Shown here: positions 1-64,000 of the stretch, in pieces
Layout of the letters: each line of letters starts with the position of its first letter
Position numbering within the stretch: position 1 is the stretch's first letter
From: Pseudomonas sp. SCA2728.1_7
Lineage (GTDB): Bacteria > Pseudomonadota > Gammaproteobacteria > Pseudomonadales > Pseudomonadaceae
Direction of reading: 5' to 3'
Length of the DNA stretch: 64,000 nt
Assembly (NCBI RefSeq): GCF_018138145.1
Contig: NZ_CP073104.1
Location: 5,213,001-5,277,000 of the forward strand
Program-made: the position numbers and the translations under genes
Notes under the pieces: model-generated
What the model was told of the DNA's origin: nothing
What the model saw: the letters and a program-made list of their open reading frames with translations, nothing else
Databases searched by the model: none

Positions 1-296
1 CGATCCTGACGGGCATAACCAAAATAAGGAATAACAGCAGTGATACGAGTAGCCGAGGAGCGGCGGAAGGCATCAGCCATCACTACCAGTTCCATCAGGT
101 TATCGTTGGTCGGAGCGCAAGTCGGCTGAATAATGAAAACGTCTTTACCGCGAACGTTTTCATTGATCTCGGCAGTAATTTCGCCGTCGGAGAACTTACC
201 GACAGAGATGTCACCGAGAGGGATATGCAGCTGACGTACAACACGCCGAGCCAGATCGGGGTTAGCATTCCCCGTAAAGACCATCATCTTGGACAC
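1..296 (-). CDS. prs: Ribose-phosphate pyrophosphokinase, N-terminal 98 residues (cut by window edge)
   Basis: This enzyme makes PRPP from ribose 5-phosphate and ATP, the precursor for nucleotides, histidine and tryptophan. Only the start of the gene is in the window; it runs off the left edge. The protein begins [19 protein letters not shown] and contains the PRPP-synthetase segments KFSDGEI and [10 protein letters not shown]. The start appears to be GTG at 294-296, directly before the codons for SKMM, which gives the family's usual N-terminus. It lies just downstream of tRNA-Gln and ispE on the same strand, an order conserved in gammaproteobacteria, so it may be partly co-transcribed with them. 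The identification is secure; the GTG start is likely but not proven. Confidence 0.95.
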
Positions 297-341
297 GCGC
301 AGTACCTAGAGGCTGAGGGTAACCTGGATGAGTATAGAAAA

Positions 342-416
342 TGGCAGGGGCGGCTGGATTCGAACCAACGCATGGCAGGATCAAAACCTGCTGCCTTACC
401 GCTTGGCGACGCCCCT
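342..416 (-). tRNA. tRNA-Gln (anticodon TTG)
   Basis: On the minus strand the 75-nt sequence folds as a tRNA. The acceptor arm is AGGGGCG paired with CGCCCCT, the discriminator is G and the CCA end is encoded. The T loop contains GGTTCGAATCC. The anticodon stem GCAGG/CCTGC encloses a seven-base loop TTTTGAT, which places TTG at positions 34-36. It sits in the short gap between ispE and prs, the usual place for tRNA-Gln in Pseudomonas. Confidence 0.97.
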
Positions 417-452
417 GTATCTGTTGCATCAAGTGCCGAGCACCTGGTTCCT

Positions 453-1304
453 TTAGAGCAGACTTTGCAGCTTGCGGTGCAACATCGAAACGTTGCTGCC
501 TTTGGCTACAAACCCTGTAAGGGTCTCTGTCAGAAGGGCCGAGACTTTATCAGCTTCAGCTTTGCTTGGGAAGCCCCCAAACACACAACTTCCAGTTCCG
601 GTGAGTTTTGCTTCGGTAAATTTACCTAACAAATCCAATGCGTTACGTACTTCTGGATAACGCCTTGCAACCACCGGCAAGCAGTCATTTCGACTGTTTC
701 CCTCGGGAACGGGGCGCACTTTAATGGGCGGCGTGTTACGTGTCAACAAAGGATCGGAAAAAATTTCTGCCGTACTAACAGAGACTTGCGGTACGAGTAC
801 CAGATACCACGGTTCTTCGGGATCCACCGGGGTGAGTTTCTCACCCACGCCCTCGGCGAAAGCCGCATGACCACGGACAAAAACCGGCACGTCGGCACCG
901 AGCGTCAGGCCCAGTGCGGCCAGGCGATCTTCATCCCAACCCAACTGCCACAAATGATTCAGGCCGAGCAAAGTCGTCGCCGCATTCGAACTGCCGCCAC
1001 CGATGCCGCCGCCCATGGGCAGGACTTTATCAATCCAGATATCGATGCCGAGCGAACAGTCGGACTGTTGCTGAAGCATTTTCGCCGCGCGCACGATCAG
1101 GTTGCTGTCATGCGGCACGCCAGCGAACTCGGTGTGCAGTTGAATCACACCGTCATCACGCACGGCAAAGGTGATTTCATCGCCGTAATCGACAAATTGA
1201 AACAACGTCTGCAACTCGTGATAACCGTCTTCACGGCGCCCGAGAATGTGCAGCATCAAATTGAGCTTGGCCGGCGAGGGCAGGGTCAGGCGTGCAGCGG
1301 TCAT
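453..1304 (-). CDS. ispE: 4-diphosphocytidyl-2-C-methyl-D-erythritol kinase
   Basis: IspE phosphorylates CDP-methylerythritol at the 2-position, the fourth step of the MEP pathway for isoprenoid precursors, in the cytosol. The 283-residue length fits the family. The N-terminus has the substrate segment [21 protein letters not shown] and the GHMP-kinase ATP loop is visible as [14 protein letters not shown]. Near the C-terminus, [13 protein letters not shown] is the third GHMP motif. Its start lies 3 bases after the lolB stop, so lolB and ispE form one unit reading toward tRNA-Gln and prs. Nothing unusual was seen. Confidence 0.97.
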
Positions 1305-1307
1305 GCT

Positions 1308-1925
1308 TTATTGCCCCAGCTTGCGCGGTTGCCAGGTCTTGATCACCAGCGTTACGTCGAGGTCAGTGCCGTGCAGCTTGATGCGTTCCGGCAACCAATA
1401 ACCGTTTTGTTCGGTGTACGCGGTGTATTCAACTTTCCAGCCGTCCTGTTCCAGGCTGGCCAGGCGGCTGTCGGCATCCAGATTCAGGCGACTTTTACTG
1501 TCGGGAGCGGGCAGGCCACGCACCCACCAGGCCAGATTCGACACCGGCAGTTTCCAGCCGAGCTGTTCTTCGAGCAGGGCTTCCGGGGATTGCGATTCGT
1601 AGCGACCCTGGTTGGCAACTTCCAGCGAGACCTTGCCCGGACGTCCGGTCAGGCGTGCCGCACCACGACCCAGCGGGCCGGACAGACGAATGTCGTAGTA
1701 ATCCTGACGTTGCAGCCAGAAAAGCGTGCCACTACCGGAATCTTTCGGCGCGCGGATGCCGATCTTGCCGTCGATCTGCCAGCCGTCGAGGCCGCTCAGC
1801 TGTTGTTTGTTCGCGGCCCATTGAGCCGGACTGCCGTGGCCCTCGACCGATTCGCGAGTGCCAAAACCCGAGCAGCCAGCGAGCAGGGCGATGAAGCTGA
1901 AAACAATAACGTGGCGCAAAAACAT
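1308..1925 (-). CDS. lolB: Outer-membrane lipoprotein receptor LolB
   Basis: LolB takes lipoproteins from the periplasmic carrier LolA and inserts them into the outer membrane. The 205-residue protein starts with a lipoprotein signal peptide ending in LLAGC (Cys at about residue 18), and the mature part includes the conserved [10 protein letters not shown] and GPLGRG segments. It is separated from the upstream TPR lipoprotein gene by 3 bases and from ispE by 3 bases, so the three genes are very probably one transcript. The position beside ispE and prs is the standard gammaproteobacterial arrangement. Confidence 0.94.
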
Positions 1926-1928
1926 GAG

Positions 1929-3653
1929 TTAAAGAGTCTCGGATCCGGTCAGGCGCTTGATGGTGCTGCGCAGAATGGTGCTGTCGGGCTGATCCTTGAG
2001 GAATTTGCCCCAGATTTGTTTGGCTTCACGCTGGTTGCCCTTGGTCCACAACACTTCGCCCAGATGCGCGGCGACTTCGTGATCAGGGAAACGCTCCAGC
2101 GCTTGACGCAGATATTTCTCGGCGTCATCCAGATTGCCCAGGCGGTAATTCACCCAGCCGAGGCTGTCGAGTACGGCCGGGTCTTCCGGGTTGATCTGGT
2201 GTGCCTGCTCGATCAGCGTTTTGGCTTCAGCGTAGCGCGTGGTGCGATCGGACAGGGTGTAGCCCAAAGCATTGAGTGCCATGGCGTTGTCCGGATCACG
2301 CTTGATGATCAGGCGCAGATCTTTTTCCATCTGTGCCAGGTCATTGCGTTTTTCCGCGAGCATGGCCCGGGTGTAGAGCAGATTCAGATCGTCCGGGTAT
2401 TGCAGCAAAGCTTGCTGCAAGACTTTCCAGGCCTTGTCGTCCTGTTTATTGGCCGACAGGGTTTCCGATTCGATCAGGTACAACTGAATCGCGTAATCCG
2501 GTTGTTCGTCGCGCTGGGCGGCGAGTTTGCTTTGCGCTTCAGCGGTCTTGCCGTTGTTCATCAGAATATCGGCCTGACGCAATTGCGCTGGCAGATAGTC
2601 ATTGCCCGGGCCGACCTGGGCGTACTCGATGAGGGCGCCTTGCGGGTCGTTGCGTTCTTCAGCGATGCGACCGAGGTTCAGGTGCGCCGAATCGACGTGG
2701 CTTTCACGGGCGATCAAGTCTTCCAGATAACCCTTGGCTTCATCCCAGGCTTTGGCTTCCAGGCAGACCAAGGCCAGCGAGTAGCGCAGTTCGTCGTCTT
2801 CCGGGTATTGCTGCACAAGGCTGGAGAACTCGGCTTTGGCGTCGTCCATGCGGTCTTGTTCGACCAGCATGCGTGCGTAAGTCAGGCGCAGGCGTTTGTC
2901 GTCCGGATACTTCTTGATGCTTTTCTGCAGCAGTGGCAGCGCTTCGTCGCCTCGGTTGAGAATTTGCAGCAGGCGCGCGCGCAGCAGAATCGGCGCGATC
3001 TCGCCGTCATCCGGCGGATTGTCTTCGAGCAGGGCCAGCGCGGCTTTGTTGTCGCCGTCCTGTTGCAAGAGCAGGGCCTTGCCGAAAATCAGCTGGCTGT
3101 TGTTCGGATGACGCTGCAACAAACGGTCAAAACTTTTCATCAGACCGTTGCGGGTTTCCTGATCGGTATCCGCTGCCGACAGCGCGAGGAAGTCGAAATG
3201 GGTGTCGCCCTTGCCCTGCAGGACCTTCTCCATATAGACCATCGAGTCGTCATAACGCCCGGCGCGCGCCAGTTGCACGGCAGCGGCGCGTTGCGCTTCG
3301 AGGTCGTCCGGGGCGTTTTTCGCCCAGATCAGCGCGGTATCGAGGGCCGGTTGATCGGCGCCCAGATATTCGGCGATACGGAATGCGCGCTCGGAGACGC
3401 CCGGATCCTGCGTATTGATGGCCTGGGTCACGTAGTTATCCAGGGCAATGTCGAAACGATTGCGCTGGCCGGCGAGTTCGGCGCTCAACAGGCTGAAAAC
3501 GGTTTCCTCGCTGAACGAGCTGTAAACCTTGGGCTTTTCAGGCGCAGGCGTGGTGTCTTCAACCGACGGCGTACCGTCCGGCGAAACGGGAGCCAAGGCC
3601 TGGCAGCCGCTGAGGAAGACAAAAGCAAGGAGCAACGCGGAAGATCTATTCAT
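1929..3653 (-). CDS. Tetratricopeptide-repeat lipoprotein
   Basis: This 574-residue protein begins with a lipoprotein signal peptide (lipobox FLSGC, Cys at about residue 17) followed by a Pro/Thr-rich linker. The rest is made of TPR-like helical repeats, clearest in the C-terminal half with segments such as ALNALGYTLSD and AVLDSLGWVNYRLGNLDDAEKYLRQAL. TPR lipoproteins usually scaffold envelope complexes; the partner cannot be read from sequence. It is first in the TPR-lolB-ispE unit and divergent from hemA, with about 180 bp of shared promoter region. A conserved homologue occupies this place in other pseudomonads. No enzymatic motif was seen. Confidence 0.85.
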   Translation of the reverse strand: MNRSSALLLAFVFLSGCQALAPVSPDGTPSVEDTTPAPEKPKVYSSFSEETVFSLLSAELAGQRNRFDIALDNYVTQAINTQDPGVSERAFRIAEYLGADQPALDTALIWAKNAPDDLEAQRAAAVQLARAGRYDDSMVYMEKVLQGKGDTHFDFLALSAADTDQETRNGLMKSFDRLLQRHPNNSQLIFGKALLLQQDGDNKAALALLEDNPPDDGEIAPILLRARLLQILNRGDEALPLLQKSIKKYPDDKRLRLTYARMLVEQDRMDDAKAEFSSLVQQYPEDDELRYSLALVCLEAKAWDEAKGYLEDLIARESHVDSAHLNLGRIAEERNDPQGALIEYAQVGPGNDYLPAQLRQADILMNNGKTAEAQSKLAAQRDEQPDYAIQLYLIESETLSANKQDDKAWKVLQQALLQYPDDLNLLYTRAMLAEKRNDLAQMEKDLRLIIKRDPDNAMALNALGYTLSDRTTRYAEAKTLIEQAHQINPEDPAVLDSLGWVNYRLGNLDDAEKYLRQALERFPDHEVAAHLGEVLWTKGNQREAKQIWGKFLKDQPDSTILRSTIKRLTGSETL

Positions 3654-3835
3654 ATAGGAAGAGGACGACTAACCTGCGGTCGGATCATCATGACACAAGC
3701 CTTCGGCCAAACATAACCGAGACTCAATTGTGCCCATTATAGGGGCTGACGATTGGGACAATAGTCAGCGGTAGTTGTTCTGAATCTTTCGAAGGTGGAC
3801 AATTGCCGGCTTCACGTCACCATCAGCGACCTTGA

Positions 3836-5122
3836 ATGGCCTTCCTTGCACTCGGTATCAACCACAAGACTGCTTCAGTAGACGTCCGCGAGCGCGTGGC
3901 TTTTACTCCTGAACAGCTGGTGGAGGCCTTGCAGCAGCTCTGCCGACTGACCGACAGCCGCGAAGCCGCGATCCTCTCCACCTGCAATCGCAGTGAGCTT
4001 TATATAGAACAGGATCAGCTTTCTGCCGATATCGTGCTGCGCTGGCTGGCCGACTATCACCATTTAAGCCTCGATGAGCTGCGCGCGAGTGCTTATGTGC
4101 ATGAAGATGATGCGGCAGTTCGTCACATGATGCGCGTCGCCTCCGGGCTCGACTCGCTGGTGTTGGGCGAACCGCAGATTCTCGGCCAGATGAAATCGGC
4201 CTACGCCGTGGCCCGCGAGGCCGGAACCATCGGCCCGCTGCTGGGGCGACTGTTTCAAGCGACCTTCAATGCCGCCAAACAGGTACGCACCGACACCGCT
4301 ATCGGTGAAAACCCGGTGTCCGTGGCGTTTGCTGCCGTCAGCCTGGCGAAACAGATTTTCAGTGATTTGCAGCGCAGCCAGGCCTTGCTGATCGGCGCCG
4401 GCGAGACCATCACCCTGGTCGCCCGCCATTTGCACGAGCTGGGGGTCAAGCGCATCGTCGTCGCCAACCGCACGCTGGAACGCGCCAGTCTGCTGGCCGA
4501 ACAGTTCGGCGCTCACGCGGTGTTGCTGTCGGACATCCCGGCGGAACTGGTGCGCAGCGATATCGTGATCAGTTCGACTGCCAGTCAGTTGCCGATTCTC
4601 GGCAAGGGCGCGGTTGAAAGCGCTTTGAAGCTGCGCAAGCACAAACCGATCTTTATGGTCGACATCGCCGTTCCCCGCGATATCGAGCCGGAAGTCGGCG
4701 AGTTGGACGACGTTTACCTTTATAGCGTCGACGATCTCCACGAAGTGGTAGCCGAGAACCTCAAGAGTCGCCAGGGCGCAGCCCAGGCGGCGGAAGAAAT
4801 GGTTTCGGTCGGCGCTGACGATTTCATGGTGCGTCTGCGTGAGCTGGCGGCGGTCGATGTGCTCAAGGCCTATCGTCAACAGAGCGAACGCCTGCGCGAC
4901 GAGGAGCTGCAAAAAGCCCTGCGCCTGCTCGCCAACGGCGGCAACGCTGAAGACGTGCTCGGGCAACTGGCCCGTGGCCTGACCAATAAACTGTTGCATG
5001 CCCCGAGCGTGCAATTGAAAAAGCTTTCTGCCGAAGGCCGCCTTGATGCGCTGGCCATGGCCCAGGAACTCTTTGCCCTTGAGGGCTCACCGGATAGCTT
5101 TTCGGATAAAAAACCGCAATGA
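3836..5122 (+). CDS. hemA: Glutamyl-tRNA reductase
   Basis: HemA reduces glutamyl-tRNA(Glu) to glutamate-1-semialdehyde, the first committed step of the C5 pathway to tetrapyrroles. The 428-residue protein begins [20 protein letters not shown] and carries the catalytic Cys in STCNRSELY (about residue 50). [18 protein letters not shown] follows, then the NADPH-binding region around LLIGAGETI. The stop overlaps the prfA start as ATGA. The hemA-prfA-prmC order ties heme synthesis to translation-termination genes and is conserved in many gammaproteobacteria. The enzyme is usually controlled post-translationally by heme; nothing in the upstream 180 bp gives a clear operator. Confidence 0.98.
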
Positions 5123-6201
5123 AAGCGTCACTGCTCAATAAGCTGGATGTCCTCCAGGACCGTTTCGAGGAACTGACCGCGCTGCTTGGCGACGGCGAAG
5201 TCATTGCCGACCAGGCCAAATTCCGCGCTTATTCCAAGGAATACGCCGAACTCGAGCCGGTGGTACAAGGCTATAAAAAGCTGCTCAGCGTACAAAGCGA
5301 TCTTGAAGGCGCGCAGGCGCTGCTCAAGGACAGCGACCCGGACATGCGCGAAATGGCCGTGGAAGAAGTCCGCGAAGCCAAGGAATTGCTGATCACCCTG
5401 GAAGCCGATCTGCAACGCATGTTGCTGCCCAAGGATCCGAATGACGGCCGCAACGTCTTCCTCGAAATTCGCGCCGGCACCGGTGGCGACGAGGCAGCGA
5501 TCTTCTCCGGCGATTTGTTCCGCATGTACTCGCGTTACGCCGAGCGCCGTGGCTGGCGGGTCGAGATTCTTTCGGAAAACGAAGGCGAACACGGTGGCTA
5601 TAAAGAAGTCATCGCGCGCATTGAAGGCGACAACGTTTACGGCAAACTGAAATTCGAATCCGGCGCGCACCGCGTACAGCGCGTGCCCGCCACCGAATCC
5701 CAGGGCCGTATCCACACCTCGGCCTGCACCGTGGCGGTGTTGCCCGAGCCGGACGAGCGCGAAGCCATCGAGATCAATCCGGCGGATTTGCGCGTCGACA
5801 CGTTCCGTTCCTCCGGGGCTGGTGGTCAGCACGTCAACACCACCGACTCCGCGATCCGCATCACCCATATACCGACCGGCACCGTCGTCGAGTGTCAGGA
5901 AGAACGTTCCCAGCACAAAAACCGTGCACGGGCGATGGCGTGGTTGTCGGCCAAGCTCAATGATCAGCAAACCGCAGCGGCGGCCAATGCGATCGCCAGC
6001 GAGCGTAAATTGCTGGTGGGCTCGGGCGATCGTTCCGAGCGCATCCGCACCTACAACTTTGCCCAGGGCCGGGTTACAGACCATCGCGTCAACCTGACCC
6101 TGTATTCCCTCGATGAAATTCTTGCCGGTGGCGTTGAAGCGGTGATCGAGCCATTGCTGGCCGAATATCAGGCTGACCAACTCGCAGCGATAGGTGAATA
6201 A
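5119..6201 (+). CDS. prfA: Peptide chain release factor 1
   Basis: RF1 recognises UAA and UAG stop codons on the ribosome and triggers peptide release. The 360-residue length is typical. The stop-codon reading motif P-x-T is visible in [17 protein letters not shown]. The peptidyl-transferase GGQ motif lies in [17 protein letters not shown], with Gln at residue 237. The gene starts inside the last codons of hemA (4-base overlap) and is followed immediately by prmC, whose product methylates the GGQ glutamine. The start AUG AAA GCG follows directly from this coupling. Confidence 0.98.
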
Positions 6202-7032
6202 ATGACCATCATTGCCAGCCTGTTGCGTGCCGCCGAATTGCCGGATTCACCGACTGCGCGTCTGGATGCCGAGTTGCTTCTGGCCGCGGCACTGGGCAAA
6301 TCGCGCAGCTTTCTGCACACCTGGCCCGAGCGCATCGTGCCAAGTGAAGCAGCGCTGACCTTTGCCGAATACCTGCAACGTCGCCGTGGCGGCGAGCCGG
6401 TGGCCTACATTCTCGGGCAGCAGGGGTTCTGGAAACTCGATCTGGAAGTCGCACCGCACACGCTGATCCCGCGTCCGGACACTGAGTTGCTGGTGGAAGC
6501 GGCGCTGGAATTGCTGCCCGCGACCCCGGCCAAAGTGCTCGACCTCGGCACTGGCAGCGGTGCGATTGCTTTGGCCTTGGCCAGCGAGCGTCCGGCGTGG
6601 AAAGTCACCGCCGTGGATCGCGTACTCGAAGCCGTAGCTTTGGCCGAGCGCAATCGCCAGCGCCTGCATCTGAACAACGCCACGGTGCTGAGCAGCCATT
6701 GGTTCAGCGCGCTGGAAGGTCAGCGTTTCCAGTTGATCATCAGCAACCCGCCGTACATTGCTGCCGCCGATCCGCATCTGGTCGAAGGCGATGTGCGCTT
6801 CGAACCGGCCAGTGCGCTGGTTGCCGGTGAGGACGGTCTCGACGATCTGCGTCTGATCGTTGCGCAGGCCCCGGAACATCTGCAGGCCGCTGGCTGGTTG
6901 ATGCTCGAACACGGCTATGATCAAGCCGAAGCCGTGCGTGATCTGCTGCTGACCCGCGGTTTCGAAGAAGTCCACAGCCGCACCGATCTGGGCGGTCATC
7001 AACGCATCAGTCTGGGGCGTCTGCCGTGCTGA
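6202..7032 (+). CDS. prmC: Release factor glutamine methyltransferase
   Basis: PrmC uses S-adenosylmethionine to N5-methylate the Gln of the GGQ motif in RF1 and RF2. The 276-residue protein has an N-terminal helical domain, the SAM motif I VLDLGTGSGAIALALA at about residues 112-127, and the amide-methyltransferase signature NPPY beginning at Asn182. It starts directly after the prfA stop with no gap, which fits co-expression of enzyme and substrate. The stop overlaps the moeB start by 7 bases. Confidence 0.97.
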   Translation: MTIIASLLRAAELPDSPTARLDAELLLAAALGKSRSFLHTWPERIVPSEAALTFAEYLQRRRGGEPVAYILGQQGFWKLDLEVAPHTLIPRPDTELLVEAALELLPATPAKVLDLGTGSGAIALALASERPAWKVTAVDRVLEAVALAERNRQRLHLNNATVLSSHWFSALEGQRFQLIISNPPYIAAADPHLVEGDVRFEPASALVAGEDGLDDLRLIVAQAPEHLQAAGWLMLEHGYDQAEAVRDLLLTRGFEEVHSRTDLGGHQRISLGRLPC

Positions 7033-7781
7033 ATGATCAGGAATTGCTGCGCTACAGTCGGCAGATTCTGCTGCAACACATCGACATCGACGGGCAATTG
7101 AAGCTCAAGGACAGTCGCGTGCTGATCGTCGGTCTCGGCGGTCTCGGTGCGCCGGTTGCGCTGTATCTGGCCGCGGCCGGTGTCGGCCAATTGCATCTGG
7201 CGGATTTCGATACCGTCGACCTGACCAACCTGCAACGTCAGATCATCCATGACACCGACAGCGTCGGCATGAGCAAGGTCGACTCGGCGCTCAAGCGTCT
7301 GGGCGCGATCAATCCCGAGATCCAACTGATCGCTCACCGTCAGGCACTGGACGAAGATTCTCTCGCGGCTGCCGTGGCGGCGGTGGATCTGGTGCTCGAC
7401 TGCTCCGATAATTTCTCCACTCGTGAGGCGGTCAACGCGGCGTGCGTGGCCGCGTGTAAACCGTTGGTCAGCGGTGCGGCGATTCGTCTGGAAGGTCAGC
7501 TATCGGTGTTCGACCCACGTCGTGCCGAGAGTCCGTGTTACCACTGTTTATACGGACACGGCAGCGAAGCCGAACTGACTTGCAGCGAGGCCGGTGTGGT
7601 CGGGCCGCTGGTCGGCCTGGTTGGTAGCCTGCAGGCGCTGGAAGCCTTGAAGGTGCTGGTCGGTTTCGGCGAACCACTGGTGGGTCGCTTGCTGTTGATC
7701 GATGCCCTCGGCTCGCGTTTCCGCGAGTTGCGCGTCAAGCGTGATCCGGGTTGCAGCGTCTGTGGTTCGCGCCATGCGTGA
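7026..7781 (+). CDS. moeB: HesA/MoeB/ThiF family sulfur-carrier adenylyltransferase
   Basis: MoeB-type proteins adenylate the C-terminus of a small sulfur-carrier protein (MoaD in molybdopterin synthesis). The 251-residue protein has the nucleotide-binding loop [16 protein letters not shown] near residues 37-52 and the [13 protein letters not shown] segment. Two Cys pairs are visible, CYHC and a C-terminal CSVC, that probably bind structural zinc. The GTG start at 7026 overlaps the end of prmC by 7 bases; no in-frame ATG lies nearby. Homologues sit between prmC and murI in other pseudomonads. ThiF or HesA function cannot be excluded from sequence alone. Confidence 0.92.
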
Positions 7782-8565
7782 AGCGCCGATCGGCGTGTTC
7801 GACTCCGGTGTCGGCGGCTTGTCGGTACTGGCGGAAATTCAGCGTTTGTTGCCCAATGAATCACTGCTCTATGTCGCCGATTGCGGGCACATTCCCTACG
7901 GTGAGAAAACCCCTGAGTTCATTCGCCAGCGTTGCAGCGTGATGGCCGGGTTTTTCCGCGAGCAAGGTGCCAAGGCGTTGGTGCTGGCCTGCAATACCGC
8001 GACGGTCGCGGGCGTTGCCGATTTGCGTCGTGATTTTCCCGACTGGCCAATAGTCGGCATGGAGCCAGCGGTCAAACCCGCCGCCGCCGCAACCCGCAGC
8101 GGTGTGGTCGGCGTGCTCGCCACCACCGGCACATTGCAGAGCGCCAAATTCGCCGCGTTGCTGGATCGCTTTGCCGCTGATGTACGCGTGATCACCCAGC
8201 CATGCCCTGGCCTGGTCGAGCTGATTGAAAGCGGCGATCTGCACAGCGCCGAGTTGCGCCAGTTGCTGCAAGGGTATGTCGAGCCACTGTTGGCCAGCGG
8301 TTGCGACACGATCATTCTGGGCTGCACCCACTATCCCTTTCTCAAGCCGATGCTCAAGTCGATGATCCCAGCGGACATCACGCTGATCGATACCGGTGCG
8401 GCTGTAGCGCGGCAACTTCAGCGGCTTTTGGCGGAGCGCGATTTGCTCGCTGCCGGCCCGAACCAGGCGGTCAGATTCTGGACCAGCGCTGATCCTGCCT
8501 ACTTCAGAAACATCCTGCCGCTACTGGGCCAGAGTGCCGGCGAAGTGCAAAACTTCGACTTGTAA
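7774..8565 (+). CDS. murI: Glutamate racemase
   Basis: MurI interconverts L- and D-glutamate to supply D-Glu for peptidoglycan. The chosen start at 7774 gives [19 protein letters not shown], the family's N-terminus with its catalytic Asp region; a longer frame upstream only reads through moeB. The two catalytic cysteines are in ACNTATVAG and [10 protein letters not shown]. The product is 263 residues, the expected size. It overlaps moeB by 8 bases and ends the hemA-prfA-prmC-moeB-murI operon. No hairpin terminator is obvious between its stop and pagL. Confidence 0.96.
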
Positions 8566-8595
8566 AAAAATTGTGAAATAACTAAAAAATCAGCT

Positions 8596-8623
8596 GAACT
8601 TCTAAGCAGGCGCTAGCTTCTAT
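8596..8623 (+). promoter_or_regulatory. Candidate ECF-sigma (AlgU/RpoE-type) promoter for pagL
   Basis: GAACTT at 8596-8601 is followed after 17 bases by TCTAT at 8619-8623. This matches the -35 (GAACTT) and spacing of AlgU/RpoE-type promoters; the -10 (consensus TCtga) is only partly matched. It lies about 55 bases upstream of the pagL start. The assignment is inference from consensus matching. Confidence 0.45.
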
Positions 8624-8677
8624 AGCGAAGAGTTATCTAGAAAACCAAACGATCGTTCCGGAAAAGGAAGTTTCAAC

Positions 8678-9196
8678 GTGAAGCGACTATTCTGCTTGGC
8701 CGCGATTGCGGCCGCACTGATGGGGCAAAGTTTTACTGCACAAGCGGCAGGTGTTGAGTTCGCAGTGGGGGCCACCAGCGACTCGACCATGACGTACCGC
8801 CTGGGCATGAATTTCGACTGGGACAAGAGCTGGCTGCAAAGTGACGTCGGTCGCCTGACCGGTTACTGGAGCGGCGCCTACACCTACTGGGAAGGCGACA
8901 AGACCTCGAGCAACAACAGCCTTTCGTTCTCGCCGGTGTTTGTTTACGAGTTTGCCGGTCAGTCGGTCAAACCGTATATCGAAGCGGGGATTGGCGTGGC
9001 GGCGTTCTCTAACACCAAGTACGAATCCAACAATCTCGGCGGCTCTTTCCAGTTTGAAGATCGCCTCGGTTTTGGTCTGCGTTTCAATGGCGGGCATGAA
9101 GTCGGGATTCGGGCGACGCACTATTCCAACGCCGGCCTTGCCAGTGACAACGACGGTGTAGAAAGTTACTCGCTGCATTACACGATGCCGCTCTAA
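8678..9196 (+). CDS. pagL: Lipid A 3-O-deacylase PagL
   Basis: PagL is an outer-membrane beta-barrel esterase that removes the 3-O-linked acyl chain from lipid A. The 172-residue precursor has a signal peptide ending AQA and alternating barrel strands. The catalytic region is clear: His148 and Ser150 in THYSNAGL, and Glu162 in DGVESYS. The His/Ser/Glu spacing (+2, +14) is that of the characterised Pseudomonas aeruginosa enzyme. The start is GTG at 8678, preceded by AAAAGGAAG. The gene stands alone between murI and a large REPIN and has its own candidate AlgU-type promoter. Identification is strong; regulation is inferred. Confidence 0.92.
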   Translation: MKRLFCLAAIAAALMGQSFTAQAAGVEFAVGATSDSTMTYRLGMNFDWDKSWLQSDVGRLTGYWSGAYTYWEGDKTSSNNSLSFSPVFVYEFAGQSVKPYIEAGIGVAAFSNTKYESNNLGGSFQFEDRLGFGLRFNGGHEVGIRATHYSNAGLASDNDGVESYSLHYTMPL

Positions 9197-9213
9197 GCCG
9201 AGCGCATACCCCC

Positions 9214-9302
9214 TGTAGGAGTGAGCCTGCTCGCGATAGCGGTGTGTCAGTCACACATATATTGACTGACACACCGCTATCGCGAGCAGGCTCACTCCTA
9301 CA
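9214..9302. repeat. REPIN: perfect 39-bp inverted repeat with 11-base loop
   Basis: Arms 9214-9252 and 9264-9302 are exact reverse complements. They begin TGTAGGAGTGAGCCTGCTCG and include an unrelated-looking inner stem. The element lies between the convergent genes pagL and the YkgJ-like gene and may also act as a bidirectional transcription or mRNA-end barrier. It is one of nine related elements in the window. Confidence 0.93.
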
Positions 9303-9325
9303 TTTGTTTTGGGGTGTTCTTGGGA

Positions 9326-9631
9326 TCAGCGGTAGGCGGTCGTGATGCCTTTGCGCTCTTCAATGCACTCGGGCGCGCCCATCTCGAACTCGCGGCAGAT
9401 CAACGGTCGTTTCTCATAGATCGTGCACATCATGCTGTCGCGATCCAGCGCCGCGCACCAGCCGTCGTCCAGGCGCAGCATCACTTCGCCGCCCCATTCA
9501 TCGGTATCGATAAAGCGATCAGGCACGCCGGTGTCGGTGATCAACATCACTTCGAGCTGGCAGCAGCACGCCGCGCAGGTCGAGCAGGTGACCGCCGGCT
9601 CGGTGATTTGCTGGTGGGGAATGGTTTTCAT
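9326..9631 (-). CDS. YkgJ-family cysteine cluster protein
   Basis: The 101-residue protein is rich in cysteine. An N-terminal C-x2-C-x2-CCC cluster (TCSTCAACCC) and later Cys residues in GWCAAL, MMCTIYEKRPLICREFE and PECIEE form the pattern of the YkgJ/UPF0153 family, predicted to hold zinc or an Fe-S cluster. The biochemical role of the family is not established. It is convergent with pagL across a REPIN and is followed upstream by the DUF2878 gene on the same strand, with a 52-base gap. Confidence 0.85.
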   Translation of the reverse strand: MKTIPHQQITEPAVTCSTCAACCCQLEVMLITDTGVPDRFIDTDEWGGEVMLRLDDGWCAALDRDSMMCTIYEKRPLICREFEMGAPECIEERKGITTAYR

Positions 9632-9683
9632 GGCGGCAGTGTAAGGCAGTCGCTGCTGTGCGTGTGAAAGGTCTGACAGACGC

Positions 9684-10175
9684 TCAGTGCGCCAACCGGC
9701 GCGCTATGGAATGCAGCAGCGGAAACAGCAGTGCCCAGAGCAGGCCGATGCCGATCAATGTCGGTAACTCGCCATAGGGAAATTGCACCCCGGCCAGTCG
9801 CCCGCCAGCGTAATACGACAACGCGCCGCCGACCGCGCCCAGCACGCTGGCCAGCCACCATGGCCGGGCGCTCCATGCCAGGCAATGACGCAACGTGGTC
9901 GCCAGCAGTGCCCAGAGCAGCATCAGCCACAGCGGAATCAGTGGCGACTGATCCTGAAACTCGAACACCCCGACACCACGCAACACACTGTCCACCGCCG
10001 TGCCGACAATCACCACGCTCAAAATCAAACGGCCTTCAGCCGCCCAACTGCTGATCCAGCGCAGATGAATCACCAACACCGCCAACGCCAGCAGCAGCCA
10101 CAAGCTGTTGCCGCCGAGCACGCAGGTCAGCCAGCCGATCTGGAACAACACGGCATTGGCGACACGCTCAAGCAT
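9684..10175 (-). CDS. DUF2878 integral membrane protein
   Basis: This 163-residue hydrophobic protein has about five predicted membrane segments (for example NSLWLLLALAVLVIHLRW and LLWALLFPLL) and matches what I recall of DUF2878. Its function is unknown. It is the last gene of the nine-gene overlapping minus-strand block, its start lying 8 bases inside the end of the Cfa-like gene. Co-occurrence with the Cfa, DUF1365 and FAD-oxidoreductase genes suggests a membrane role in the same fatty-acid modification, which is inference. Confidence 0.8.
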   Translation of the reverse strand: MLERVANAVLFQIGWLTCVLGGNSLWLLLALAVLVIHLRWISSWAAEGRLILSVVIVGTAVDSVLRGVGVFEFQDQSPLIPLWLMLLWALLATTLRHCLAWSARPWWLASVLGAVGGALSYYAGGRLAGVQFPYGELPTLIGIGLLWALLFPLLHSIARRLAH

Positions 10176-11433
10176 CGAAGCGTCCGAGCAGCGGTGCGGT
10201 CATTGCAGCCGGTTTGGCCAGCAACAACTGCGCGGTGCCGATGGTGCGTTCGAGGAAGCCGCCCTCGCAGTAACACAGGTAAAACTCCCACAGGCGCAGG
10301 AAATAATCGTCATAGCCCAGTTCGGTGAGACGGCCATGGGCGCGGCGGAAGTTCTCATGCCACAGGCGCAGGGTTTTTGCGTAATGCAGGCCGAAATCTT
10401 CCATGTGCAGCAGGTTCATATCGGTGTCGCGGCTGACCACCTCGAGCATTTTCTGCACACAGGGCAGGGCGCCGCCGGGGAAAATGTAGCGCTGGATGAA
10501 ATCGACGCCGCGCTTGGCCTGTTCGTAGCGCTGTTCGCGGATGGTGATCGCCTGGATCAGCATCAAACCGTTGCTCTTGAGCAAGTGCGCGCATTGTTTG
10601 AAGTAGGTCGGCAGGAAGCGGTGGCCGACCGCTTCGATCATCTCGATCGACACCAGTTTGTCGTATTCGCCGGTGAGGTCGCGGTAGTCCTTGAGCAGCA
10701 GCGTGACCTGATCCTGCAAACCCAGTTGTTCGATGCGTTGTGCGGTAAACGCGTACTGTTCTTTCGAGAGTGTTGTGGTGGTCACGCGGCAACCGTAATT
10801 CTGGGCGGCGTAAAGCGCCATGCTGCCCCAACCGGTGCCGATCTCCAGCAAATGATCATCGGGTTTGAGCGCGAGCTTCTGGCAGATCCGCTCCAGTTTG
10901 TTCAGCTGCGCCTGCTCCAGGCTGTCTTCGGGCGTAAGGAACTGCGCCGCCGAATACATCATGGTCGGGTCGAGAAACTGTTCGAACAGATCGTTACCGA
11001 GGTCGTAGTGCGCGGCGATGTTTTTCTGCGAACCCTTGCGCGTGTTGCGGTTGAGCCAGTGCAGGCCTTGCACCAGCGGCCGGCCGAGGCGGGCCAGGCC
11101 ACCCTCCATGGCATCGAGCACATCGAGGTTGCTGACGAACACGCGCACCACCGCTGTCAGATCCGGTGAACTCCAATAACCGTGGATAAACGCCTCGCCA
11201 GCACCAATCGAACCATTGCCGGCAACCATGCCCCAGACGGCCGAGTCGAGCACATGGATTTCCCCGAGCAAGGCACTGCCCGGCGTACCGAACATCAGAC
11301 GTTCGCCATCCTCGACCACCAGCAGTTGCCCGTTTTTCAACTGAGCCAATTGGCGCAGCACTCCACGGCGCAGCAGCGATCCGGTCAAACCGTTGGCGCT
11401 GAACCGACTGACCGACAGACTAGAGGATTTCAT
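10168..11433 (-). CDS. Cyclopropane-fatty-acyl-phospholipid synthase family methyltransferase
   Basis: The protein is a SAM-dependent methyltransferase acting on unsaturated acyl chains of membrane lipids. The start at 11433 (MKSSSLSVSRF) was preferred to a frame 63 bases longer because it has an AAGGAG site at the right distance. The product is 421 residues. The SAM motif is LLEIGTGWGSMALYAA; the segments YDLGNDLFEQFLDPTMMYSAA and SIEMIEAVG are characteristic of Cfa. Its neighbours (an FAD amine-oxidase-like gene and DUF1365) match operons linked to furan or otherwise modified fatty acids and photo-oxidative stress rather than the stationary-phase cfa gene. The exact product, cyclopropane or methylated chain, is uncertain. 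Confidence 0.88.
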   Translation of the reverse strand: MKSSSLSVSRFSANGLTGSLLRRGVLRQLAQLKNGQLLVVEDGERLMFGTPGSALLGEIHVLDSAVWGMVAGNGSIGAGEAFIHGYWSSPDLTAVVRVFVSNLDVLDAMEGGLARLGRPLVQGLHWLNRNTRKGSQKNIAAHYDLGNDLFEQFLDPTMMYSAAQFLTPEDSLEQAQLNKLERICQKLALKPDDHLLEIGTGWGSMALYAAQNYGCRVTTTTLSKEQYAFTAQRIEQLGLQDQVTLLLKDYRDLTGEYDKLVSIEMIEAVGHRFLPTYFKQCAHLLKSNGLMLIQAITIREQRYEQAKRGVDFIQRYIFPGGALPCVQKMLEVVSRDTDMNLLHMEDFGLHYAKTLRLWHENFRRAHGRLTELGYDDYFLRLWEFYLCYCEGGFLERTIGTAQLLLAKPAAMTAPLLGRFDA

Positions 11434-12235
11434 GGCGGTGCTCCTTGGGAGGCACAGTGGCGGTTTGAAAGCTGCCGTCGGCAGCCTGATGAGCAAAGAG
11501 CGGTGCGCGTTTGAGCAGCAGGCGCATCGCCTGCCAGTAAATCGCCAAGGCAGTTTTCGCGGTCATCCACGGAAAGCGCCGCAAGTAACGATGCAGGCTG
11601 CGACGATCAAGATTTTCGCGTTGCAGATTGAGTGTGGCGTCGAACAGTTTTTGCTCGCCTTGCCAGTCGGCCATGTGCACACCGAGGGCTTGCGCGGCGG
11701 GACTGAAACTCATGCGGTATTCGAGATCGCGGGGCAGAAACGGCGAAACGTGAAAGGCTTTGGCCACGGCGAAGTGCTGATGAAAATCCTGCAGATTGGC
11801 GGGCGTGCGCGCCGGCAGCACATAGTGATAACGCTCGCGCCACGGCGTATTGGTGACTTCGCAAACAATCGCCGCCAGTTGTCCGTCGGCCTCATGGCAA
11901 TAAAAGAAACTCACCGGATTGAACGACAACCCCCAACTGCGCGCCTGGGTCAGCAGGCAGATCGCGCCTTGCGGTTCATGGCCGATGGCGATGCCGACCT
12001 GCTGACGCACGGCATCGATCAGGCGCATGCCTCGGCCGGTAAAGGTCTTCAGGTAGTCGGTCTCGCGAAAGGAAAACGGCGCAAAGCGACTGCGCCCGGC
12101 CAGCGGCGACAGTGCAAGCACGGCGTCCTGTTCGCTGAGGTCGAGGTAGAGCAGACCGATCCGATAGCGGAATTCATGGCGGCGCGGCGAGAAACGCCGA
12201 TGGCCGATCCAGCCGCTGTACAGGGCGCTGTTCAT
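11420..12235 (-). CDS. DUF1365 family protein
   Basis: The 271-residue protein begins MNSALYSGWIGHRRFSPRRHEFRYRI and has the DUF1365 hallmarks GRSRFAPFSFRETDYLKTF and NPVSFFYCHEADG. The family is widely found between an FAD-dependent amine-oxidase-like gene and a Cfa-like gene, as here. It overlaps the FAD gene by 4 bases (ATGA) and the Cfa-like start by 14 bases. A role in modifying unsaturated fatty acids is suggested by that recurring context; no catalytic residues can be named from sequence. Confidence 0.88.
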   Translation of the reverse strand: MNSALYSGWIGHRRFSPRRHEFRYRIGLLYLDLSEQDAVLALSPLAGRSRFAPFSFRETDYLKTFTGRGMRLIDAVRQQVGIAIGHEPQGAICLLTQARSWGLSFNPVSFFYCHEADGQLAAIVCEVTNTPWRERYHYVLPARTPANLQDFHQHFAVAKAFHVSPFLPRDLEYRMSFSPAAQALGVHMADWQGEQKLFDATLNLQRENLDRRSLHRYLRRFPWMTAKTALAIYWQAMRLLLKRAPLFAHQAADGSFQTATVPPKEHRHEIL

Positions 12236-13479
12236 AAGGTTTCCCCGAACGCAGCGGCCACGCGTAAGGCGCTGACGACACCGTCCTCATGAAAACCGTT
12301 GGCCCAATAGGCGCCGCAATAATGTGTGTGCTGCGCGCCATCCAGTTCGCCCCAGCGATTCTGTGCCGCCACCGCAGCGAGGCTGAATTGCGGATGGGCA
12401 TAGGTGTAACGGGCAAGCACTTTGTCGGGGCTGATGCCGGCGCTCTGATTGAGGCTGACGCAGAACGTGGTGTTGCTCTGAATGCCCTGCAGAATGTTCA
12501 TGTCGTAGGTGACGGCGGCGTGGGTATGGCCAGCGCCGCTGAGCCGATAGTTCCAGCTCGCCCACGCAAGTTTGCGTGTCGGCAACAAGCGCGTGTCGGT
12601 GTGCAGCACCACTTCGTTGGCGGCGTAGGGCAGGGCGCCGAGGATCGCGCGTTCGGCATCGCTCGGCATCGCCAGCAGTTTCAACGCTTGATCGCTGTGA
12701 CAGGCGAACACCACCTGATCGAAGTGTTCGAGGCCTGCCGGGCTGTGGATAACTACGCCATGCACGTCACGATCAACCCGGGTTACCGGGCAATTGATAC
12801 GAATCCGCTCCTTGAACGCGGCTGTCAGCGGCGCGATATAGGCGCTCGAGCCGCCTTCGATAACTTGCCATTGCGGACGATCACTGACCGACAACAGTCC
12901 ATGATTCTTGAAAAAACGTACGAAAAACTGCAGCGGGAAATTGAGCATTTCCGCCATTGGCATCGACCAGATCGCCGAGCCCATCGGCACGATGTAATGC
13001 AGGATGAAACGCTCGCCGTAACCGCCAGCCTTGAGGTATTCGTCGAGGGTGGTGTCGGCGGCGATGCGCAGTTCAAGGAGGTCGCGCTGGGCTTCTTTGT
13101 TGAAGCGCAGAATGTCGCGCAACATGCCCCAGAACCCGGGCGAAAACAGGTTGCTGCGCTGGGCGAACAGGCTGTTGAGGTTGTTGCCGTTGTACTCCAG
13201 ACCGGTGTCCGGGTCGGTCACCGAGAAACTCATTTCGGTCGGTTTGAACGCTACGCCAAGCTGGCCGAGCAGACGGATGAAATTCGGGTAGGTCCAGTCG
13301 TTGAACACAATGAAACCGGTGTCCACGGCGTACTGCCGTCCAGCGACCGTAACGTCGACGGTGTGCGTGTGACCACCGACCCAGTCGCCGGCCTCGAACA
13401 CCGTCACTTCATGGCGGCGATTGAGCAGGTAAGCGCAGGTCAGCCCGGCGATCCCGCTGCCGACGATGGCTATTTTCAT
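12232..13479 (-). CDS. FAD-dependent amine-oxidase-like oxidoreductase
   Basis: The N-terminus MKIAIVGSGIAGLTCAYLLN is a Rossmann dinucleotide-binding motif (G-x-G-x-x-G), followed by EAGDWVGGHTHTVDV, as in flavin amine oxidases and fatty-acid desaturase-like flavoproteins. The chosen start at 13479 overlaps the SDR stop (ATGA) and gives 415 residues; a longer frame upstream would lie within the SDR gene. FAD is likely non-covalent. By analogy with operons encoding furan fatty-acid synthesis, this could introduce a double bond into a methylated acyl chain. The substrate is inferred, not seen. Confidence 0.88.
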   Translation of the reverse strand: MKIAIVGSGIAGLTCAYLLNRRHEVTVFEAGDWVGGHTHTVDVTVAGRQYAVDTGFIVFNDWTYPNFIRLLGQLGVAFKPTEMSFSVTDPDTGLEYNGNNLNSLFAQRSNLFSPGFWGMLRDILRFNKEAQRDLLELRIAADTTLDEYLKAGGYGERFILHYIVPMGSAIWSMPMAEMLNFPLQFFVRFFKNHGLLSVSDRPQWQVIEGGSSAYIAPLTAAFKERIRINCPVTRVDRDVHGVVIHSPAGLEHFDQVVFACHSDQALKLLAMPSDAERAILGALPYAANEVVLHTDTRLLPTRKLAWASWNYRLSGAGHTHAAVTYDMNILQGIQSNTTFCVSLNQSAGISPDKVLARYTYAHPQFSLAAVAAQNRWGELDGAQHTHYCGAYWANGFHEDGVVSALRVAAAFGETL

Positions 13480-14258
13480 GTCGGATCCGTCAGTGGTGGA
13501 GACTTGCGCACCATGCGCTTGCCGATCGCCAGTTGTACCCGCGATGGAAGTTTCGATAGCGGCCACAGCGCGGCCATGAACAGCGCCGGGAAGGCGATCT
13601 CCAGCGGCCGGTCCTTGAGCTTGGCGAAGATGTGCCGTGCGGCTTTATCCACAGGCCAGCTCAAGGGCATGGGGAAATCGTTTTTTGCGGTCAGCGGTGT
13701 TTCGACAAAACCCGGGCTGACCACGGTGACTTCAATGCCTTCGTCGGCCAGATCGATGCGCAGCGATTCGAACAGGTAACGCAATCCGGCCTTCGAGGCG
13801 CCGTAGGCTTCGGCTCGTGGCAGCGGCAGGTAGGTCACCGAGCTGGCCACGCCGATCAGATGCGGCGCAGTGCCTTTGCGCAGCAGCGGCAGGGCAGCCT
13901 CGATGCAATAACTGCTGGCGAGCAAATTGGTGCGCACCACATGCTCGATGATCGAGGAATCGAACTGCTTGGCGTCGACATATTCGCAGGTGCCGGCGTT
14001 GAGAATCACCGAGTCCAGCGAACCCCAGTCTGCGGCGATCTGCTCACCGATTTCGCGCACTGTCTGGCTGTTGGTCAGATCTCCCGGTACCACCAAAACC
14101 TGCCCCGGATAGCGTTGCGACAAGACCTTGAGCGGGGCGATCTGACGGGAACTGACCGCCAAGTGCGCACCGGTTTTCAGGATCTCTTCAGCCAGCGCGG
14201 CGCCGATGCCACTGCTGGCCCCGGTCAACCAATACCGCCGTGGAGGTGTACGACTCAT
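13476..14258 (-). CDS. SDR family NAD(P)-dependent oxidoreductase
   Basis: This is a classical short-chain dehydrogenase of 260 residues. The cofactor motif is TGASSGIGAALAEEI at about residues 13-27, NAG follows at about residue 91 in VILNAGTCEY, and the catalytic Tyr-x3-Lys is in AEAYGASKAGLR. The substrate is unknown. It overlaps its neighbours by 4 bases on both sides (the NTF2-like gene upstream, the FAD oxidoreductase downstream), so translation is probably coupled across the block. Confidence 0.9.
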   Translation of the reverse strand: MSRTPPRRYWLTGASSGIGAALAEEILKTGAHLAVSSRQIAPLKVLSQRYPGQVLVVPGDLTNSQTVREIGEQIAADWGSLDSVILNAGTCEYVDAKQFDSSIIEHVVRTNLLASSYCIEAALPLLRKGTAPHLIGVASSVTYLPLPRAEAYGASKAGLRYLFESLRIDLADEGIEVTVVSPGFVETPLTAKNDFPMPLSWPVDKAARHIFAKLKDRPLEIAFPALFMAALWPLSKLPSRVQLAIGKRMVRKSPPLTDPT

Positions 14259-14677
14259 CCCATTCTCCTTTTCAGCCAGGCAATGACCCGGCCCAATACT
14301 GGCAAGTGTTCATACAGCAGCGCCCCGGCATCGAAGTAATCCCGGTGGCGATAAACCTTGTCGCGCCAGAGCAGGTGCGAGCAGCCGCTGACGCGAATCA
14401 AGCGGCCACCCGCCAGGCGTGGATGGCGATAGCTCATGACCCAGCGCAGGTAACCTTCGCAGTCGCCGATCTGGTCGAAACCATGAAAGTCGAAATGCAG
14501 TTCGCTGACGTTGGCGTATAGCTCGCCGAAATAGTCGCGTAACTGCGCCAGCCCCTGGACCTCGTGCAGCGGGTCGGTGAAATGAATGTCATCGCTGTAC
14601 AGCTCGCCCAGGCTTTGCAGGTTGTCTTTGTTCAACGCTGAAAATTGCCGGGCGAAGCGGCGCAGGAATTCACTCAT
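14255..14677 (-). CDS. NTF2-like (SnoaL-type) small protein
   Basis: The 140-residue protein has the alpha+beta-barrel pattern of NTF2/SnoaL proteins, with YSDDIHFTDPLHEVQG near the N-terminus and conserved aromatics (ELHFDFHGFDQIG, YLRWVMSY). The start at 14677 (MSEFLRRF) was preferred because AGGAGG lies 5 bases upstream; an adjacent ATG 3 bases earlier is too close to it. Homologues accompany the SDR and FAD genes in similar clusters. It may be a non-enzymatic binding protein or a lipid or ketone isomerase-like enzyme; the function is unknown. It overlaps phrB by 8 bases. Confidence 0.82.
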   Translation of the reverse strand: MSEFLRRFARQFSALNKDNLQSLGELYSDDIHFTDPLHEVQGLAQLRDYFGELYANVSELHFDFHGFDQIGDCEGYLRWVMSYRHPRLAGGRLIRVSGCSHLLWRDKVYRHRDYFDAGALLYEHLPVLGRVIAWLKRRMG

Positions 14678-16115
14678 CATCGCCTCCTGTAGATGTTCGC
14701 GAAGGCAGATTCTTGAAGGCTGCCAAGGCCCGCTGACGCGAGGCGCTGAGGTTGACGATCGGCGACGGATAGTCCGCCGCGCCGAACAATCCACCGACGG
14801 CGGCCGGGTTGTGCACTTGTTTTTTGTTGAGGCCGACCAGTTCCGGCAGCCAGTGCTTGATGAACAGGCCTTCGCTGTCGAATTTTTCCGACTGGCTCAG
14901 CGGGTTGAAGATGCGGAAGTACGGCGCCGAATCGGTGCCCGTCGACGAACTCCATTGCCAGCCACCGTTGTTCGCCGCCAGATCCCCATCGATGAGGTGA
15001 CGCATGAAAAAGCGTTCGCCTTCGCGCCAGTCGATCAGCAGGTTTTTGGTCAGGAACATCGCCACGATCATGCGCAGGCGATTGTGCATCCAGCCGGTTT
15101 CGAGCAATTGGCGCATGGCTGCGTCGATGATTGGCAGACCGGTGCGCGCCTCTTGCCACGCGGCGAGATCGTCCGGCGCATCACGCCAGGCCAGCGCCTC
15201 GGTTTCCGGGCGGAAAGCGCGATGGCGGGAAACGCGGGGATAGCCGACCAGAATGTGTTTGTAGAACTCGCGCCACAGCAGCTCGTTGATCCAGGTGACC
15301 GCACCGACCTTGCCGCTTTCGAATTCGCCCTGATTGCTTTGCAGGGCGGCGTGCAGGCATTGGCGCGGTGAGATCACGCCGGCAGCGAGATACGCCGAGA
15401 GCTGACTGGTGCCGGGCTTGGCCGGGAAGTCGCGTTCGCTCTGGTAGTAATCGATCTGAGCGTCGGTGAAGGTGTCGAGGCGGCGTCGGGCTTCCTGTTC
15501 ACCGGCTGGCCACAGCGCTCGCAGCGAGTCGCTCGGGGTCGCGAAGCCTTTGACGGAATCAGGAACCGGGTCGCTGTCGATGTTCAAAGCGCTTTGTTTG
15601 CCGGGAGCCTTTATCAGCGCAGGCATCGAGCGATGCAGGCGTTCGTAACAGACTTTGCGGAACTGGCTGAACACCTTGAAGTAACTCTCGGTCTTGGTCA
15701 GCACGCTGCCGGGTTTGAACAGCAACTGGTCGAGATAGCTGTGAAACGTGATGCCCTCGGCCTTCAGTGTTTCGGCCACCGCTGCATCGCGACGGCTTTC
15801 ATGGACGCCATATTCTTCGTTGACGTGCACTGCCGCTATCTTCAGCTGCCGGCAGAGCTTGAGCAGTTCTGCCGGGGCCTGATCCCAATGGGTTGCAGTG
15901 CGAATCAGCAACGGGATGTTGAGTTGGCCAAGGCTTGCGCTTAACTCACTCAGGTTGCGCAACCAGAAGTCGACCTTGCACGCTGCATCGTCATGTTCCA
16001 GCCATTGCTGCGGACTCAACAGATACACGGCGACCGTCGGGCCGCGTGCTGCGGCGGCCGCGAGAGCGGTGTTGTCATGTTGGCGCAAGTCGCTGCGCAG
16101 CCAGATCAATTGCAT
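14670..16115 (-). CDS. phrB: Deoxyribodipyrimidine photolyase (class I CPD)
   Basis: This enzyme uses blue light and FADH2 to split cyclobutane pyrimidine dimers in DNA. The N-terminal antenna domain begins MQLIWLRSDLRQHDNTALA. The FAD-binding C-terminal half includes LPIIDAAMRQLLETGWMHNR, FLTKNLLIDWREGERFF, DGDLAANNGGWQW and TDSAPYFRIFNP, all typical of class I photolyases. The start at 16115 gives the usual N-terminus and 481 residues. An ATG at 16136, overlapping the merR stop as TAATG, would add 7 residues and cannot be excluded. Its place directly after a MerR-type gene suggests light-induced expression. Confidence 0.95.
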   Translation of the reverse strand: MQLIWLRSDLRQHDNTALAAAAARGPTVAVYLLSPQQWLEHDDAACKVDFWLRNLSELSASLGQLNIPLLIRTATHWDQAPAELLKLCRQLKIAAVHVNEEYGVHESRRDAAVAETLKAEGITFHSYLDQLLFKPGSVLTKTESYFKVFSQFRKVCYERLHRSMPALIKAPGKQSALNIDSDPVPDSVKGFATPSDSLRALWPAGEQEARRRLDTFTDAQIDYYQSERDFPAKPGTSQLSAYLAAGVISPRQCLHAALQSNQGEFESGKVGAVTWINELLWREFYKHILVGYPRVSRHRAFRPETEALAWRDAPDDLAAWQEARTGLPIIDAAMRQLLETGWMHNRLRMIVAMFLTKNLLIDWREGERFFMRHLIDGDLAANNGGWQWSSSTGTDSAPYFRIFNPLSQSEKFDSEGLFIKHWLPELVGLNKKQVHNPAAVGGLFGAADYPSPIVNLSASRQRALAAFKNLPSRTSTGGDDE

Positions 16116-16135
16116 GTCGGAACTCACTGCGTCCA

Positions 16136-17077
16136 TTAGATCAGCCCACGCTGCACGAGTACCTGGTGCGCCAGCAGCGCGTCTTCAGCCAGGAACACAT
16201 CAGCCATCTCGGAAGTTCTTACGGACAACTCGGCGTGGTGGATGCATACCGTTGGTCCGACCAGCATTTTCGGGCAACTGACTCCGTTCAATAGTTTCGG
16301 CAACTGCGCAAGGTTCATGGCTTTGCTGGAATACAGCAGTACGCCACGGGCTTGCAGATGTTCGACCGCCAACGCCAATTCGGCGGCCGGCAGCGGCCAG
16401 TCAAACACTTGCACCGGACAATCAGCGCTACTGATCAGCCACGCGCACAGCCACAGATGAGGTTCCAGTGGCAGGTCGGAATGATTGATCAATAACAGCG
16501 GGGCGCCATGTAACTGACGATTGTTATGGTAGATGCGGGTGCCGAATTTGCTGCGTAACCACGAATAAAAGAACACCCGCTCCATTTGCGCGCCGAACTG
16601 GCCTTGCCAGCGCTGCTCCAGTTCTGCCAGCAGCGGCATCAGCAATTGCTCACACAACGTGCGTGGCGGGTAGAGCGCCATGGCCTGATTGACGCTGTCG
16701 TCGAGGCTGCGTTCATTGAGTTGGGTGACGGCGGCAAGCAGGGTTTGGCGCAAGCGTTGCCAGTCGTTTTCCACCGATTCGCTGAACGCCTGTGGTGCGT
16801 CGAGCAGCGGTTTGACTTGGCTGACTGCAACGCCACGGTTGAGCCAGGTGAGAATGGCCAGAATTTGCTGCACGTGTTCGGCGGAGTAGAGCCGGTGACC
16901 CTTTGGGGTGCGTTGCGGTACGACCAGCCCGTAGCGGCGTTCCCACGCACGCAGGGTGATCGCGTTGACGCCGGTCTGCCGGGCGACTTCGCGAATCGGC
17001 AGCCAGCCCTCGTCGAGGGCTTTTTTAAAATCCGCGCCAAGGTCTTCCCGGGCGCTGGTATCCATTTTGTCGTTCAT
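16136..17077 (-). CDS. MerR-family regulator, LitR/CarH-like class without B12 motif
   Basis: The 313-residue protein has an N-terminal MerR winged helix-turn-helix (WLPIREVARQTGVNAITLRAWERRYGL, residues about 24-50) and a long C-terminal domain of LitR/CarH layout. Class I members bind adenosylcobalamin through DxHxxG; no such motif is seen here. That fits the class II proteins described in Pseudomonas and Burkholderia, which control light-induced photolyase and fatty-acid genes through a separate LOV photosensor. The ATG at 17077 overlaps the upstream stop as TAATG. It probably represses or activates this operon and the neighbouring one through the TGTACA-type sites at 18060-18132 and 19472-19522. 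The DNA-binding link is inferred. Confidence 0.85.
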   Translation of the reverse strand: MNDKMDTSAREDLGADFKKALDEGWLPIREVARQTGVNAITLRAWERRYGLVVPQRTPKGHRLYSAEHVQQILAILTWLNRGVAVSQVKPLLDAPQAFSESVENDWQRLRQTLLAAVTQLNERSLDDSVNQAMALYPPRTLCEQLLMPLLAELEQRWQGQFGAQMERVFFYSWLRSKFGTRIYHNNRQLHGAPLLLINHSDLPLEPHLWLCAWLISSADCPVQVFDWPLPAAELALAVEHLQARGVLLYSSKAMNLAQLPKLLNGVSCPKMLVGPTVCIHHAELSVRTSEMADVFLAEDALLAHQVLVQRGLI

Positions 17078-18039
17078 TAGATTGCGTTTCGCAGGCTGAG
17101 GTTTTCCGGGTGCGGTTGCAGGTAAACCTGTTGCGCGATGTACGAATCCGGATGGAGGCGAAAGTGGTGCTTGAGCAGCGTCAACGGCACCACCAGCGGC
17201 ACGATGCCCTGGCGGTACTGGCCGATGACGTGCTGCATTTCCTGTTTGTCTTCGGCGCTGATTACCTGTTTCAGATAACCGCTGATGTGCAGCAGCACGT
17301 TGCAGTGGGTGCCGCGCGTGGCGCATTTTTTCAACGCCGCCATCAGTTCGCTGAAGTAGCGCGGGCCGAGTTCGGCGGGATCGCTGTGCGCCATGTTGCC
17401 GAGCAGTTTGCCCAGTGTTTTGTATTGCAGCGGGTTATGCGCCATCAGCAAATATTTGTAGCGCGAATGAAATTCGGTGAGGGCGCGACGGCTCAGGCCA
17501 TTGGCGAGGACTTGCTGCCATTCGCTGTAGGCGAACACGCGGGTGATGAAGTTCTCGCGCAGCACCGGATCGTTGAGGCGCCCGGCTTCTTCCACGGGCA
17601 GATCCGGATGCCGTGCGCAGAACGCTTGGGCATAGATTCCGCGCCCGCCGCCGTTCACCGGGGCGCCGTTGGCGTGGTAGACCTTGACCCGCTCCAGGCC
17701 GCAGGACGGTGATTGCTGCATGAAGATGTAGCCGCAGATGTCATCGAGTTCGGCGGCCATTTTCTCGCCGTATTCGGCCAGCGGCTGGGTAACGTTGATC
17801 GCCCGGTTCACCGTGCCGACCGCTTGTGGATGCTCGGCATCGCCAACGAGACGGATCGGTTCGCGCGGGATGCCCAGGCCGATCGCGACCTCCGGACACA
17901 CCGGAACGAAATCGAAATGCTCGGTGAGGGTGCGGCTGCACAGGCGTGACTCCTTGTGGCCACCGTTGTAGCGCACCTCGGCACCCAGCAGGCAGGCGCT
18001 GATGGCGATTTTTGGTTTGGCTAGGCAAGGGTCAGACAT
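17077..18039 (-). CDS. YbgA-type protein: DUF523 fused to DUF1722
   Basis: The N-terminal DUF523 part starts PKIAISACLLGAEVRYNGGHK and contains QQSPSCGLERVKVY; the C-terminal DUF1722 part contains FHSRYKYLLMAHNPLQYKTLG and ends with LNVLL-like helices. Conserved cysteines suggest a metal or Fe-S site, but the reaction is not established. The start at 18039 (MSDPCLAKPK) lies inside a longer frame that would include the promoter. The gene is first in the nine-gene operon, directly behind the paired TGTACA sites. DUF523/DUF1722 genes often neighbour photolyase and MerR genes in other bacteria. Confidence 0.88.
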   Translation of the reverse strand: MSDPCLAKPKIAISACLLGAEVRYNGGHKESRLCSRTLTEHFDFVPVCPEVAIGLGIPREPIRLVGDAEHPQAVGTVNRAINVTQPLAEYGEKMAAELDDICGYIFMQQSPSCGLERVKVYHANGAPVNGGGRGIYAQAFCARHPDLPVEEAGRLNDPVLRENFITRVFAYSEWQQVLANGLSRRALTEFHSRYKYLLMAHNPLQYKTLGKLLGNMAHSDPAELGPRYFSELMAALKKCATRGTHCNVLLHISGYLKQVISAEDKQEMQHVIGQYRQGIVPLVVPLTLLKHHFRLHPDSYIAQQVYLQPHPENLSLRNAI

Positions 18040-18059
18040 GGGCACCTCGAATCTATACC

Positions 18060-18132
18060 TGTACAGAGGTTGATCTCTGTACAACTTTGCTCAGCATAGA
18101 TTCATGGGTGTACAAGTCAAATTATTTGTATA
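18060..18132 (-). promoter_or_regulatory. Promoter region with two TGTACA-N12-TGTAYA operators
   Basis: A perfect inverted repeat, TGTACAGAG (18060-18068) and CTCTGTACA (18075-18083), is separated by 6 bases. A second pair, TGTACA at 18109-18114 and TGTATA at 18127-18132, has the same 12-base separation between hexamers. A candidate minus-strand promoter (TTGACT, 16 bases, TATGCT) lies among them. The likely binder is the MerR/LitR-like protein encoded next door; that is inference. Confidence 0.6.
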
Positions 18133-18156
18133 ACTTTTTCGGTTGATGCGATTTCT

Positions 18157-18245
18157 TGTAGGCCTTCGCCTGCTCGCGATGGCGCCGTCTCAGGCAACAT
18201 CGATGTTACTGACAAACCGCTATCGCGAGCAGGCTCACTCCTACA
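18157..18245. repeat. REPIN (degenerate left arm)
   Basis: The outer arms are TGTAGGCCTTCGCCTGCTCG and the reverse complement of TGTAGGAGTGAGCCTGCTCG, with an imperfect inner stem. It separates the nine-gene operon promoter from the end of the TIGR02450 gene. Confidence 0.85.
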
Positions 18246-18252
18246 GGGGGTT

Positions 18253-19526
<1,274 letters not shown>

Positions 19527-19648
19527 CTAGCATTCTCGTTCTGACAGCTTGGCCTATGGTTAAACAATAGAGCCTGCCCGATAGAAAAGATCCCTGCTTA
19601 TAAAAATAGACTAGTGATCCGGGTTAAACGCCACGCGAGGAAGATGTC

Positions 19649-20551
19649 ATGCACATATTGCTGACCGGCGGTACTGGTTTGATCGGACGTCAGCTCTGCC
19701 GACACTGGTCAGGGCAGGGCCATCGCCTGACGGTCTGGAGCCGTAAACCGGAGAAGGTCGCGAAGATCTGCGGTGCGCAGGTGCGTGGCATCGAGCGTCT
19801 GGAAGATCTCGGCGAGGAGCCTGTCGACGCGATCATCAATCTGGCCGGCGCGCCAATTGCCGATCGGCCGTGGACCCATCGCCGCAAGGCGTTGTTGTGG
19901 AGCAGCCGCATCAAGCTCACCGAAACGCTGTTGGCGTGGCTCGAAACCCGCGCGCAGAAACCGGCATTGTTGATTTCCGGTTCGGCGATCGGCTGGTACG
20001 GCGATGGCGGTGAGCGCGAACTGACCGAAGATTCGCCGCCGGTGATCGACGACTTCGCCAGTCAGTTGTGCATCGCCTGGGAGGAAACCGCACTGCGCGC
20101 CGAAGCGCAGGGCATTCGTGTAGTGCTGGTGCGCACCGGGCTGGTGCTGTCGGCCGAGGGCGGCTTTTTGTCGCGCTTGCTGTTGCCGTTCAAACTCGGG
20201 CTGGGCGGGCCTTTGGGTAGTGGTCGGCAGTGGATGCCGTGGATTCATATCAACGATCAAATCGCCCTGATTGATTTTCTTCTACACCGGGATCAGGCCA
20301 GTGGTCCTTATAATGCGTGCGCGCCTCAACCTGTGCGCAATCGCGAATTTGCCAAGACGCTGGGCAGCGTGTTGCACCGCCCGGCGTTCATGCCGATGCC
20401 GACCCTGGCGCTGAAGGTCGGCCTCGGCGAGATGTCTTTGTTGTTGCTCGGCGGCCAGAAGGCTATGCCGGCACGCTTGCTGGAAGCGGGTTTCACTTTC
20501 CAGTTCACGGATTTACGCGCGGCCCTGGACGATCTCTCCAGCCGCCTCTGA
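19649..20551 (+). CDS. TIGR01777-family NAD(P)-binding epimerase (SDR39U1-like)
   Basis: The 300-residue protein is an atypical SDR. The cofactor motif is [15 protein letters not shown] at residues 3-17; the family segments [18 protein letters not shown] and [10 protein letters not shown] follow. The C-terminal DUF1731-like tail is present ([23 protein letters not shown]). The substrate is unknown. It is divergent from the renalase-like gene across 197 bases containing TGTACA-type sites, and hemH follows after 13 bases, so the two probably form one transcript. Confidence 0.92.
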
Positions 20552-20564
20552 AATAGGACGTTGC

Positions 20565-21590
20565 ATGACCGATCACGCCTTGCTTCTGGTCAACCTGGGT
20601 TCCCCGGCCTCAACCTCAGTGGCCGATGTGCGCAGCTACCTCAATCAATTCCTGATGGACCCGTACGTGATCGACCTGCCATGGCCGGTGCGGCGTCTGT
20701 TGGTGTCGCTGATCCTGATCAAACGCCCGGAGCAATCGGCCCACGCCTATGCGTCGATCTGGTGGGACGAGGGTTCGCCGCTGGTGGTGCTCAGCCGTCG
20801 CCTGCAACAGCAGATGACTACGCAATGGACCCACGGCCCGGTAGAACTGGCCATGCGTTACGGCGAGCCGTCGATTGAAACCTGTTTGCTCAAGCTAGTC
20901 GCGGCGGGGCACAAGCGCATCACGCTGGCGCCGCTCTATCCACAGTTCGCCGACAGCACCACGACCACGGTGATCGAAGAAGCGAAACGGGTGATCCGCC
21001 AGAATAAGCTCGACGTGCAATTGTCGGTGCTGCAGCCGTTCTATGATCAGCCGGAATACCTCGATGCGCTGGTTGAAAGCGCCAGGCCGCACCTGCAGCA
21101 GGATTACGATCACCTGCTGCTGAGCTTCCACGGTTTGCCCGAGCGGCATCTGACCAAACTCGATCCGACCGGCAATCATTGCTTCAAGAATGAAGACTGC
21201 TGCAAGAACGCCTCGCCTGCGGTATTGGCGACCTGTTATCGCGCGCAATGCCTGCGCACAGCGGCTCTGTTTGCTGAGCGCATGGGGTTGCCGGATGGCA
21301 AATGGTCGGTGTCGTTTCAGTCGCGTCTGGGCCGGGCCAAGTGGATCGAGCCGTACACCGAAGCGTGGCTGGATGAACTGGCGAAAAGCGGCGTGAAGAA
21401 GATTCTGGTGATGTGCCCGGCGTTTGTTGCCGACTGCATTGAGACGCTGGAGGAGATTGGTGATCGCGGCAAGGAACAGTTCCGCGAAGCGGGGGGCGAG
21501 GAGTTGGTGCTGGTGCCGTGCCTGAACGACGACCGGCAATGGGCGAAGGCCTTGGCGACCCTCTGCGAACGAGCACCGCTGGCGCTCTAA
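20565..21590 (+). CDS. hemH: Ferrochelatase with Cys-rich insertion
   Basis: Ferrochelatase inserts Fe2+ into protoporphyrin IX, the last step of heme synthesis. The 341-residue protein has LLLVNLGSP at the N-terminus, the catalytic His189 in [11 protein letters not shown], and the C-terminal [15 protein letters not shown] region. After the active site there is an insertion with Cys206, Cys212, Cys213, Cys224 and Cys229 ([12 protein letters not shown] then ATCYRAQC). This resembles internal [2Fe-2S] cluster ligand sets known in some bacterial ferrochelatases; Escherichia coli lacks it. It follows the epimerase gene closely and is followed by a REP pair. Confidence 0.96.
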
Positions 21591-21597
21591 AAGCAAA

Positions 21598-21663
21598 TCG
21601 CGAGCAGGCTCACTCCTACAGGTATTGCGTTGACCTTGTAGGAGTGAGCCTGCTCGCGATAGC
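21598..21663. repeat. REP pair, inward-facing arrangement
   Basis: ATCGCGAGCAGGCTCACTCC at 21598-21620 is followed, after a short spacer, by its reverse complement to 21663. The arms are arranged in the opposite polarity to the REPIN at 9214-9302. It lies between the convergent hemH and uraA. Confidence 0.88.
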
Positions 21664-21693
21664 TATCTGTCAGGCAATAAAAATCTTCAGGCC

Positions 21694-22968
21694 TTAGATC
21701 AGCGGCTCATCCGCCTTCTTGTTCTTCCAGCCATCATTGCCCGGCAGAATCAGGTTCAGCGCAATCGCCACCACCGCGCACAGCGCGATGCCTTTGAGGC
21801 CGAAGTCGTCAGGACCAGTCCCGGTGCCGACCAGCACACCGCCAATCCCGAACACCAACGTCACCGACACGATCACCAGATTGCGTGCTTCGCCCAGATC
21901 GATCTTGTGCCGGATCAGGGTGTTCATGCCCACCGCCGCGATTGAACCGAACAGCAGGCACAGAATCCCGCCCATCACCGGTACCGGAATGCTCTGCAGC
22001 AGCGCGCCGAACTTGCCGATGAACGCCAGGCTGATGGCGAAGATCGCCGCCCAGGTCATGATTTTCGGATTGTAGTTCTTGGTCAGCATCACTGCGCCCG
22101 TCACTTCGGCGTAGGTGGTGTTTGGCGGACCGCCGAACAGACCGGCGGCGGTGGTGGCAATGCCGTCACCGAGCAGGGTGCGATGCAGGCCCGGCTTCTT
22201 CAGATAGTCGCGACCGGTCACGCTTCCGACGGCAATCACGCCACCGATGTGCTCAATCGCCGGCGCCAAGGCAACCGGCACGATGAACAGAATCGCCTGC
22301 CAGTTGAACTCCGGCGCGGTGAAATGCGGAATCGCAAACCATGGCGCAGCGGCAATCTTCGCCGTGTCGACCACGCCGAAGTAGAATGCCATGGCAAAAC
22401 CGACCAGCACGCCAGAGATGATCGGCACCAGACGGAAGATGCCTTTACCGAACACCGCCACGATCAACGTGGTCAGCAATGCCGGCATCGAGATCAGCAT
22501 TGCGGTCTGGTAATGGATCAGTTCAGAACCGTCGCCCGCCTTGCCCATCGCCATGTTCGCGGCAATCGGCGCCATGGCCAGGCCGATGGAAATAATCACC
22601 GGACCAATCACCACCGGCGGCAGCAAACGGTCGATGAAGCCCGTGCCTTTGATCTTCACGGCAAGGCCGAGGAAGGTGTAGACGAAACCGGCCGCCATCA
22701 CCCCGCCCATGGTCGCGGCAAGGCCGAACTGGCCCTTGGCGAGAATGATCGGGGTGATGAAAGCGAAGCTCGACGCCAGAAACACCGGCACCTGACGCCC
22801 GGTGACGATCTGGAACAGGATCGTCCCCAGACCCGCGGTAAACAGTGCCACGTTCGGGTCCAGGCCCGTGATCAGCGGCATCAGCACCAGGGCGCCGAAA
22901 GCCACGAACAGCATCTGGGCGCCGGACAGCACCGTGCGCCAGAGCGGATCGTTGAACTCTTGCTGCAT
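21694..22968 (-). CDS. uraA: Uracil permease (NCS2 family)
   Basis: UraA imports uracil across the inner membrane by proton symport. The 424-residue protein is highly hydrophobic with about 14 membrane segments and has the NCS2 features QMLFVAFGALVLMPLITGLDP near the start, AIEHIGGVIAVG with the conserved Glu, and GDGIATTAAGLFGGPPNTTYAE. It lies 2 bases downstream of upp, which converts the imported uracil to UMP, so upp-uraA form one salvage operon. Confidence 0.96.
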   Translation of the reverse strand: MQQEFNDPLWRTVLSGAQMLFVAFGALVLMPLITGLDPNVALFTAGLGTILFQIVTGRQVPVFLASSFAFITPIILAKGQFGLAATMGGVMAAGFVYTFLGLAVKIKGTGFIDRLLPPVVIGPVIISIGLAMAPIAANMAMGKAGDGSELIHYQTAMLISMPALLTTLIVAVFGKGIFRLVPIISGVLVGFAMAFYFGVVDTAKIAAAPWFAIPHFTAPEFNWQAILFIVPVALAPAIEHIGGVIAVGSVTGRDYLKKPGLHRTLLGDGIATTAAGLFGGPPNTTYAEVTGAVMLTKNYNPKIMTWAAIFAISLAFIGKFGALLQSIPVPVMGGILCLLFGSIAAVGMNTLIRHKIDLGEARNLVIVSVTLVFGIGGVLVGTGTGPDDFGLKGIALCAVVAIALNLILPGNDGWKNKKADEPLI

Positions 22969-22970
22969 GG

Positions 22971-23609
22971 TTACGCGTCCTTCTGCTTGGTGCCGAAGAT
23001 CTTGTCACCGGCGTCGCCAAGCCCTGGGATGATGTAACCGTGCTCGTTCAAGCGCTCATCGATGGACGCGGTGTAGATGGTCACGTCCGGGTGAGCCTTT
23101 TCTACTGCAGCAATGCCTTCCGGCGCGGCAACCAGCACCATGGCGCGGATGTCTTTGCAGCCGGCTTTCTTCAACAGATCAATGGTCGCAACCATCGAGC
23201 TGCCAGTGGCGAGCATCGGGTCGATGATCATCGCCAACCGTTCGTCGATTTCCGGGACCAGTTTTTCCAGATAGGTGTGCGCTTGCAGGGTTTCTTCGTT
23301 ACGGGCAACGCCCACAGCGGAGACTTTCGCACCCGGGATCAGGCTCAGCACGCCTTCAAGCATGCCGATGCCGGCGCGCAGGATCGGCACGACGGTGATC
23401 TTCTTGCCGGCGATCTTCTCGACCGATACGGTGCCGCACCAGCCTGCAATATCGTAGGACTCCAGCGGCAAATCTTTTGTAGCTTCATAGGTCAACAGGG
23501 CGCCGACTTCCTGAGCGAGCTCACGGAAGTTCTTGGTGCTGATATCGGCGCGGCGCATCAGGCCGAGTTTATGACGGATCAGCGGATGGCGGATCTCGAG
23601 GATGGGCAT
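22971..23609 (-). CDS. upp: Uracil phosphoribosyltransferase
   Basis: Upp makes UMP from uracil and PRPP. The 212-residue protein begins [19 protein letters not shown]. The PRPP-binding loop is [18 protein letters not shown], and the C-terminal uracil-binding tail ends [17 protein letters not shown]. The gene is divergent from hpt across 174 bp that include a perfect 14-bp palindrome (23667-23680). It is the first gene of the upp-uraA operon. Confidence 0.97.
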
Positions 23610-23666
23610 GGAAAAACTCCGGCGGCGGGCAAAAAAACCGGCCTAGATTAATCTATCCGAGGGTGA

Positions 23667-23680
23667 TGTCCTATAGGACA
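23667..23680. promoter_or_regulatory. 14-bp palindrome between divergent upp and hpt
   Basis: TGTCCTATAGGACA is a perfect palindrome lying 58 bases upstream of upp and 104 bases upstream of hpt. It could be an operator shared by the two nucleobase-salvage promoters. No regulator gene is adjacent and I do not recognise the motif. Confidence 0.35.
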
Positions 23681-23783
23681 TTCTGTACGTTAGTCCATAA
23701 AGGCTTGATTCGGCCCCGCGAGATGCGTACCTTTGCCCGCTTTTCGCAGCCATACCCCCCCACATTCCCCCCTGGAGAGCGCC

Positions 23784-24341
23784 ATGTCCGCTGATCTCGA
23801 GCATATCCGTCAAATCATGCGAGAGGCTGACTGCCTGTACACCGAAGCTGAAGTCGAGGCGGCCATCGCCCGTGTCGGTGCACAAATCAACGAACAACTG
23901 GCTGACAGCAACCCGGTGGTGTTCTGCGTGATGAACGGCGGCCTGATCTTCTCCGGCAAGCTGCTGACGCATCTGCACTTCCCGCTGGAAGCGTCCTACC
24001 TGCACGCGACCCGTTATCGCAACGAAACCAGCGGCGGCGACCTGTTCTGGAAAGCCAAGCCGGAAGTCTCGTTCATCGACCGCGACGTGCTGATCATCGA
24101 CGACATCCTCGACGAAGGTCACACCCTGGGCGCGATCATCGACTTCTGCAAACACGCCGGCGCGCGCAAAGTGCACACCGCTGTGCTGATCGACAAGGAT
24201 CACGACCGCAAGGCGCGTCCTGACCTGAAAGCCGATTTCGTCGGCCTGCCGTGCATCGACCGTTACATCTTCGGTTACGGCATGGATTACAAAGGCTACT
24301 GGCGCAACGCCAACGGGATCTTTGCCGTTAAAGGCATGTAA
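23784..24341 (+). CDS. hpt: Hypoxanthine-guanine phosphoribosyltransferase
   Basis: Hpt salvages hypoxanthine and guanine to IMP and GMP using PRPP. The start at 23784 (MSADLEHIRQIMREADCLYT) follows CCTGGAGAG; a longer frame lacks a site. The product is 185 residues. The PRPP loop VLIIDDILDEGHTLGAII and the purine-stacking segment ADFVGLPCIDRYIFGYGMD are present. It is monocistronic, divergent from upp and followed by a REPIN. Confidence 0.95.
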   Translation: MSADLEHIRQIMREADCLYTEAEVEAAIARVGAQINEQLADSNPVVFCVMNGGLIFSGKLLTHLHFPLEASYLHATRYRNETSGGDLFWKAKPEVSFIDRDVLIIDDILDEGHTLGAIIDFCKHAGARKVHTAVLIDKDHDRKARPDLKADFVGLPCIDRYIFGYGMDYKGYWRNANGIFAVKGM

Positions 24342-24358
24342 GACCCTGCACCATCCCC

Positions 24359-24447
24359 TGTAGGAGTGAGCCTGCTCGCGATAGCGTCGTATCAGCCAAC
24401 ATCAACGTTGCTGACAGACCGCAATCGCGAGCAGGCTCACTCCTACA
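24359..24447. repeat. REPIN downstream of hpt
   Basis: The outer arms TGTAGGAGTGAGCCTGCTCG and its reverse complement flank an imperfect inner stem. The arrangement matches the element at 9214-9302. Confidence 0.9.
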
Positions 24448-24500
24448 TTTGTTTGCGTGATACCCATGCTAGAGTGCTCGGCCCGTCCCCGGAGCCAGCC

Positions 24501-24980
24501 ATGAGCCTCTTGATCCGCAGCTTTGCCGCCTTGTTGCTGGCCCTCAGCCTGCCACTGTCCGCCGCGCCGATGCACAGCCAATTCCTGCCGCCGGACGATC
24601 TGACCGTACGCGATGCCGAACCCGAGCAGCAGCAACTCATGCAGGTCACCGACTATTCCGTAGTGATCGGCGCGCAACGCCAGTCCAATCAGCAGCCGAT
24701 TCCGGTTACGTCGCCATTGATGATCCGCCTCAAAGGCAAATCCCTGAACAAGGGCGCGACGATCACCCAGGTGCTGGTCAATTTCGACGGCGAAAGCAAA
24801 AGCCTGAAAAAGCCGATCTACGACGACAAGAGCAAAACCCTGACACTGTTTTATCCACAGGCTCAATACCGCGTGATCATCGATCTGCTGCGCAATGACA
24901 CCGTGTATGTGCAATTCCTCAGTTACGCCAACGGCCATATCTGGGCCGATTTGCACACCGGCGCTGTGCGATCGCGTTGA
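24501..24980 (+). CDS. Hypothetical exported protein
   Basis: The 159-residue protein starts at 24501 with a signal peptide (MSLLIRSFAALLLALSLPLSAAP, probable cleavage after SAA). The mature part looks all-beta, with alternating hydrophobic strands and a Lys-rich middle (DGESKSLKKPIYDDKSK), and ends with SYANGHIWADLHTGAVR. I do not recognise a named domain. The alternative longer frame would start in the REPIN and was rejected. It is followed 63 bases later by the PA4642-like gene. Confidence 0.75.
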   Translation: MSLLIRSFAALLLALSLPLSAAPMHSQFLPPDDLTVRDAEPEQQQLMQVTDYSVVIGAQRQSNQQPIPVTSPLMIRLKGKSLNKGATITQVLVNFDGESKSLKKPIYDDKSKTLTLFYPQAQYRVIIDLLRNDTVYVQFLSYANGHIWADLHTGAVRSR

Positions 24981-25043
24981 GCCGGGCGGCCGGGCAGGGG
25001 TAAACTGCCCGCCCCGTGTAATGTCTGCGAGCTGGAGTCGGCA

Positions 25044-25331
25044 ATGCGTAAAGATAAGAAACAAGTGATTGGTGACGAGATCGGCGATGAGCAGATCAAG
25101 CTGTTCCTCGATTTTGAGCCGGTCGACGCCACTTCGCCGTCGCTGCACAAACTGATCAAGGCCTACCGTGGCCTGCGTATCGATGACTTCGAGCGTTTTC
25201 TGGGCTTCTTCGTCGCTGCCGGTTATGACGTTGATGGCAAAGACGAGCAGGGCAAGACCTTCGTTGAGCTGATCGCCGATCAGCGCAACGCCCCGGAATA
25301 CATCGAGCTGATCGAAAAGTCCCGCACCTGA
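25044..25331 (+). CDS. PA4642-family small conserved protein
   Basis: This 95-residue, acidic, cytosolic protein (MRKDKKQVIGDEIGDEQIKL...) matches the Pseudomonas PA4642 family as I recall it, of unknown function. Two helical segments (SLHKLIKAYRGLRIDDFERFLGFF; FVELIADQRNAPEYIELIEKS) dominate. It stands convergent with mqo, and the pair share a bidirectional terminator. Confidence 0.85.
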   Translation: MRKDKKQVIGDEIGDEQIKLFLDFEPVDATSPSLHKLIKAYRGLRIDDFERFLGFFVAAGYDVDGKDEQGKTFVELIADQRNAPEYIELIEKSRT

Positions 25332-25347
25332 GGCTTTTCCCAGTCAT

Positions 25348-25387
25348 AAAAAAACGCCCCGTACTCACTGAGTACGGGGCGTTTTTT
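25348..25387. terminator. Bidirectional rho-independent terminator
   Basis: ACGCCCCGTACT pairs with AGTACGGGGCGT around a short loop, with an A run before and a T run after. It serves both the PA4642-like gene (+) and mqo (-). Confidence 0.93.
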
Positions 25388-25398
25388 ATGCGGCGTGA

Positions 25399-26907
25399 TC
25401 AAGCGTAGCTTGGGGTCTCGCTGCTTTCTTCAACCAGCTCCAGCGCGATGTTGTTCTGCGTGTTGATCTTGCGATACAGCGCAGCATCGGTTTCCAGGAC
25501 CTTTTCACGGGCCGGGAAGATCTCGGCCAGTTTGCCAGCCCACTCACCCTTGGCCTTGGCTGGGAAGCACTTCTCGATCAGTTCGAGCATGATCGAAACG
25601 GTCACCGACGCGCCTGGCGAAGCACCGAGCAGGGCGGCGAGGGAACCATCCTTGGCCGAGACCAGTTCGGTACCGAACTGCAGGATGCCGCCCTTTTTCG
25701 GGTCTTTCTTGATGATCTGCACCCGTTGGCCGGCCACTTCCAGGCGCCAGTCTTCGGCTTTCGCCTCAGGGTAGAAACGGCGCAGGGAATCCAGACGCTG
25801 TTCCATCGATTGCATCACTTCGCTGACCAGGTACTTGGTCAGGTCCATGTTGTTTTTCGCCACGGCCAGCATCGGCCCGATGTTGCCGGCGCGAACCGAC
25901 AGCGGCAGGTCCATGAAGGAACCGTGCTTGAGGAACTTGGTGGTGAAACCGGCGTATGGCCCGAACAGCAGGGATTTCTTGCCGTCGACCACGCGGGTGT
26001 CGAGGTGCGGCACCGACATCGGTGGCGAACCTACGGCAGCCTGGCTATAAACCTTGGCTTGGTGCTGTTTGACCACTTCCGGGTTGTCGCAACGCAGCCA
26101 CTGGCCGCTGATCGGGAAGCCGCCGAAGCCTTTGCTTTCTTCGATGCCCGAGGCCTGCAGCAACGGCAGCGCCGCGCCGCCAGCACCGAGGAAAACGAAC
26201 TTGGCGTCGACTTCACGGCTGCTGCCGCTGTTGACGTCCTTGATGCTGACGGTCCAACCGCTGCCGTTACGCTTGAGGCCGGTGACGCGCTTGCAGTATT
26301 TGACTTGCGTGTCCGGCGCGCTGGTCAGGTGCTTGAGCAACTGATTGGTCAGGGCGCCGAAGTTGACGTCGGTGCCGTTCATCACGCGGGTCGCGGCGAG
26401 GACTTCGTCCGGCGAGCGGCCCGGCATCATCAGCGGCATCCACTCGGCCATCTTGGCCTTGTCTTCGGTGTACTCCATGTCGGAGAAGGCGTGATGCTTG
26501 TGCAGGACGTCGAAACGTTCCTTGAGGAAGGAAACGCCTTTGTCGCCCTGGACGAAACTCAGGTGCGGCACCGGGCTGATGAAGGATTTGCATGAGCCGA
26601 AGGTGCCTTTCTTGGTCAGGTACGACCAGAACTGCTTCGACACCTCGAACTGGGTGTTGATGTGCACGGCTTTCTTGATGTCGACGGTGCCATCGGCGGC
26701 TTGCGGCGTGTAGTTCAGCTCGCAAAGGCCAGCGTGACCGGTGCCGGCGTTGTTCCAAGGGTTGGAACTCTCGGCAGCACCGGAATCCATCAGCTCGACG
26801 ACTTCCAGCTTGATCGCGGGGTCGAGCTCTTTGAGCAGCACGGCCAGGGTGGCACTCATGATGCCCGCCCCAACCAGAACTACGTCGACTGCTTCGTTAT
26901 GCGCCAT
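25399..26907 (-). CDS. mqo: Malate:quinone oxidoreductase
   Basis: Mqo is a peripheral membrane flavoprotein that oxidises malate to oxaloacetate and passes the electrons to quinone, replacing or supplementing soluble malate dehydrogenase. The 502-residue protein begins with the FAD motif [19 protein letters not shown], followed by [20 protein letters not shown], a family signature. Central [17 protein letters not shown] and late [29 protein letters not shown] are also typical. The gene is preceded by about 700 bp without a recognisable gene. Confidence 0.97.
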
Positions 26908-27616
26908 TTAACGCGTCTCCAAAATCTGCAGCACCAAATTGTCGGCATGGCTGCCAGGCGTTCCGGGACAGATCAGTTATGCCCCAGCTATCCGTGGTCA
27001 GGTTCGCCATGTCCGAATCTTCGCAATTTTTCGCAACTTCGACGGATGTATGCGGCTTGGCTTTCAAGAGCTCCATGAACTCATTTCAGCACGCAGCTGG
27101 CAATTCGACTTATGGTCGAGACATCCGTTTTTGTGCAACCAAATCCGTAGCGGACAGGCTTCAGGCTCCGATATTCGAGGTATACCCGGTCCTGTGTCGT
27201 TGGGCTGTTTCAGACGCTAATGGTGCATGTTCAGACGCAAAACTTTTCATTTGCTCGCCACACTCTTGTGAAGTTGTGAAAACCCGTTTTTTTCACGCTC
27301 TTTTGAAGACGTGAACCTCAAAAAAGGGCTGTCCAGGCCTGGCACCTTGCCCGAGGGCAAAAACAACGCGGTGGCCGAGCGTCATGACAGCTCTGCAGAT
27401 TCGCGAAAAGCGGGGTTTTTGCCGGAAGAACAGGCAAGCGCGCCAACTTCACTCGATCTGTGTGGGCGGCTCTCTGTGGGCGATTTTGATGTCAGATGCA
27501 TGCGCATTGACGCTGTTGCGGGGCCCGATCAGGAGACGTCCTTATAATCGGGGGGAGATTGTATCGAAGAAATGCGGGCAGTTGCTCGTGTTTAATGACT
27601 TTTATTAGGCATCCGG
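26908..27616. other. 709-bp region with no recognisable gene, upstream of mqo
   Basis: Short open frames in this stretch have no recognisable start signal, protein features or family resemblance. It must hold the mqo promoter on the minus strand. A TATAAT at 27543-27548 on the plus strand has no good -35 at the usual distance. An unannotated small RNA or long 5' leader is possible, but nothing specific supports it. Confidence 0.5.
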
Positions 27617-27850
27617 TCAGATGCTCAACATCGCTTGCACCCGTGCACGGGGCTGCGACGCTATGACGCGGGCGCTGGCGGGCAGTGGCTGGTGCAACCA
27701 GTGGAGGCGGATTTCTTCGATTTCCACCCAGCCGTCGCCCATCGGTTGCAGGCTGCACTGCTTGAATGCCTGGCAATGGCCATTGCGATCGAGCAGGGCG
27801 AAGCTGCGGTGCAGCGGGCGCGGTGCGAACAACGAGATCAGATAACGCAT
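27617..27850 (-). CDS. Small conserved hypothetical protein
   Basis: A 77-residue frame starting MRYLISLFAPRPLHRSFALLDRNGHCQAFKQCS reads as a plausible compact beta-rich protein with a clear ATG. I believe a similar small protein occupies the place between mqo and the YajG gene in other pseudomonads, but cannot confirm it. It overlaps other small frames on the plus strand that look like shadows. Function unknown. Confidence 0.6.
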   Translation of the reverse strand: MRYLISLFAPRPLHRSFALLDRNGHCQAFKQCSLQPMGDGWVEIEEIRLHWLHQPLPASARVIASQPRARVQAMLSI

Positions 27851-28054
27851 GGTTGAGTACCTTGTGGGGGACTGATTGCAAGGTTGCCAAGGCGCCGTGA
27901 CGTGAACGTGTATGGCGGGTGAATAATCTGTGACAGGAACCGCTTTCCCAAGGGTTTGTCAGACATTTCATTATTCACTGTCGGGCGCTGGTTACCCGCA
28001 GTGGCCCACCGCTATACTGCCGGCCTGTTTGTGCCTGATTCTGGAGAGAAGAGC

Positions 28055-28639
28055 ATGTTGCAACGCCTGTTGTTCGGTTTGATCACTGTGGCCGGTTTGA
28101 CCCTGGCCGGCTGCGCCCACAGCCCGCAACAACTGAACCCGGAGCCGAAGCTGACCACCCAGCTGCCAGCGGTCGGCCGTGGCCAGCCCGTTGTCGTGCG
28201 TGTGGTTGACGGTCGTCCGTCGCCAACCCTCGGTACCCGTGGCGGCCTGTACCCGGAAACCAGCGCCATCACCGTGCAGCGCGAGCAGATCCTGCCCAAG
28301 CTGCAGGCTCAGGCTGAAGCCGCCGTGCGTCTGCTCGGGTTCACCCCGACCAATAACGCACCGAATGCTCCGCAGTTGACCGTGACCCTGGCCGAGCTGA
28401 AGTATCAGTCGCCGAAAGAAGGCATGTACGTGACCGAAGCGACCATCGGCGCAACCTTCCGCTCCGACGTGCAGAACGCCAACCGCCGTTACAGCGGTCG
28501 TTACGGTGCTTCGCTGGACCAGCGCTTCGGCATGGCGCCGAATCAGGAAACCAACACCAAACTGGTCAGCGATGTGTTGAGCGATGCGTTGACGCGTCTG
28601 TTCAAGGACCCGACTGTGGGTCAGGTTTTGGCTGAGTAA
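28055..28639 (+). CDS. YajG-family lipoprotein
   Basis: The 194-residue protein starts at 28055 (MLQRLLFGLITVAGLTLAGC), after GGAGAGAAGAGC, with a lipobox LAGC at Cys20. The mature sequence has VVVRVVDGRPSPTLGTRGG and the conserved TVTLAELKYQ and LSDALTRLFKDP segments of the YajG family. It is presumably anchored in the outer or inner membrane facing the periplasm; no function has been assigned to the family. It is followed by a terminator. Confidence 0.88.
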   Translation: MLQRLLFGLITVAGLTLAGCAHSPQQLNPEPKLTTQLPAVGRGQPVVVRVVDGRPSPTLGTRGGLYPETSAITVQREQILPKLQAQAEAAVRLLGFTPTNNAPNAPQLTVTLAELKYQSPKEGMYVTEATIGATFRSDVQNANRRYSGRYGASLDQRFGMAPNQETNTKLVSDVLSDALTRLFKDPTVGQVLAE

Positions 28640-28655
28640 GTTTTCGGCGGATGTG

Positions 28656-28692
28656 AAAAAGCCCGGGGCCAGTGATGGTTTCGGGCTTTTTT
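28656..28692 (+). terminator. Rho-independent terminator after the YajG gene
   Basis: AAAAAGCCCG pairs with CGGGCTTTTTT across a 16-base loop. Confidence 0.85.
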
Positions 28693-28733
28693 GTGGGTGT
28701 CAGGGTTGGAATTTGTGTCGTATGGGAGATCGA

Positions 28734-28898
28734 TCCCCCTCACCCCAGCCCTCTCCCCCAGGGGGGCGAGGGGGAAAGGGAGCCGATCGGGGGCTTTTCA
28801 GAATCTGAGTTCGGCTGGATATTTCAGGTCGATGTACCTCGACCAAACACCTCGGTCAGTCCCCTCTCCCTCTGGGAGAGGGCTAGGGTGAGGGGGCT
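28734..28898. repeat. Dispersed CCCTCACCC...GGGTGAGGG inverted element, copy 1
   Basis: Outer arms CCCCTCACCCCAGCCCTCTC and its near reverse complement flank a core containing ATTTCAGGTCGATGTA and CTCGGTCAGTCCCC. The same arrangement recurs at 32079-32261. Confidence 0.85.
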
Positions 28899-28905
28899 TT
28901 TGCTT

Positions 28906-29187
28906 TCAGGCAGCCTGAGAGTAAAAGTCGAGCACGCTCACGCCCGTCAGCAAATCCGTCTCAGGCAAATCCGCATGCTGATGCCCACCTAGCGCGCAAT
29001 ACACCAGCCAATGGCGATCCTGAACATTGAAGGCAAGACTACCGACGAGGCTCTGTTGTTCTTCATAAGGCGTGATGAGGTACAGACGATCCTGGTTTTC
29101 AGCGTGAAGCATTTCGCGTTCCATGTGTGTTTCGAGGCGCGCAGGGTGGCCTATCCACATGACGAAGCCGTGACACAGGACAGCCAT
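28906..29187 (-). CDS. Hypothetical protein
   Basis: The chosen ATG at 29187 gives 93 residues beginning MAVLCHGFVMWIGHPARLETHMEREMLHAE; the rest (DRLYLITPYEEQQSLVGSLAF) looks like a small alpha/beta protein. I do not recognise a family. A longer frame upstream overlaps the divergent gene's leader and was rejected. It lies between a dispersed repeat and a small membrane-protein gene. Confidence 0.65.
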   Translation of the reverse strand: MAVLCHGFVMWIGHPARLETHMEREMLHAENQDRLYLITPYEEQQSLVGSLAFNVQDRHWLVYCALGGHQHADLPETDLLTGVSVLDFYSQAA

Positions 29188-29305
29188 CGGTCGATTGTCA
29201 GGTAATTTGTCGCAAAGGCTGGGGCAGGGAAGCAAGGTTTCGGTAGAATTCGCGCCGCGGTCGTCGATCTGGCGTCTGCCATACCGGTTCAGATAGAGGT
29301 CTGTG

Positions 29306-29584
29306 ATGTCGCTGCACTTGATGACGCTGTTTACCGCCCATCCCGCCAAGTTGATCAACCTGCTGGCGTTGCTGTTGGCGTTTCCCGGCAGTTGGCTGCT
29401 GCACGCCACCCGCCGCCGTGAACAGCGCGCGATGGCCAGCATTGCCGCCCAGCGTCAGGCGCAGCCGAATGCCGAGCCGATCCTGGATTGGGCGACCTTG
29501 CGCATGAACCGGTTTTTCTATCGCTTCGGTTTTGCTTGCCTCGCTCTGGCCCTGGTCGTTTCCTGGATCAGCACGCGCTTCTAA
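29306..29584 (+). CDS. Small membrane protein
   Basis: The 92-residue protein has two hydrophobic segments (LINLLALLLAFPGSWLLHA near the N-terminus; FGFACLALALVVSWIS at the C-terminus) joined by a basic, Gln-rich cytosolic loop. ATG at 29306 was chosen over the GTG three bases earlier. Function unknown. A strong terminator follows. Confidence 0.75.
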   Translation: MSLHLMTLFTAHPAKLINLLALLLAFPGSWLLHATRRREQRAMASIAAQRQAQPNAEPILDWATLRMNRFFYRFGFACLALALVVSWISTRF

Positions 29585-29597
29585 AAGCTTCAGGCAT

Positions 29598-29626
29598 AAA
29601 AAACGGCGCCCGAAGGCGCCGTTTTT
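29598..29626. terminator. Bidirectional rho-independent terminator
   Basis: AACGGCGCC pairs with GGCGCCGTT around CGAA, flanked by A and T runs, between the convergent small membrane protein and acyltransferase genes. Confidence 0.92.
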
Positions 29627-29644
29627 GCGTCAGGTGGAAACCGC

Positions 29645-30808
29645 TTACAACGGCAACCCAGCCTTGACCCGGTACTGATTGCGCACCGGCGTCGCATATT
29701 GCAACACCAGATACGGACGGTGCTCTGCAGGGCACGCATCCAGCCGGCTCTGCCATTCTTCCTGCGCCTTGGCCAGTTCATCCGCCGGGAATACCTCGGC
29801 AGCTTTCGGCACATTCAACTGCGGATCAGCATCGGCCCACTGCGCATACGCCAGGTAATGCACCGGGAATAACCGGTAGCCGCCGAGAATCTGCTTGTCC
29901 ATTTCGACCGCCAATTGCTTGGTGTCTTCGAACAGCTCGGTGATTGGCGCGGCAAAGTTCACATGCACGCGGCCCTTGTAGCCGGTGATGCCCTTGGCGA
30001 TGCTCACGTCATCCTCACCCGGCGCTTTCGCGTAGGTGCCGGTGGTGGCGCGGATGAACAGCTCGCGGGCCTTGGCCTGGTCGCACGGGTCGTATTCGTA
30101 GCTGATCGACACCGGGGTGACGTTCAACGAGCGAATGACTTCGCCGAACGGCTCGTCCTTGCGGCTCATGTGGAACATCTTGAGTATCGCCGACTCGGTA
30201 CGGTCGTCGCCGTCCTTCGCCCGACCTTCAGCCTGAGCGATCCAGATCGAGGCGCAATCGTTGCGGATCGAATGGTTGATGTACGCCGACAACAGTTGAT
30301 ACGCGGCCATTTTCTCGCGACGGCCGGTGATCGAACGGTGGACGATGAAGCTCTTGTTCAGACGCATCAGATCGCTGACAAACGGCTTTTGCAGCAGGTT
30401 GTCGCCAATTGCGATGCGCGGCGTCGGCAGGCCGGCGTGGTACACGGCATAGTTGACGAAGGCCGGGTCCATCACGATGTCGCGGTGGTTGGCGATGAAC
30501 AGATAGGCGCTGCCGGACTTGAATTGCTCGACACCGGTGTAGGTCACGCCGTCGGTGGCGCGCTCGATGGTGTGGTCGACGTAGGACTCGACCTTGTCCT
30601 GCAAAGTCGCCACTGAGGTCACGTCGGCGAACTCACGACGCAGCCGATGGGCTATAAGTGGTTTGAGCATCCAGCCGAAAGCACCGGCAAAACGCGGGAA
30701 GCGGAAGTGGGTGAGGATATCTAGAAACGCCTTGTCGCCGAGCAGTCTTGCCAGTACCACAGGTACTTCGCTGTCGTCGTAAGGTCGGATGGCATCGAAT
30801 TCGCCCAT
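29645..30808 (-). CDS. 1-acyl-sn-glycerol-3-phosphate acyltransferase-like protein
   Basis: The 387-residue protein carries the glycerolipid acyltransferase H-x4-D motif in FIANHRDIVMDPAFVNY, followed by the acceptor motif region SFIVHRSITGRREKM and WIAQAEGRAKDG, which aligns with the usual EGTR-type block. It is longer than typical PlsC (about 250 residues), with an extra C-terminal domain. The start at 30808 (MGEFDAIRPYDDSE) was chosen because it is better spaced from the GAGAG site than the adjacent ATG. The substrate is uncertain. Confidence 0.85.
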   Translation of the reverse strand: MGEFDAIRPYDDSEVPVVLARLLGDKAFLDILTHFRFPRFAGAFGWMLKPLIAHRLRREFADVTSVATLQDKVESYVDHTIERATDGVTYTGVEQFKSGSAYLFIANHRDIVMDPAFVNYAVYHAGLPTPRIAIGDNLLQKPFVSDLMRLNKSFIVHRSITGRREKMAAYQLLSAYINHSIRNDCASIWIAQAEGRAKDGDDRTESAILKMFHMSRKDEPFGEVIRSLNVTPVSISYEYDPCDQAKARELFIRATTGTYAKAPGEDDVSIAKGITGYKGRVHVNFAAPITELFEDTKQLAVEMDKQILGGYRLFPVHYLAYAQWADADPQLNVPKAAEVFPADELAKAQEEWQSRLDACPAEHRPYLVLQYATPVRNQYRVKAGLPL

Positions 30809-30950
30809 CATGCTCTCTTGTTGGAAACGGCTAGGGTAAGTAAAGGTTTTGATCGAAAACCCGCGGGGCACGGTCTGAAAAAGTAGCCAGACAAAAATAG
30901 CCCTGCAAATAGACCGGCGATTATACGCACAAGTCACTTGGGAGACCGCG

Positions 30951-31133
30951 ATGCTGGAACCTGCTGAATACGAATGTCCCTATTGTGGAGAGCCTGTCGA
31001 GACGACGGTGGACTTGTCCGGCGGCGATCAGACCTATATCGAAGACTGTCAGGTGTGTTGCCGGCCCATAACGTTCGTCTTGCAGGTCCATGAAGAGCAC
31101 TGGTTTCTGGAAGTCTTCAGCGAAAACGAGTGA
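30951..31133 (+). CDS. CPXCG-motif cysteine-rich protein
   Basis: The 60-residue protein has paired cysteines in ECPYCGEP and DCQVCCRPI, a probable zinc-binding fold, and matches the CPXCG small protein family. It is followed after 9 bases by the DUF2007 gene, so the two are probably co-transcribed. Function unknown. Confidence 0.9.
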   Translation: MLEPAEYECPYCGEPVETTVDLSGGDQTYIEDCQVCCRPITFVLQVHEEHWFLEVFSENE

Positions 31134-31142
31134 GGGGCGCCC

Positions 31143-31403
31143 ATGCAGCGAATCTACGAGCCGGAAAACCTGATGGAAGGTGAAATGCTCAAGGGCATGC
31201 TCGCCAGCGAAGGCATCGAGGCGCACTTGATTGGCCGCGATTTGCTCGGTGGTACGGGCGAGCTGCCGATCTTCGGTCTGTTGGGCTTGTCTGTGGATAA
31301 CGATCAGGCCGAATACGCCCGCGAGCTGATCACCGCGTACAATGCCGCGCTGCCGCTGCCCGGCGATGAACCGGAGAGCTTCCCCGGGACGCTGGTCTGT
31401 TAG
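31143..31403 (+). CDS. DUF2007 (putative signal-transducing) protein
   Basis: The 86-residue protein begins MQRIYEPENLMEGEMLKGMLASEGIEAHLIG, the DUF2007 pattern resembling the PII-like fold, and contains LLGLSVDNDQAEYARELI. The family is predicted to be a small ligand-sensing domain; no partner is known. It lies between the CPXCG and SRAP genes on the same strand. Confidence 0.88.
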   Translation: MQRIYEPENLMEGEMLKGMLASEGIEAHLIGRDLLGGTGELPIFGLLGLSVDNDQAEYARELITAYNAALPLPGDEPESFPGTLVC

Positions 31404-31439
31404 GCTGAGCTTCGTTTTACTTCAGAGTCGTGTTGCCCC

Positions 31440-32063
31440 ATGTGTGGACGTTATGCCCTGTTTCGCTGGAACCGCGATTTCGCGGCCCTGCCAGGTTTTC
31501 CCGCCGATCAGCAGGCGCAGTGGAACATTTCCCCCAATGATTCGGTGTTGATGCTGCGTGCCGGTGAAGATGGCCAGCGCGCTCTGGCCCGCGCCCGTTG
31601 GGGATTGACGCCGCCGTGGCTGACCGATTTGTCGAAAACACCGGCGCATGCCCGTGCCGAAACGGTTGCCGAGCAGCCGATGTTCCGTGAGGCGCTGCGT
31701 CAACGTCGCTGCCTGCTGCCGGCGAATGGTTTTTACGAGTGGCGTGGAACGCAGCGCAAGCGGCCGTTCTGGCTGACGCCGGGGGAAGGCTCGTCACTGT
31801 TTTTTGCGGCGATCTGGGAGGCGTATCCGGTACAGGAACAGGTGTGGTTGAGTACGGCGGTGATTACTCAACCGGCGTCGAGTCAGCGGCGGCCGTTGAT
31901 TCTGGATGAGGCGGGGCAGGCGGCGTGGCTGGATCCGGAGACGCCGTTGCATGTGTTGCAGGGGCTGTTGGCGAGTGAACCGGCGGCGTTGCGTGAGCGG
32001 GTGTTGGCGAATCTGATTAATGATCCGAAGCTCAATGGGCCGGAGTGTTTGACTCCGGGTTAA
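31440..32063 (+). CDS. SOS-response-associated peptidase (SRAP/YedK-like) with altered active site
   Basis: SRAP proteins crosslink to abasic sites in single-stranded DNA through the N-terminal Cys and protect them. The 207-residue protein starts MCGRYALF, keeping Cys2, and the conserved Glu100 in NGFYEW. Compared with Escherichia coli YedK by eye, two catalytic positions differ. The Asn in NARVET is His70 here (AHARAET), and the His in IHDRRPLVL is Ser148 (SSQRRPLIL). This suggests an altered mechanism or a paralogue. It ends before a dispersed repeat. Confidence 0.88.
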   Translation: MCGRYALFRWNRDFAALPGFPADQQAQWNISPNDSVLMLRAGEDGQRALARARWGLTPPWLTDLSKTPAHARAETVAEQPMFREALRQRRCLLPANGFYEWRGTQRKRPFWLTPGEGSSLFFAAIWEAYPVQEQVWLSTAVITQPASSQRRPLILDEAGQAAWLDPETPLHVLQGLLASEPAALRERVLANLINDPKLNGPECLTPG

Positions 32064-32078
32064 AGCCTGTAGATCAAA

Positions 32079-32261
32079 AGCCCCTCACCCTAGCCCTCTC
32101 CCGGAGGGAGAGGGGACTGAATGGGGGATATTGAAGTAATACACCGACTTGAACGCTCTACTTTGAATCCATAATCGACTGGTTATTTCAGGTCGATGTA
32201 TGACGGGAGACAACTCGGTCAGTCCCCTCTCCCTTTGGGAGAGGGTTAGGGTGAGGGGGCT
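32079..32261. repeat. Dispersed CCCTCACCC...GGGTGAGGG inverted element, copy 2
   Basis: The arms and core (ATTTCAGGTCGATGTA, then ACTCGGTCAGTCCCCTCTCC) repeat those at 28734-28898, with a longer core. It lies between the convergent SRAP and chemoreceptor genes. Confidence 0.88.
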
Positions 32262-32270
32262 CTTGGCTTT

Positions 32271-34412
32271 TCAGACCTTGAACTGATTGATCAACCGCCG
32301 CTGCTGCTCCGCCAGTTTAGTCAGATCGGCACTCGCCGAACTCGACTCATCCGCACCGCCTGCCACTTCATTGGCCACTTGCCCGATGTTGATCACATTG
32401 CGATTGATGTCATCGGCCACCGCGCTCTGTTCTTCCGCTGCGCTGGCGATCTGCGTATTCATGTCGTTGATCACCGACACCGCCTGCGTAATCCTTTCCA
32501 GCGCCTCAGCCGCTTTCGCCGCGTGTTGCACGCTTTCGTCGGTGCGGTTCTGACTGTCTTCCATGACCCGCACGACATCGCGTGTGCCCTGCTGCAGTTG
32601 CTGGATCATGCTCTGGATTTCTTCGGTGGCTTTCTGGGTTTTCTGCGCCAGATTGCGCACCTCGTCGGCGACCACGGCAAAACCACGACCCTGCTCGCCG
32701 GCACGCGCCGCTTCAATCGCCGCGTTCAGGGCCAACAGGTTAGTCTGCTCGGCAATCCCGCGAATGGCGGTGAGAATGGCGTTGATGTTCTCGCTGTCCT
32801 TGGCCAGCGTTTGCACTACGCCTACCGCCTTACCGATTTCCACCGCCAGCACACCAATCGAATTCGAGGTGTCACGCACGATCTGCATGCCCTGACTCGC
32901 CGCCTGATCGGCATGACTGGCCGCTTGTGCAGCCTGCGTCGCGTTGCGCGCCACGTCCTGCGCGGTGGCGGTCATTTCCTGCACCGCCGTGGCGACCTGA
33001 TCGATCTCGGCCATTTGTTTCTGGATGCCGATGTTGGTGCGAATGGCAATGTCAGCGGTGTGTTCCGAGGAATCGCTGACGCTCTGCACCGACGTGACCA
33101 CCTGAGTGATCATCGCCTGCAACTTGGCGAGGAAGGTGTTGAAACCCTTGGCGATCGAGCCCAGTTCATCGCTGCGATCGCTGCTCAAACGGCGGGTCAG
33201 ATCACCTTCGCCCTGAGCGATGTCATTGAGCATCGCGACCATCTGCTTCAGCGGCCGGGCGATGCCGTGACCGACCAGCCAGATCACTAGCAGGCCGAGG
33301 CCGGCGATGAGCAGACCGACCATGGCCATGCCGAAGGTGTCGGACTTGCGTTGCGCATCGAGGTCGGCCTGCAGCTTCTGCAGATCAGCCATCACCGCGT
33401 TGAGTGGCAATTGCAGCATCAATGTCCAGCGCGCGTCGGTCTGGCCGATGCCGAACGGCAGGTACAATTCGATGCGGCCCTTGTCCTTGTTGACCGAGTA
33501 AGTCACTTCGCCGCGCTTGAGATTGGCCATGTTGGCGGTCTGCTCGGCGTCGAGGATGTCGCTGACTTTTTCACCGAATTTGCTCGGGTCTTTGGTGTAG
33601 GCAACGATCCGGCCATTGCCGCCGATCAGGGCCATTTGCCCGGCTCCGCTGTAGAGCTTCTGGTTAGCAGCGAGGAGCATTTCCTGGATGAAGTTCACCG
33701 ACAGGTCAGCACCGACGATGCCCTGGAAGGCACCATTGAGCATGATCGGTTCAATGAAGGAGGCGAGCATGACGATCTTGTCGCCGACCTTGTATGGCGC
33801 CGGATCGATCACGCAGGACTTTTTGCTCTCTTTCGAGCACAGGTAGTACTCGCTGGCGCGCACGCCGGTGGACAGGGTTTTCTGGTCGTCGACGTCGACC
33901 AGTTTGTCCAGGCCGAGGGTGCCGTCGTCGTTGCGGAACCACCACGGCAGGAAGCGCCCGTTGGCCGCGTCGATGCCGACCACGCTGGTGCCGACATAGG
34001 CCGCGTCATTGTGGTCGAGGGCGTTTTTTTCCCAGCCGATATACGTGCCCAGAATCTTCGGGTTCTTTTCGACGTTTTCTTTGATCAGACTGATCAGTTG
34101 TTCGCGGCTGACGGTCAGGCGCGGCTGGCCATCGGCGCCCGGTGTGCCGAGCAGGGCGTTGACCCGCACCAGTCCGCCGGCAATCAGCAGCGGCGCTTCG
34201 AGTTCGCGCTGGATCTGGCTGACCTGGGTTTGTGCCAGCGAAGTCAGGCGCTGTTCGATGACTTGCTCGAACTGGGCCTGGGTGCGCTGTTGCACCATCT
34301 CTTGCGTACGGGCGCCGGAAAACAGCGCGTACAGCACCAGCGCGGCCACCACGCTAAGGACGATGGCGCCGGCCAGGGCGGCGACGGAAAACTGGATCGA
34401 CTTGAACTTCAT
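32271..34412 (-). CDS. Methyl-accepting chemotaxis protein with dCache sensor
   Basis: This is a transmembrane chemoreceptor of 713 residues. The start at 34412 ([20 protein letters not shown]) places the first membrane segment at about residues 8-32. A periplasmic sensor of roughly 330 residues follows, with the layout of a double Cache domain ([36 protein letters not shown]). Then come a second membrane segment ([24 protein letters not shown]), HAMP and the signalling domain, whose hairpin tip includes EIGRIVALN-type sequence, seen as [35 protein letters not shown]. The ligand is unknown. No FliA-type promoter was found upstream. Confidence 0.92.
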
Positions 34413-34674
34413 GGGAGCTCCGCACGCAAGAGGACGTCTGCGCTGATGTATCGGCAGGCGGCATTGGGCCATGAGTGCGAGCAGGTGCAATTGCAAGCCG
34501 ATGTCGTAAATGGATCGGTGCACGACGCTGTTGCTGCGGGCCTGGCGATCGCTGTGAATTTTTTACGACAGCTCAAGTGGGAAACGTCTGAAAGTCGCTG
34601 CAATACGTCCGTTGTATCTGGCGTCGATACAATTACCCGCCTAGGATACGCGCAGGTTTTCAGGGAGCTTTTGA

Positions 34675-35493
34675 ATGAACAAGACATTGGTTGTAAGTGC
34701 ACTGAGCGCAGCGCTGTTGCTGGCCGGTTGTCAGTCGGTCAACACCACCAGCGGCGGCGCCGTGGGTGTGGAGCGCAAGCAGTACATGTTCAGCATGCTG
34801 TCCTCGCAAGAGGTCGACCAGATGTATGCCCAGTCGTATCAGAAGACTGTCGGCGAGGCCTCCAGCAAGGGTGTGCTGGACAAGACCAGTCCTGAGGCCA
34901 AGCGGGTTCAGGCGATTGCCAACCGCCTGATCGCCCAGGCGCCGAACTTCCGTCCGGATGCGGCGCAGTGGCAGTGGGAGGTCAATCTGATCAAGAGTGA
35001 TGAACTCAATGCCAACTGCGGGCCTGGCGGCAAGATCATTTTCTACACCGGGTTGATCGACAGCCTGAAACTCACCGACGATGAAATCGCCGCGGTCATG
35101 GGCCATGAAATCGCCCACGCCCTGCGCGAGCACGGTCGTGAAGCGATGTCCAAGGCGTACGGGATTGAAATGGCCAAGCAGGGCGCGGGTGCGTTGCTCG
35201 GTCTGGGTCAGGACAGTCTGGCGCTGGCCGATACTGTGGCCAACTACGGCATGACCCTGCCGAACAGCCGCGCCAACGAAAACGAAGCTGATCTGATCGG
35301 CCTGGAACTGGCCGCACGCGCTGGCTACAACCCGAACGCCGCGATCACCTTGTGGAACAAGATGAGCAAGGCGTCGGAAGGTTCGCCGCCGGAGTTCATG
35401 AGCACTCACCCGGCTTCGACCAGCCGGATTGCCTCGTTGCAGGCGGCGATTCCGAAGGTTATGCCGCTGTACGAACAGGCGCCTAAATCCTGA
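34675..35493 (+). CDS. M48-family metalloprotease lipoprotein
   Basis: The 272-residue protein has a lipoprotein signal peptide with Cys19 in LLAGCQ, and a zinc metalloprotease motif HEIAHALREH (His144, Glu145, His148). The third ligand region is NENEADLIGLELAARAG. It is probably a periplasmic membrane-anchored protease acting in outer-membrane protein quality control (compare LoiP and YcaL); the target is inferred. It is divergent from the chemoreceptor. Confidence 0.92.
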   Translation: MNKTLVVSALSAALLLAGCQSVNTTSGGAVGVERKQYMFSMLSSQEVDQMYAQSYQKTVGEASSKGVLDKTSPEAKRVQAIANRLIAQAPNFRPDAAQWQWEVNLIKSDELNANCGPGGKIIFYTGLIDSLKLTDDEIAAVMGHEIAHALREHGREAMSKAYGIEMAKQGAGALLGLGQDSLALADTVANYGMTLPNSRANENEADLIGLELAARAGYNPNAAITLWNKMSKASEGSPPEFMSTHPASTSRIASLQAAIPKVMPLYEQAPKS

Positions 35494-35520
35494 TGGATTT
35501 ACAGGTCGGCTGACGGCCAC

Positions 35521-35580
35521 TTCGCGAGCAGGCTCGTTCCCACATTTGGAATGCATTCCAAAGTGGGAGCGAGCCTGTCT
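35521..35580. repeat. REP pair (GCGAGCAGGCTCG variant)
   Basis: TTCGCGAGCAGGCTCGTTCC and its near reverse complement are separated by a short spacer containing GGAATGCATTCC. It lies between the M48 gene and the GDT1-like gene. Confidence 0.85.
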
Positions 35581-35631
35581 CCGGGGGGCGTTCCGACGAA
35601 GAACGCTGACTCGGTCTATCGACTTACGCCG

Positions 35632-36216
35632 TCAAACCCAGCCACTGCTCTGCATCGCCTTGTACACCGCAACGATCGCCAGAATCATGAACGCCGACGC
35701 CGCGAGGCGACGGATCAAGGTCAGCGGCAATTTGTCCGCGGCAAAGTTACCCGCCAATACTACCGGCACGTTGGCAATCAACATGCCCGCCGTGGTACCG
35801 ATAATCACCAGCCACAGTTCCGGATATTGCGCGGCGAGCATCACCGTAGCGACCTGAGTCTTGTCACCCATTTCTGCCAGGAAGAAAGCAATCAGCGTGG
35901 TCAGGAACGGCCCGAACTTGCGCGCGGTGCTGGTTTCATCGTCGTCCATTTTGTCCGGGACCAGCGTCCACAACGCCGTGGCTGTGAAGCTCGCCGCGAG
36001 GATCCAGTGCAGCGTCGCATTCGAGAAGAAACTGCCGAACCAGGCGCCTACCGCACCGGCTGCTGCGTGGTTGGCCAGGGTCGCAGCGACGATGCCGGCA
36101 ATGATCGGCCAGGGTTTGCGAAAGCGAGCGGCGAGAATCAGCGCGAGCAGTTGCGTCTTGTCGCCGATTTCGGCCAAGGCAACGATTGCGGTGGGAACGA
36201 GTAACGAGTCCAGCAT
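35632..36216 (-). CDS. GDT1/TMEM165 (UPF0016) family cation exporter, probable Mn2+ exporter
   Basis: The 194-residue protein has about six membrane segments in two homologous halves. Each half carries the family signature E-x-G-D-K-T: AEIGDKTQLLAL (Glu16) and AEMGDKTQVATV (Glu115). Family members export Mn2+ or Ca2+. The gene follows a yybP-ykoY-type manganese riboswitch on the same strand, which supports manganese efflux. A strong hairpin lies between the aptamer and the ribosome binding site. No transporter partner is adjacent. Confidence 0.93.
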   Translation of the reverse strand: MLDSLLVPTAIVALAEIGDKTQLLALILAARFRKPWPIIAGIVAATLANHAAAGAVGAWFGSFFSNATLHWILAASFTATALWTLVPDKMDDDETSTARKFGPFLTTLIAFFLAEMGDKTQVATVMLAAQYPELWLVIIGTTAGMLIANVPVVLAGNFAADKLPLTLIRRLAASAFMILAIVAVYKAMQSSGWV

Positions 36217-36229
36217 CAGGATTTCCTAA

Positions 36230-36273
36230 GGGGCGGGTCGACACGGCTATGACACGTACAGCCTTCCCGCCCC
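36230..36273 (-). promoter_or_regulatory. Hairpin next to the ribosome binding site of the GDT1-like gene
   Basis: GGGGCGGG (36266-36273, minus strand) pairs with CCCGCCCC (36230-36237), with an inner GGCT/AGCC stem. It ends five bases before AGGA and about 14 bases before the ATG. It is a candidate expression platform for the riboswitch; inference. Confidence 0.5.
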
Positions 36274-36299
36274 GGGTAAGGTGTGCGTGTCATAGGTCT

Positions 36300-36425
36300 T
36301 GTCAAACCCTGCGATCCGTCTGCTGCGGACGCTTGGGTCGCATACGCCATGATCTGAGGATCAAGTATGTTGACGTATGCCGGACGAGCTTGGCGCTCGT
36401 GGGAGACTACTCCCCTAGGACGGAG
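36300..36425 (-). promoter_or_regulatory. yybP-ykoY (Mn2+) riboswitch aptamer
   Basis: On the minus strand the conserved elements appear in order: GGGGAGTAG at about 36415-36407; then the stem GCATACG (36380-36374); then TCAACATACT (36373-36364); then the closing CGTATGC (36346-36340) followed by GACC. These are the hallmark strands of the yybP-ykoY manganese aptamer. It leads into a GDT1-family exporter gene. The end positions are approximate. Confidence 0.85.
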
Positions 36426-36458
36426 CGGATTCTGCCTAGGCAAATCCGATTGAGCAAG

Positions 36459-36476
36459 CCTCTTTTTTAAAAGAGG
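36459..36476. terminator. Possible terminator hairpin after rsmC
   Basis: CCTCTTTT pairs with AAAAGAGG around two bases, directly after the rsmC stop on the minus strand. The T tract on that strand is weak, so termination is uncertain. Confidence 0.4.
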
Positions 36477-36478
36477 TT

Positions 36479-37477
36479 TCAGCCGCGCTTGGCCCGGTAA
36501 ATCCGGAAACCATTGCCTTCAGCCTTGATCGCACACACGCCAAGATGCTCTTCGATCAGCGGTTGATACTTGAGGAAGCTGTTCGCCACCAAGCGTAGTT
36601 CGCCGCCATTTTTCAGATGTTTGGCCGCTTTTCGCAGCAAATTCTCCGTGGCGAAATAATCGGTGTGCACGCCGACATGAAACGGTGGATTGCTCAGAAT
36701 TGCATTCAAACCCATCGGCGCAGCATCGATACCGTCACCAGTCAGCACTTCAGCTTCCAGACCGTTGGCCGCCAGCGTCAGACGGCTGCTGGCAGCAGCG
36801 AAAGCATCCACGTCCAGCAACGTCACTTGATTGTGCGGATAGCGACGTTTGACCGCAGCCCCCAACACGCCAGCGCCGCAACCGAAGTCGAGCAGATGGC
36901 CGCTCGGCAGTTTGTCCAGATGCTCCAGCAGCAGGGCGCTGCCGCGATCCAGTCGACCGTGGCTGAACACGCCCGGCAGGCTGATGACTTTCAACGGGCC
37001 TTCGGCCAGTGGCAATTCATAGGTCTGCGCCAGGCTTTCCAGGGATTTCGCTTCCGGGGCATTGGCCACGGTCACCTGCCACAACTGGCAGTGCCGCGCG
37101 CTGTCGAGTTTGCGCGGCTTGCCGAACGGGTTGAGCTGCTTGGACGCGCCTTCGATGCCGCTGCGTTTTTCCCCGACCAGAAACACTTCGCGCCCGGCCA
37201 GACGTGAGGCCACAGCGTTGAGGATGTAATCGGTCAGGTCCTTGGACTTGGGCAGAAACACCACGGCGCTGTCGAACTCGCGCTCGGGAATGTTCACGCC
37301 GAAATGGCTGCGGCCCTCGAAACGGGCGTCCAGCGCGGCTTGATCGCCGGCATGCCAGCACCAGCCGAATGCGTTGGGCAGGCGCCCAAGCAAATCGTCG
37401 GCGGGCAAACCGGCCAACAACAACGAACCCTGGAACAACTCGGGCTGACGAAGCAGTACTTCACTGCGCGGATCCAT
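36479..37477 (-). CDS. rsmC: 16S rRNA m2G1207 methyltransferase
   Basis: RsmC methylates G1207 of 16S rRNA in the 30S subunit. The 332-residue protein has an N-terminal degenerate methyltransferase-like domain and a C-terminal active domain. The active domain has the SAM loop [15 protein letters not shown] and the catalytic motif [10 protein letters not shown] at about residue 246. The closely related RlmG is longer, so RsmC is preferred. It is downstream of hprA on the same strand, with a 32-base gap. Confidence 0.9.
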
Positions 37478-37509
37478 AACTGCTCCTCAAAAAAAAGTGC
37501 CGCAGTTTA

Positions 37510-38475
37510 TCAACTGACGACCCGCAGCGCTTTACCGCTGAAGAACGCTTGAGCGTTTTCGGTCAATTGGCCGACGATGCGTTGCCGTGCTTCGCGACTA
37601 CCCCAGGCGTTGTGTGGCGTAACGATCAGGCGTGGGATGTCCGCCGCGAGCAACGGATTGCCTTGGGTCGGTGGCTCGACGCTCAACACATCGGTAGCCG
37701 CGCCGCCCAGATGCCCGGCGCGCAGAGCGTCGGCCAGTGCCTGTTCGTCGATCAGGCCGCCGCGTGCGGTGTTGACCACGAAGGCGCCGGGTTTCATCGA
37801 GGCCAGTTCGCGGGCACCGATGAAGTGGCGGGTGTGTTCGTTGAGCGGGCAGTGCAGGGTGAGGGCGTCGATTTGTGGCAGCAGTTCATCCAGCGGCAGG
37901 CGATCCGGGCGAGCACGGCGCCCGGGAATCTGCCCGAGCAACACGCGCATGCCAAACGCTTCTGCCAGTCGCGCCACGGCGCCACCGAGTTCGCCATGAC
38001 CGAGCAAGCCGAGGGTTTTGCCTTCCAGCTCAACGATCGGATAGTCGAGCAGGCAGAATTGTTTCGCCTGCTGCCAGCGACCTTCGCCGACGGCTTTCTG
38101 ATAATCGGCCAGACGCGTGGCGAGGTTGAGCAGCAACATGATCGTGTGCTGCGCCACCGACGGCGTGCCATAACCCTGGCAGTTGCACACGGTGATGCCC
38201 TGCGCGCGGGCGGCGGCGAGGTCGACGTTGTTGGTGCCGGTGGCGGTGATCAGGATCAGTTTCAGATCGGGATTGGCGGCCATCGCGACGGCGTCGATCA
38301 GGATCTTGTTGCTGATCGCCACTGTGGCACCTTGCAGGCGTTCGGCGACTTGTTCGGGCAACGTTTGGGCGAACAGCTGCAGATCGCTGAAACACTCGCG
38401 CAACGGACTGAGGTCGAGGTCGCCGAGATCCAGCGAAGGATGATCAAGGAAAACGGCGCGGCGCGTGTTCGTCAT
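37510..38475 (-). CDS. hprA: D-2-hydroxyacid dehydrogenase (hydroxypyruvate/glycerate type)
   Basis: The 321-residue protein belongs to the D-2-hydroxyacid dehydrogenases. The NAD motif is GLLGHGELGGAVARL, the catalytic Arg lies in VNTARGGLIDEQAL, and the catalytic His in VTPHNAWGS. The start at 38475 (MTNTRRAVFLDHPS) was chosen; a longer frame would read across the divergent promoter. Similarity to HprA is by overall pattern, and glyoxylate or other 2-keto acids are possible substrates. It is divergent from the LysE-type gene. Confidence 0.87.
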   Translation of the reverse strand: MTNTRRAVFLDHPSLDLGDLDLSPLRECFSDLQLFAQTLPEQVAERLQGATVAISNKILIDAVAMAANPDLKLILITATGTNNVDLAAARAQGITVCNCQGYGTPSVAQHTIMLLLNLATRLADYQKAVGEGRWQQAKQFCLLDYPIVELEGKTLGLLGHGELGGAVARLAEAFGMRVLLGQIPGRRARPDRLPLDELLPQIDALTLHCPLNEHTRHFIGARELASMKPGAFVVNTARGGLIDEQALADALRAGHLGGAATDVLSVEPPTQGNPLLAADIPRLIVTPHNAWGSREARQRIVGQLTENAQAFFSGKALRVVS

Positions 38476-38566
38476 CAACTGTACCTTTTGTGCTGTGAGC
38501 GTTGGGCGTAATCTGCCGAGCCTACCAGATGAAACAAATTGATACGCTTGGCCGAAAGGAGCCCCC

Positions 38567-39196
38567 ATGTACTGGACCGAGTTCTTGACCGTTGCACTGA
38601 TCCACTTGTTGGCCGTCGCCAGCCCCGGCCCGGACTTTGCCGTTGTGGTGCGCGAGAGCGTGACCCACGGTCGCCGCGCCGGCACCTGGACCGCGCTGGG
38701 CGTGGGCACGGCGATTTTCCTCCACGTTGGTTATTCGTTGCTGGGGATCGGCCTGATCGTGTCGCAGTCGATCGTGCTGTTCAACGCCTTGAAATGGGCC
38801 GCAGCCGCTTACTTGCTGTACATCGGCTTCAAGGCGCTGCGCGCGCAACCGGCGAAAGTCGTGGCCGATGATCTGCACAAAGAGGCGGGCGTTCGCACCG
38901 CTCGCGGCGCGTTCACCTCAGGCTTCGTGACCAATGGCCTGAACCCGAAAGCCACGCTGTTCTTCCTGTCGCTGTTCACCGTGGTGATCAATCCGCACAC
39001 GCCGCTGGCGGTGCAGGCCGGTTACGGGGTTTATCTGGCGGTCGCGACTGCGTTTTGGTTCTGTCTGGTGGCAATGCTGTTCAGTCAGCAACGGGTGCGT
39101 GCCGGTTTCGCCCGTATGGGCCACTGGTTTGATCGCACGATGGGCGCGGTGCTGATCGCTCTCGGCGTGAAAATCGCGTTTACCGAGATGCATTGA
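38567..39196 (+). CDS. LysE/RhtB-family amino acid exporter
   Basis: The 209-residue membrane protein has about six segments and starts MYWTEFLTVALIHLLAVASPGPDFAVVVRES, whose SPGPDF motif is diagnostic of the RhtB/LysE superfamily. The ATG follows AAAGGAG. Such carriers export amino acids or homoserine lactones; the substrate is unknown here. It is divergent from hprA and followed by a REPIN. Confidence 0.93.
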   Translation: MYWTEFLTVALIHLLAVASPGPDFAVVVRESVTHGRRAGTWTALGVGTAIFLHVGYSLLGIGLIVSQSIVLFNALKWAAAAYLLYIGFKALRAQPAKVVADDLHKEAGVRTARGAFTSGFVTNGLNPKATLFFLSLFTVVINPHTPLAVQAGYGVYLAVATAFWFCLVAMLFSQQRVRAGFARMGHWFDRTMGAVLIALGVKIAFTEMH

Positions 39197-39218
39197 TCTC
39201 AGAACCGCGACTTGAACC

Positions 39219-39308
39219 TGTGGGAGCGAGCCTGCTCGCGAAGGCGTTGGGTCAGTCGACATTATTGGTGGCTGAAAGACCGCTTTCGCGAGCAGGCTCG
39301 CTCCCACA
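39219..39308. repeat. REPIN (GTGGGAGCGAGCC variant)
   Basis: The outer arms TGTGGGAGCGAGCCTGCTCG and its reverse complement flank an imperfect inner stem (AAGGCGTTGGGTCAG...). It lies between the convergent LysE-type and AraC-type genes. Confidence 0.9.
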
Positions 39309-39313
39309 GGGTC

Positions 39314-40078
39314 TTACACAAGCTCGCTGAGCTTGCTCAGGGTATTCAGATATTCGCGGGGATTTTCCCCAAGCAAACGACGAAACATCGCGCTGAACGC
39401 CCGCGCGCTGCCGTAACCCAAATCCTGCGCCACACGCTGCACGCTGTCCCCGGCGAGCAGGCGCGGCAGGGCTTCCATCAGGCGCAGTTGCTGGCGCCAG
39501 GCGTTGAAACTCATCTGCACTTGTTGCTGAAACAGCCGTGCCAACGTGCGTGAGCTAGCGCCGACCTGCTGCGCCCAGTCTTCCAGGGTATTGGCATGAT
39601 CGGGGGTGTGCAGCATTGCCAGACAGATGTTTTGCAGGCGCCGGTCAGTGGGCATCGGAATGTGCAGTGGCAGGTTTTCCAGGCTGGCAAGTTCCTCCAG
39701 CATCAGTTGCTGAATCAGCGGATTGTCGGCATGCGGCGGCCCTTGCACGGCTCGCAGGATCAGCTCGCGCAGCAGCGGCGTCACGGCCAATACGCAGCAC
39801 TGTTGCAGGCTGGCGGGTGACAATTCTGGCGCGATGAACAGCGAGCGCATCTGCACATCGCCGCTCATGAAAATCTCGTGCGCCACCTCGGGTGGAATCC
39901 ATACCGCGCGACTCGGCGGAATCACCCACGCCCCCGATTGCGTGACCACACGCATGATCCCGCTGACGGCATACAGCAGTTGCGCCTCGCGATGCAGGTG
40001 CAGCGGCTGGTGCGCGCCATCCAGATAATCCCGAGGGTAGGCGCTCACCGGGCCGTGTTCGAAGTGGCTGATTAACAT
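39314..40078 (-). CDS. AraC-family transcriptional regulator
   Basis: The 254-residue protein has an N-terminal cupin-like sensing domain (YLDGAHQPLHLHREAQLLYAV) and a C-terminal double helix-turn-helix. The second helix is SVQRVAQDLGYGSARAFSAMFRRLLGENPREY. The start at 40078 (MLISHFEHGPVS) was preferred over one at 40165 that would run into the start codon of the divergent MFS gene; no strong ribosome site was seen at either. It probably controls the divergent transporter gene. Confidence 0.87.
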   Translation of the reverse strand: MLISHFEHGPVSAYPRDYLDGAHQPLHLHREAQLLYAVSGIMRVVTQSGAWVIPPSRAVWIPPEVAHEIFMSGDVQMRSLFIAPELSPASLQQCCVLAVTPLLRELILRAVQGPPHADNPLIQQLMLEELASLENLPLHIPMPTDRRLQNICLAMLHTPDHANTLEDWAQQVGASSRTLARLFQQQVQMSFNAWRQQLRLMEALPRLLAGDSVQRVAQDLGYGSARAFSAMFRRLLGENPREYLNTLSKLSELV

Positions 40079-40163
40079 GTCTGATTTGATGAGTTGCTTG
40101 GCAGGAATGCGCTTTACGGCCAACTTAGCATAAGCGCCACACAACAACGTAAAGCGTGCCGCC

Positions 40164-41348
40164 ATGAATCAATCCCGTAATGTCATCCGCTACATCAACG
40201 CCGCCCATGTGATCGATCACATGTTCATGCTTATTTTTCCCGCCGCCGTGCTCGGCATGACTCAAGCGTTCGGTCTCGATTACGCCGCGCTGATCGGCCT
40301 GTCGCTGGGCGGCTTCATTGCCTTCGGCGCCTGTTCGCTGCCCGCTGGTTGGCTTGGTGATCACTGGAGTCGGCGGCAGATGATGCTGGTGTTTTTCTTC
40401 GGCATCGGCGCCTCGGCGATCTTTACCGGCCTGAGTAACAGTCCGACGATGCTGGTGATCGGCCTGACCCTGATCGGTATTTTCGCTGCGATCTATCACC
40501 CGGTGGGCACGGCGATGCTGGTGGCCTACGCGCAAAACCGTGGCCGTGAAATCGGCATCAACGGCATGTGGGGCAATCTTGGCGTGGCGTTTTCGGCGCT
40601 GATCACCGGTTTGCTGGTGGCGCAGTTCGGCTGGCGCTCAGCGTTCCTGTTACCGGGGGCGGTGGCGATTGTGCTGGGTTTTGGCTTCGCCTTGCAGGTG
40701 CGTGAGGAACCGATTCCGAAGCGTGCGCACACACCACTCAAAGGCGCCGCCGGCCAGCGTATCTCGATGATGATGGTGTTCGGCGTGCTGGCGTTGGCCA
40801 CGGCTACCGGCGGCGTGGTGTTCAACGCCACCACCATGACCTATCCGAAGCTGTTTCAGGAACGTTTGCATGAGCTGTTCGCCTCGCCGCAAACCCTCGG
40901 CGTGGTGGTCAGTCTGGCCTATGCCTTTGGTGCGGTTGCGCAGTTGAGCATCGGTCGAGTGCTGCATCGGCTCAGCCTGAAATGGCCGTTCATTGTCCTG
41001 ACGCTGTGCCAGGCACCGCTGCTGTTTGCGCTGGCCTATGCCGACGGCTGGGCGGTGATCGCCCTCGGTGCGGCGTTCATGTTCGTGGTGTTCGGGCAGG
41101 TAACAGTGAACGATGCGATGGTTGCCAACTTCGTCGCCCCACAGTGGCAATCACGGGTGTTCGCCCTGCGTTACTGTTTATCGTTCGGTGCCAGTGCGAC
41201 GGCGATTCCGCTGATTTCCTATGTCGAACCGCGCCATGGTTTTGTAGGCCTGTACTTGATTCTTGCGGGTTTCGGCGCGTTGACCTTCCTCGCTGCGGTG
41301 GTTTTCCCACGCACGCCTTCCGAGGAGGCAGTAGGACAAACCGCCTGA
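40164..41348 (+). CDS. MFS transporter
   Basis: The 394-residue protein has about 12 hydrophobic segments and the MFS loop GWLGDHWSRRQMM between segments 2 and 3. The opening (NVIRYINAAHVIDHMFMLIFP) resembles the fosmidomycin-resistance branch as I remember it. The substrate is unknown. It is divergent from the AraC-family regulator with an 85-base gap between the chosen starts, suggesting that regulator controls it. Confidence 0.9.
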   Translation: MNQSRNVIRYINAAHVIDHMFMLIFPAAVLGMTQAFGLDYAALIGLSLGGFIAFGACSLPAGWLGDHWSRRQMMLVFFFGIGASAIFTGLSNSPTMLVIGLTLIGIFAAIYHPVGTAMLVAYAQNRGREIGINGMWGNLGVAFSALITGLLVAQFGWRSAFLLPGAVAIVLGFGFALQVREEPIPKRAHTPLKGAAGQRISMMMVFGVLALATATGGVVFNATTMTYPKLFQERLHELFASPQTLGVVVSLAYAFGAVAQLSIGRVLHRLSLKWPFIVLTLCQAPLLFALAYADGWAVIALGAAFMFVVFGQVTVNDAMVANFVAPQWQSRVFALRYCLSFGASATAIPLISYVEPRHGFVGLYLILAGFGALTFLAAVVFPRTPSEEAVGQTA

Positions 41349-41494
41349 TCGATGACGAAAACCGGCAAATGCTGGCGCAAAGCTAGCATTTGTACGGCTT
41401 TGCAAATCATTCCTTTGGCTGATTTGGCTGGCGTATAAGGGTTCTAGAGTACCAATCTCTACGCCAACACCGTGCAGTCAGAAAAGGGATTCTT

Positions 41495-43177
41495 ATGTTG
41501 CAGACTCGCGTCATTCCCCCGGCCGATGGGGCCTACCAGTATCCATTGCTGATCAAACGGCTGCTGATGTCCGGTGCCCGTTACGAGAAAACCCGCGAGA
41601 TCATTTACCGCGACCAGATTCGCTATAGCTACCCGACCCTGATCGAGCGCGTGGCGCGGTTGGCCAACGTGCTGACGACGGCCGGTGTGAAGGCCGGTGA
41701 CACCGTGGCGGTGATGGACTGGGACAGTCACCGTTACCTGGAATGCATGTTCGCGATACCGATGATTGGCGCGGTGATCCACACGATCAACGTGCGCCTG
41801 TCGCCGGAGCAGATCCTTTACACCATGAACCACGCCGAGGACCGCTTTGTGCTGGTCAACAGCGAGTTTGTCGGCCTCTACCAGGCGATCGCACCGCACC
41901 TGACCACGGTCGAGAACACCCTGCTGCTGACCGATCTGCCAGAGAAAACCGCCGATCTGCCGAATCTGGTCGGCGAGTACGAGCAACTGCTGGCGGCGGC
42001 GAGTACGCAGTACGATTTCCAGGACTTCGACGAAAATTCGGTCGCCACCACGTTCTACACCACCGGCACCACCGGCAACCCGAAAGGCGTGTATTTCACC
42101 CACCGGCAACTGGTGCTGCACACCATGGGCGTGTCGACGATCATGGGCTCCATCGACAGCGTGCGCTTGCTCGGCACCAACGATGTGTACATGCCGATCA
42201 CCCCGATGTTCCACGTTCACGCCTGGGGTCTGCCGTACGTGGCGACCATGCTTGGCCTTAAGCAGGTTTATCCGGGGCGCTACGATCCTGAGTTTCTCGT
42301 GGAGTTGTGGCGCAAAGAGAAGGTCACCTTCTCCCACTGCGTGCCAACCATTCTGCAAATGCTGCTTAACGCCAAGGGCGCACAAGGCACCGATTTCGGC
42401 GGCTGGAAAATCGTCATTGGCGGCAGTGCGCTCAATCGCACGCTTTACGAAACCGCCAAGGCGCGGGGCATTCAGCTGACTGCCGCGTATGGCATGTCGG
42501 AAACGGGTCCGCTGGTGTCCTGTGCGCACCTCAATGACGAGTTGATGGCCGGCACCGAAGACGAACGCACCACTTACCGGATCAAGGCCGGTGTACCGGG
42601 GCCGCTGGTGGAAGCGGCGATTGTCGACGGCGAGGGTAACTTTCTCCCGGCCGATGGCGAGACCCAAGGCGAATTGGTGCTGCGCGCGCCGTGGCTCACC
42701 GAGGGCTATTTCAACGAGCCGCAGAAGGGTGCCGAGCTCTGGGCTGGCGGCTGGCTGCATACCGGCGATGTCGCCACGCTCGACAGCATGGGCGTGATCG
42801 ACATCCGCGACCGCATCAAGGATGTGATCAAGACCGGCGGCGAGTGGATCTCCTCGCTGGACCTCGAAGACCTGATCAGCCGTCACGTCGCGGTACGCGA
42901 AGTAGCAGTGGTGGGCATCGCCGATCCGCAGTGGGGCGAGCGTCCGTTTGCCTTGCTGGTGATCCGCGAAGGGCACGTGATCGGGGCGCGCGAGCTCAAG
43001 GAACACCTCAAGCCGTTCGTGGAATTGGGCCACCTGAGCAAGTGGGCGATTCCGAGTCAGATTGCCCTTGTTACCGAAATTCCCAAGACCAGTGTCGGCA
43101 AGCTCGACAAGAAGCGCATCCGCCTCGACATCACCGAATGGCAGGCCAACAACAGCACCTTCCTCTCGACACTTTGA
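41495..43177 (+). CDS. alkK: Medium-chain fatty acid--CoA ligase (AlkK-like)
   Basis: The enzyme activates fatty acids to acyl-CoA with ATP. The 560-residue protein has the AMP-binding motif YTTGTTGNPKGVYFTH at about residues 188-203, AAYGMSETGPLVS, the GWLHTGDVATLD block and the C-terminal KTSVGKLDKKRIR lysine. The start at 41495 follows AAAAGGGATT. Downstream lie DUF1302 and DUF1329 genes in the same direction, and a large LuxR regulator. The chain-length call is by resemblance to AlkK; the substrate range needs assay. Confidence 0.88.
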   Translation: MLQTRVIPPADGAYQYPLLIKRLLMSGARYEKTREIIYRDQIRYSYPTLIERVARLANVLTTAGVKAGDTVAVMDWDSHRYLECMFAIPMIGAVIHTINVRLSPEQILYTMNHAEDRFVLVNSEFVGLYQAIAPHLTTVENTLLLTDLPEKTADLPNLVGEYEQLLAAASTQYDFQDFDENSVATTFYTTGTTGNPKGVYFTHRQLVLHTMGVSTIMGSIDSVRLLGTNDVYMPITPMFHVHAWGLPYVATMLGLKQVYPGRYDPEFLVELWRKEKVTFSHCVPTILQMLLNAKGAQGTDFGGWKIVIGGSALNRTLYETAKARGIQLTAAYGMSETGPLVSCAHLNDELMAGTEDERTTYRIKAGVPGPLVEAAIVDGEGNFLPADGETQGELVLRAPWLTEGYFNEPQKGAELWAGGWLHTGDVATLDSMGVIDIRDRIKDVIKTGGEWISSLDLEDLISRHVAVREVAVVGIADPQWGERPFALLVIREGHVIGARELKEHLKPFVELGHLSKWAIPSQIALVTEIPKTSVGKLDKKRIRLDITEWQANNSTFLSTL

Positions 43178-43184
43178 GTGTCTG

Positions 43185-43234
43185 CTGGCGCGCCGAAAAC
43201 GGCGCGCCAGACCCACCAAGCAAGCGCTTGGCTT
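43185..43234. promoter_or_regulatory. Hairpin and palindrome between the ligase and DUF1302 genes
   Basis: CTGGCGCGCCG pairs with CGGCGCGCCAG around AAAA (43185-43210) just after the ligase stop, without a T run. Next, CAAGCGCTTG (43221-43230), within AAGCAAGCGCTTGGCTT, is a palindrome of the kind TetR-family acyl-CoA-responsive regulators bind. The 337-bp gap up to the DUF1302 start holds no other gene. Confidence 0.45.
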
Positions 43235-43514
43235 GTGAAATCGAAAAATTAGGCCATCCTTGCCGTGCCGACATGCGTCGGACTGGCGAAAGGACTGTTC
43301 CAGAGTGGCCGGCAGCTGCAAATCACACTTTAGAGGGATCAAGCAGTACCACCTGCTGGCTATAGTCCGCTCAAGGATTTTTAAGAACGGGGCACACGCA
43401 CAAATCGGGGCGATGCATCTTTGGAGTGACGTCGGGCTGTCTCTGGCACCCGGTCCTTCGGACGTTTTTAAAAGTACTCACTGCCATAACAATAATGCAC
43501 ATGGAGTAGCGTCG

Positions 43515-45404
43515 ATGACCTCAGTAAACCAGTTCTGGCGCCGGGCGAAACTGCCTCTGGCAGTCAGTCTTGCCTCTTCGCTCGCCGGGCCCGCATTCGG
43601 CGTCAGTTTCAACGTCGGTGAAATCGAAGGCCAGTTCGACTCGTCCCTGTCGATCGGTGCCAGTTGGTCTACTCAGAGCCCGAACAAGAACCTGATCGGC
43701 GTCAACAACGGCGGCCACGGCCTGTCGCAGACGTCCGATGACGGTCACGCCAACTTCAAGAGCGGTGAAACCTTTTCGAAGATCTTCAAGGGCATCCATG
43801 ACCTTGAACTGAAATACGGCGACACCGGTGTGTTCGTCCGTGGCAAATACTGGTACGACTTCGAACTCAAGGATGAAAGCCGCGAGTTCAAGGACATCAG
43901 CGACTCGGGTCGCAAAGAGGGCGCCAAGTCGTCCGGCGGGCAGATCCTCGACGCCTTCGTTTACCACAACTATTCGATTGCCGATCAGCCGGGCTCCGTG
44001 CGTCTGGGCAAGCAGGTCGTGAGCTGGGGTGAAAGTACCTTCATCGGCGGCGGCATCAACTCGATCAACCCGATCGACGTTTCCGCGTTCCGTCGTCCGG
44101 GCGCCGAGATCAAGGAAGGCCTGATCCCGGTCAACATGTTCTACGTATCGCAGAGCCTCACCGAAAACCTGTCGGCCGAAGCGTTCTATCAGCTGGAATG
44201 GGACCAGACCGTCGTCGACAACTGCGGCACGTTCTTCTCGCAGCCGGACATCGTGGCCGACGGTTGCAACGACAACCTGCGCGTGCTGAACAAGCGTTCG
44301 CAAATCCCGGCCATCGCTTTGGGGCCATTGGCGGCCAACGGTGTCAACGTCAACGAAGAAGGCGTTCTGGTGCGCCGTGGTCCGGACCGCGATGCCCGTG
44401 ACAGCGGCCAGTGGGGCGCGTCCTTCAAGTACATGTACGAGCCGCTCGATACCGAGTTCGGCGCCTACTTCATGAACTACCACAGCCGTGCGCCGATCTT
44501 CAGCGCCACCGGTGCTCCGCAATCGGTCTACAACACCGCGCGCGCTCTGCCGGGGCCGTTTGCGGCACTTGCACCACTGCTGGTCGCGGGCAACTCGAAC
44601 TACTTCATCGAATATCCAGAAGACATTCGCCTCTACGGTCTGAGCTTCTCCACCACTCTGCCTACCGGTACGGCGTGGAGCGGTGAGATCAGCTACCGTC
44701 CAAACGCGCCGGTACAACTGAACTCCACCGACATTCTGTTCGCCGGTGTGCGTCCGATCGGCGGTGCACTGACCAACGCATCGATACTCAATGGTGTGCC
44801 GGGTCAGGACCTGCATGGCTACGAGCGCAAGGAAATCACCCAGATCCAGACGACGTTCACGCACTTCTTCGATCAGGTCATGGGCGCCAGCCGTCTGACC
44901 CTCGTCGGTGAAGTCGGCGCGACCTACGTCGGCGGGCTGGAAAGCCGTTCCGACAAGCGTTATGGCCGCGATCCGGTGTATGGCCCGGGTGAATTGCCAG
45001 CCACTGGCACAACCGACACCTGCGCCAACATTCTCAACGCCAGCACCATCAACGGGGCCGGGCCGGGTTCGCCGCAGAACAACCGCAGCCGCAATTGCGA
45101 TAACGACGGCTTCACCACCTCAATGTCGTGGGGCTACCGTGGTCGCGCCATCTGGGAATACAACGACGTCTTTGCCGGTGTGAACCTCAAGCCGAACGTG
45201 GCCTGGTCGCACGACGTCAGCGGTTACTCGCCAGGCCCTGGCGGCAACTTCGAGGAAGGTCGCAAAGCGGTCAGCCTGGGTGTTGATGCCGAATACCAGA
45301 ACACCTACACCGCGAGCCTGGCTTACACCAACTTCTTTGACGGCAAGTACACCACTGTGGATGACCGCGACTTCGTTGCGCTCAGCTTCGGCGTGAACTT
45401 CTAA
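43515..45404 (+). CDS. DUF1302 outer-membrane porin-like protein
   Basis: The 629-residue protein begins MTSVNQFWRRAKLPLAVSLASSLAGPAFGVSF, a signal peptide. Beta-strand-rich sequence ends in a terminal aromatic residue (FGVNF), as in outer-membrane barrels. DUF1302 proteins are usually paired with DUF1329 proteins, as here (26-base gap). Clusters elsewhere in Pseudomonas often add an RND/MMPL exporter, which is absent here. The start at 43515 (ATG ACC TCA) lies within a longer frame that includes the promoter. A role in uptake of lipids or hydrophobic substrates, linked to the upstream ligase, is inferred. Confidence 0.88.
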   Translation: MTSVNQFWRRAKLPLAVSLASSLAGPAFGVSFNVGEIEGQFDSSLSIGASWSTQSPNKNLIGVNNGGHGLSQTSDDGHANFKSGETFSKIFKGIHDLELKYGDTGVFVRGKYWYDFELKDESREFKDISDSGRKEGAKSSGGQILDAFVYHNYSIADQPGSVRLGKQVVSWGESTFIGGGINSINPIDVSAFRRPGAEIKEGLIPVNMFYVSQSLTENLSAEAFYQLEWDQTVVDNCGTFFSQPDIVADGCNDNLRVLNKRSQIPAIALGPLAANGVNVNEEGVLVRRGPDRDARDSGQWGASFKYMYEPLDTEFGAYFMNYHSRAPIFSATGAPQSVYNTARALPGPFAALAPLLVAGNSNYFIEYPEDIRLYGLSFSTTLPTGTAWSGEISYRPNAPVQLNSTDILFAGVRPIGGALTNASILNGVPGQDLHGYERKEITQIQTTFTHFFDQVMGASRLTLVGEVGATYVGGLESRSDKRYGRDPVYGPGELPATGTTDTCANILNASTINGAGPGSPQNNRSRNCDNDGFTTSMSWGYRGRAIWEYNDVFAGVNLKPNVAWSHDVSGYSPGPGGNFEEGRKAVSLGVDAEYQNTYTASLAYTNFFDGKYTTVDDRDFVALSFGVNF

Positions 45405-45430
45405 GCACTGCATTCAGGACGAACGAATTT

Positions 45431-46795
45431 ATGAAAATAACAAAGAGTCTGTTCCACGCCGGTGTTCTGGGTCTGTCGCTGCTGGCGACCGGCGTCATGG
45501 CCGCGGTGCCTGCTGCCGAAGCCGATAAACTGGGCAAGAGCCTGACGCCGATGGGCGCGGAAATGGCCGGCAATGCCGACAATTCGATCCCGGCGTGGAA
45601 GCCGCTGGCGAAAAACGCCGGCACGGTCGATGCGCGTGGTTTCCTGTCCAACCCTTACGCCAGTGAACAACCGCTGTTCACCATCACTGCCAAGGATGTC
45701 GACAAGTACAAGGACAAGCTGGCGCCGGGTCAATACGCGATGTTCAAGCGTTACCCGGAGACCTTCAAGATGCCGGTGTACCCGTCACACCGCGGCGCGA
45801 CCGTGCCGGATGACGTGTTTGCCGCCATCAAGAAAAACGCCACCACCACCAACCTGGTGTCCGGCGGCAACGGTCTGGAGAACTTCGACACGGCAGTGCC
45901 GTTCCCGATTCCGAAAAGCGGTGTGGAAGTCATCTGGAACCACATCACCCGCTATCGCGGCGGCAGCGTGACCCGTCTGGTAACCCAGGCCACGCCGCAA
46001 CCGAACGGCTCGTACAGCCTGGTGTACTTCCAGGATCAGTTCGTGTTCCGCGACAAGATGAAGGACTACGACCCGAAAAACCCGGGCAACATCCTGTTCT
46101 ACTTCAAGCAGAAAGTGACCGCGCCAGCGCGTCTGGCCGGTGGTGTGCTGCTGGTGCACGAAACCCTCGATCAGGTGAAGGAGCCACGTTCGGCGTGGGT
46201 CTACAACGCCGGTCAGCGCCGTGTGCGTCGGGCGCCACAAGTGTCCTACGACGGCCCGGGTACTGCGGCGGATGGCCTGCGTACCTCCGACAACCTCGAC
46301 ATGTTCAACGGTGCACCGGATCGCTACGACTGGAAACTCGAAGGCAAGAAAGAGATGTACATCGCCTCCGACAGCTACAAGCTCGACGATCCGAAACTGA
46401 AATACGCCGACATCATCAAGGCCGGCCACATCAACCAGGACCTGGCGCGTTACGAGCTGCGCCGCGTCTGGCATGTGGTAGCAACCCTGAAGGAAGGTCA
46501 GCGTCACATCTACGCCAAGCGTGACTTCTACATCGACGAAGACACCTGGCAGGCAGCAGTGATCGACCACTATGACGGTCGTGGTCAACTGTGGCGCGTT
46601 GCTGAAGCACACGCCGAGAACTACTACGACAAGCAAGTGCCGTGGTATGCCCTGGAAACCCTTTACGACCTGCAGTCCGGCCGCTATCTGGCACTGGGCA
46701 TGAAGAACGAAGAGAAGAGTGCGTATGACTTCGGCTTCACTGCCACCACCAGCGACTTCACCCCGGCCGCATTGCGTCAGGATGGTGTTCGCTAA
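45431..46795 (+). CDS. DUF1329 periplasmic or outer-membrane-associated protein
   Basis: The 454-residue protein starts with a signal peptide (MKITKSLFHAGVLGLSLLATGVMAA). It contains DUF1329 segments such as GVEVIWNHITRYRGGSVTR, RRAPQVSYDGPGTAADGLRTSDNLDMFNG and YAKRDFYIDEDTWQAAVIDHYDGRGQLWRVAE. The latter part resembles LolA/LolB-like lipid carriers in layout. It is the partner of the DUF1302 gene and the last gene before a terminator. The function is not established. Confidence 0.9.
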   Translation: MKITKSLFHAGVLGLSLLATGVMAAVPAAEADKLGKSLTPMGAEMAGNADNSIPAWKPLAKNAGTVDARGFLSNPYASEQPLFTITAKDVDKYKDKLAPGQYAMFKRYPETFKMPVYPSHRGATVPDDVFAAIKKNATTTNLVSGGNGLENFDTAVPFPIPKSGVEVIWNHITRYRGGSVTRLVTQATPQPNGSYSLVYFQDQFVFRDKMKDYDPKNPGNILFYFKQKVTAPARLAGGVLLVHETLDQVKEPRSAWVYNAGQRRVRRAPQVSYDGPGTAADGLRTSDNLDMFNGAPDRYDWKLEGKKEMYIASDSYKLDDPKLKYADIIKAGHINQDLARYELRRVWHVVATLKEGQRHIYAKRDFYIDEDTWQAAVIDHYDGRGQLWRVAEAHAENYYDKQVPWYALETLYDLQSGRYLALGMKNEEKSAYDFGFTATTSDFTPAALRQDGVR

Positions 46796-46826
46796 ACCGC
46801 TGTAAAACCGAGGCCGCATCCTCGTG

Positions 46827-46860
46827 AAAACGCCCCGACTGGTTCGGGGCGTTTTTTTTT
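46827..46860 (+). terminator. Rho-independent terminator after the DUF1329 gene
   Basis: AACGCCCCGA pairs with TCGGGGCGTT around a short loop and is followed by a run of T. Confidence 0.92.
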
Positions 46861-46889
46861 GCGCGGCCTCCGCGCCTTCGAACCGCTTT

Positions 46890-47313
46890 TGTAGGAGCTG
46901 CCGAAGGCTGCGATCTTTTGATCTTTTGTTTGGACCGTGGGTTTTGGGGGCATATCCGTTGCTGTGGCTGGGGCCTCTGGCGGTTTCGCTCTTACAGCGA
47001 GTCCCTTTTTCAAACGCCGGAGTGCCGGCCCAGCAAAAAGGAACCAAAAGGCTTGGCCCCCGGCGTACGGCACTTCGCTTAGGCTCGGTGTTCCCTCGCT
47101 ACGGTGTTCATCCGGGGGCATCGCCTACGGTTTGCTTCGCTGCACCTCCTCTCGATGTATGCGGCTACGCCGCACGGCGCTGCGCGCCTGCCCCGGATGA
47201 ACACCTTCGCTCGGCCTGCCGATGGGGGCGAAAATCAAAAGCCAGATCAAAAGCCAGATCAAAAGCAGGAGCCAAAGCAGATCAAAAGATCGCAGCCTTC
47301 GGCAGCTCCTACA
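46890..47313. repeat. Composite element: 34-bp perfect terminal inverted repeats around a structured core
   Basis: The left end (46890-46923) and right end (47280-47313) are exact 34-bp reverse complements beginning TGTAGGAGCTGCCGAAGGCT. Inside lie a perfect 14-bp inverted repeat (47104-47117 and 47191-47204, GTGTTCATCCGGGG) with a 73-base loop, and tandem 12-bp repeats of ATCAAAAGCCAG at about 47234-47269. No convincing protein gene is present. It may be a non-autonomous mobile element. Confidence 0.8.
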
Positions 47314-47452
47314 GGTCGAAATGGGGGGGAATGGCGCATTCTGGAAAGACTTTTGTAGCCATTTGTAGCAGCAACCTTCATTCCCGGTACGTTTAAGGCT
47401 AGTCTGCGGACATCTGCAACGCCGCCAACAGCAATTCGAACAAGAGCCGGCC

Positions 47453-50188
47453 ATGACTGATCTGTCCCCACTTCCGGGTCCCGCAAGCGTTGCCGTCGCG
47501 GCACTGGACGGGCGTTTTTTTCGCCCTCCGTTGCCCGACGGCTACGTCTTGCGACCACGCCTTTGCGAGCGCCTGCAGGCCGGGCTCGGTGGCCGACTGT
47601 TGCTGGTCAGCGCCCCCGCCGGGTTCGGCAAGAGCTCGCTGGCGGTGGAGTTCTGTCAGAGTCTGCCGACGCACTGGCAAAGCCTCTGGCTGGGCCTGAG
47701 CCCGCGCGACAGCGACCCCGGACGCTTTCTTGAACGTTTGCTTGAAGGCTTGCAGGACTACTTTCCGCAACTGGGCAGTCGCGCACTCGGCCTGCTGAAA
47801 ATGCGCCAACGCCATCAGCCATTTGCCTTCGAAGAATGGCTCGACGGCTTGCTCGATGAACTGACCCTGAACCTCGATTCCGCTGCACCATTGCTGCTGG
47901 TGCTCGACGATTATCATCTCGCCCAAGGCCCGGTGCTCGATCGCTGCCTGCAATTTTTCCTCAACCATCTGCCTGATGGCTTGCTGGTGATGGTCACCAG
48001 CCGCCAGCGTCCGGACTGGCATCTGGCACGCTTGCGTCTGTCCCGGCAGTTGCTGGAACTGCATGAGGCGGATCTGCGCCTGACCCACGACGAAGCCCTG
48101 ACCTTGCTCAATCGCCACAGCAGCTCACTGCGCGGAGAAGCCCTCGAGAGTCTTATCCTGCGCAGTGAGGGCTGGGTCGCCGGTTTGCGTTTCTGGCTGC
48201 TGGCGGTGTCCGAGGCGGGCAGCGATGCCGCATTGCCACAAGCGCTGAACGGCGGGGAAGGGCTGATACGCGACTATCTGCTGGAAGAAGTCATCGACTG
48301 TCTGCCAGCCGAAGTGCAAGCCTTTCTCTATGACACGGCACCGCAAGAGCGCTTCTGCAGCGAACTGTGCGATACCGTGCGCGAAGCCCATGACAGCGCC
48401 GAGATCCTGCGTTTCCTGTTGGCGCATCAGGTCTTTCTGGTGCCGCTGGACGAACACGGCCACTGGTATCGCTATCACCATTTGTTCTCGGACCTGCTGC
48501 GCAGCCGGCCGATTGCGCAAGCGATGGTGCCGACGGCCACGCTGCATCTGCGTGCCTGTCGCTGGTTCAACGCCCAAGGCTTGCTCGACGAGGCGGTAGA
48601 ACAGGCGTTACGCGCAGGCCACCTCGATGTGGCGGCAAATCTGGTGCAAAACCTTTCCGAGGAGCAACTGCTGGCCGAGCAAAACGTCGGCATGTTGCTG
48701 CGCTGGAAGATGGACTTGCCCGACAGCCTGCTGATCAGCACGCCGCGTTTGATCGTGTTGTACAGCTGGGCGCTGGGGTTGGCCTGTCAGCTCGATGCCG
48801 CCGAAGAGTTGTCCAGCCACCTGAGCCGTTTCCTGCCGGCACCTTCTGCCACCGCGCAGAAGTCGATGCTGGCGCAATGGCTGGCATTGAGCGGAATCAT
48901 TGCCCGCGGTCGCGGCCATCGTGAGCTGACGATCAGATATTGCACCGAGGCCCTGGAAAGCCTGCCGGCCAAACGCTATGGCCAACGGCTGATGTGTTTA
49001 TCGACCCTGTCCAATCTGGCCATTGCCGACGGCGATCTGTGGCGTGCACGCGGTCTTAACCGTGAATCCCTTGAACTGGCGCAACGGGTCGGCAATCCAC
49101 TGTTCGAAGCTTTGGCCCATTACGACCGTGCACGGGTGTTGCAATCGCGTGGTGAAATTCTGCGCGCACTCGATGAAGTCCATCAGGGCCTAGAGCGCTT
49201 GCGTGGCTTGTCGCCACAACGTCTGTACGCGGTGCGCGCACGGCTGACGTTGTATGAGGGTTTTCTGTTGGCCATGCGCTTGCAGCCTCAGGCGGCACGC
49301 GTGCGGTTGTTGGCCGGAATCGGCGAGGCACGCGCCTGTCGCGATATCAGCGTGTTGATCGGCCACTGCGTGATCGCTCGACTGGATGGCAGCAGTGGCG
49401 AGTTCGCCAAGGCCTTTGCCGAGCTCGCCGAAGCCGAACGCCTGATGCACATCTGGGATGTGCCGCCGATCTACTACCTGGCGATGATCACGCTGGTCAA
49501 ATGCGAGCTGTGGCTGGCCCAGGGCCGTACTGATCTGGCAGAAGCGTGGCTCGCGCGGTTGGGACAGACGTACACGGGAGAACGCGCCGCCGCACCACCG
49601 GAATTTCATCCACAACTGCCGCTGCATGTGGAGCTGCAACAGGCGTTGCTTGACATGATTCAGGGGCAACCGATGCTCGCCGAAGGGCGGTTGAATGTGT
49701 TGCATGAAAACGGCCAGCAAACCGGCCGGCAGTTGCTCAGTGTCATGGCACTGACGCAGAAAGTGGCGTTGCTGCTGGTGGGGGGGCGTGAGCCGGAGGC
49801 CAGAAAAGCACTGAGTCAGGCGCTGGAGGCGGCAACCGGCGGCGTGGCGCAGCCATTCGATCTGCTGGTGAAGGAGCATGGCGACTGGTTGCGCGGGCAA
49901 TTGGTCGCGATCGCTTCGACAGCCGTCAGTCAGCAATTGCTGGAACACCTGCCTCTTCCCGCTGCGCGTCCCGTCGCTGAGGGTTCGGTGGCCGAACAAC
50001 TCAGCAGTCGAGAACTGGCCGTCCTGCGCCTGATTGCTCAAGGCTGTTCGAATCAGCAGATCAGCGAGCAATTGTTCATTTCCCTGCACACCGTGAAAAC
50101 CCACGCCAGCCATATCAACAGCAAGCTGGGGGTTGAGCGGCGCACACAGGCAGTGGCGCGGGCCAAAGAGCTGGGGTTAATGATCTAG
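47453..50188 (+). CDS. MalT-like LuxR-family transcriptional regulator (LAL type)
   Basis: The 911-residue protein is a large ATP-binding regulator. Walker A is APAGFGKS at residues 54-61 and Walker B LLLVLDDYHLA lies near residue 155; a long helical-repeat middle follows. The C-terminal LuxR helix-turn-helix is LSSRELAVLRLIAQGCSNQQISEQLFISLHTVKTH. Such regulators sense an inducer with ATP and activate nearby genes; it lies just downstream of the ligase/DUF1302/DUF1329 genes and probably controls them, which is inference. ATG at 47453 has only a weak upstream site. Confidence 0.92.
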   Translation: MTDLSPLPGPASVAVAALDGRFFRPPLPDGYVLRPRLCERLQAGLGGRLLLVSAPAGFGKSSLAVEFCQSLPTHWQSLWLGLSPRDSDPGRFLERLLEGLQDYFPQLGSRALGLLKMRQRHQPFAFEEWLDGLLDELTLNLDSAAPLLLVLDDYHLAQGPVLDRCLQFFLNHLPDGLLVMVTSRQRPDWHLARLRLSRQLLELHEADLRLTHDEALTLLNRHSSSLRGEALESLILRSEGWVAGLRFWLLAVSEAGSDAALPQALNGGEGLIRDYLLEEVIDCLPAEVQAFLYDTAPQERFCSELCDTVREAHDSAEILRFLLAHQVFLVPLDEHGHWYRYHHLFSDLLRSRPIAQAMVPTATLHLRACRWFNAQGLLDEAVEQALRAGHLDVAANLVQNLSEEQLLAEQNVGMLLRWKMDLPDSLLISTPRLIVLYSWALGLACQLDAAEELSSHLSRFLPAPSATAQKSMLAQWLALSGIIARGRGHRELTIRYCTEALESLPAKRYGQRLMCLSTLSNLAIADGDLWRARGLNRESLELAQRVGNPLFEALAHYDRARVLQSRGEILRALDEVHQGLERLRGLSPQRLYAVRARLTLYEGFLLAMRLQPQAARVRLLAGIGEARACRDISVLIGHCVIARLDGSSGEFAKAFAELAEAERLMHIWDVPPIYYLAMITLVKCELWLAQGRTDLAEAWLARLGQTYTGERAAAPPEFHPQLPLHVELQQALLDMIQGQPMLAEGRLNVLHENGQQTGRQLLSVMALTQKVALLLVGGREPEARKALSQALEAATGGVAQPFDLLVKEHGDWLRGQLVAIASTAVSQQLLEHLPLPAARPVAEGSVAEQLSSRELAVLRLIAQGCSNQQISEQLFISLHTVKTHASHINSKLGVERRTQAVARAKELGLMI

Positions 50189-50253
50189 CGACGGTAAAAT
50201 TGCGGTTTTTCCGGTTCCGGCCGTTGTTGACTATTTTTCCAGGATTACCTCCT

Positions 50254-50898
50254 ATGACCGTTCCAGGCTCAGCGCTGATCCGCGAAACCTTCCCCGTCGG
50301 CCCGCTCCAGTGCAATTGCACGATCATCGGCGATCCGGTCACCAAGAAAGCCATCGTCGTCGATCCCGGCGGCAACCCCGATCTGATCATGGCGCGCCTC
50401 GATGCGCATGGCCTGAAAGTCGTCAGCATCATCCACACCCACGCGCATCTCGATCACTTCCTCGCTTCCGGGCAGATGAAAGAGAAGACCGGCGCGACCC
50501 TGCATTTGCACAAGGAAGACCAGTTCCTCTGGGACAACCTCGAAATGCAGTGCCAGATGTTCGGTGTGCCATACATCCCGGTGCCATCGCCCGATCGCTG
50601 GTTAAGCGACGATGAAGAACTGGCCTGCGGTTGCGGCGTGGCCCTGCATACGCCGGGACATACACCCGGTTCCATGAGCTTTTGGTTTTCCGAGGCTAAG
50701 CTGTTGATAGCCGGCGATACGTTGTTTCGTCGCGGCGTAGGGCGCACGGATTTGTGGGGCGGCGATCAGGCGACCATTGTGCGCTCGATCAAGCAGCGGC
50801 TGTACACGCTGGACGAGGATGCGACAGTGGTGACCGGACATGGGCCGGACACGCGTCTGGGTGACGAAATGCGCGAAAACCCGTTTGTGCGCGCCTGA
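50254..50898 (+). CDS. MBL-fold metallo-hydrolase (glyoxalase II-like)
   Basis: The 214-residue protein has the metallo-beta-lactamase-fold metal motif HTHAHLDH at about residues 65-72, LHTPGHTPGSMSFWF, GDTLFRRGVGRTDLWGGD and VVTGHGPDT. These mark the hydroxyacylglutathione hydrolase-like subfamily acting on thioesters or related compounds. The start at 50254 (MTVPGSALIRETFPV) was chosen from the family N-terminus. It follows the LuxR gene by 65 bases; co-regulation is possible. Confidence 0.92.
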   Translation: MTVPGSALIRETFPVGPLQCNCTIIGDPVTKKAIVVDPGGNPDLIMARLDAHGLKVVSIIHTHAHLDHFLASGQMKEKTGATLHLHKEDQFLWDNLEMQCQMFGVPYIPVPSPDRWLSDDEELACGCGVALHTPGHTPGSMSFWFSEAKLLIAGDTLFRRGVGRTDLWGGDQATIVRSIKQRLYTLDEDATVVTGHGPDTRLGDEMRENPFVRA

Positions 50899-51016
50899 AT
50901 ATTTTGTCACGAGTGCCCGGCGGAATTTTTGTGCATTGTCATGATCCAACGCCCGCGCAGGTCCATTTTACCCAGTGGCCGCTGCACCACAGAATGCGAA
51001 AAACCAGGAGCTCTCC

Positions 51017-51754
51017 ATGTTCACCAAGCGTCGTTTGATTATTGTCGCTACTGCCGTGGCCTTGCTGTCCGGCTGCGCCTCGCCTAACCCGTATGACAAT
51101 CAGGGCCAGGCTGACAGCGGCTCTCAAGGCATGAGCAAAACCGCCAAATACGGCGGCCTCGGTGCACTTGCCGGCGCACTGGCCGGTGCCGCCATCGGTC
51201 ACGACAACCGCGGCAAAGGCGCATTGATCGGCGCCGCTGTGGTCGGTGCTTCCGCTGCCGGTTACGGTTACTACGCCGACCAGCAAGAAAAGAAACTGCG
51301 CGCGAGCATGGCCAACACTGGCGTTGAAGTGCAGCGCCAGGGCGATCAGATCAAGCTGATCATGCCGGGCAACATCACATTCGCTACCGATTCGGCGAAC
51401 ATCGCCTCCAGCTTCTATCAGCCGCTGAACAACCTTGCGGGCTCGTTGAAAGAGTTCAGCCAGAACCAGATCGAAATCGTTGGCTATACCGACAGCACGG
51501 GCAGCCGCCAGCACAACATGGACCTGTCCCAGCGTCGTGCGCAGAGCGTGGCGACTTACCTGACCTCGCAAGGTGTCAGCGGTGCCAATCTGTCGGCCCG
51601 TGGCGCCGGTCCGGATAACCCGATTGCCAGCAACGGTGACGTGAATGGCCGGGCGCAGAACCGTCGCGTTGAAGTCAACCTGAAGGCGATTCCGGGTCAG
51701 CAGTATGGTGGTCAGCAGCAACAGCAGCCGGGTACGGTTCAGCAGTATCCGTAA
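51017..51754 (+). CDS. OmpA-family lipoprotein with glycine zipper
   Basis: The 245-residue protein starts at 51017 with a lipoprotein signal peptide (MFTKRRLIIVATAVALLSGC; Cys20). A glycine-zipper segment follows (GGLGALAGALAGAAIG, ALIGAAVVGASAAGYG). The C-terminal OmpA domain binds peptidoglycan (FATDSANIASSFYQPL; EIVGYTDSTGS; LSQRRAQSVATYL). The layout resembles YiaD. The C-terminus ends in a Gln-rich tail. A terminator follows. Confidence 0.93.
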   Translation: MFTKRRLIIVATAVALLSGCASPNPYDNQGQADSGSQGMSKTAKYGGLGALAGALAGAAIGHDNRGKGALIGAAVVGASAAGYGYYADQQEKKLRASMANTGVEVQRQGDQIKLIMPGNITFATDSANIASSFYQPLNNLAGSLKEFSQNQIEIVGYTDSTGSRQHNMDLSQRRAQSVATYLTSQGVSGANLSARGAGPDNPIASNGDVNGRAQNRRVEVNLKAIPGQQYGGQQQQQPGTVQQYP

Positions 51755-51772
51755 GCGCTTGCCCGAATGAAG

Positions 51773-51804
51773 AAATGCCCGGTCCGGTGATCGGGCATTT
51801 TTTT
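51773..51804 (+). terminator. Rho-independent terminator after the OmpA lipoprotein gene
   Basis: AAATGCCCG pairs with CGGGCATTT, followed by a run of T. Confidence 0.9.
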
Positions 51805-51824
51805 GTCTGGCCTGTTATGGCCTC

Positions 51825-51890
51825 ATCGCGAGCAGGCTCACTCCTACAGGGGAATGCATTTCAAAATGTAGGAGTGAGCCTGCTCGCGAT
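51825..51890. repeat. REP pair, inward-facing arrangement
   Basis: ATCGCGAGCAGGCTCACTCC is followed by its reverse complement after a short spacer containing ATGCATT. It has the same polarity as the elements at 21598 and 58251. Confidence 0.88.
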
Positions 51891-51924
51891 GGCGATCAAA
51901 TAGGCCCCACAAAACTATCAGACA

Positions 51925-51966
51925 CAAAAAAGCCCCCGGGACACATCACTGTCCGGGGGCTTTTTG
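51925..51966. terminator. Bidirectional rho-independent terminator
   Basis: AGCCCCCGGGACA pairs with TGTCCGGGGGCT, with an A run before and a T run after. It serves the minus-strand zapG. Confidence 0.93.
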
Positions 51967-51984
51967 TTTGTCAGCGAAGGCTGA

Positions 51985-52419
51985 TTACTTCTTCAGACCA
52001 TAGTGCTCATCGAGCATGCCCGGCGAGTTCGGGGTCTTCGGTGCGTAGTCGCGCGGTGGCTCCTGATCGCGCGGTGGCGTCAGGCGTTCACGTGGCGCGA
52101 CTGCCGCGTCAGCGTGCAGGGCAGCGATCAGGCGCTGGCGGGTCTGCTCGTCCAGGGCCAGACGATTGGCGCCCTCGGCGAGATGATCCTGCACTTCCTG
52201 ATAGCTCTGGGTCAGCTTCTTGACCAGCATCGCGGTGCTGTTGAAGTGGGTGACCACCTCGTTTTGATAACTGTCGAAACGCTCCTGGATATCATCCAGT
52301 TGACGCTGCGTACGGCTCGGCGCGGCGTTCGGCGCAACGCGCGCGATCAGGAATCCAATGGCGACACCCACAACCAGGGCAAGAGTCGGTAACAACCAAA
52401 CTAAGAGCGAGTGTTCCAC
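51985..52419 (-). CDS. zapG: Cell-envelope division protein ZapG (YhcB/DUF1043)
   Basis: The 144-residue protein has one N-terminal membrane segment (LLVWLLPTLALVVGVAIGFLIARV) and a cytoplasmic coiled-coil (RTQRQLDDIQERFDSYQNEVVTHF...). This is the YhcB pattern, linked to cell division, cell elongation and envelope integrity. It is divergent from the alpha/beta hydrolase gene across about 145 bases. Confidence 0.9.
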   Translation of the reverse strand: MEHSLLVWLLPTLALVVGVAIGFLIARVAPNAAPSRTQRQLDDIQERFDSYQNEVVTHFNSTAMLVKKLTQSYQEVQDHLAEGANRLALDEQTRQRLIAALHADAAVAPRERLTPPRDQEPPRDYAPKTPNSPGMLDEHYGLKK

Positions 52420-52563
52420 GAGTCCTTCCTCTATAAACGGCTTTGCTTTACGTTAACGGCTCGAACCTGCGCTGTATACCGCGATTCACTCGCAATAGAT
52501 TGGCACAGACAATTTGCTAGACGAGTCGACCCGATTCGAGGTCACGGAGTTCCTTCCTTGCTG

Positions 52564-53193
52564 ATGCGTGAAACCCCTGTAGTGATTGACGGCCCGGTGG
52601 GTCAACTTGAGTCTCTGTACCTGGATAACGAGCAGCCAATCGGCATTGCGCTGATCTGTCATCCGAACCCGGTGCAGGGCGGCACCATGCTCAACAAGGT
52701 CGTCTCGACCCTGCAGCGCACCGCGCGCGACGCGGGCCTGATCACCTTGCGCTTCAACTATCGCGGCGTCGGTGCCAGCGAAGGTTCGCACGACATGGGC
52801 ACCGGTGAAGTCGACGATGCTCAGGCTGCCGCTGCATGGCTGCGTGAAAAACACCCGGATCTGCCGCTGACCCTGTTCGGTTTTTCCTTCGGTGGATTTG
52901 TTGCAGCAAGTCTCGGCGGTCGTCTCGAAGCGCAGGGCGTGCAGCTCAAGCACCTGTTCATGGTCGCCCCGGCGGTAATGCGTCTGGGCGAGCAGGATCA
53001 ACTGCCGCAGCAGGGTGAACTCACGGTGATCCAGCCGGAAACCGACGAAGTCATCGATCCGCAGCTGGTTTACGACTGGTCGGAAAAACTCCAGCGCCCC
53101 CATGAGCTGCTGAAAGTGGCAGAATGCGGACACTTTTTTCATGGCAAGCTGACCGATCTCAAGGATCTGCTCCTGCCGCGTCTCTCGAATTGA
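52564..53193 (+). CDS. Alpha/beta-hydrolase fold protein
   Basis: The 209-residue protein has the alpha/beta-hydrolase layout. HPNPVQGGTMLNKVV resembles the oxyanion region, LFGFSFGGFVAAS is the nucleophile elbow (G-x-S-x-G with Ser), and the C-terminal CGHFFHG gives the catalytic His. The start at 52564 (MRETPVVIDGPVG) was chosen; the longer frame overlaps zapG. The substrate is unknown. It lies directly upstream of trpS on the same strand, separated by 24 bases. Confidence 0.87.
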   Translation: MRETPVVIDGPVGQLESLYLDNEQPIGIALICHPNPVQGGTMLNKVVSTLQRTARDAGLITLRFNYRGVGASEGSHDMGTGEVDDAQAAAAWLREKHPDLPLTLFGFSFGGFVAASLGGRLEAQGVQLKHLFMVAPAVMRLGEQDQLPQQGELTVIQPETDEVIDPQLVYDWSEKLQRPHELLKVAECGHFFHGKLTDLKDLLLPRLSN

Positions 53194-53217
53194 TTGCAGT
53201 CTGACAAGCGATTACCC

Positions 53218-54573
53218 ATGACGAACCGTACCCGAATCCTCACCGGCATCACCACCACCGGCACGCCGCACCTGGGCAACTACGCCGGCGCCATCCGCCC
53301 GGCGATCCTTGCCAGCCGCGACAGCAATGCCGATTCGTTCTACTTTCTGGCCGACTACCACGCCCTGATCAAATGCGATGACCCGCTGCGCATCCAGCGC
53401 TCGCGTCTGGAAATCGCCGCGACCTGGCTGGCCGGTGGCCTCGATGTCGACCGCGTGACCTTCTACCGCCAGTCCGACATCCCGGAAATCCCTGAGCTGA
53501 CCTGGCTGCTGACCTGCGTCGCGGCCAAGGGCCTGCTCAACCGTGCGCACGCTTACAAGGCCTCGGTGGACAAGAACGTCGAAACCGGTGAAGACCCGGA
53601 TGCCGGCATCACCATGGGCCTCTACAGCTACCCGGTGCTGATGGCGGCGGACATCCTGATGTTCAACGCGCACAAGGTGCCGGTCGGTCGCGACCAGATC
53701 CAGCACGTGGAAATGGCCCGCGATATCGGCCAGCGCTTCAACCACTTGTTCGGTCAGGGCAAAGAATTTTTCACCATGCCTGAAGCACTGATCGAGGAAA
53801 GCGTGGCGACGTTGCCAGGCCTCGACGGTCGCAAGATGTCGAAGAGCTACGACAACACCATCCCGTTGTTCTCCAGCGCCAAAGAAATGAAGGATGCGAT
53901 CTCGCGGATCGTCACCGACTCCAAAGCGCCAGGCGAAGCCAAGGATCCTGACAACTCGCACCTGTTCACCCTGTTCCAGGCCTTCGCCACGCCAGCGCAG
54001 GCTGACGAATTCCGCAGCGAACTGTTGGGCGGTCTGGGTTGGGGCGAGGCGAAGAATCGTCTGTTCCAGTTGCTCGACAACGATCTAGGCGAAGCGCGCG
54101 ACAAGTATCACCAGTTGATCGAGCGTCCGGCGGATCTGGAAGACATCCTGCAGATCGGCGCCAAGAAGGCCCGTGCGGTGGCAACGCCGTTCCTCAACGA
54201 ATTGCGCGAAGCCGTTGGCCTGCGCTCCTTCGTCAATCAGGTTCAGGTTGCCGCGACCACCAAGAAGAAAGCCGCGAAAGCCGCACGTTTCGTCAGCTTC
54301 CGCGAAGACGACGGCAGCTTCCGTTTCCGTCTGCTGGCGGCCGATGGCGAGCAACTGCTGTTGTCGCGCAACTTCGCCGACGGCAAAACCGCAGGGCAGG
54401 TGACCAAGCAACTGCAATCCGGCCAGCCGCTGGACGTACGCAGCGAAGATCTGAGCTTCAGCGTGTGGCTGGAAGGTGAGTGCGTTGGCGACAGCCCGGC
54501 ATTCGCCGACGCTGCTGCGCGGGACGCGGCCATTGAGGCGCTGCGCGTTGCGCTGACCCCGGTTCAGGACTAA
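53218..54573 (+). CDS. trpS: Tryptophanyl-tRNA synthetase with C-terminal extension
   Basis: TrpRS attaches tryptophan to tRNA(Trp). The 451-residue protein has the HIGH-type motif PHLGN (residues 17-21) and the KMSKS motif beginning at Lys206. The body matches the usual roughly 335-residue enzyme. A further domain of about 110 residues follows a basic linker (TTKKKAAKAARFVSF) and includes SFRFRLLAADGEQLLLSRNF, which resembles YegP-type domains. The start at 53218 (MTNRTRILTGI) was chosen over an upstream TTG. It follows the hydrolase gene closely. Confidence 0.95.
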   Translation: MTNRTRILTGITTTGTPHLGNYAGAIRPAILASRDSNADSFYFLADYHALIKCDDPLRIQRSRLEIAATWLAGGLDVDRVTFYRQSDIPEIPELTWLLTCVAAKGLLNRAHAYKASVDKNVETGEDPDAGITMGLYSYPVLMAADILMFNAHKVPVGRDQIQHVEMARDIGQRFNHLFGQGKEFFTMPEALIEESVATLPGLDGRKMSKSYDNTIPLFSSAKEMKDAISRIVTDSKAPGEAKDPDNSHLFTLFQAFATPAQADEFRSELLGGLGWGEAKNRLFQLLDNDLGEARDKYHQLIERPADLEDILQIGAKKARAVATPFLNELREAVGLRSFVNQVQVAATTKKKAAKAARFVSFREDDGSFRFRLLAADGEQLLLSRNFADGKTAGQVTKQLQSGQPLDVRSEDLSFSVWLEGECVGDSPAFADAAARDAAIEALRVALTPVQD

Positions 54574-54613
54574 TCGGCGGCACGGTCCGACCAAGGGCCG
54601 ATTGCCATTCCCA

Positions 54614-54645
54614 CGGGCCGTCGCTACAGTGACGGCCCGTTTTTG
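54614..54645 (+). terminator. Rho-independent terminator after trpS
   Basis: ACGGGCCGTC pairs with GACGGCCCGT around a short loop, followed by TTTTT. Confidence 0.88.
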
Positions 54646-54663
54646 TTGCCTTGCTAACGAATT

Positions 54664-55758
54664 ATGACGCCCCTAGAACGATACCAAGCTGATCTGAAAC
54701 GCCCGGACTTCTTCCATGACGCCGCGCAGGAAACTGCTGTGCGTCACTTGCAGCGTCTGTACGAGGATCTGATCGCCGCCGATCAGAACAAGCCGGGTCT
54801 GCTGAGCAAACTGTTCGGCAAAAAAGATCAGACGCCGGTCAAGGGCCTGTATTTCTGGGGCGGCGTAGGTCGCGGCAAGACTTACCTGGTCGACACCTTC
54901 TTCGAAGCGCTGCCGTTCAAGGAAAAGACCCGCACCCACTTCCACCGCTTCATGAAGCGCGTGCACGAAGAAATGAAAACCCTCGGCGGCGAAAAAAACC
55001 CGCTGACCATCATCGCCAAGCGCTTCGCGACCGAGTCGCGGGTGATCTGCTTCGATGAATTCTTCGTCTCCGACATCACCGACGCGATGATCCTCGGCAC
55101 GCTGATGGAAGAGCTGTTCAAAAATGGCGTGACCCTGGTCGCGACCTCTAACATCGTTCCGGATGGCTTGTACAAGGACGGTCTGCAACGCGCGCGTTTC
55201 TTGCCGGCGATTGCGCTGATCAAGCAGAACACCGAGATCGTCAACGTCGACAGCGGCGTCGACTACCGTCTGCGTCACCTCGAACAAGCCGAGCTGTTCC
55301 ACTATCCGCTCGACGAAGCCGCTCACGAAAGCCTGCGCAAGAGCTTCAAGGCGCTGACGCCGGAATGCACTGCCGCGGTCGAAAACGATGTGCTGATGAT
55401 CGAGAACCGCGAAATCCGTGCCCTGCGCACGTGCGATGACGTGGCCTGGTTCGACTTCCGCGAACTGTGCGACGGCCCGCGTAGCCAGAACGACTACATC
55501 GAACTGGGCAAGATCTTCCACGCCGTGCTGCTCAGCGGTGTCGAGCAGATGAGCGTCACCACCGACGACATCGCCCGCCGCTTCATCAACATGGTCGACG
55601 AATTCTACGACCGTAACGTGAAGTTGATCATTTCGGCTGAAGTCGAGCTGAAGGATCTGTACACCGGCGGCCGCTTGAATTTCGAATTCCAGCGCACGCT
55701 GAGCCGTTTGCTAGAGATGCAATCGCACGAATTCCTGTCGCGGGCGCACAAGCCTTAA
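54664..55758 (+). CDS. zapE: Cell division ATPase ZapE (AFG1-like)
   Basis: ZapE is an AAA+ ATPase that modulates Z-ring stability, related to mitochondrial AFG1. The 364-residue protein has Walker A GGVGRGKT (residues 66-73), Walker B VICFDEFFVSD and sensor-type TLVATSNIVPDGLYKDGLQRARFLPAI. The ATG at 54664 lacks a strong site but gives the family N-terminus (MTPLERYQADLKRPDF). It is monocistronic between two terminators. Confidence 0.95.
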   Translation: MTPLERYQADLKRPDFFHDAAQETAVRHLQRLYEDLIAADQNKPGLLSKLFGKKDQTPVKGLYFWGGVGRGKTYLVDTFFEALPFKEKTRTHFHRFMKRVHEEMKTLGGEKNPLTIIAKRFATESRVICFDEFFVSDITDAMILGTLMEELFKNGVTLVATSNIVPDGLYKDGLQRARFLPAIALIKQNTEIVNVDSGVDYRLRHLEQAELFHYPLDEAAHESLRKSFKALTPECTAAVENDVLMIENREIRALRTCDDVAWFDFRELCDGPRSQNDYIELGKIFHAVLLSGVEQMSVTTDDIARRFINMVDEFYDRNVKLIISAEVELKDLYTGGRLNFEFQRTLSRLLEMQSHEFLSRAHKP

Positions 55759-55775
55759 GCTGATTTTCGGCAAAT

Positions 55776-55806
55776 AAAAAGGGCCTGCAATTGCAGGCCC
55801 TTTTTT
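55776..55806 (+). terminator. Rho-independent terminator after zapE
   Basis: AAAAGGGCCTGCAA pairs with TTGCAGGCCCTTTT; a run of T follows. Confidence 0.93.
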
Positions 55807-55831
55807 ATGTCCAGAATTCACCGCAATACCC

Positions 55832-55920
55832 TGTAGGAGTGAGCCTGCTCGCGATAGCGGTGTATCAGTCACATAAATGCTGCATGGACGGACTCAATTG
55901 CGAGCAGGCTCACTCCTACA
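55832..55920. repeat. REPIN between zapE and the GlxA-type regulator gene
   Basis: The outer arms TGTAGGAGTGAGCCTGCTCG and the reverse complement flank an imperfect core. The right arm has one changed base (TTGCGAGC). Confidence 0.88.
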
Positions 55921-55943
55921 TGGGTTTGTGTGTGGGCAGAGGG

Positions 55944-56939
55944 TTATGCAGCCTGCTGGAACTGCTGCCGATACTGGTTCGGCGACAGCTCGGTGTGCTG
56001 GCGGAACAGCCGCGCAAAGAAGCTCGCGTCGTCGTAACCGACCTCATAACTGATGGTCTTGATGCTCTTGCGGCTGCCGGACAGCAAGCCTTTCGCCGTC
56101 TCGATGCGCAGCCGTTGCAAGTAATGCAGCGGTTTGTCACCGGTGGCTGTCTGGAAGCGCCGCATGAAGTTGCGGATGCTCATACCGTGCTCGCGTGCCA
56201 CGTCTTCGAAGCGGAACTTGTCGGCGAAGTGTTCTTCGAGCCAGTGCTGGATCTGCAGGATGATCACGTCCTGGTGCAGCTTCTGCCCACCGAAACCGAT
56301 ACGTCCCGGCGCATAGCTACGCTGCACTTCGTAGAGAATGTCGCGGGCCACGGCTTGTGCGACGTTGGCCCCGCAAAAGCGCTCGATCAAGTAGATGTAA
56401 AGATCGCAGGCTGAGGTGGTGCCGCCAGCGCAATACAAATTGTCGGCGTCGGTCAGGTGCTTGTCCTGATTGAGATAGACCTTGGGAAAACGCTCGGCGA
56501 AGGCATTGAAGAATCGCCAGTAGGTGGTCGCTTCCTTGCCGTTGAGCAGGCCGGCCTCGGCCAGCCAGAACACCCCGGTGGCTTCGCCGCACAACACCGC
56601 GCCACGGGCGTGCTGTTCACGCAGCCACGGCAGGACTTGCGGATAACGGCTGCACAGCGTGTCGAAATCGTCCCAAAACGCCGGGAGGATAATGACATCG
56701 GCGTTTTCCAGGCCGCCGTCGACCGGCATCACGACGTCACTGAAGCTGTTCACCGGTTTGCCGTCGGGGCTGACCAGGCGTGTTTCGAACGCCGGAGTCA
56801 GGCCGTGGCCCAGTTGTTTGCCATAACGCAGGCTAGCCAGATGGAAGAAATCCTTGGCTTGCATGAGAGTGGAGGCGAAAACCCGGTCGATTGCCAGGAT
56901 GCTGACGCGCCGCAAGGGCGTGGAGACTTGCTTGGACAT
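55944..56939 (-). CDS. GlxA-type AraC-family regulator with DJ-1/PfpI domain
   Basis: The 331-residue protein has an N-terminal DJ-1/PfpI-like (amidase-like) domain (ADVIILPAFWDDFD; GAVLCGEATGVFWLAEAGLLNG). The C-terminal AraC helix-turn-helix pair is RFEDVAREHGMSIRNFMRRF and TISYEVGYDDASFFARLFRQHTELSPNQYRQQF. The regulated compound is unknown. It is divergent from an acyl-CoA dehydrogenase gene, which it probably controls. Confidence 0.92.
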   Translation of the reverse strand: MSKQVSTPLRRVSILAIDRVFASTLMQAKDFFHLASLRYGKQLGHGLTPAFETRLVSPDGKPVNSFSDVVMPVDGGLENADVIILPAFWDDFDTLCSRYPQVLPWLREQHARGAVLCGEATGVFWLAEAGLLNGKEATTYWRFFNAFAERFPKVYLNQDKHLTDADNLYCAGGTTSACDLYIYLIERFCGANVAQAVARDILYEVQRSYAPGRIGFGGQKLHQDVIILQIQHWLEEHFADKFRFEDVAREHGMSIRNFMRRFQTATGDKPLHYLQRLRIETAKGLLSGSRKSIKTISYEVGYDDASFFARLFRQHTELSPNQYRQQFQQAA

Positions 56940-57090
56940 AATTCAACTTTTGTTTTGTTTTTATAAGGGAAAGTGGTCACCAGACGGCTGGATCGTCTTA
57001 TTTTTTGTCGGATGTGTCCAGTGTCCTGTGTCAGAGGGGAGGCTTAGTCTCTGAAGGTCATCTCCCTCCAACAAGAAAGAAAGGTGCCGC

Positions 57091-58227
57091 ATGATCCCCA
57101 GAACCTTGTTCAGCTCCGAGCACGAATTGTTTCGCGACAGCGTACGAACCTTCCTCGAAAAAGAGGCGGTGCCGTTCCATGCGCAATGGGAGAAACAAGG
57201 TTATATCGACCGCAAACTGTGGAACAAGGCAGGGGAGGCGGGGATGCTCTGCTCGCACCTGCCGGAAGAGTACGGCGGGTTGGGGGCGGACTTTCTTTAC
57301 AGTGCGGTGGTGATCGAGGAGGTCGGGCGACTGGGCCTGACCGGCATCGGTTTCTCGCTGCATTCGGACATTGTTGCGCCGTACATCCTGCATTACGGCA
57401 GCGAAGCGCTGAAGCACAAATACCTGCCGAAACTGGTTTCGGGCGAGATGGTCACGGCCATCGCCATGACCGAGCCGGGTGCCGGTTCCGACCTGCAAGG
57501 CGTGAAGACCACCGCCGTGCTGGACGGTGACGAATATGTGATCAACGGCTCGAAAACCTTTATCACCAACGGCTTTCTAGCGGACCTGGTGATCGTCGTC
57601 GCCAAGACCGACCCGAAGGCCGGCGCCAAGGGCACCAGCCTGTTTCTGGTGGAAGCGAATACGCCGGGCTTCGACAAGGGCAAGCGCCTGGAGAAGGTCG
57701 GCATGAAGGCGCAGGACACCTCGGAATTGTTCTTCCAGGATGTGCGCGTACCGAAGGAAAACCTGTTGGGGCAGGCTGGGGGAGGGTTTGCTTACCTGAT
57801 GCAGGAATTGCCGCAGGAGCGTTTGACTGTAGCAATCGGTGGTCTGGCCTCAGCCGAAGCAGCGTTGCAGTGGACGCTGGATTACACCCGCGATCGCAAG
57901 GCCTTCGGCAAAGCCATTGCCGACTTCCAGAACACCCGCTTCAAGTTGGCAGAGATGGCCACGGAAATCCAGATCGGCCGGGTGTTCGTCGATAAGTGTC
58001 TGGAGCTGCACCTGCAAGGCAAGCTGGACGTGCCGACGGCAGCGATGGCGAAATACTGGGGCACCGATCTGCAATGCAAGGTGCTCGACGAGTGCGTGCA
58101 GTTGCATGGTGGCTACGGCTTCATGTGGGAATACCCGGTGGCCCGGGCGTGGGCGGATGCGCGGGTGCAGCGGATCTATGCCGGCACCAATGAAATCATG
58201 AAGGAGATCATTGCGCGGTCGCTCTGA
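57091..58227 (+). CDS. Acyl-CoA dehydrogenase
   Basis: The FAD enzyme introduces a 2,3 double bond into an acyl-CoA. The 378-residue protein has the family features AIAMTEPGAGSDLQGVKTTAV, FITNGFLADLVIVVAKTD, ALQWTLDYTRDRKAFGKAIADFQNTRFKLAEM and the C-terminal CVQLHGGYGFMWEYPVARAWADARVQRIYAGTNEIMKEII. The substrate (chain length or branching) is unclear. The divergent GlxA-type regulator and a shared 151-bp region suggest substrate-responsive control. Confidence 0.93.
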   Translation: MIPRTLFSSEHELFRDSVRTFLEKEAVPFHAQWEKQGYIDRKLWNKAGEAGMLCSHLPEEYGGLGADFLYSAVVIEEVGRLGLTGIGFSLHSDIVAPYILHYGSEALKHKYLPKLVSGEMVTAIAMTEPGAGSDLQGVKTTAVLDGDEYVINGSKTFITNGFLADLVIVVAKTDPKAGAKGTSLFLVEANTPGFDKGKRLEKVGMKAQDTSELFFQDVRVPKENLLGQAGGGFAYLMQELPQERLTVAIGGLASAEAALQWTLDYTRDRKAFGKAIADFQNTRFKLAEMATEIQIGRVFVDKCLELHLQGKLDVPTAAMAKYWGTDLQCKVLDECVQLHGGYGFMWEYPVARAWADARVQRIYAGTNEIMKEIIARSL

Positions 58228-58250
58228 AATTCTCGTGACTGTCAGACCGC

Positions 58251-58317
58251 TATCGCGAGCAGGCTCACTCCTACAGGGAAATGCATTCCATAATGTAGGA
58301 GTGAGCCTGCTCGCGAT
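58251..58317. repeat. REP pair, inward-facing arrangement
   Basis: TATCGCGAGCAGGCTCACTC and its reverse complement are separated by a short spacer with GGAAATGCATTCC. It lies between the convergent dehydrogenase and aldo-keto reductase genes. Confidence 0.88.
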
Positions 58318-58333
58318 TGGCTCTATGAATCAA

Positions 58334-59374
58334 TCAAGGCGCTGGGTTCGGGTGATCCTTGTGAATCGCCTCGATCCCTTCCAGCACTTCATCCGACAGC
58401 TTCAGATCGAAGCTGGCAATGTTGCTGTCCAGTTGTTCAAGCGTGGTCGCCCCAATGATGTTGCTGGTGACAAACGGTTGCTGATTCACAAAAGCCAAGG
58501 CCATCTGCGCCGGATCCAGACCGTGTTCACGGGCCAGTGCCACATAGCGGCTGCACGCTGCTTCCGACTGCGCATTGAAATAGCGGCTGAAGCGGCTGTA
58601 GAGGCTCAGGCGGCCTTTCGGCGGACGAGCGCCACCTTCATATTTACCCGACAGGAAACCAAACGCCAGCGGCGAATAGGCCAGCAGGCCGCATTGTTCG
58701 CGGATGGCGATTTCTGCCAGGCCCACTTCAAAACTGCGGTTGAGCAGGTTGTACGGGTTCTGGATCGACACCGCGCGCGGCCAGCCACGGGCTTCGGCCA
58801 GTGCGAGAAAACGCATGGTGCCCCACGGGGTTTCGTTGGACAGGCCGATGTGGCGGATCTTGCCGGCCTTCACCTGTTCGTCGAGCGCTTCGAGGGTGTC
58901 TTCGAGCGGCGTCAGGTTGGCTTCGATCTTGTGCTTGTAGCCCAGTTGTCCGAAAAAGTTGGTGCTGCGCTCCGGCCAGTGCAATTGGTATAGGTCGATG
59001 TAGTCGGTTTGCAGGCGTTCGAGGCTGGCGTCGACCGCTGCGGTGATGTGCTGGCGGTTGTGGCGCAGGTTTTTGTCGCGGATGTAGTCGATGGTATTGC
59101 CCGGGCCGGCGATCTTGCTGGCGAGGATCCAGTCGGCCCGGTCGCCGCGACTTTTGAAATAATTGCCGATGTAGCGCTCGGTGGTGGCGTAAGTTTCGGC
59201 TTTCGGCGGCACCGGGTACATCTCGGCGGTGTCGATGAAATTGATCCCGGCTTCCTTGGCCCTTTCTATCTGCGCGAAGGCTTCAGCTTCAGTGTTTTGC
59301 TCGCCCCAGGTCATGGTGCCGAGGCAGATTGCACTCACGTTCAGGTCGGTACGGCCTAGCTGGCGATAGTCCAT
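58334..59374 (-). CDS. NADP(H)-dependent aldo-keto reductase (Tas-like)
   Basis: The 346-residue protein is an aldo-keto reductase. The start MDYRQLGRTDLNVSAICLGTMTWG (59374) follows AAGGAGCACCTG. It has the catalytic Asp/Tyr segment FIDTAEMYPVPP, the Lys region WILASKIAG, the His in YQLHWPERSTNFFG, and NADPH-binding SNIIGATTLEQLDSNI. The overall pattern is that of the Tas/KAB subfamily; the substrate is unknown. Confidence 0.92.
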   Translation of the reverse strand: MDYRQLGRTDLNVSAICLGTMTWGEQNTEAEAFAQIERAKEAGINFIDTAEMYPVPPKAETYATTERYIGNYFKSRGDRADWILASKIAGPGNTIDYIRDKNLRHNRQHITAAVDASLERLQTDYIDLYQLHWPERSTNFFGQLGYKHKIEANLTPLEDTLEALDEQVKAGKIRHIGLSNETPWGTMRFLALAEARGWPRAVSIQNPYNLLNRSFEVGLAEIAIREQCGLLAYSPLAFGFLSGKYEGGARPPKGRLSLYSRFSRYFNAQSEAACSRYVALAREHGLDPAQMALAFVNQQPFVTSNIIGATTLEQLDSNIASFDLKLSDEVLEGIEAIHKDHPNPAP

Positions 59375-59549
59375 CAGGTGCTCCTTGGGCAAAACAATCA
59401 TAAAAGCAGGTTGAAATATTTTTCGCAATCTGCATAATTGCCGACCTCTTTCTGCAGTGGAAGTGATGCGCCGCCGCCGAAGAATCTTGCCGTTGAACGG
59501 ACGCGCCGACCCGAGCCCCCGAAAGCGTCTGTATCCGGCTGCCTTTGAC

Positions 59550-59578
59550 TTGTCAAAGTACGCACTATTCAGTAAGAT
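59550..59578 (+). promoter_or_regulatory. Candidate sigma-70 promoter for rplM
   Basis: TTGTCA (59550-59555), 17 bases, then TAAGAT (59573-59578). It lies 42 bases upstream of the rplM start. Confidence 0.5.
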
Positions 59579-59619
59579 CCGCCGTCTAATTTACAGGGCG
59601 GCCCCTGAGGCTATAAAGA

Positions 59620-60048
59620 ATGAAAACTTTTACTGCTAAACCGGAAACAGTAAAGCGCGACTGGTTTGTCGTCGACGCTGCTGGTCAGACCCTGGGTCGT
59701 CTGGCCACCGAAATCGCGAGCCGTCTGCGTGGCAAGCACAAGCCTGAGTACACTCCTCACGTTGACACCGGCGACTACATCGTCGTAATCAATGCTGAGC
59801 AGATTCGTGTTACCGGTGCTAAAACCACTGACAAAATGTACTACTCCCACTCCGGTTTCCCGGGCGGCATCAAGTCGATCAACTTTGAAAAGCTGATCGC
59901 TAAAGCCCCTGAGCGCGTGATCGAGACCGCGGTTAAAGGCATGCTGCCTAAAAACCCACTGGGTCGCGACATGTACCGTAAGCTGAAAGTCTATGCGGGC
60001 GCTGCACACCCACATACTGCTCAGCAGCCCCAAGAACTGAAGTTTTAA
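59620..60048 (+). CDS. rplM: 50S ribosomal protein L13
   Basis: L13 binds 23S rRNA early in 50S assembly. The 142-residue protein starts [20 protein letters not shown] and has [25 protein letters not shown] and YSHSGFPGG, the L13 signatures. Translation of rpsI starts 15 bases after its stop; together they form the conserved rplM-rpsI operon with a promoter just upstream. The start follows no strong ribosome site but matches the family N-terminus. Confidence 0.98.
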
Positions 60049-60062
60049 CGGAATAGTACATT

Positions 60063-60455
60063 ATGTCGGCGACTCAAAATTACGGCACTGGCCGTCGCAA
60101 GACCGCAACCGCACGCGTTTTCCTGCGTCCGGGTACTGGTAACATCTCCATCAACAACCGTTCGCTGGAAAACTTCTTCGGCCGTGAAACTGCCCGCATG
60201 GTAGTTCGCCAGCCGCTGGAGCTGACTGAGACTGTCGAGAAGTTCGACATCTACGTCACCGTGATCGGTGGTGGTGTAAGTGGTCAAGCTGGCGCAATCC
60301 GCCACGGCATCACTCGCGCTCTGATGGACTACGACGAAACCCTGCGTGGCGCTCTGCGCAAAGCTGGCTTCGTTACTCGCGACGCCCGTGAAGTTGAACG
60401 TAAGAAAGTTGGTCTGCGTAAAGCGCGTAAGCGTCCGCAGTACTCGAAGCGTTAA
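60063..60455 (+). CDS. rpsI: 30S ribosomal protein S9
   Basis: S9 is a 30S component whose C-terminal tail contacts P-site tRNA. The 130-residue protein has [21 protein letters not shown] and the basic C-terminus [14 protein letters not shown] with the conserved terminal Lys-Arg. It is the second gene of the rplM-rpsI operon, and is followed by a terminator. Confidence 0.98.
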
Positions 60456-60477
60456 TTCCGCTTCCGCGTTCAAAAAG

Positions 60478-60513
60478 AACGCCCGCCTCCTCACGGAAGC
60501 GGGCGTTTTTTTT
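60478..60513 (+). terminator. Rho-independent terminator after rpsI
   Basis: AACGCCCGC pairs with GCGGGCGTT around a 12-base loop and is followed by a run of T. Confidence 0.93.
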
Positions 60514-60726
60514 ATGCCTGTGATTTATTAAAGAATTGCGCTGCGACAACTTGCCACTTCCGTAGACCCCCTATACTGCAAGGCTTGAGGGTATGAGCTC
60601 CGGGTAATTCCCTTGTCAGAATGGGGGCTTTTCATTACCATCTCGGCAAAATTTTTATAAGTAACATTGATTTATTTAGTAGATGCCTGATTTAACAGGC
60701 CACAAAAGCTGATGGGAGAGGACTGA

Positions 60727-61320
60727 ATGAGCAATGACGGCGTGAATGCAGGCCGGCGTCGCTTCTTGGTAGCAGCCACATCCGTGGTGGGTGCTGCAGG
60801 AGCGGTGGGGGCTGCGGTCCCGTTCGTGGGGTCATGGTTTCCCAGTGCCAAGGCGAAAGCCGCCGGTGCACCGGTGAAAGTGAATGTCAGCAAAATCGAG
60901 CCAGGACAGCAGATGATTGCTGAGTGGCGCGGCCAGCCGGTGTTCATTGTCCGCCGTACTACGGAAATCCTGGGGAATCTCAAGAAGATCGAGGGCCAGC
61001 TCTCCGATCCGAACTCCAAAAACTCCACGCAACCCACCTATGTCGACCCTGAAACGCGTTCGATCAAGCCGGAAATTCTGCTGCTGATCGGGATCTGCAC
61101 GCACCTGGGTTGCTCGCCAACCTTCCGTCCCGAAGTGGCACCTGCGGATCTCGGTAAAGACTGGGTCGGTGGCTATTTCTGCCCTTGCCACGGTTCCCAC
61201 TACGATCTGGCTGGCCGCGTCTACAAGTCGCAACCTGCGCCTTTGAACCTGCCAGTTCCGCCGCATTCCTATGAGACCGATGATCTGATTGTCATTGGCG
61301 TCGATACGGAGAAAGCGTGA
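60727..61320 (+). CDS. petA: Ubiquinol-cytochrome c reductase Rieske iron-sulfur subunit
   Basis: The Rieske subunit carries the [2Fe-2S] cluster of the cytochrome bc1 complex. The 197-residue protein has a Tat-type N-terminus (RRRFLVAATSVV) and membrane anchor. The cluster ligands are Cys124 and His126 in CTHLGC and Cys152 and His155 in CPCHGSH, and the disulfide cysteines Cys129 and Cys154 are present. The ATG follows GGGAGAGGACTGA. It is first in the petABC operon; its stop overlaps the petB start as TGATG. Confidence 0.97.
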   Translation: MSNDGVNAGRRRFLVAATSVVGAAGAVGAAVPFVGSWFPSAKAKAAGAPVKVNVSKIEPGQQMIAEWRGQPVFIVRRTTEILGNLKKIEGQLSDPNSKNSTQPTYVDPETRSIKPEILLLIGICTHLGCSPTFRPEVAPADLGKDWVGGYFCPCHGSHYDLAGRVYKSQPAPLNLPVPPHSYETDDLIVIGVDTEKA

Positions 61321-62531
61321 TGAGCAAGTTCATGGATTGGGTTGATGCGCGCTTTCCTGCGACCAAAATGTGGGAAGACCATCTCAGCAAGTATTACGCT
61401 CCAAAAAACTTCAACTTCTTCTATTTCTTCGGCTCTTTGGCGCTGCTGGTGCTAGTGAATCAGATCGTCACCGGGGTCTGGCTGACGATGAGCTACACGC
61501 CGTCGGCAGAAGAAGCCTTCGCTTCCGTCGAATACATAATGCGTGACGTCGAGTACGGCTCGATCCTGCGCCTGCTGCACTCGACCGGTGCTTCGGCGTT
61601 CTTCATCGTGGTTTATCTGCACATGTTCCGTGGTCTGCTCTACGGCTCCTATCAGAAGCCGCGTGAGCTGGTCTGGGTCTTCGGTATGCTGATTTACTTG
61701 GCGCTGATGGCCGAAGCCTTCATGGGTTATCTGCTGCCGTGGGGCCAGATGTCCTACTGGGGTGCCCAGGTGATCATCTCGCTGTTCGGTGCGATTCCCG
61801 TCATCGGCAACGACCTGACCCAGTGGATTCGTGGTGACTACCTGATCTCCGGAATCACCCTGAACCGCTTCTTCGCCTTGCACGTCGTCGCGCTGCCGAT
61901 CGTGATTCTCGGTTTGGTGGTGCTGCACATTCTGGCGTTGCACGAAGTCGGTTCGAACAACCCTGACGGCGTCGACATCAAGAAGCACAAAGACGAAAAC
62001 GGCATCCCGCTGGACGGCATTGCCTTCCATCCGTACTACACCGTGAAAGACATTGTCGGTGTCGTAGTGTTCCTGTTTATCTTCTGTTTCATTGTGTTCT
62101 TCTTCCCGGAAATGGGCGGTTACTTCCTCGAAAAACCAAACTTCGAGCAAGCTAACCCGTTCAAGACACCAGAGCACATTGCGCCGGTTTGGTACTTCAC
62201 ACCGTTCTACGCAATCTTGCGTGCGATCCCGGACAAGCTCATGGGCGTGATCGCCATGGGGGCGGCGATTGCGGTGCTGTTTGTGTTGCCGTGGCTCGAC
62301 CGTAGTCCGGTCAAGTCGATGCGCTACAAAGGCTGGCTGAGCAAAATCTGGCTGCTGGTGTTCTGCATTTCGTTCGTGATTCTCGGCATTCTCGGTGTGC
62401 TTGCGCCGACGCCGGAGCGAACCTTGCTGTCGCAGGTCTGCACCTTCCTGTACTTCGCCTACTTCATTCTGATGCCGTTCTACACCCGGCTCGAGAAGAC
62501 CAAACCGGTTCCGGAAAGGGTGACTGGCTGA
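61320..62531 (+). CDS. petB: Cytochrome b of the bc1 complex
   Basis: Cytochrome b holds two hemes and the quinol sites of the bc1 complex. The 403-residue membrane protein has about eight segments and the heme-ligand His residues in LHSTGASAFFIVVYLHMFRG and FFALHVVALPIVILGLVVLHILALHE. The Qo-site motif PEW is represented in the segment PEHIAPVWYFTPFYAILRA. ATG at 61320 (MSKFMDWVD) was preferred over the GTG three bases upstream. It overlaps petA by one base and petC by one base. Confidence 0.97.
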   Translation: MSKFMDWVDARFPATKMWEDHLSKYYAPKNFNFFYFFGSLALLVLVNQIVTGVWLTMSYTPSAEEAFASVEYIMRDVEYGSILRLLHSTGASAFFIVVYLHMFRGLLYGSYQKPRELVWVFGMLIYLALMAEAFMGYLLPWGQMSYWGAQVIISLFGAIPVIGNDLTQWIRGDYLISGITLNRFFALHVVALPIVILGLVVLHILALHEVGSNNPDGVDIKKHKDENGIPLDGIAFHPYYTVKDIVGVVVFLFIFCFIVFFFPEMGGYFLEKPNFEQANPFKTPEHIAPVWYFTPFYAILRAIPDKLMGVIAMGAAIAVLFVLPWLDRSPVKSMRYKGWLSKIWLLVFCISFVILGILGVLAPTPERTLLSQVCTFLYFAYFILMPFYTRLEKTKPVPERVTG

Positions 62532-63313
62532 TGAAAAAGTTATTTTTTGCTCTGATTTTTGCTGCGTTGCCTGTCCTGTCTTTCGCCGCTGAACATGGTG
62601 GTCCGGAGCTGGAAAAAGTCGACATCGATGTCTCCGATAAAGCTGCTCTGCAGGATGGTGCGCGCACCTTCGCCAACTATTGCATGGGTTGCCACAGTGC
62701 CAAGTTCCAGCGTTACGAGCGGGTTGCCGATGACCTTGGTGTGCCGCACGAACTGATGCTGGAGAAACTGGTGTTCACCGGCGCCAAGATTGGCGATCAC
62801 ATGAACATCGGCATGCAGCCGGCGGACGCCAAGACCTGGTTCGGCGCGGCACCACCGGATCTGACCCTGGTCGCTCGCGTACGCGGCACCGACTGGCTCT
62901 ACGGTTACCTGAAGTCGTTCTACGAAGATCCGGCACGCCCATGGGGTGTGAACAACAAGGTCTTCCCGAACGTCGGCATGCCTAACGTGCTGGTCGGCCT
63001 GCAAGGTCGTCAGGTCGTGGGTTGCAAACAGGTGCAGATCGTCGAAGACGGCAAGAAGCAATATGATCCGCTGACCGGTACGCCTCTGACCCATGAAGCG
63101 TGCGATCAACTGACCATCGTGCCGAAATCCGGTGCTCTGAACGAAGAGCAGTTCGATGAGAAGGTCAAGAATCTGGTAACCTTCCTGGCTTACTCGGCTA
63201 ACCCGGTTAAGCTGCAACATCAGCGCATCGGTACTTATGTCTTGCTGTACCTGGCGTTCTTCTTTGTGTTCGCCTACCTGCTCAAGCGTGAATACTGGAA
63301 AGACGTGCACTGA
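62531..63313 (+). CDS. petC: Cytochrome c1
   Basis: Cytochrome c1 passes electrons from the Rieske cluster to soluble cytochrome c. The 260-residue protein has a signal peptide (MKKLFFALIFAALPVLSFAA), the heme-binding CMGCH at Cys51-Cys54-His55, the likely Met ligand later in the chain (NIGMQPADAKTW region) and a C-terminal membrane anchor (YVLLYLAFFFVFAYLL). It is the last gene of petABC and is followed by a strong long hairpin. Confidence 0.96.
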   Translation: MKKLFFALIFAALPVLSFAAEHGGPELEKVDIDVSDKAALQDGARTFANYCMGCHSAKFQRYERVADDLGVPHELMLEKLVFTGAKIGDHMNIGMQPADAKTWFGAAPPDLTLVARVRGTDWLYGYLKSFYEDPARPWGVNNKVFPNVGMPNVLVGLQGRQVVGCKQVQIVEDGKKQYDPLTGTPLTHEACDQLTIVPKSGALNEEQFDEKVKNLVTFLAYSANPVKLQHQRIGTYVLLYLAFFFVFAYLLKREYWKDVH

Positions 63314-63337
63314 TACGCTTCAAGCATTGCTGTTAAT

Positions 63338-63422
63338 CGCGCGCGCCCAAGGGCGCCTCCGATAGCGCAACTCTGGTCAGCCAGACGTTGCGGGAGGCGC
63401 CCTCTGGGCGCGCGCGTTTTTC
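63338..63422 (+). terminator. Long GC-rich hairpin after petC
   Basis: CGCGCGCGCCCAAGGGCGCC pairs imperfectly with the reverse complement near 63393-63416, around a loop of about 35 bases, with a T run following. It is probably a terminator, with readthrough to sspA possible. Confidence 0.75.
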
Positions 63423-63458
63423 CGGTTCCGATAATTTCAACAAGCGAGGAGGATCGCC

Positions 63459-64000
63459 ATGGGCGTGACCAATCGGTTGGCCTGTTACTCCGACCCCGCC
63501 GACCACTATTCCCACCGAGTGCGCATTGTGCTTGCAGAGAAGGGTGTCAGCGCCGAGATCATTTATGTGGAGGCTGGTCGTCAGCCGCCTAAACTGATTG
63601 AGGTAAACCCTTACGGCAGTCTGCCGACGCTGGTCGATCGTGACCTGGCGTTGTGGGAGTCGACCGTGGTGATGGAATATCTGGATGAGCGTTACCCGCA
63701 CCCGCCGTTGATGCCGGTTTATCCGGTGGCGCGTGCCAACAGTCGGCTGCTGATTCATCGCATTCAGCGCGACTGGTGTGGTCTGGTGGATCTGATTCTG
63801 GATCCCAAGTCCAAGGAGGCTGCGCGTGTCGTGGCGCGCAAGGAATTGCGCGAAAGCCTGACGGGTGTGTCGCCGCTGTTTGCCGACAAGCCGTTTTTCC
63901 TCAGTGAGGAACAAAGTCTGGTGGATTGCTGCCTATTGCCAATACTCTGGCGTTTGCCGATTCTGGGTATTGAACTGCCGCGGCCAGCCAAGCCGCTGCT
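63459..64000 (+). CDS. sspA: Stringent starvation protein A, N-terminal part (cut by window edge)
   Basis: SspA is a GST-fold protein that binds RNA polymerase and alters transcription during starvation and stress. The visible 180 residues begin [29 protein letters not shown], a GST-type N-terminus, followed by [32 protein letters not shown]. The C-terminal helical part starts but is cut at the right edge. The ATG at 63459 follows GAGGAGGATCGCC, a strong site. The gene lies directly after petABC, as is standard in Pseudomonas. Confidence 0.95.

Follow-up and report, generated by a model that had tools for sequence, protein, structure and literature searches.

The locus analyzed here combines a photolyase, a LitR-like regulator of the MerR family, and a set of fatty-acid-modification genes in a single run of overlapping genes. 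In the window, that is, the whole stretch of 64,000 nucleotides of Pseudomonas sp. SCA2728.1_7 that was analyzed, nine head-to-tail genes, all of them complete ATG-started frames, extend on the minus strand from 18039 to 9684, and stop and start codons overlap at all eight junctions (by 1, 1, 8, 4, 4, 4, 14, and 8 bases, from the first to the last). The fully overlapping block described in the first-pass annotation is thus confirmed. Pfam searches recovered each named domain. Eight products are named in that annotation; the ninth and promoter-proximal one, a TudS-DUF1722 fusion (RudS), had been missing from the list.

The operon is a well-explained relative and not a new system, since the same operon has already been described in another Pseudomonas. 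Indeed, PME6650-PME6610 of P. mendocina NBRC 14162 form a nine-gene polycistron induced by blue light, in which ufaM and phrB are upregulated 25-33-fold (PMC9758184); ufaM and phrB of P. putida KT2440 are under similar regulation. The two operons share the number of genes, an identical order of products, and overlapping or close start and stop codons, four of the PME genes, called hypothetical, being matched by position alone; the accessible text of PMC9758184 does not apply the names UfaD and UfaO to PME6625 and PME6620. We consider it highly probable that the nine genes constitute a photoprotection and furan-lipid operon derepressed by blue light, which very probably switches them on together. 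The earlier proposal of a translationally coupled light or photo-oxidative operon under a LitR-like MerR protein is supported by the gene overlaps, two exact LitR boxes, a conserved promoter core, and the blue-light induction of the P. mendocina counterpart. This reading joins three partly connected lines of work, namely the Pseudomonas LitR/LOV operon (UfaM and PhrB), furan synthesis in Rhodobacter (UfaD and UfaO), and RudS.

The predicted sigma-70 promoter (18093..18120, minus strand) reads TTGACT-N16-TATGCT, with the -35 hexamer at 18120-18115 and the -10 hexamer at 18098-18093. Two sites match TRTACA-N12-TGTAYA exactly on the same strand: Site 1, TATACA-N12-TGTACA (18109..18132), overlaps the -35 hexamer, and Site 2, TGTACA-N12-TGTACA (18060..18083), lies between the predicted transcription start and the first ATG. 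The mapped P6650 promoter of P. mendocina is TTGACT-N16-TATGAT, and its LitR arrangement has been footprinted (PMC9758184); the TTGACT-N16-TATG(A/C)T core, the two TGTACA-N12-TGTACA-type boxes, and the placement of Site 2 are common to both operons. This promoter region (approximately 18132-18060) falls outside the interval covered by the first-pass annotation.

Allowing one mismatch, the window holds three LitR boxes, whereas 100 shuffled sequences gave 0.06 on average and never more than 1. In the whole 6.78 Mb genome, five exact sites were found and none in the reversed control; besides the two of the operon, one precedes cryB, one precedes a DUF3833-SDR pair, and the fifth (G000:4482269), located within a coding sequence, was discarded as a regulatory site and taken as a chance match. 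At up to one mismatch, the genome contains 24 sites versus 17 in the reversed control, which is near chance, and an extension of the regulon on this basis was abandoned. For this reason, the one-mismatch box at 19499..19522 (minus strand), a weak match upstream of an FAD gene (19451-18465) and of a Trp-rich DUF2389 gene, is retained only as a possible third site.

The second gene (16136..17077, minus strand) encodes a class II LitR regulator of the PmlR1/PplR1 type. Class II LitR proteins are MerR proteins with a four-helix B12-binding_2 domain and without a cobalamin-binding domain; the operon protein combines MerR_1 with the four-helix B12-binding_2, and no second (cobalamin-) B12-binding domain was detected by Pfam at E up to 0.001. 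As in P. mendocina, a second LitR is encoded elsewhere in the genome beside a short LOV protein (motif QDCRFLQ), here adjoining folM-, folE-, and folX-like genes. In P. mendocina, folM is bound by PmlR2 (PMC9758184), whereas no LitR box was found at the folM-folE-folX-like locus of this genome at up to two mismatches. The two LitR proteins, i.e., the operon copy and the LOV-adjacent one, would act in the dark as repressors occupying both TGTACA-type sites, of which one overlaps the promoter and the other lies behind it; under blue light, the activated LOV protein would pull LitR off, allowing the synthesis of one nine-gene message. A LOV-driven release of LitR has been shown in vitro for PmlR2 and PmSB-LOV of P. 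mendocina (PMC9758184). One might object that the overlaps could reflect a mere compaction of the genome, the genes not forming one light regulon here; however, the promoter has two exact LitR boxes placed as in the footprinted one, which, together with the induction of the corresponding P. mendocina operon, renders this idea extremely unlikely.

The first gene (17077..18039, minus strand; PF04463 and PF08349) is assigned by homology to RudS, a tRNA 4-thiouridine desulfidase (PMC11417400). Its Cys16, Cys48, Cys113, Glu50, Ser110, Ser112, Arg59, Arg23, Tyr24, and Asn25 correspond to the RudS_KT positions minus one, and the three Fe-S cysteines and the catalytic Glu and Ser are present. Thus, the domain fusion and the catalytic residues are shared with RudS of P. 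putida KT2440 (PP_0741), whereas the Ser243/Arg244 region of the latter is represented here by Thr/Arg at 241-242, with an offset of two. RudS, PhrB, and LitR of P. putida are also cited as a single operon (PMC11417400). The third gene, phrB (14670..16136, minus strand), codes for a class I CPD deoxyribodipyrimidine photolyase, scoring 523.9 bits against the NCBIfam equivalog NF007955 (cut-off 506). In the proposed scheme, PhrB would repair UV-damaged DNA and RudS would strip photosensitive 4-thiouridine from tRNA.

Concerning the lipid branch, the furan or methylated fatty-acid pathway suggested by the first-pass annotation fits the finding that three genes match UfaD-UfaO-UfaM, and the pathway, regarded there as unresolved, has already been worked out in Rhodobacter and Rhodopseudomonas. 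The furan-fatty-acid enzymes are UfaM, UfaD, and UfaO, the last being a DUF1365 protein; in R. palustris, RPA2571-2569 are arranged in the order ufaD, ufaO, ufaM, and in R. sphaeroides UfaO forms the furan from the methyl-diene in an O2-dependent manner (PMC7380195). The same combination of a CMAS methylase, an FAD desaturase, and a DUF1365 oxygenase is predicted here. The putative ufaD (12232..13479, minus strand; PF01593) encodes an FAD amine-oxidase-type protein directly before ufaO, 41% identical over 416 aa to the UfaO-adjacent FAD protein of Pseudorhodobacter ferrugineus, and is predicted to be a fatty acyl desaturase. It is followed, within the ufaD-ufaO(-ufaM) unit, by the putative furan-forming oxygenase gene ufaO (11420..12235, minus strand; PF07103, 250.9 bits). 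These assignments run via genome loci, named Rhodobacteraceae, and published papers, the R. sphaeroides proteins lying outside the compared set; the Rhodobacteraceae set comprises the best 80 named loci, and R. sphaeroides is not among the matches listed.

The gene order is widely conserved. In the census of 75 gammaproteobacterial UfaO loci, some of them cut by contig ends (78 DUF1365 genomes minus this genome, G209, and G264, the latter two with hits split in two), a script counted a contiguous and ordered UfaD>UfaO>UfaM trio in 64, and a UfaD-type FAD gene is present in 72. Some of the 11 exceptions (L056, L057, L089, L090, L101, L103, L111, L117, L127, L128, and L130) correspond to contig ends or truncated contigs, over-long frames, or frame artefacts, L127 lacking a closed UfaO frame.

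The third gene of the trio (10168..11433, minus strand; PF02353) encodes a CMAS-family protein that we interpret as UfaM, a SAM-dependent cis-vaccenoyl methylase. It might instead be an ordinary cyclopropane fatty acid synthase, with the FAD and DUF1365 proteins modifying cyclopropane or carotenoid-like lipids: the protein belongs to the CMAS family, and its best NCBIfam match is the Cfa model PRK11705. The score (280.5 bits), however, lies below the cut-off of 400, and a canonical Cfa is separately encoded in the same genome. Moreover, at the compared positions, this Cfa has Cys, Gly, Glu, His, His, and Tyr versus Ala, Glu, Glu, Ala, Gln, and Tyr in the operon protein, which carries the UfaM-class signature Glu264, Ala268, and Gln294; these substitutions are common to the UfaM class (Gly to Glu in 69 of 69 proteins, His to Ala in 67, and His to Gln in 68). 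Bicarbonate is bound in cyclopropane synthase by Glu239, His266, and Tyr317 (PMC11387697); the operon protein retains the Glu and Tyr and has Gln294 in place of His266, leaving an incomplete site distinct from that of Cfa, whereas the Cfa of this genome keeps the His. The loss of His266 may represent a marker of UfaM. A plain Cfa identity was rejected on these grounds, and the reading built on it is very improbable. In Halomonas, the three ufa genes are consecutive, and the E. coli strain expressing its ufaM produced 11-methyloctadec-12-enoate and also contained cyclic fatty acids; the formation of 11Me-12t-18:1 from cis-vaccenate is known for the Halomonas and Rhodobacter proteins.

In the whole route, the cis-vaccenoyl chains carried by membrane phospholipids would be converted to methylated furan fatty acids, which would protect against light, with UfaM methylating the chain, UfaD introducing a second double bond, and UfaO inserting O2-derived oxygen and closing the furan; all three steps have been shown in Rhodobacter (PMC7380195). 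The branch might also end at the methylated diene or at another oxygenated acyl chain, if this DUF1365 protein differed from Rhodobacter UfaO. Its identity to Rhodobacteraceae DUF1365 proteins is low (37% over 157 aa to that of P. ferrugineus and 27% to the sequence that heads the alignment), and in the part of the literature that was read, no measurement of such a fatty acid in Pseudomonas was found. Nevertheless, His12, Arg14, Phe105-Asn106-Pro107, Glu126, Tyr138, Lys159, and Ser164-Pro165-Phe166 are invariant or almost invariant across 98 DUF1365 sequences and the gene context is conserved, so that we regard an endpoint other than the furan as improbable. If the furan reading holds, furan lipids would be expected in ordinary, non-photosynthetic pseudomonads exposed to daylight.

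Five products had initially been left without a reaction; after comparison with the literature there are three, i.e., the SnoaL/NTF2-like protein (14255..14677; PF12680), the SDR, a short-chain dehydrogenase/reductase (13476..14258; PF00106), and the DUF2878 protein (9684..10175; PF11086, 146.4 bits), all on the minus strand. The open part of the operon shrinks to these proteins, which genome co-occurrence now ties to DUF1365 (UfaO). DUF1365 is present in 78 genomes; the SnoaL subfamily (E up to 1e-12) occurs in 31 of 274 Gammaproteobacteria genomes, and 30 of these also have DUF1365. The SDR, at a cut-off of E up to 1e-55 set after the scores were seen, was found in 53 genomes, 44 with DUF1365 and 9 without, including a strong match in G040 (6.2e-99); DUF2878 was found in 46, 34 with DUF1365 and 12, several of them strong matches, without. 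Since there are positive genomes without DUF1365, the SDR and DUF2878 families also occur apart from it. UfaO-adjacent sequences served as the source of the SnoaL and SDR profiles, which favours such neighbours, whereas the genome searches were position-blind; the counts span related, non-independent genomes, and the Fisher tests are descriptive. DUF2878 is encoded in 27 of the 75 UfaO loci, in all 27 directly behind the CMAS gene, and the operon SDR is homologous to the one encoded downstream in the ufaDO operons of Rhodobacteraceae, sharing 33% identity with that of P. ferrugineus over 221 aa. The co-occurrence, above all that of the SnoaL subfamily, makes the three genes look like accessories of the furan-lipid pathway. 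The same six lipid-side genes are found in the NTF2-SDR-FAD-DUF1365-cfa-DUF2878 cluster of Aeromonas salmonicida, a predicted operon showing lower expression in a riboflavin experiment and for which the accessible text describes no experimental function (PMC10012899).

A more specific proposal is that the SDR, SnoaL, and DUF2878 proteins, together with the LitR-boxed DUF3833-SDR2 pair, form a module maintaining furan fatty acids, with UfaO perhaps folding as a nitrobindin-like barrel of the calycin type and acting, possibly, as a haem oxygenase; taken as a whole, we consider this proposal distinctly improbable. A PDB sequence search with DUF1365 gave no match at E up to 1, and Foldseek gave none for the UfaO model at E 0.001 or below, the nitrobindin-type matches being borderline. 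If the proposal were true, singlet oxygen would open the furan to an enedione, which the reductase and the cyclase-like SnoaL protein would reduce and re-close, and the membrane antioxidant would be recycled rather than spent.

Control through LitR boxes is not tied to the furan genes. Exact sites were found at one (L096) of the 75 gammaproteobacterial loci, at none of 20 loci outside Gammaproteobacteria (taken from 20 of the 23 genomes in the remaining classes that were positive in the search of the phylum), and at none of the best 80 named Rhodobacteraceae loci. In Rhodobacter, the furan genes belong to the RpoE/ChrR singlet-oxygen response. The chrR mutants described in PMC7380195 imply the same. 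Compared with Rhodobacter, LitR boxes, the photolyase, and RudS are joined to the lipid genes here, and the operon is devoid of an MFS gene. An SDR gene is common to this operon and to the furan operons of Rhodobacteraceae; the latter mostly carry a DUF3833 gene as well, whereas here DUF3833 belongs to a separate operon with a LitR box of its own (L019).

The nine minus-strand genes running from 18039 to 9684 all start with ATG, and all eight junctions between them overlap (by 1, 1, 8, 4, 4, 4, 14, and 8 bases in transcription order), which bears out the overlapping block proposed in the first-pass annotation. The Pfam domains found in the first three products are 2-thiouracil desulfurase plus DUF1722 (RudS), MerR plus B12-binding_2 (LitR), and photolyase (PhrB); these are followed by SnoaL, an SDR, an amine-oxidase-type FAD protein (UfaD), DUF1365 (UfaO, sharing 92% identity with the Pseudomonas protein P0004), CMAS (UfaM), and DUF2878. 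Judged by the nearest protein matches, of which this is one, the genome belongs to Pseudomonas. The domains that the annotation had named were all recovered, while the first gene, which it had left without a name, can now be given one. The finding is real and the earlier interpretation right in outline.

The operon repeats a light operon already described in P. mendocina, where the nine genes PME6650 to PME6610 have overlapping or closely spaced codons and are reported to form, in all likelihood, a polycistron, and where blue light raised the transcripts of ufaM 25-33-fold, of phrB 27-33-fold, and of pmlR1 6-10-fold in qRT-PCR (PMC9758184). The same source lists PME6650, PME6635, PME6620, and PME6610 as hypothetical, PME6630 as an SDR, and PME6625 as an FAD oxidoreductase; matched by position rather than by sequence, these correspond to RudS, SnoaL, DUF1365, DUF2878, the SDR, and UfaD, respectively. 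The likeness extends to the promoter. Reading the sequence 5' of the first ATG, we found TATACA-N12-TGTACA and then TGTACA-N12-TGTACA, with TTGACT-N16-TATGCT beginning within the first of these LitR boxes and stopping short of the second. The mapped promoter P6650 is given as TTGACT-N16-TATGAT; of its two TGTACA-N12-TGTACA sites, the first covers the -35 element and the second lies ahead of the ATG, both being inside the DNase I region protected by the LitR regulator PmlR2 (PMC9758184). Immediately 5' of the operon are two further genes that overlap each other (18253-19451, minus strand), one for another FAD amine-oxidase-like protein and one for a Trp-rich DUF2389 protein, with a one-mismatch LitR box (19499-19522) ahead of them; this pair is possibly another light-regulated unit.

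The exact LitR pattern (TRTACA-N12-TGTAYA) occurs at five places in the 6.78 Mb single-contig genome and nowhere in the reversed control. Two of the five are the operon promoter; another lies 66 bases 5' of a cryB-like cryptochrome/photolyase-related gene (PF04244), and another 54 bases upstream of an overlapping DUF3833-second SDR pair that sits after a GTP cyclohydrolase gene (2738-4065 of locus L019, G000:C1 about 844237-845564). The remaining site falls within a coding sequence and is probably due to chance. Allowing up to one mismatch swamps the genome-wide signal (24 sites versus 17 in the reversed control). A second LitR adjoins a short LOV protein, whose motif reads QDCRFLQ, in a cluster (3186-7904 of locus L021) in which a folM-like SDR gene comes next, together with folE- and folX-like genes called from translations only. 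In P. mendocina the folM promoter region is bound by PmlR2, whereas no LitR box at two or fewer mismatches was found in the 11 kb around the cluster in our genome. Illuminated LOV is reported to bind PmlR2 in vitro and to take it off DNA (PMC9758184); by homology, the same LOV-driven removal of LitR probably operates here.

Both the lipid pathway and the tRNA enzyme of the operon are already known from other work. The cysteines and the catalytic residues described for RudS_KT (PP_0741) are conserved in RudS, with positions shifted by one, and the photolyase exceeds its equivalog cut-off; RudS, PhrB, and LitR have already been linked as one operon (PMC11417400). As to the lipid genes, the R. 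sphaeroides UfaM is reported to methylate cis-vaccenoyl chains, UfaD to produce 11Me-10t,12t-18:2, and UfaO, a DUF1365 protein, to close the furan using oxygen from O2; the R. palustris trio, RPA2571-2569, has the order D, O, M (PMC7380195). In Halomonas the trio is likewise consecutive, and its ufaM expressed in E. coli yielded 11-methyloctadec-12-enoate (PMC12089945). DUF1365 is present in 78 of the 274 Gammaproteobacteria genomes, from which we took 75 UfaO loci, one per genome, excluding our own genome and two with split matches. Profiles made from the window proteins matched UfaO in 74, UfaD in 72, and UfaM in 70 of these loci, and UfaD, UfaO, and UfaM are contiguous in this order (gaps under 300 bases) in 64; in 20 loci outside Gammaproteobacteria, UfaD is present in all and a UfaM-class gene in 15. 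A single locus of the 75, from the same family (L096), harbors all nine operon genes in order; an exact LitR box is present there and in no other of the 75. In the literature searched, mostly by title and the start of the abstract, we found no report naming UfaD or UfaO for Pseudomonas.

The CMAS protein might alternatively be regarded as a cyclopropane synthase, an identity that we rejected: it scores 280.5 bits versus the Cfa-model cut-off of 400, and another CMAS gene of the same genome scores higher (369 versus 296 bits). Compared with E. coli Cfa (6bqc) and the genome's own Cfa, it carries Gln for His266 and Ala for Cys139, as well as Glu for Gly236 and Ala for His240 (the last two numbers come from our count along the 6bqc alignment, which is offset by one). 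Of the three bicarbonate ligands of Cfa, namely Glu239, His266, and Tyr317 (PMC11387697), Glu239 and Tyr317 are retained. Among the 69 UfaM-class locus proteins, Glu replaces Gly236 in 69, Ala replaces His240 in 67, and Gln replaces His266 in 68; the Cys139 position is Ser or Ala in 60 and still Cys in 8. Judging from these residues, the His266 change in UfaM would block ring closure and leave a methylated chain. A second CMAS protein, a weaker UfaM match, was observed in 21 of the 75 loci; all 21 retain both His residues and show the Gly-to-Glu change, and they are possibly FufM-like or other lipid methylases.

A further question concerns the accessory genes. Against the background of 78/274, DUF1365 accompanies the SnoaL subfamily in 30 of 31 genomes (the SnoaL match in the one lacking it is partial and weak), DUF3833 in 38 of 42, the SDR in 44 of 53, and DUF2878 in 34 of 46. 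Based on this co-occurrence in the 274 genomes, SnoaL and DUF3833 are closely tied to the furan genes and SDR and DUF2878 more loosely, the last two having counter-examples with strong matches in genomes that lack DUF1365. The link should be read with caution, as the SnoaL and SDR profiles came from UfaO neighbors and the genomes compared are partly related. One DUF2878 protein has a phenotype elsewhere, since the Vibrio cholerae gene VC1123, assigned to the regulon of the MerR-type PhrR, is reported to affect colonization (PMC12971978).

In Rhodobacteraceae, the best 80 named loci among the matches listed, which include close kin and not R. sphaeroides, show the order UfaD, UfaO, DUF3833, SDR in 58 cases and UfaD, UfaO, SDR in 11, the other 11 being varied or cut. 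DUF3833 is embedded in most of these ufaDO operons, whereas in our genome it lies at L019 behind its own LitR box. In Pseudorhodobacter ferrugineus an MFS gene separates UfaO from DUF3833, a layout (UfaO, MFS, DUF3833, SDR) consistent with the reported gene data for RSP1091-1087 of R. sphaeroides, where RSP1088 has 186 aa and RSP1087 245 aa (PMC7380195). Among 15 proteins of our genome, the best match of each P. ferrugineus protein is its namesake, with identities of 41% over 416 aa for UfaD, 37% over 157 for UfaO, 33% over 221 aa for the SDR, and 33% over 157 for the L019 DUF3833. Since deletion of RSP1087, RSP1088, or RSP1089 is reported to leave furan acid unchanged (PMC7380195), the SDR is, by analogy, probably not a step of furan synthesis. 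As a guess, the accessory genes might recycle oxidized furan, an idea that an ene-reductase beside cryB would suit; an old-yellow-enzyme-like gene, called by eye, lies at 2844-3968 (minus strand) of the cryB locus L018, adjoining the LitR-boxed cryB and outside the cryB unit.
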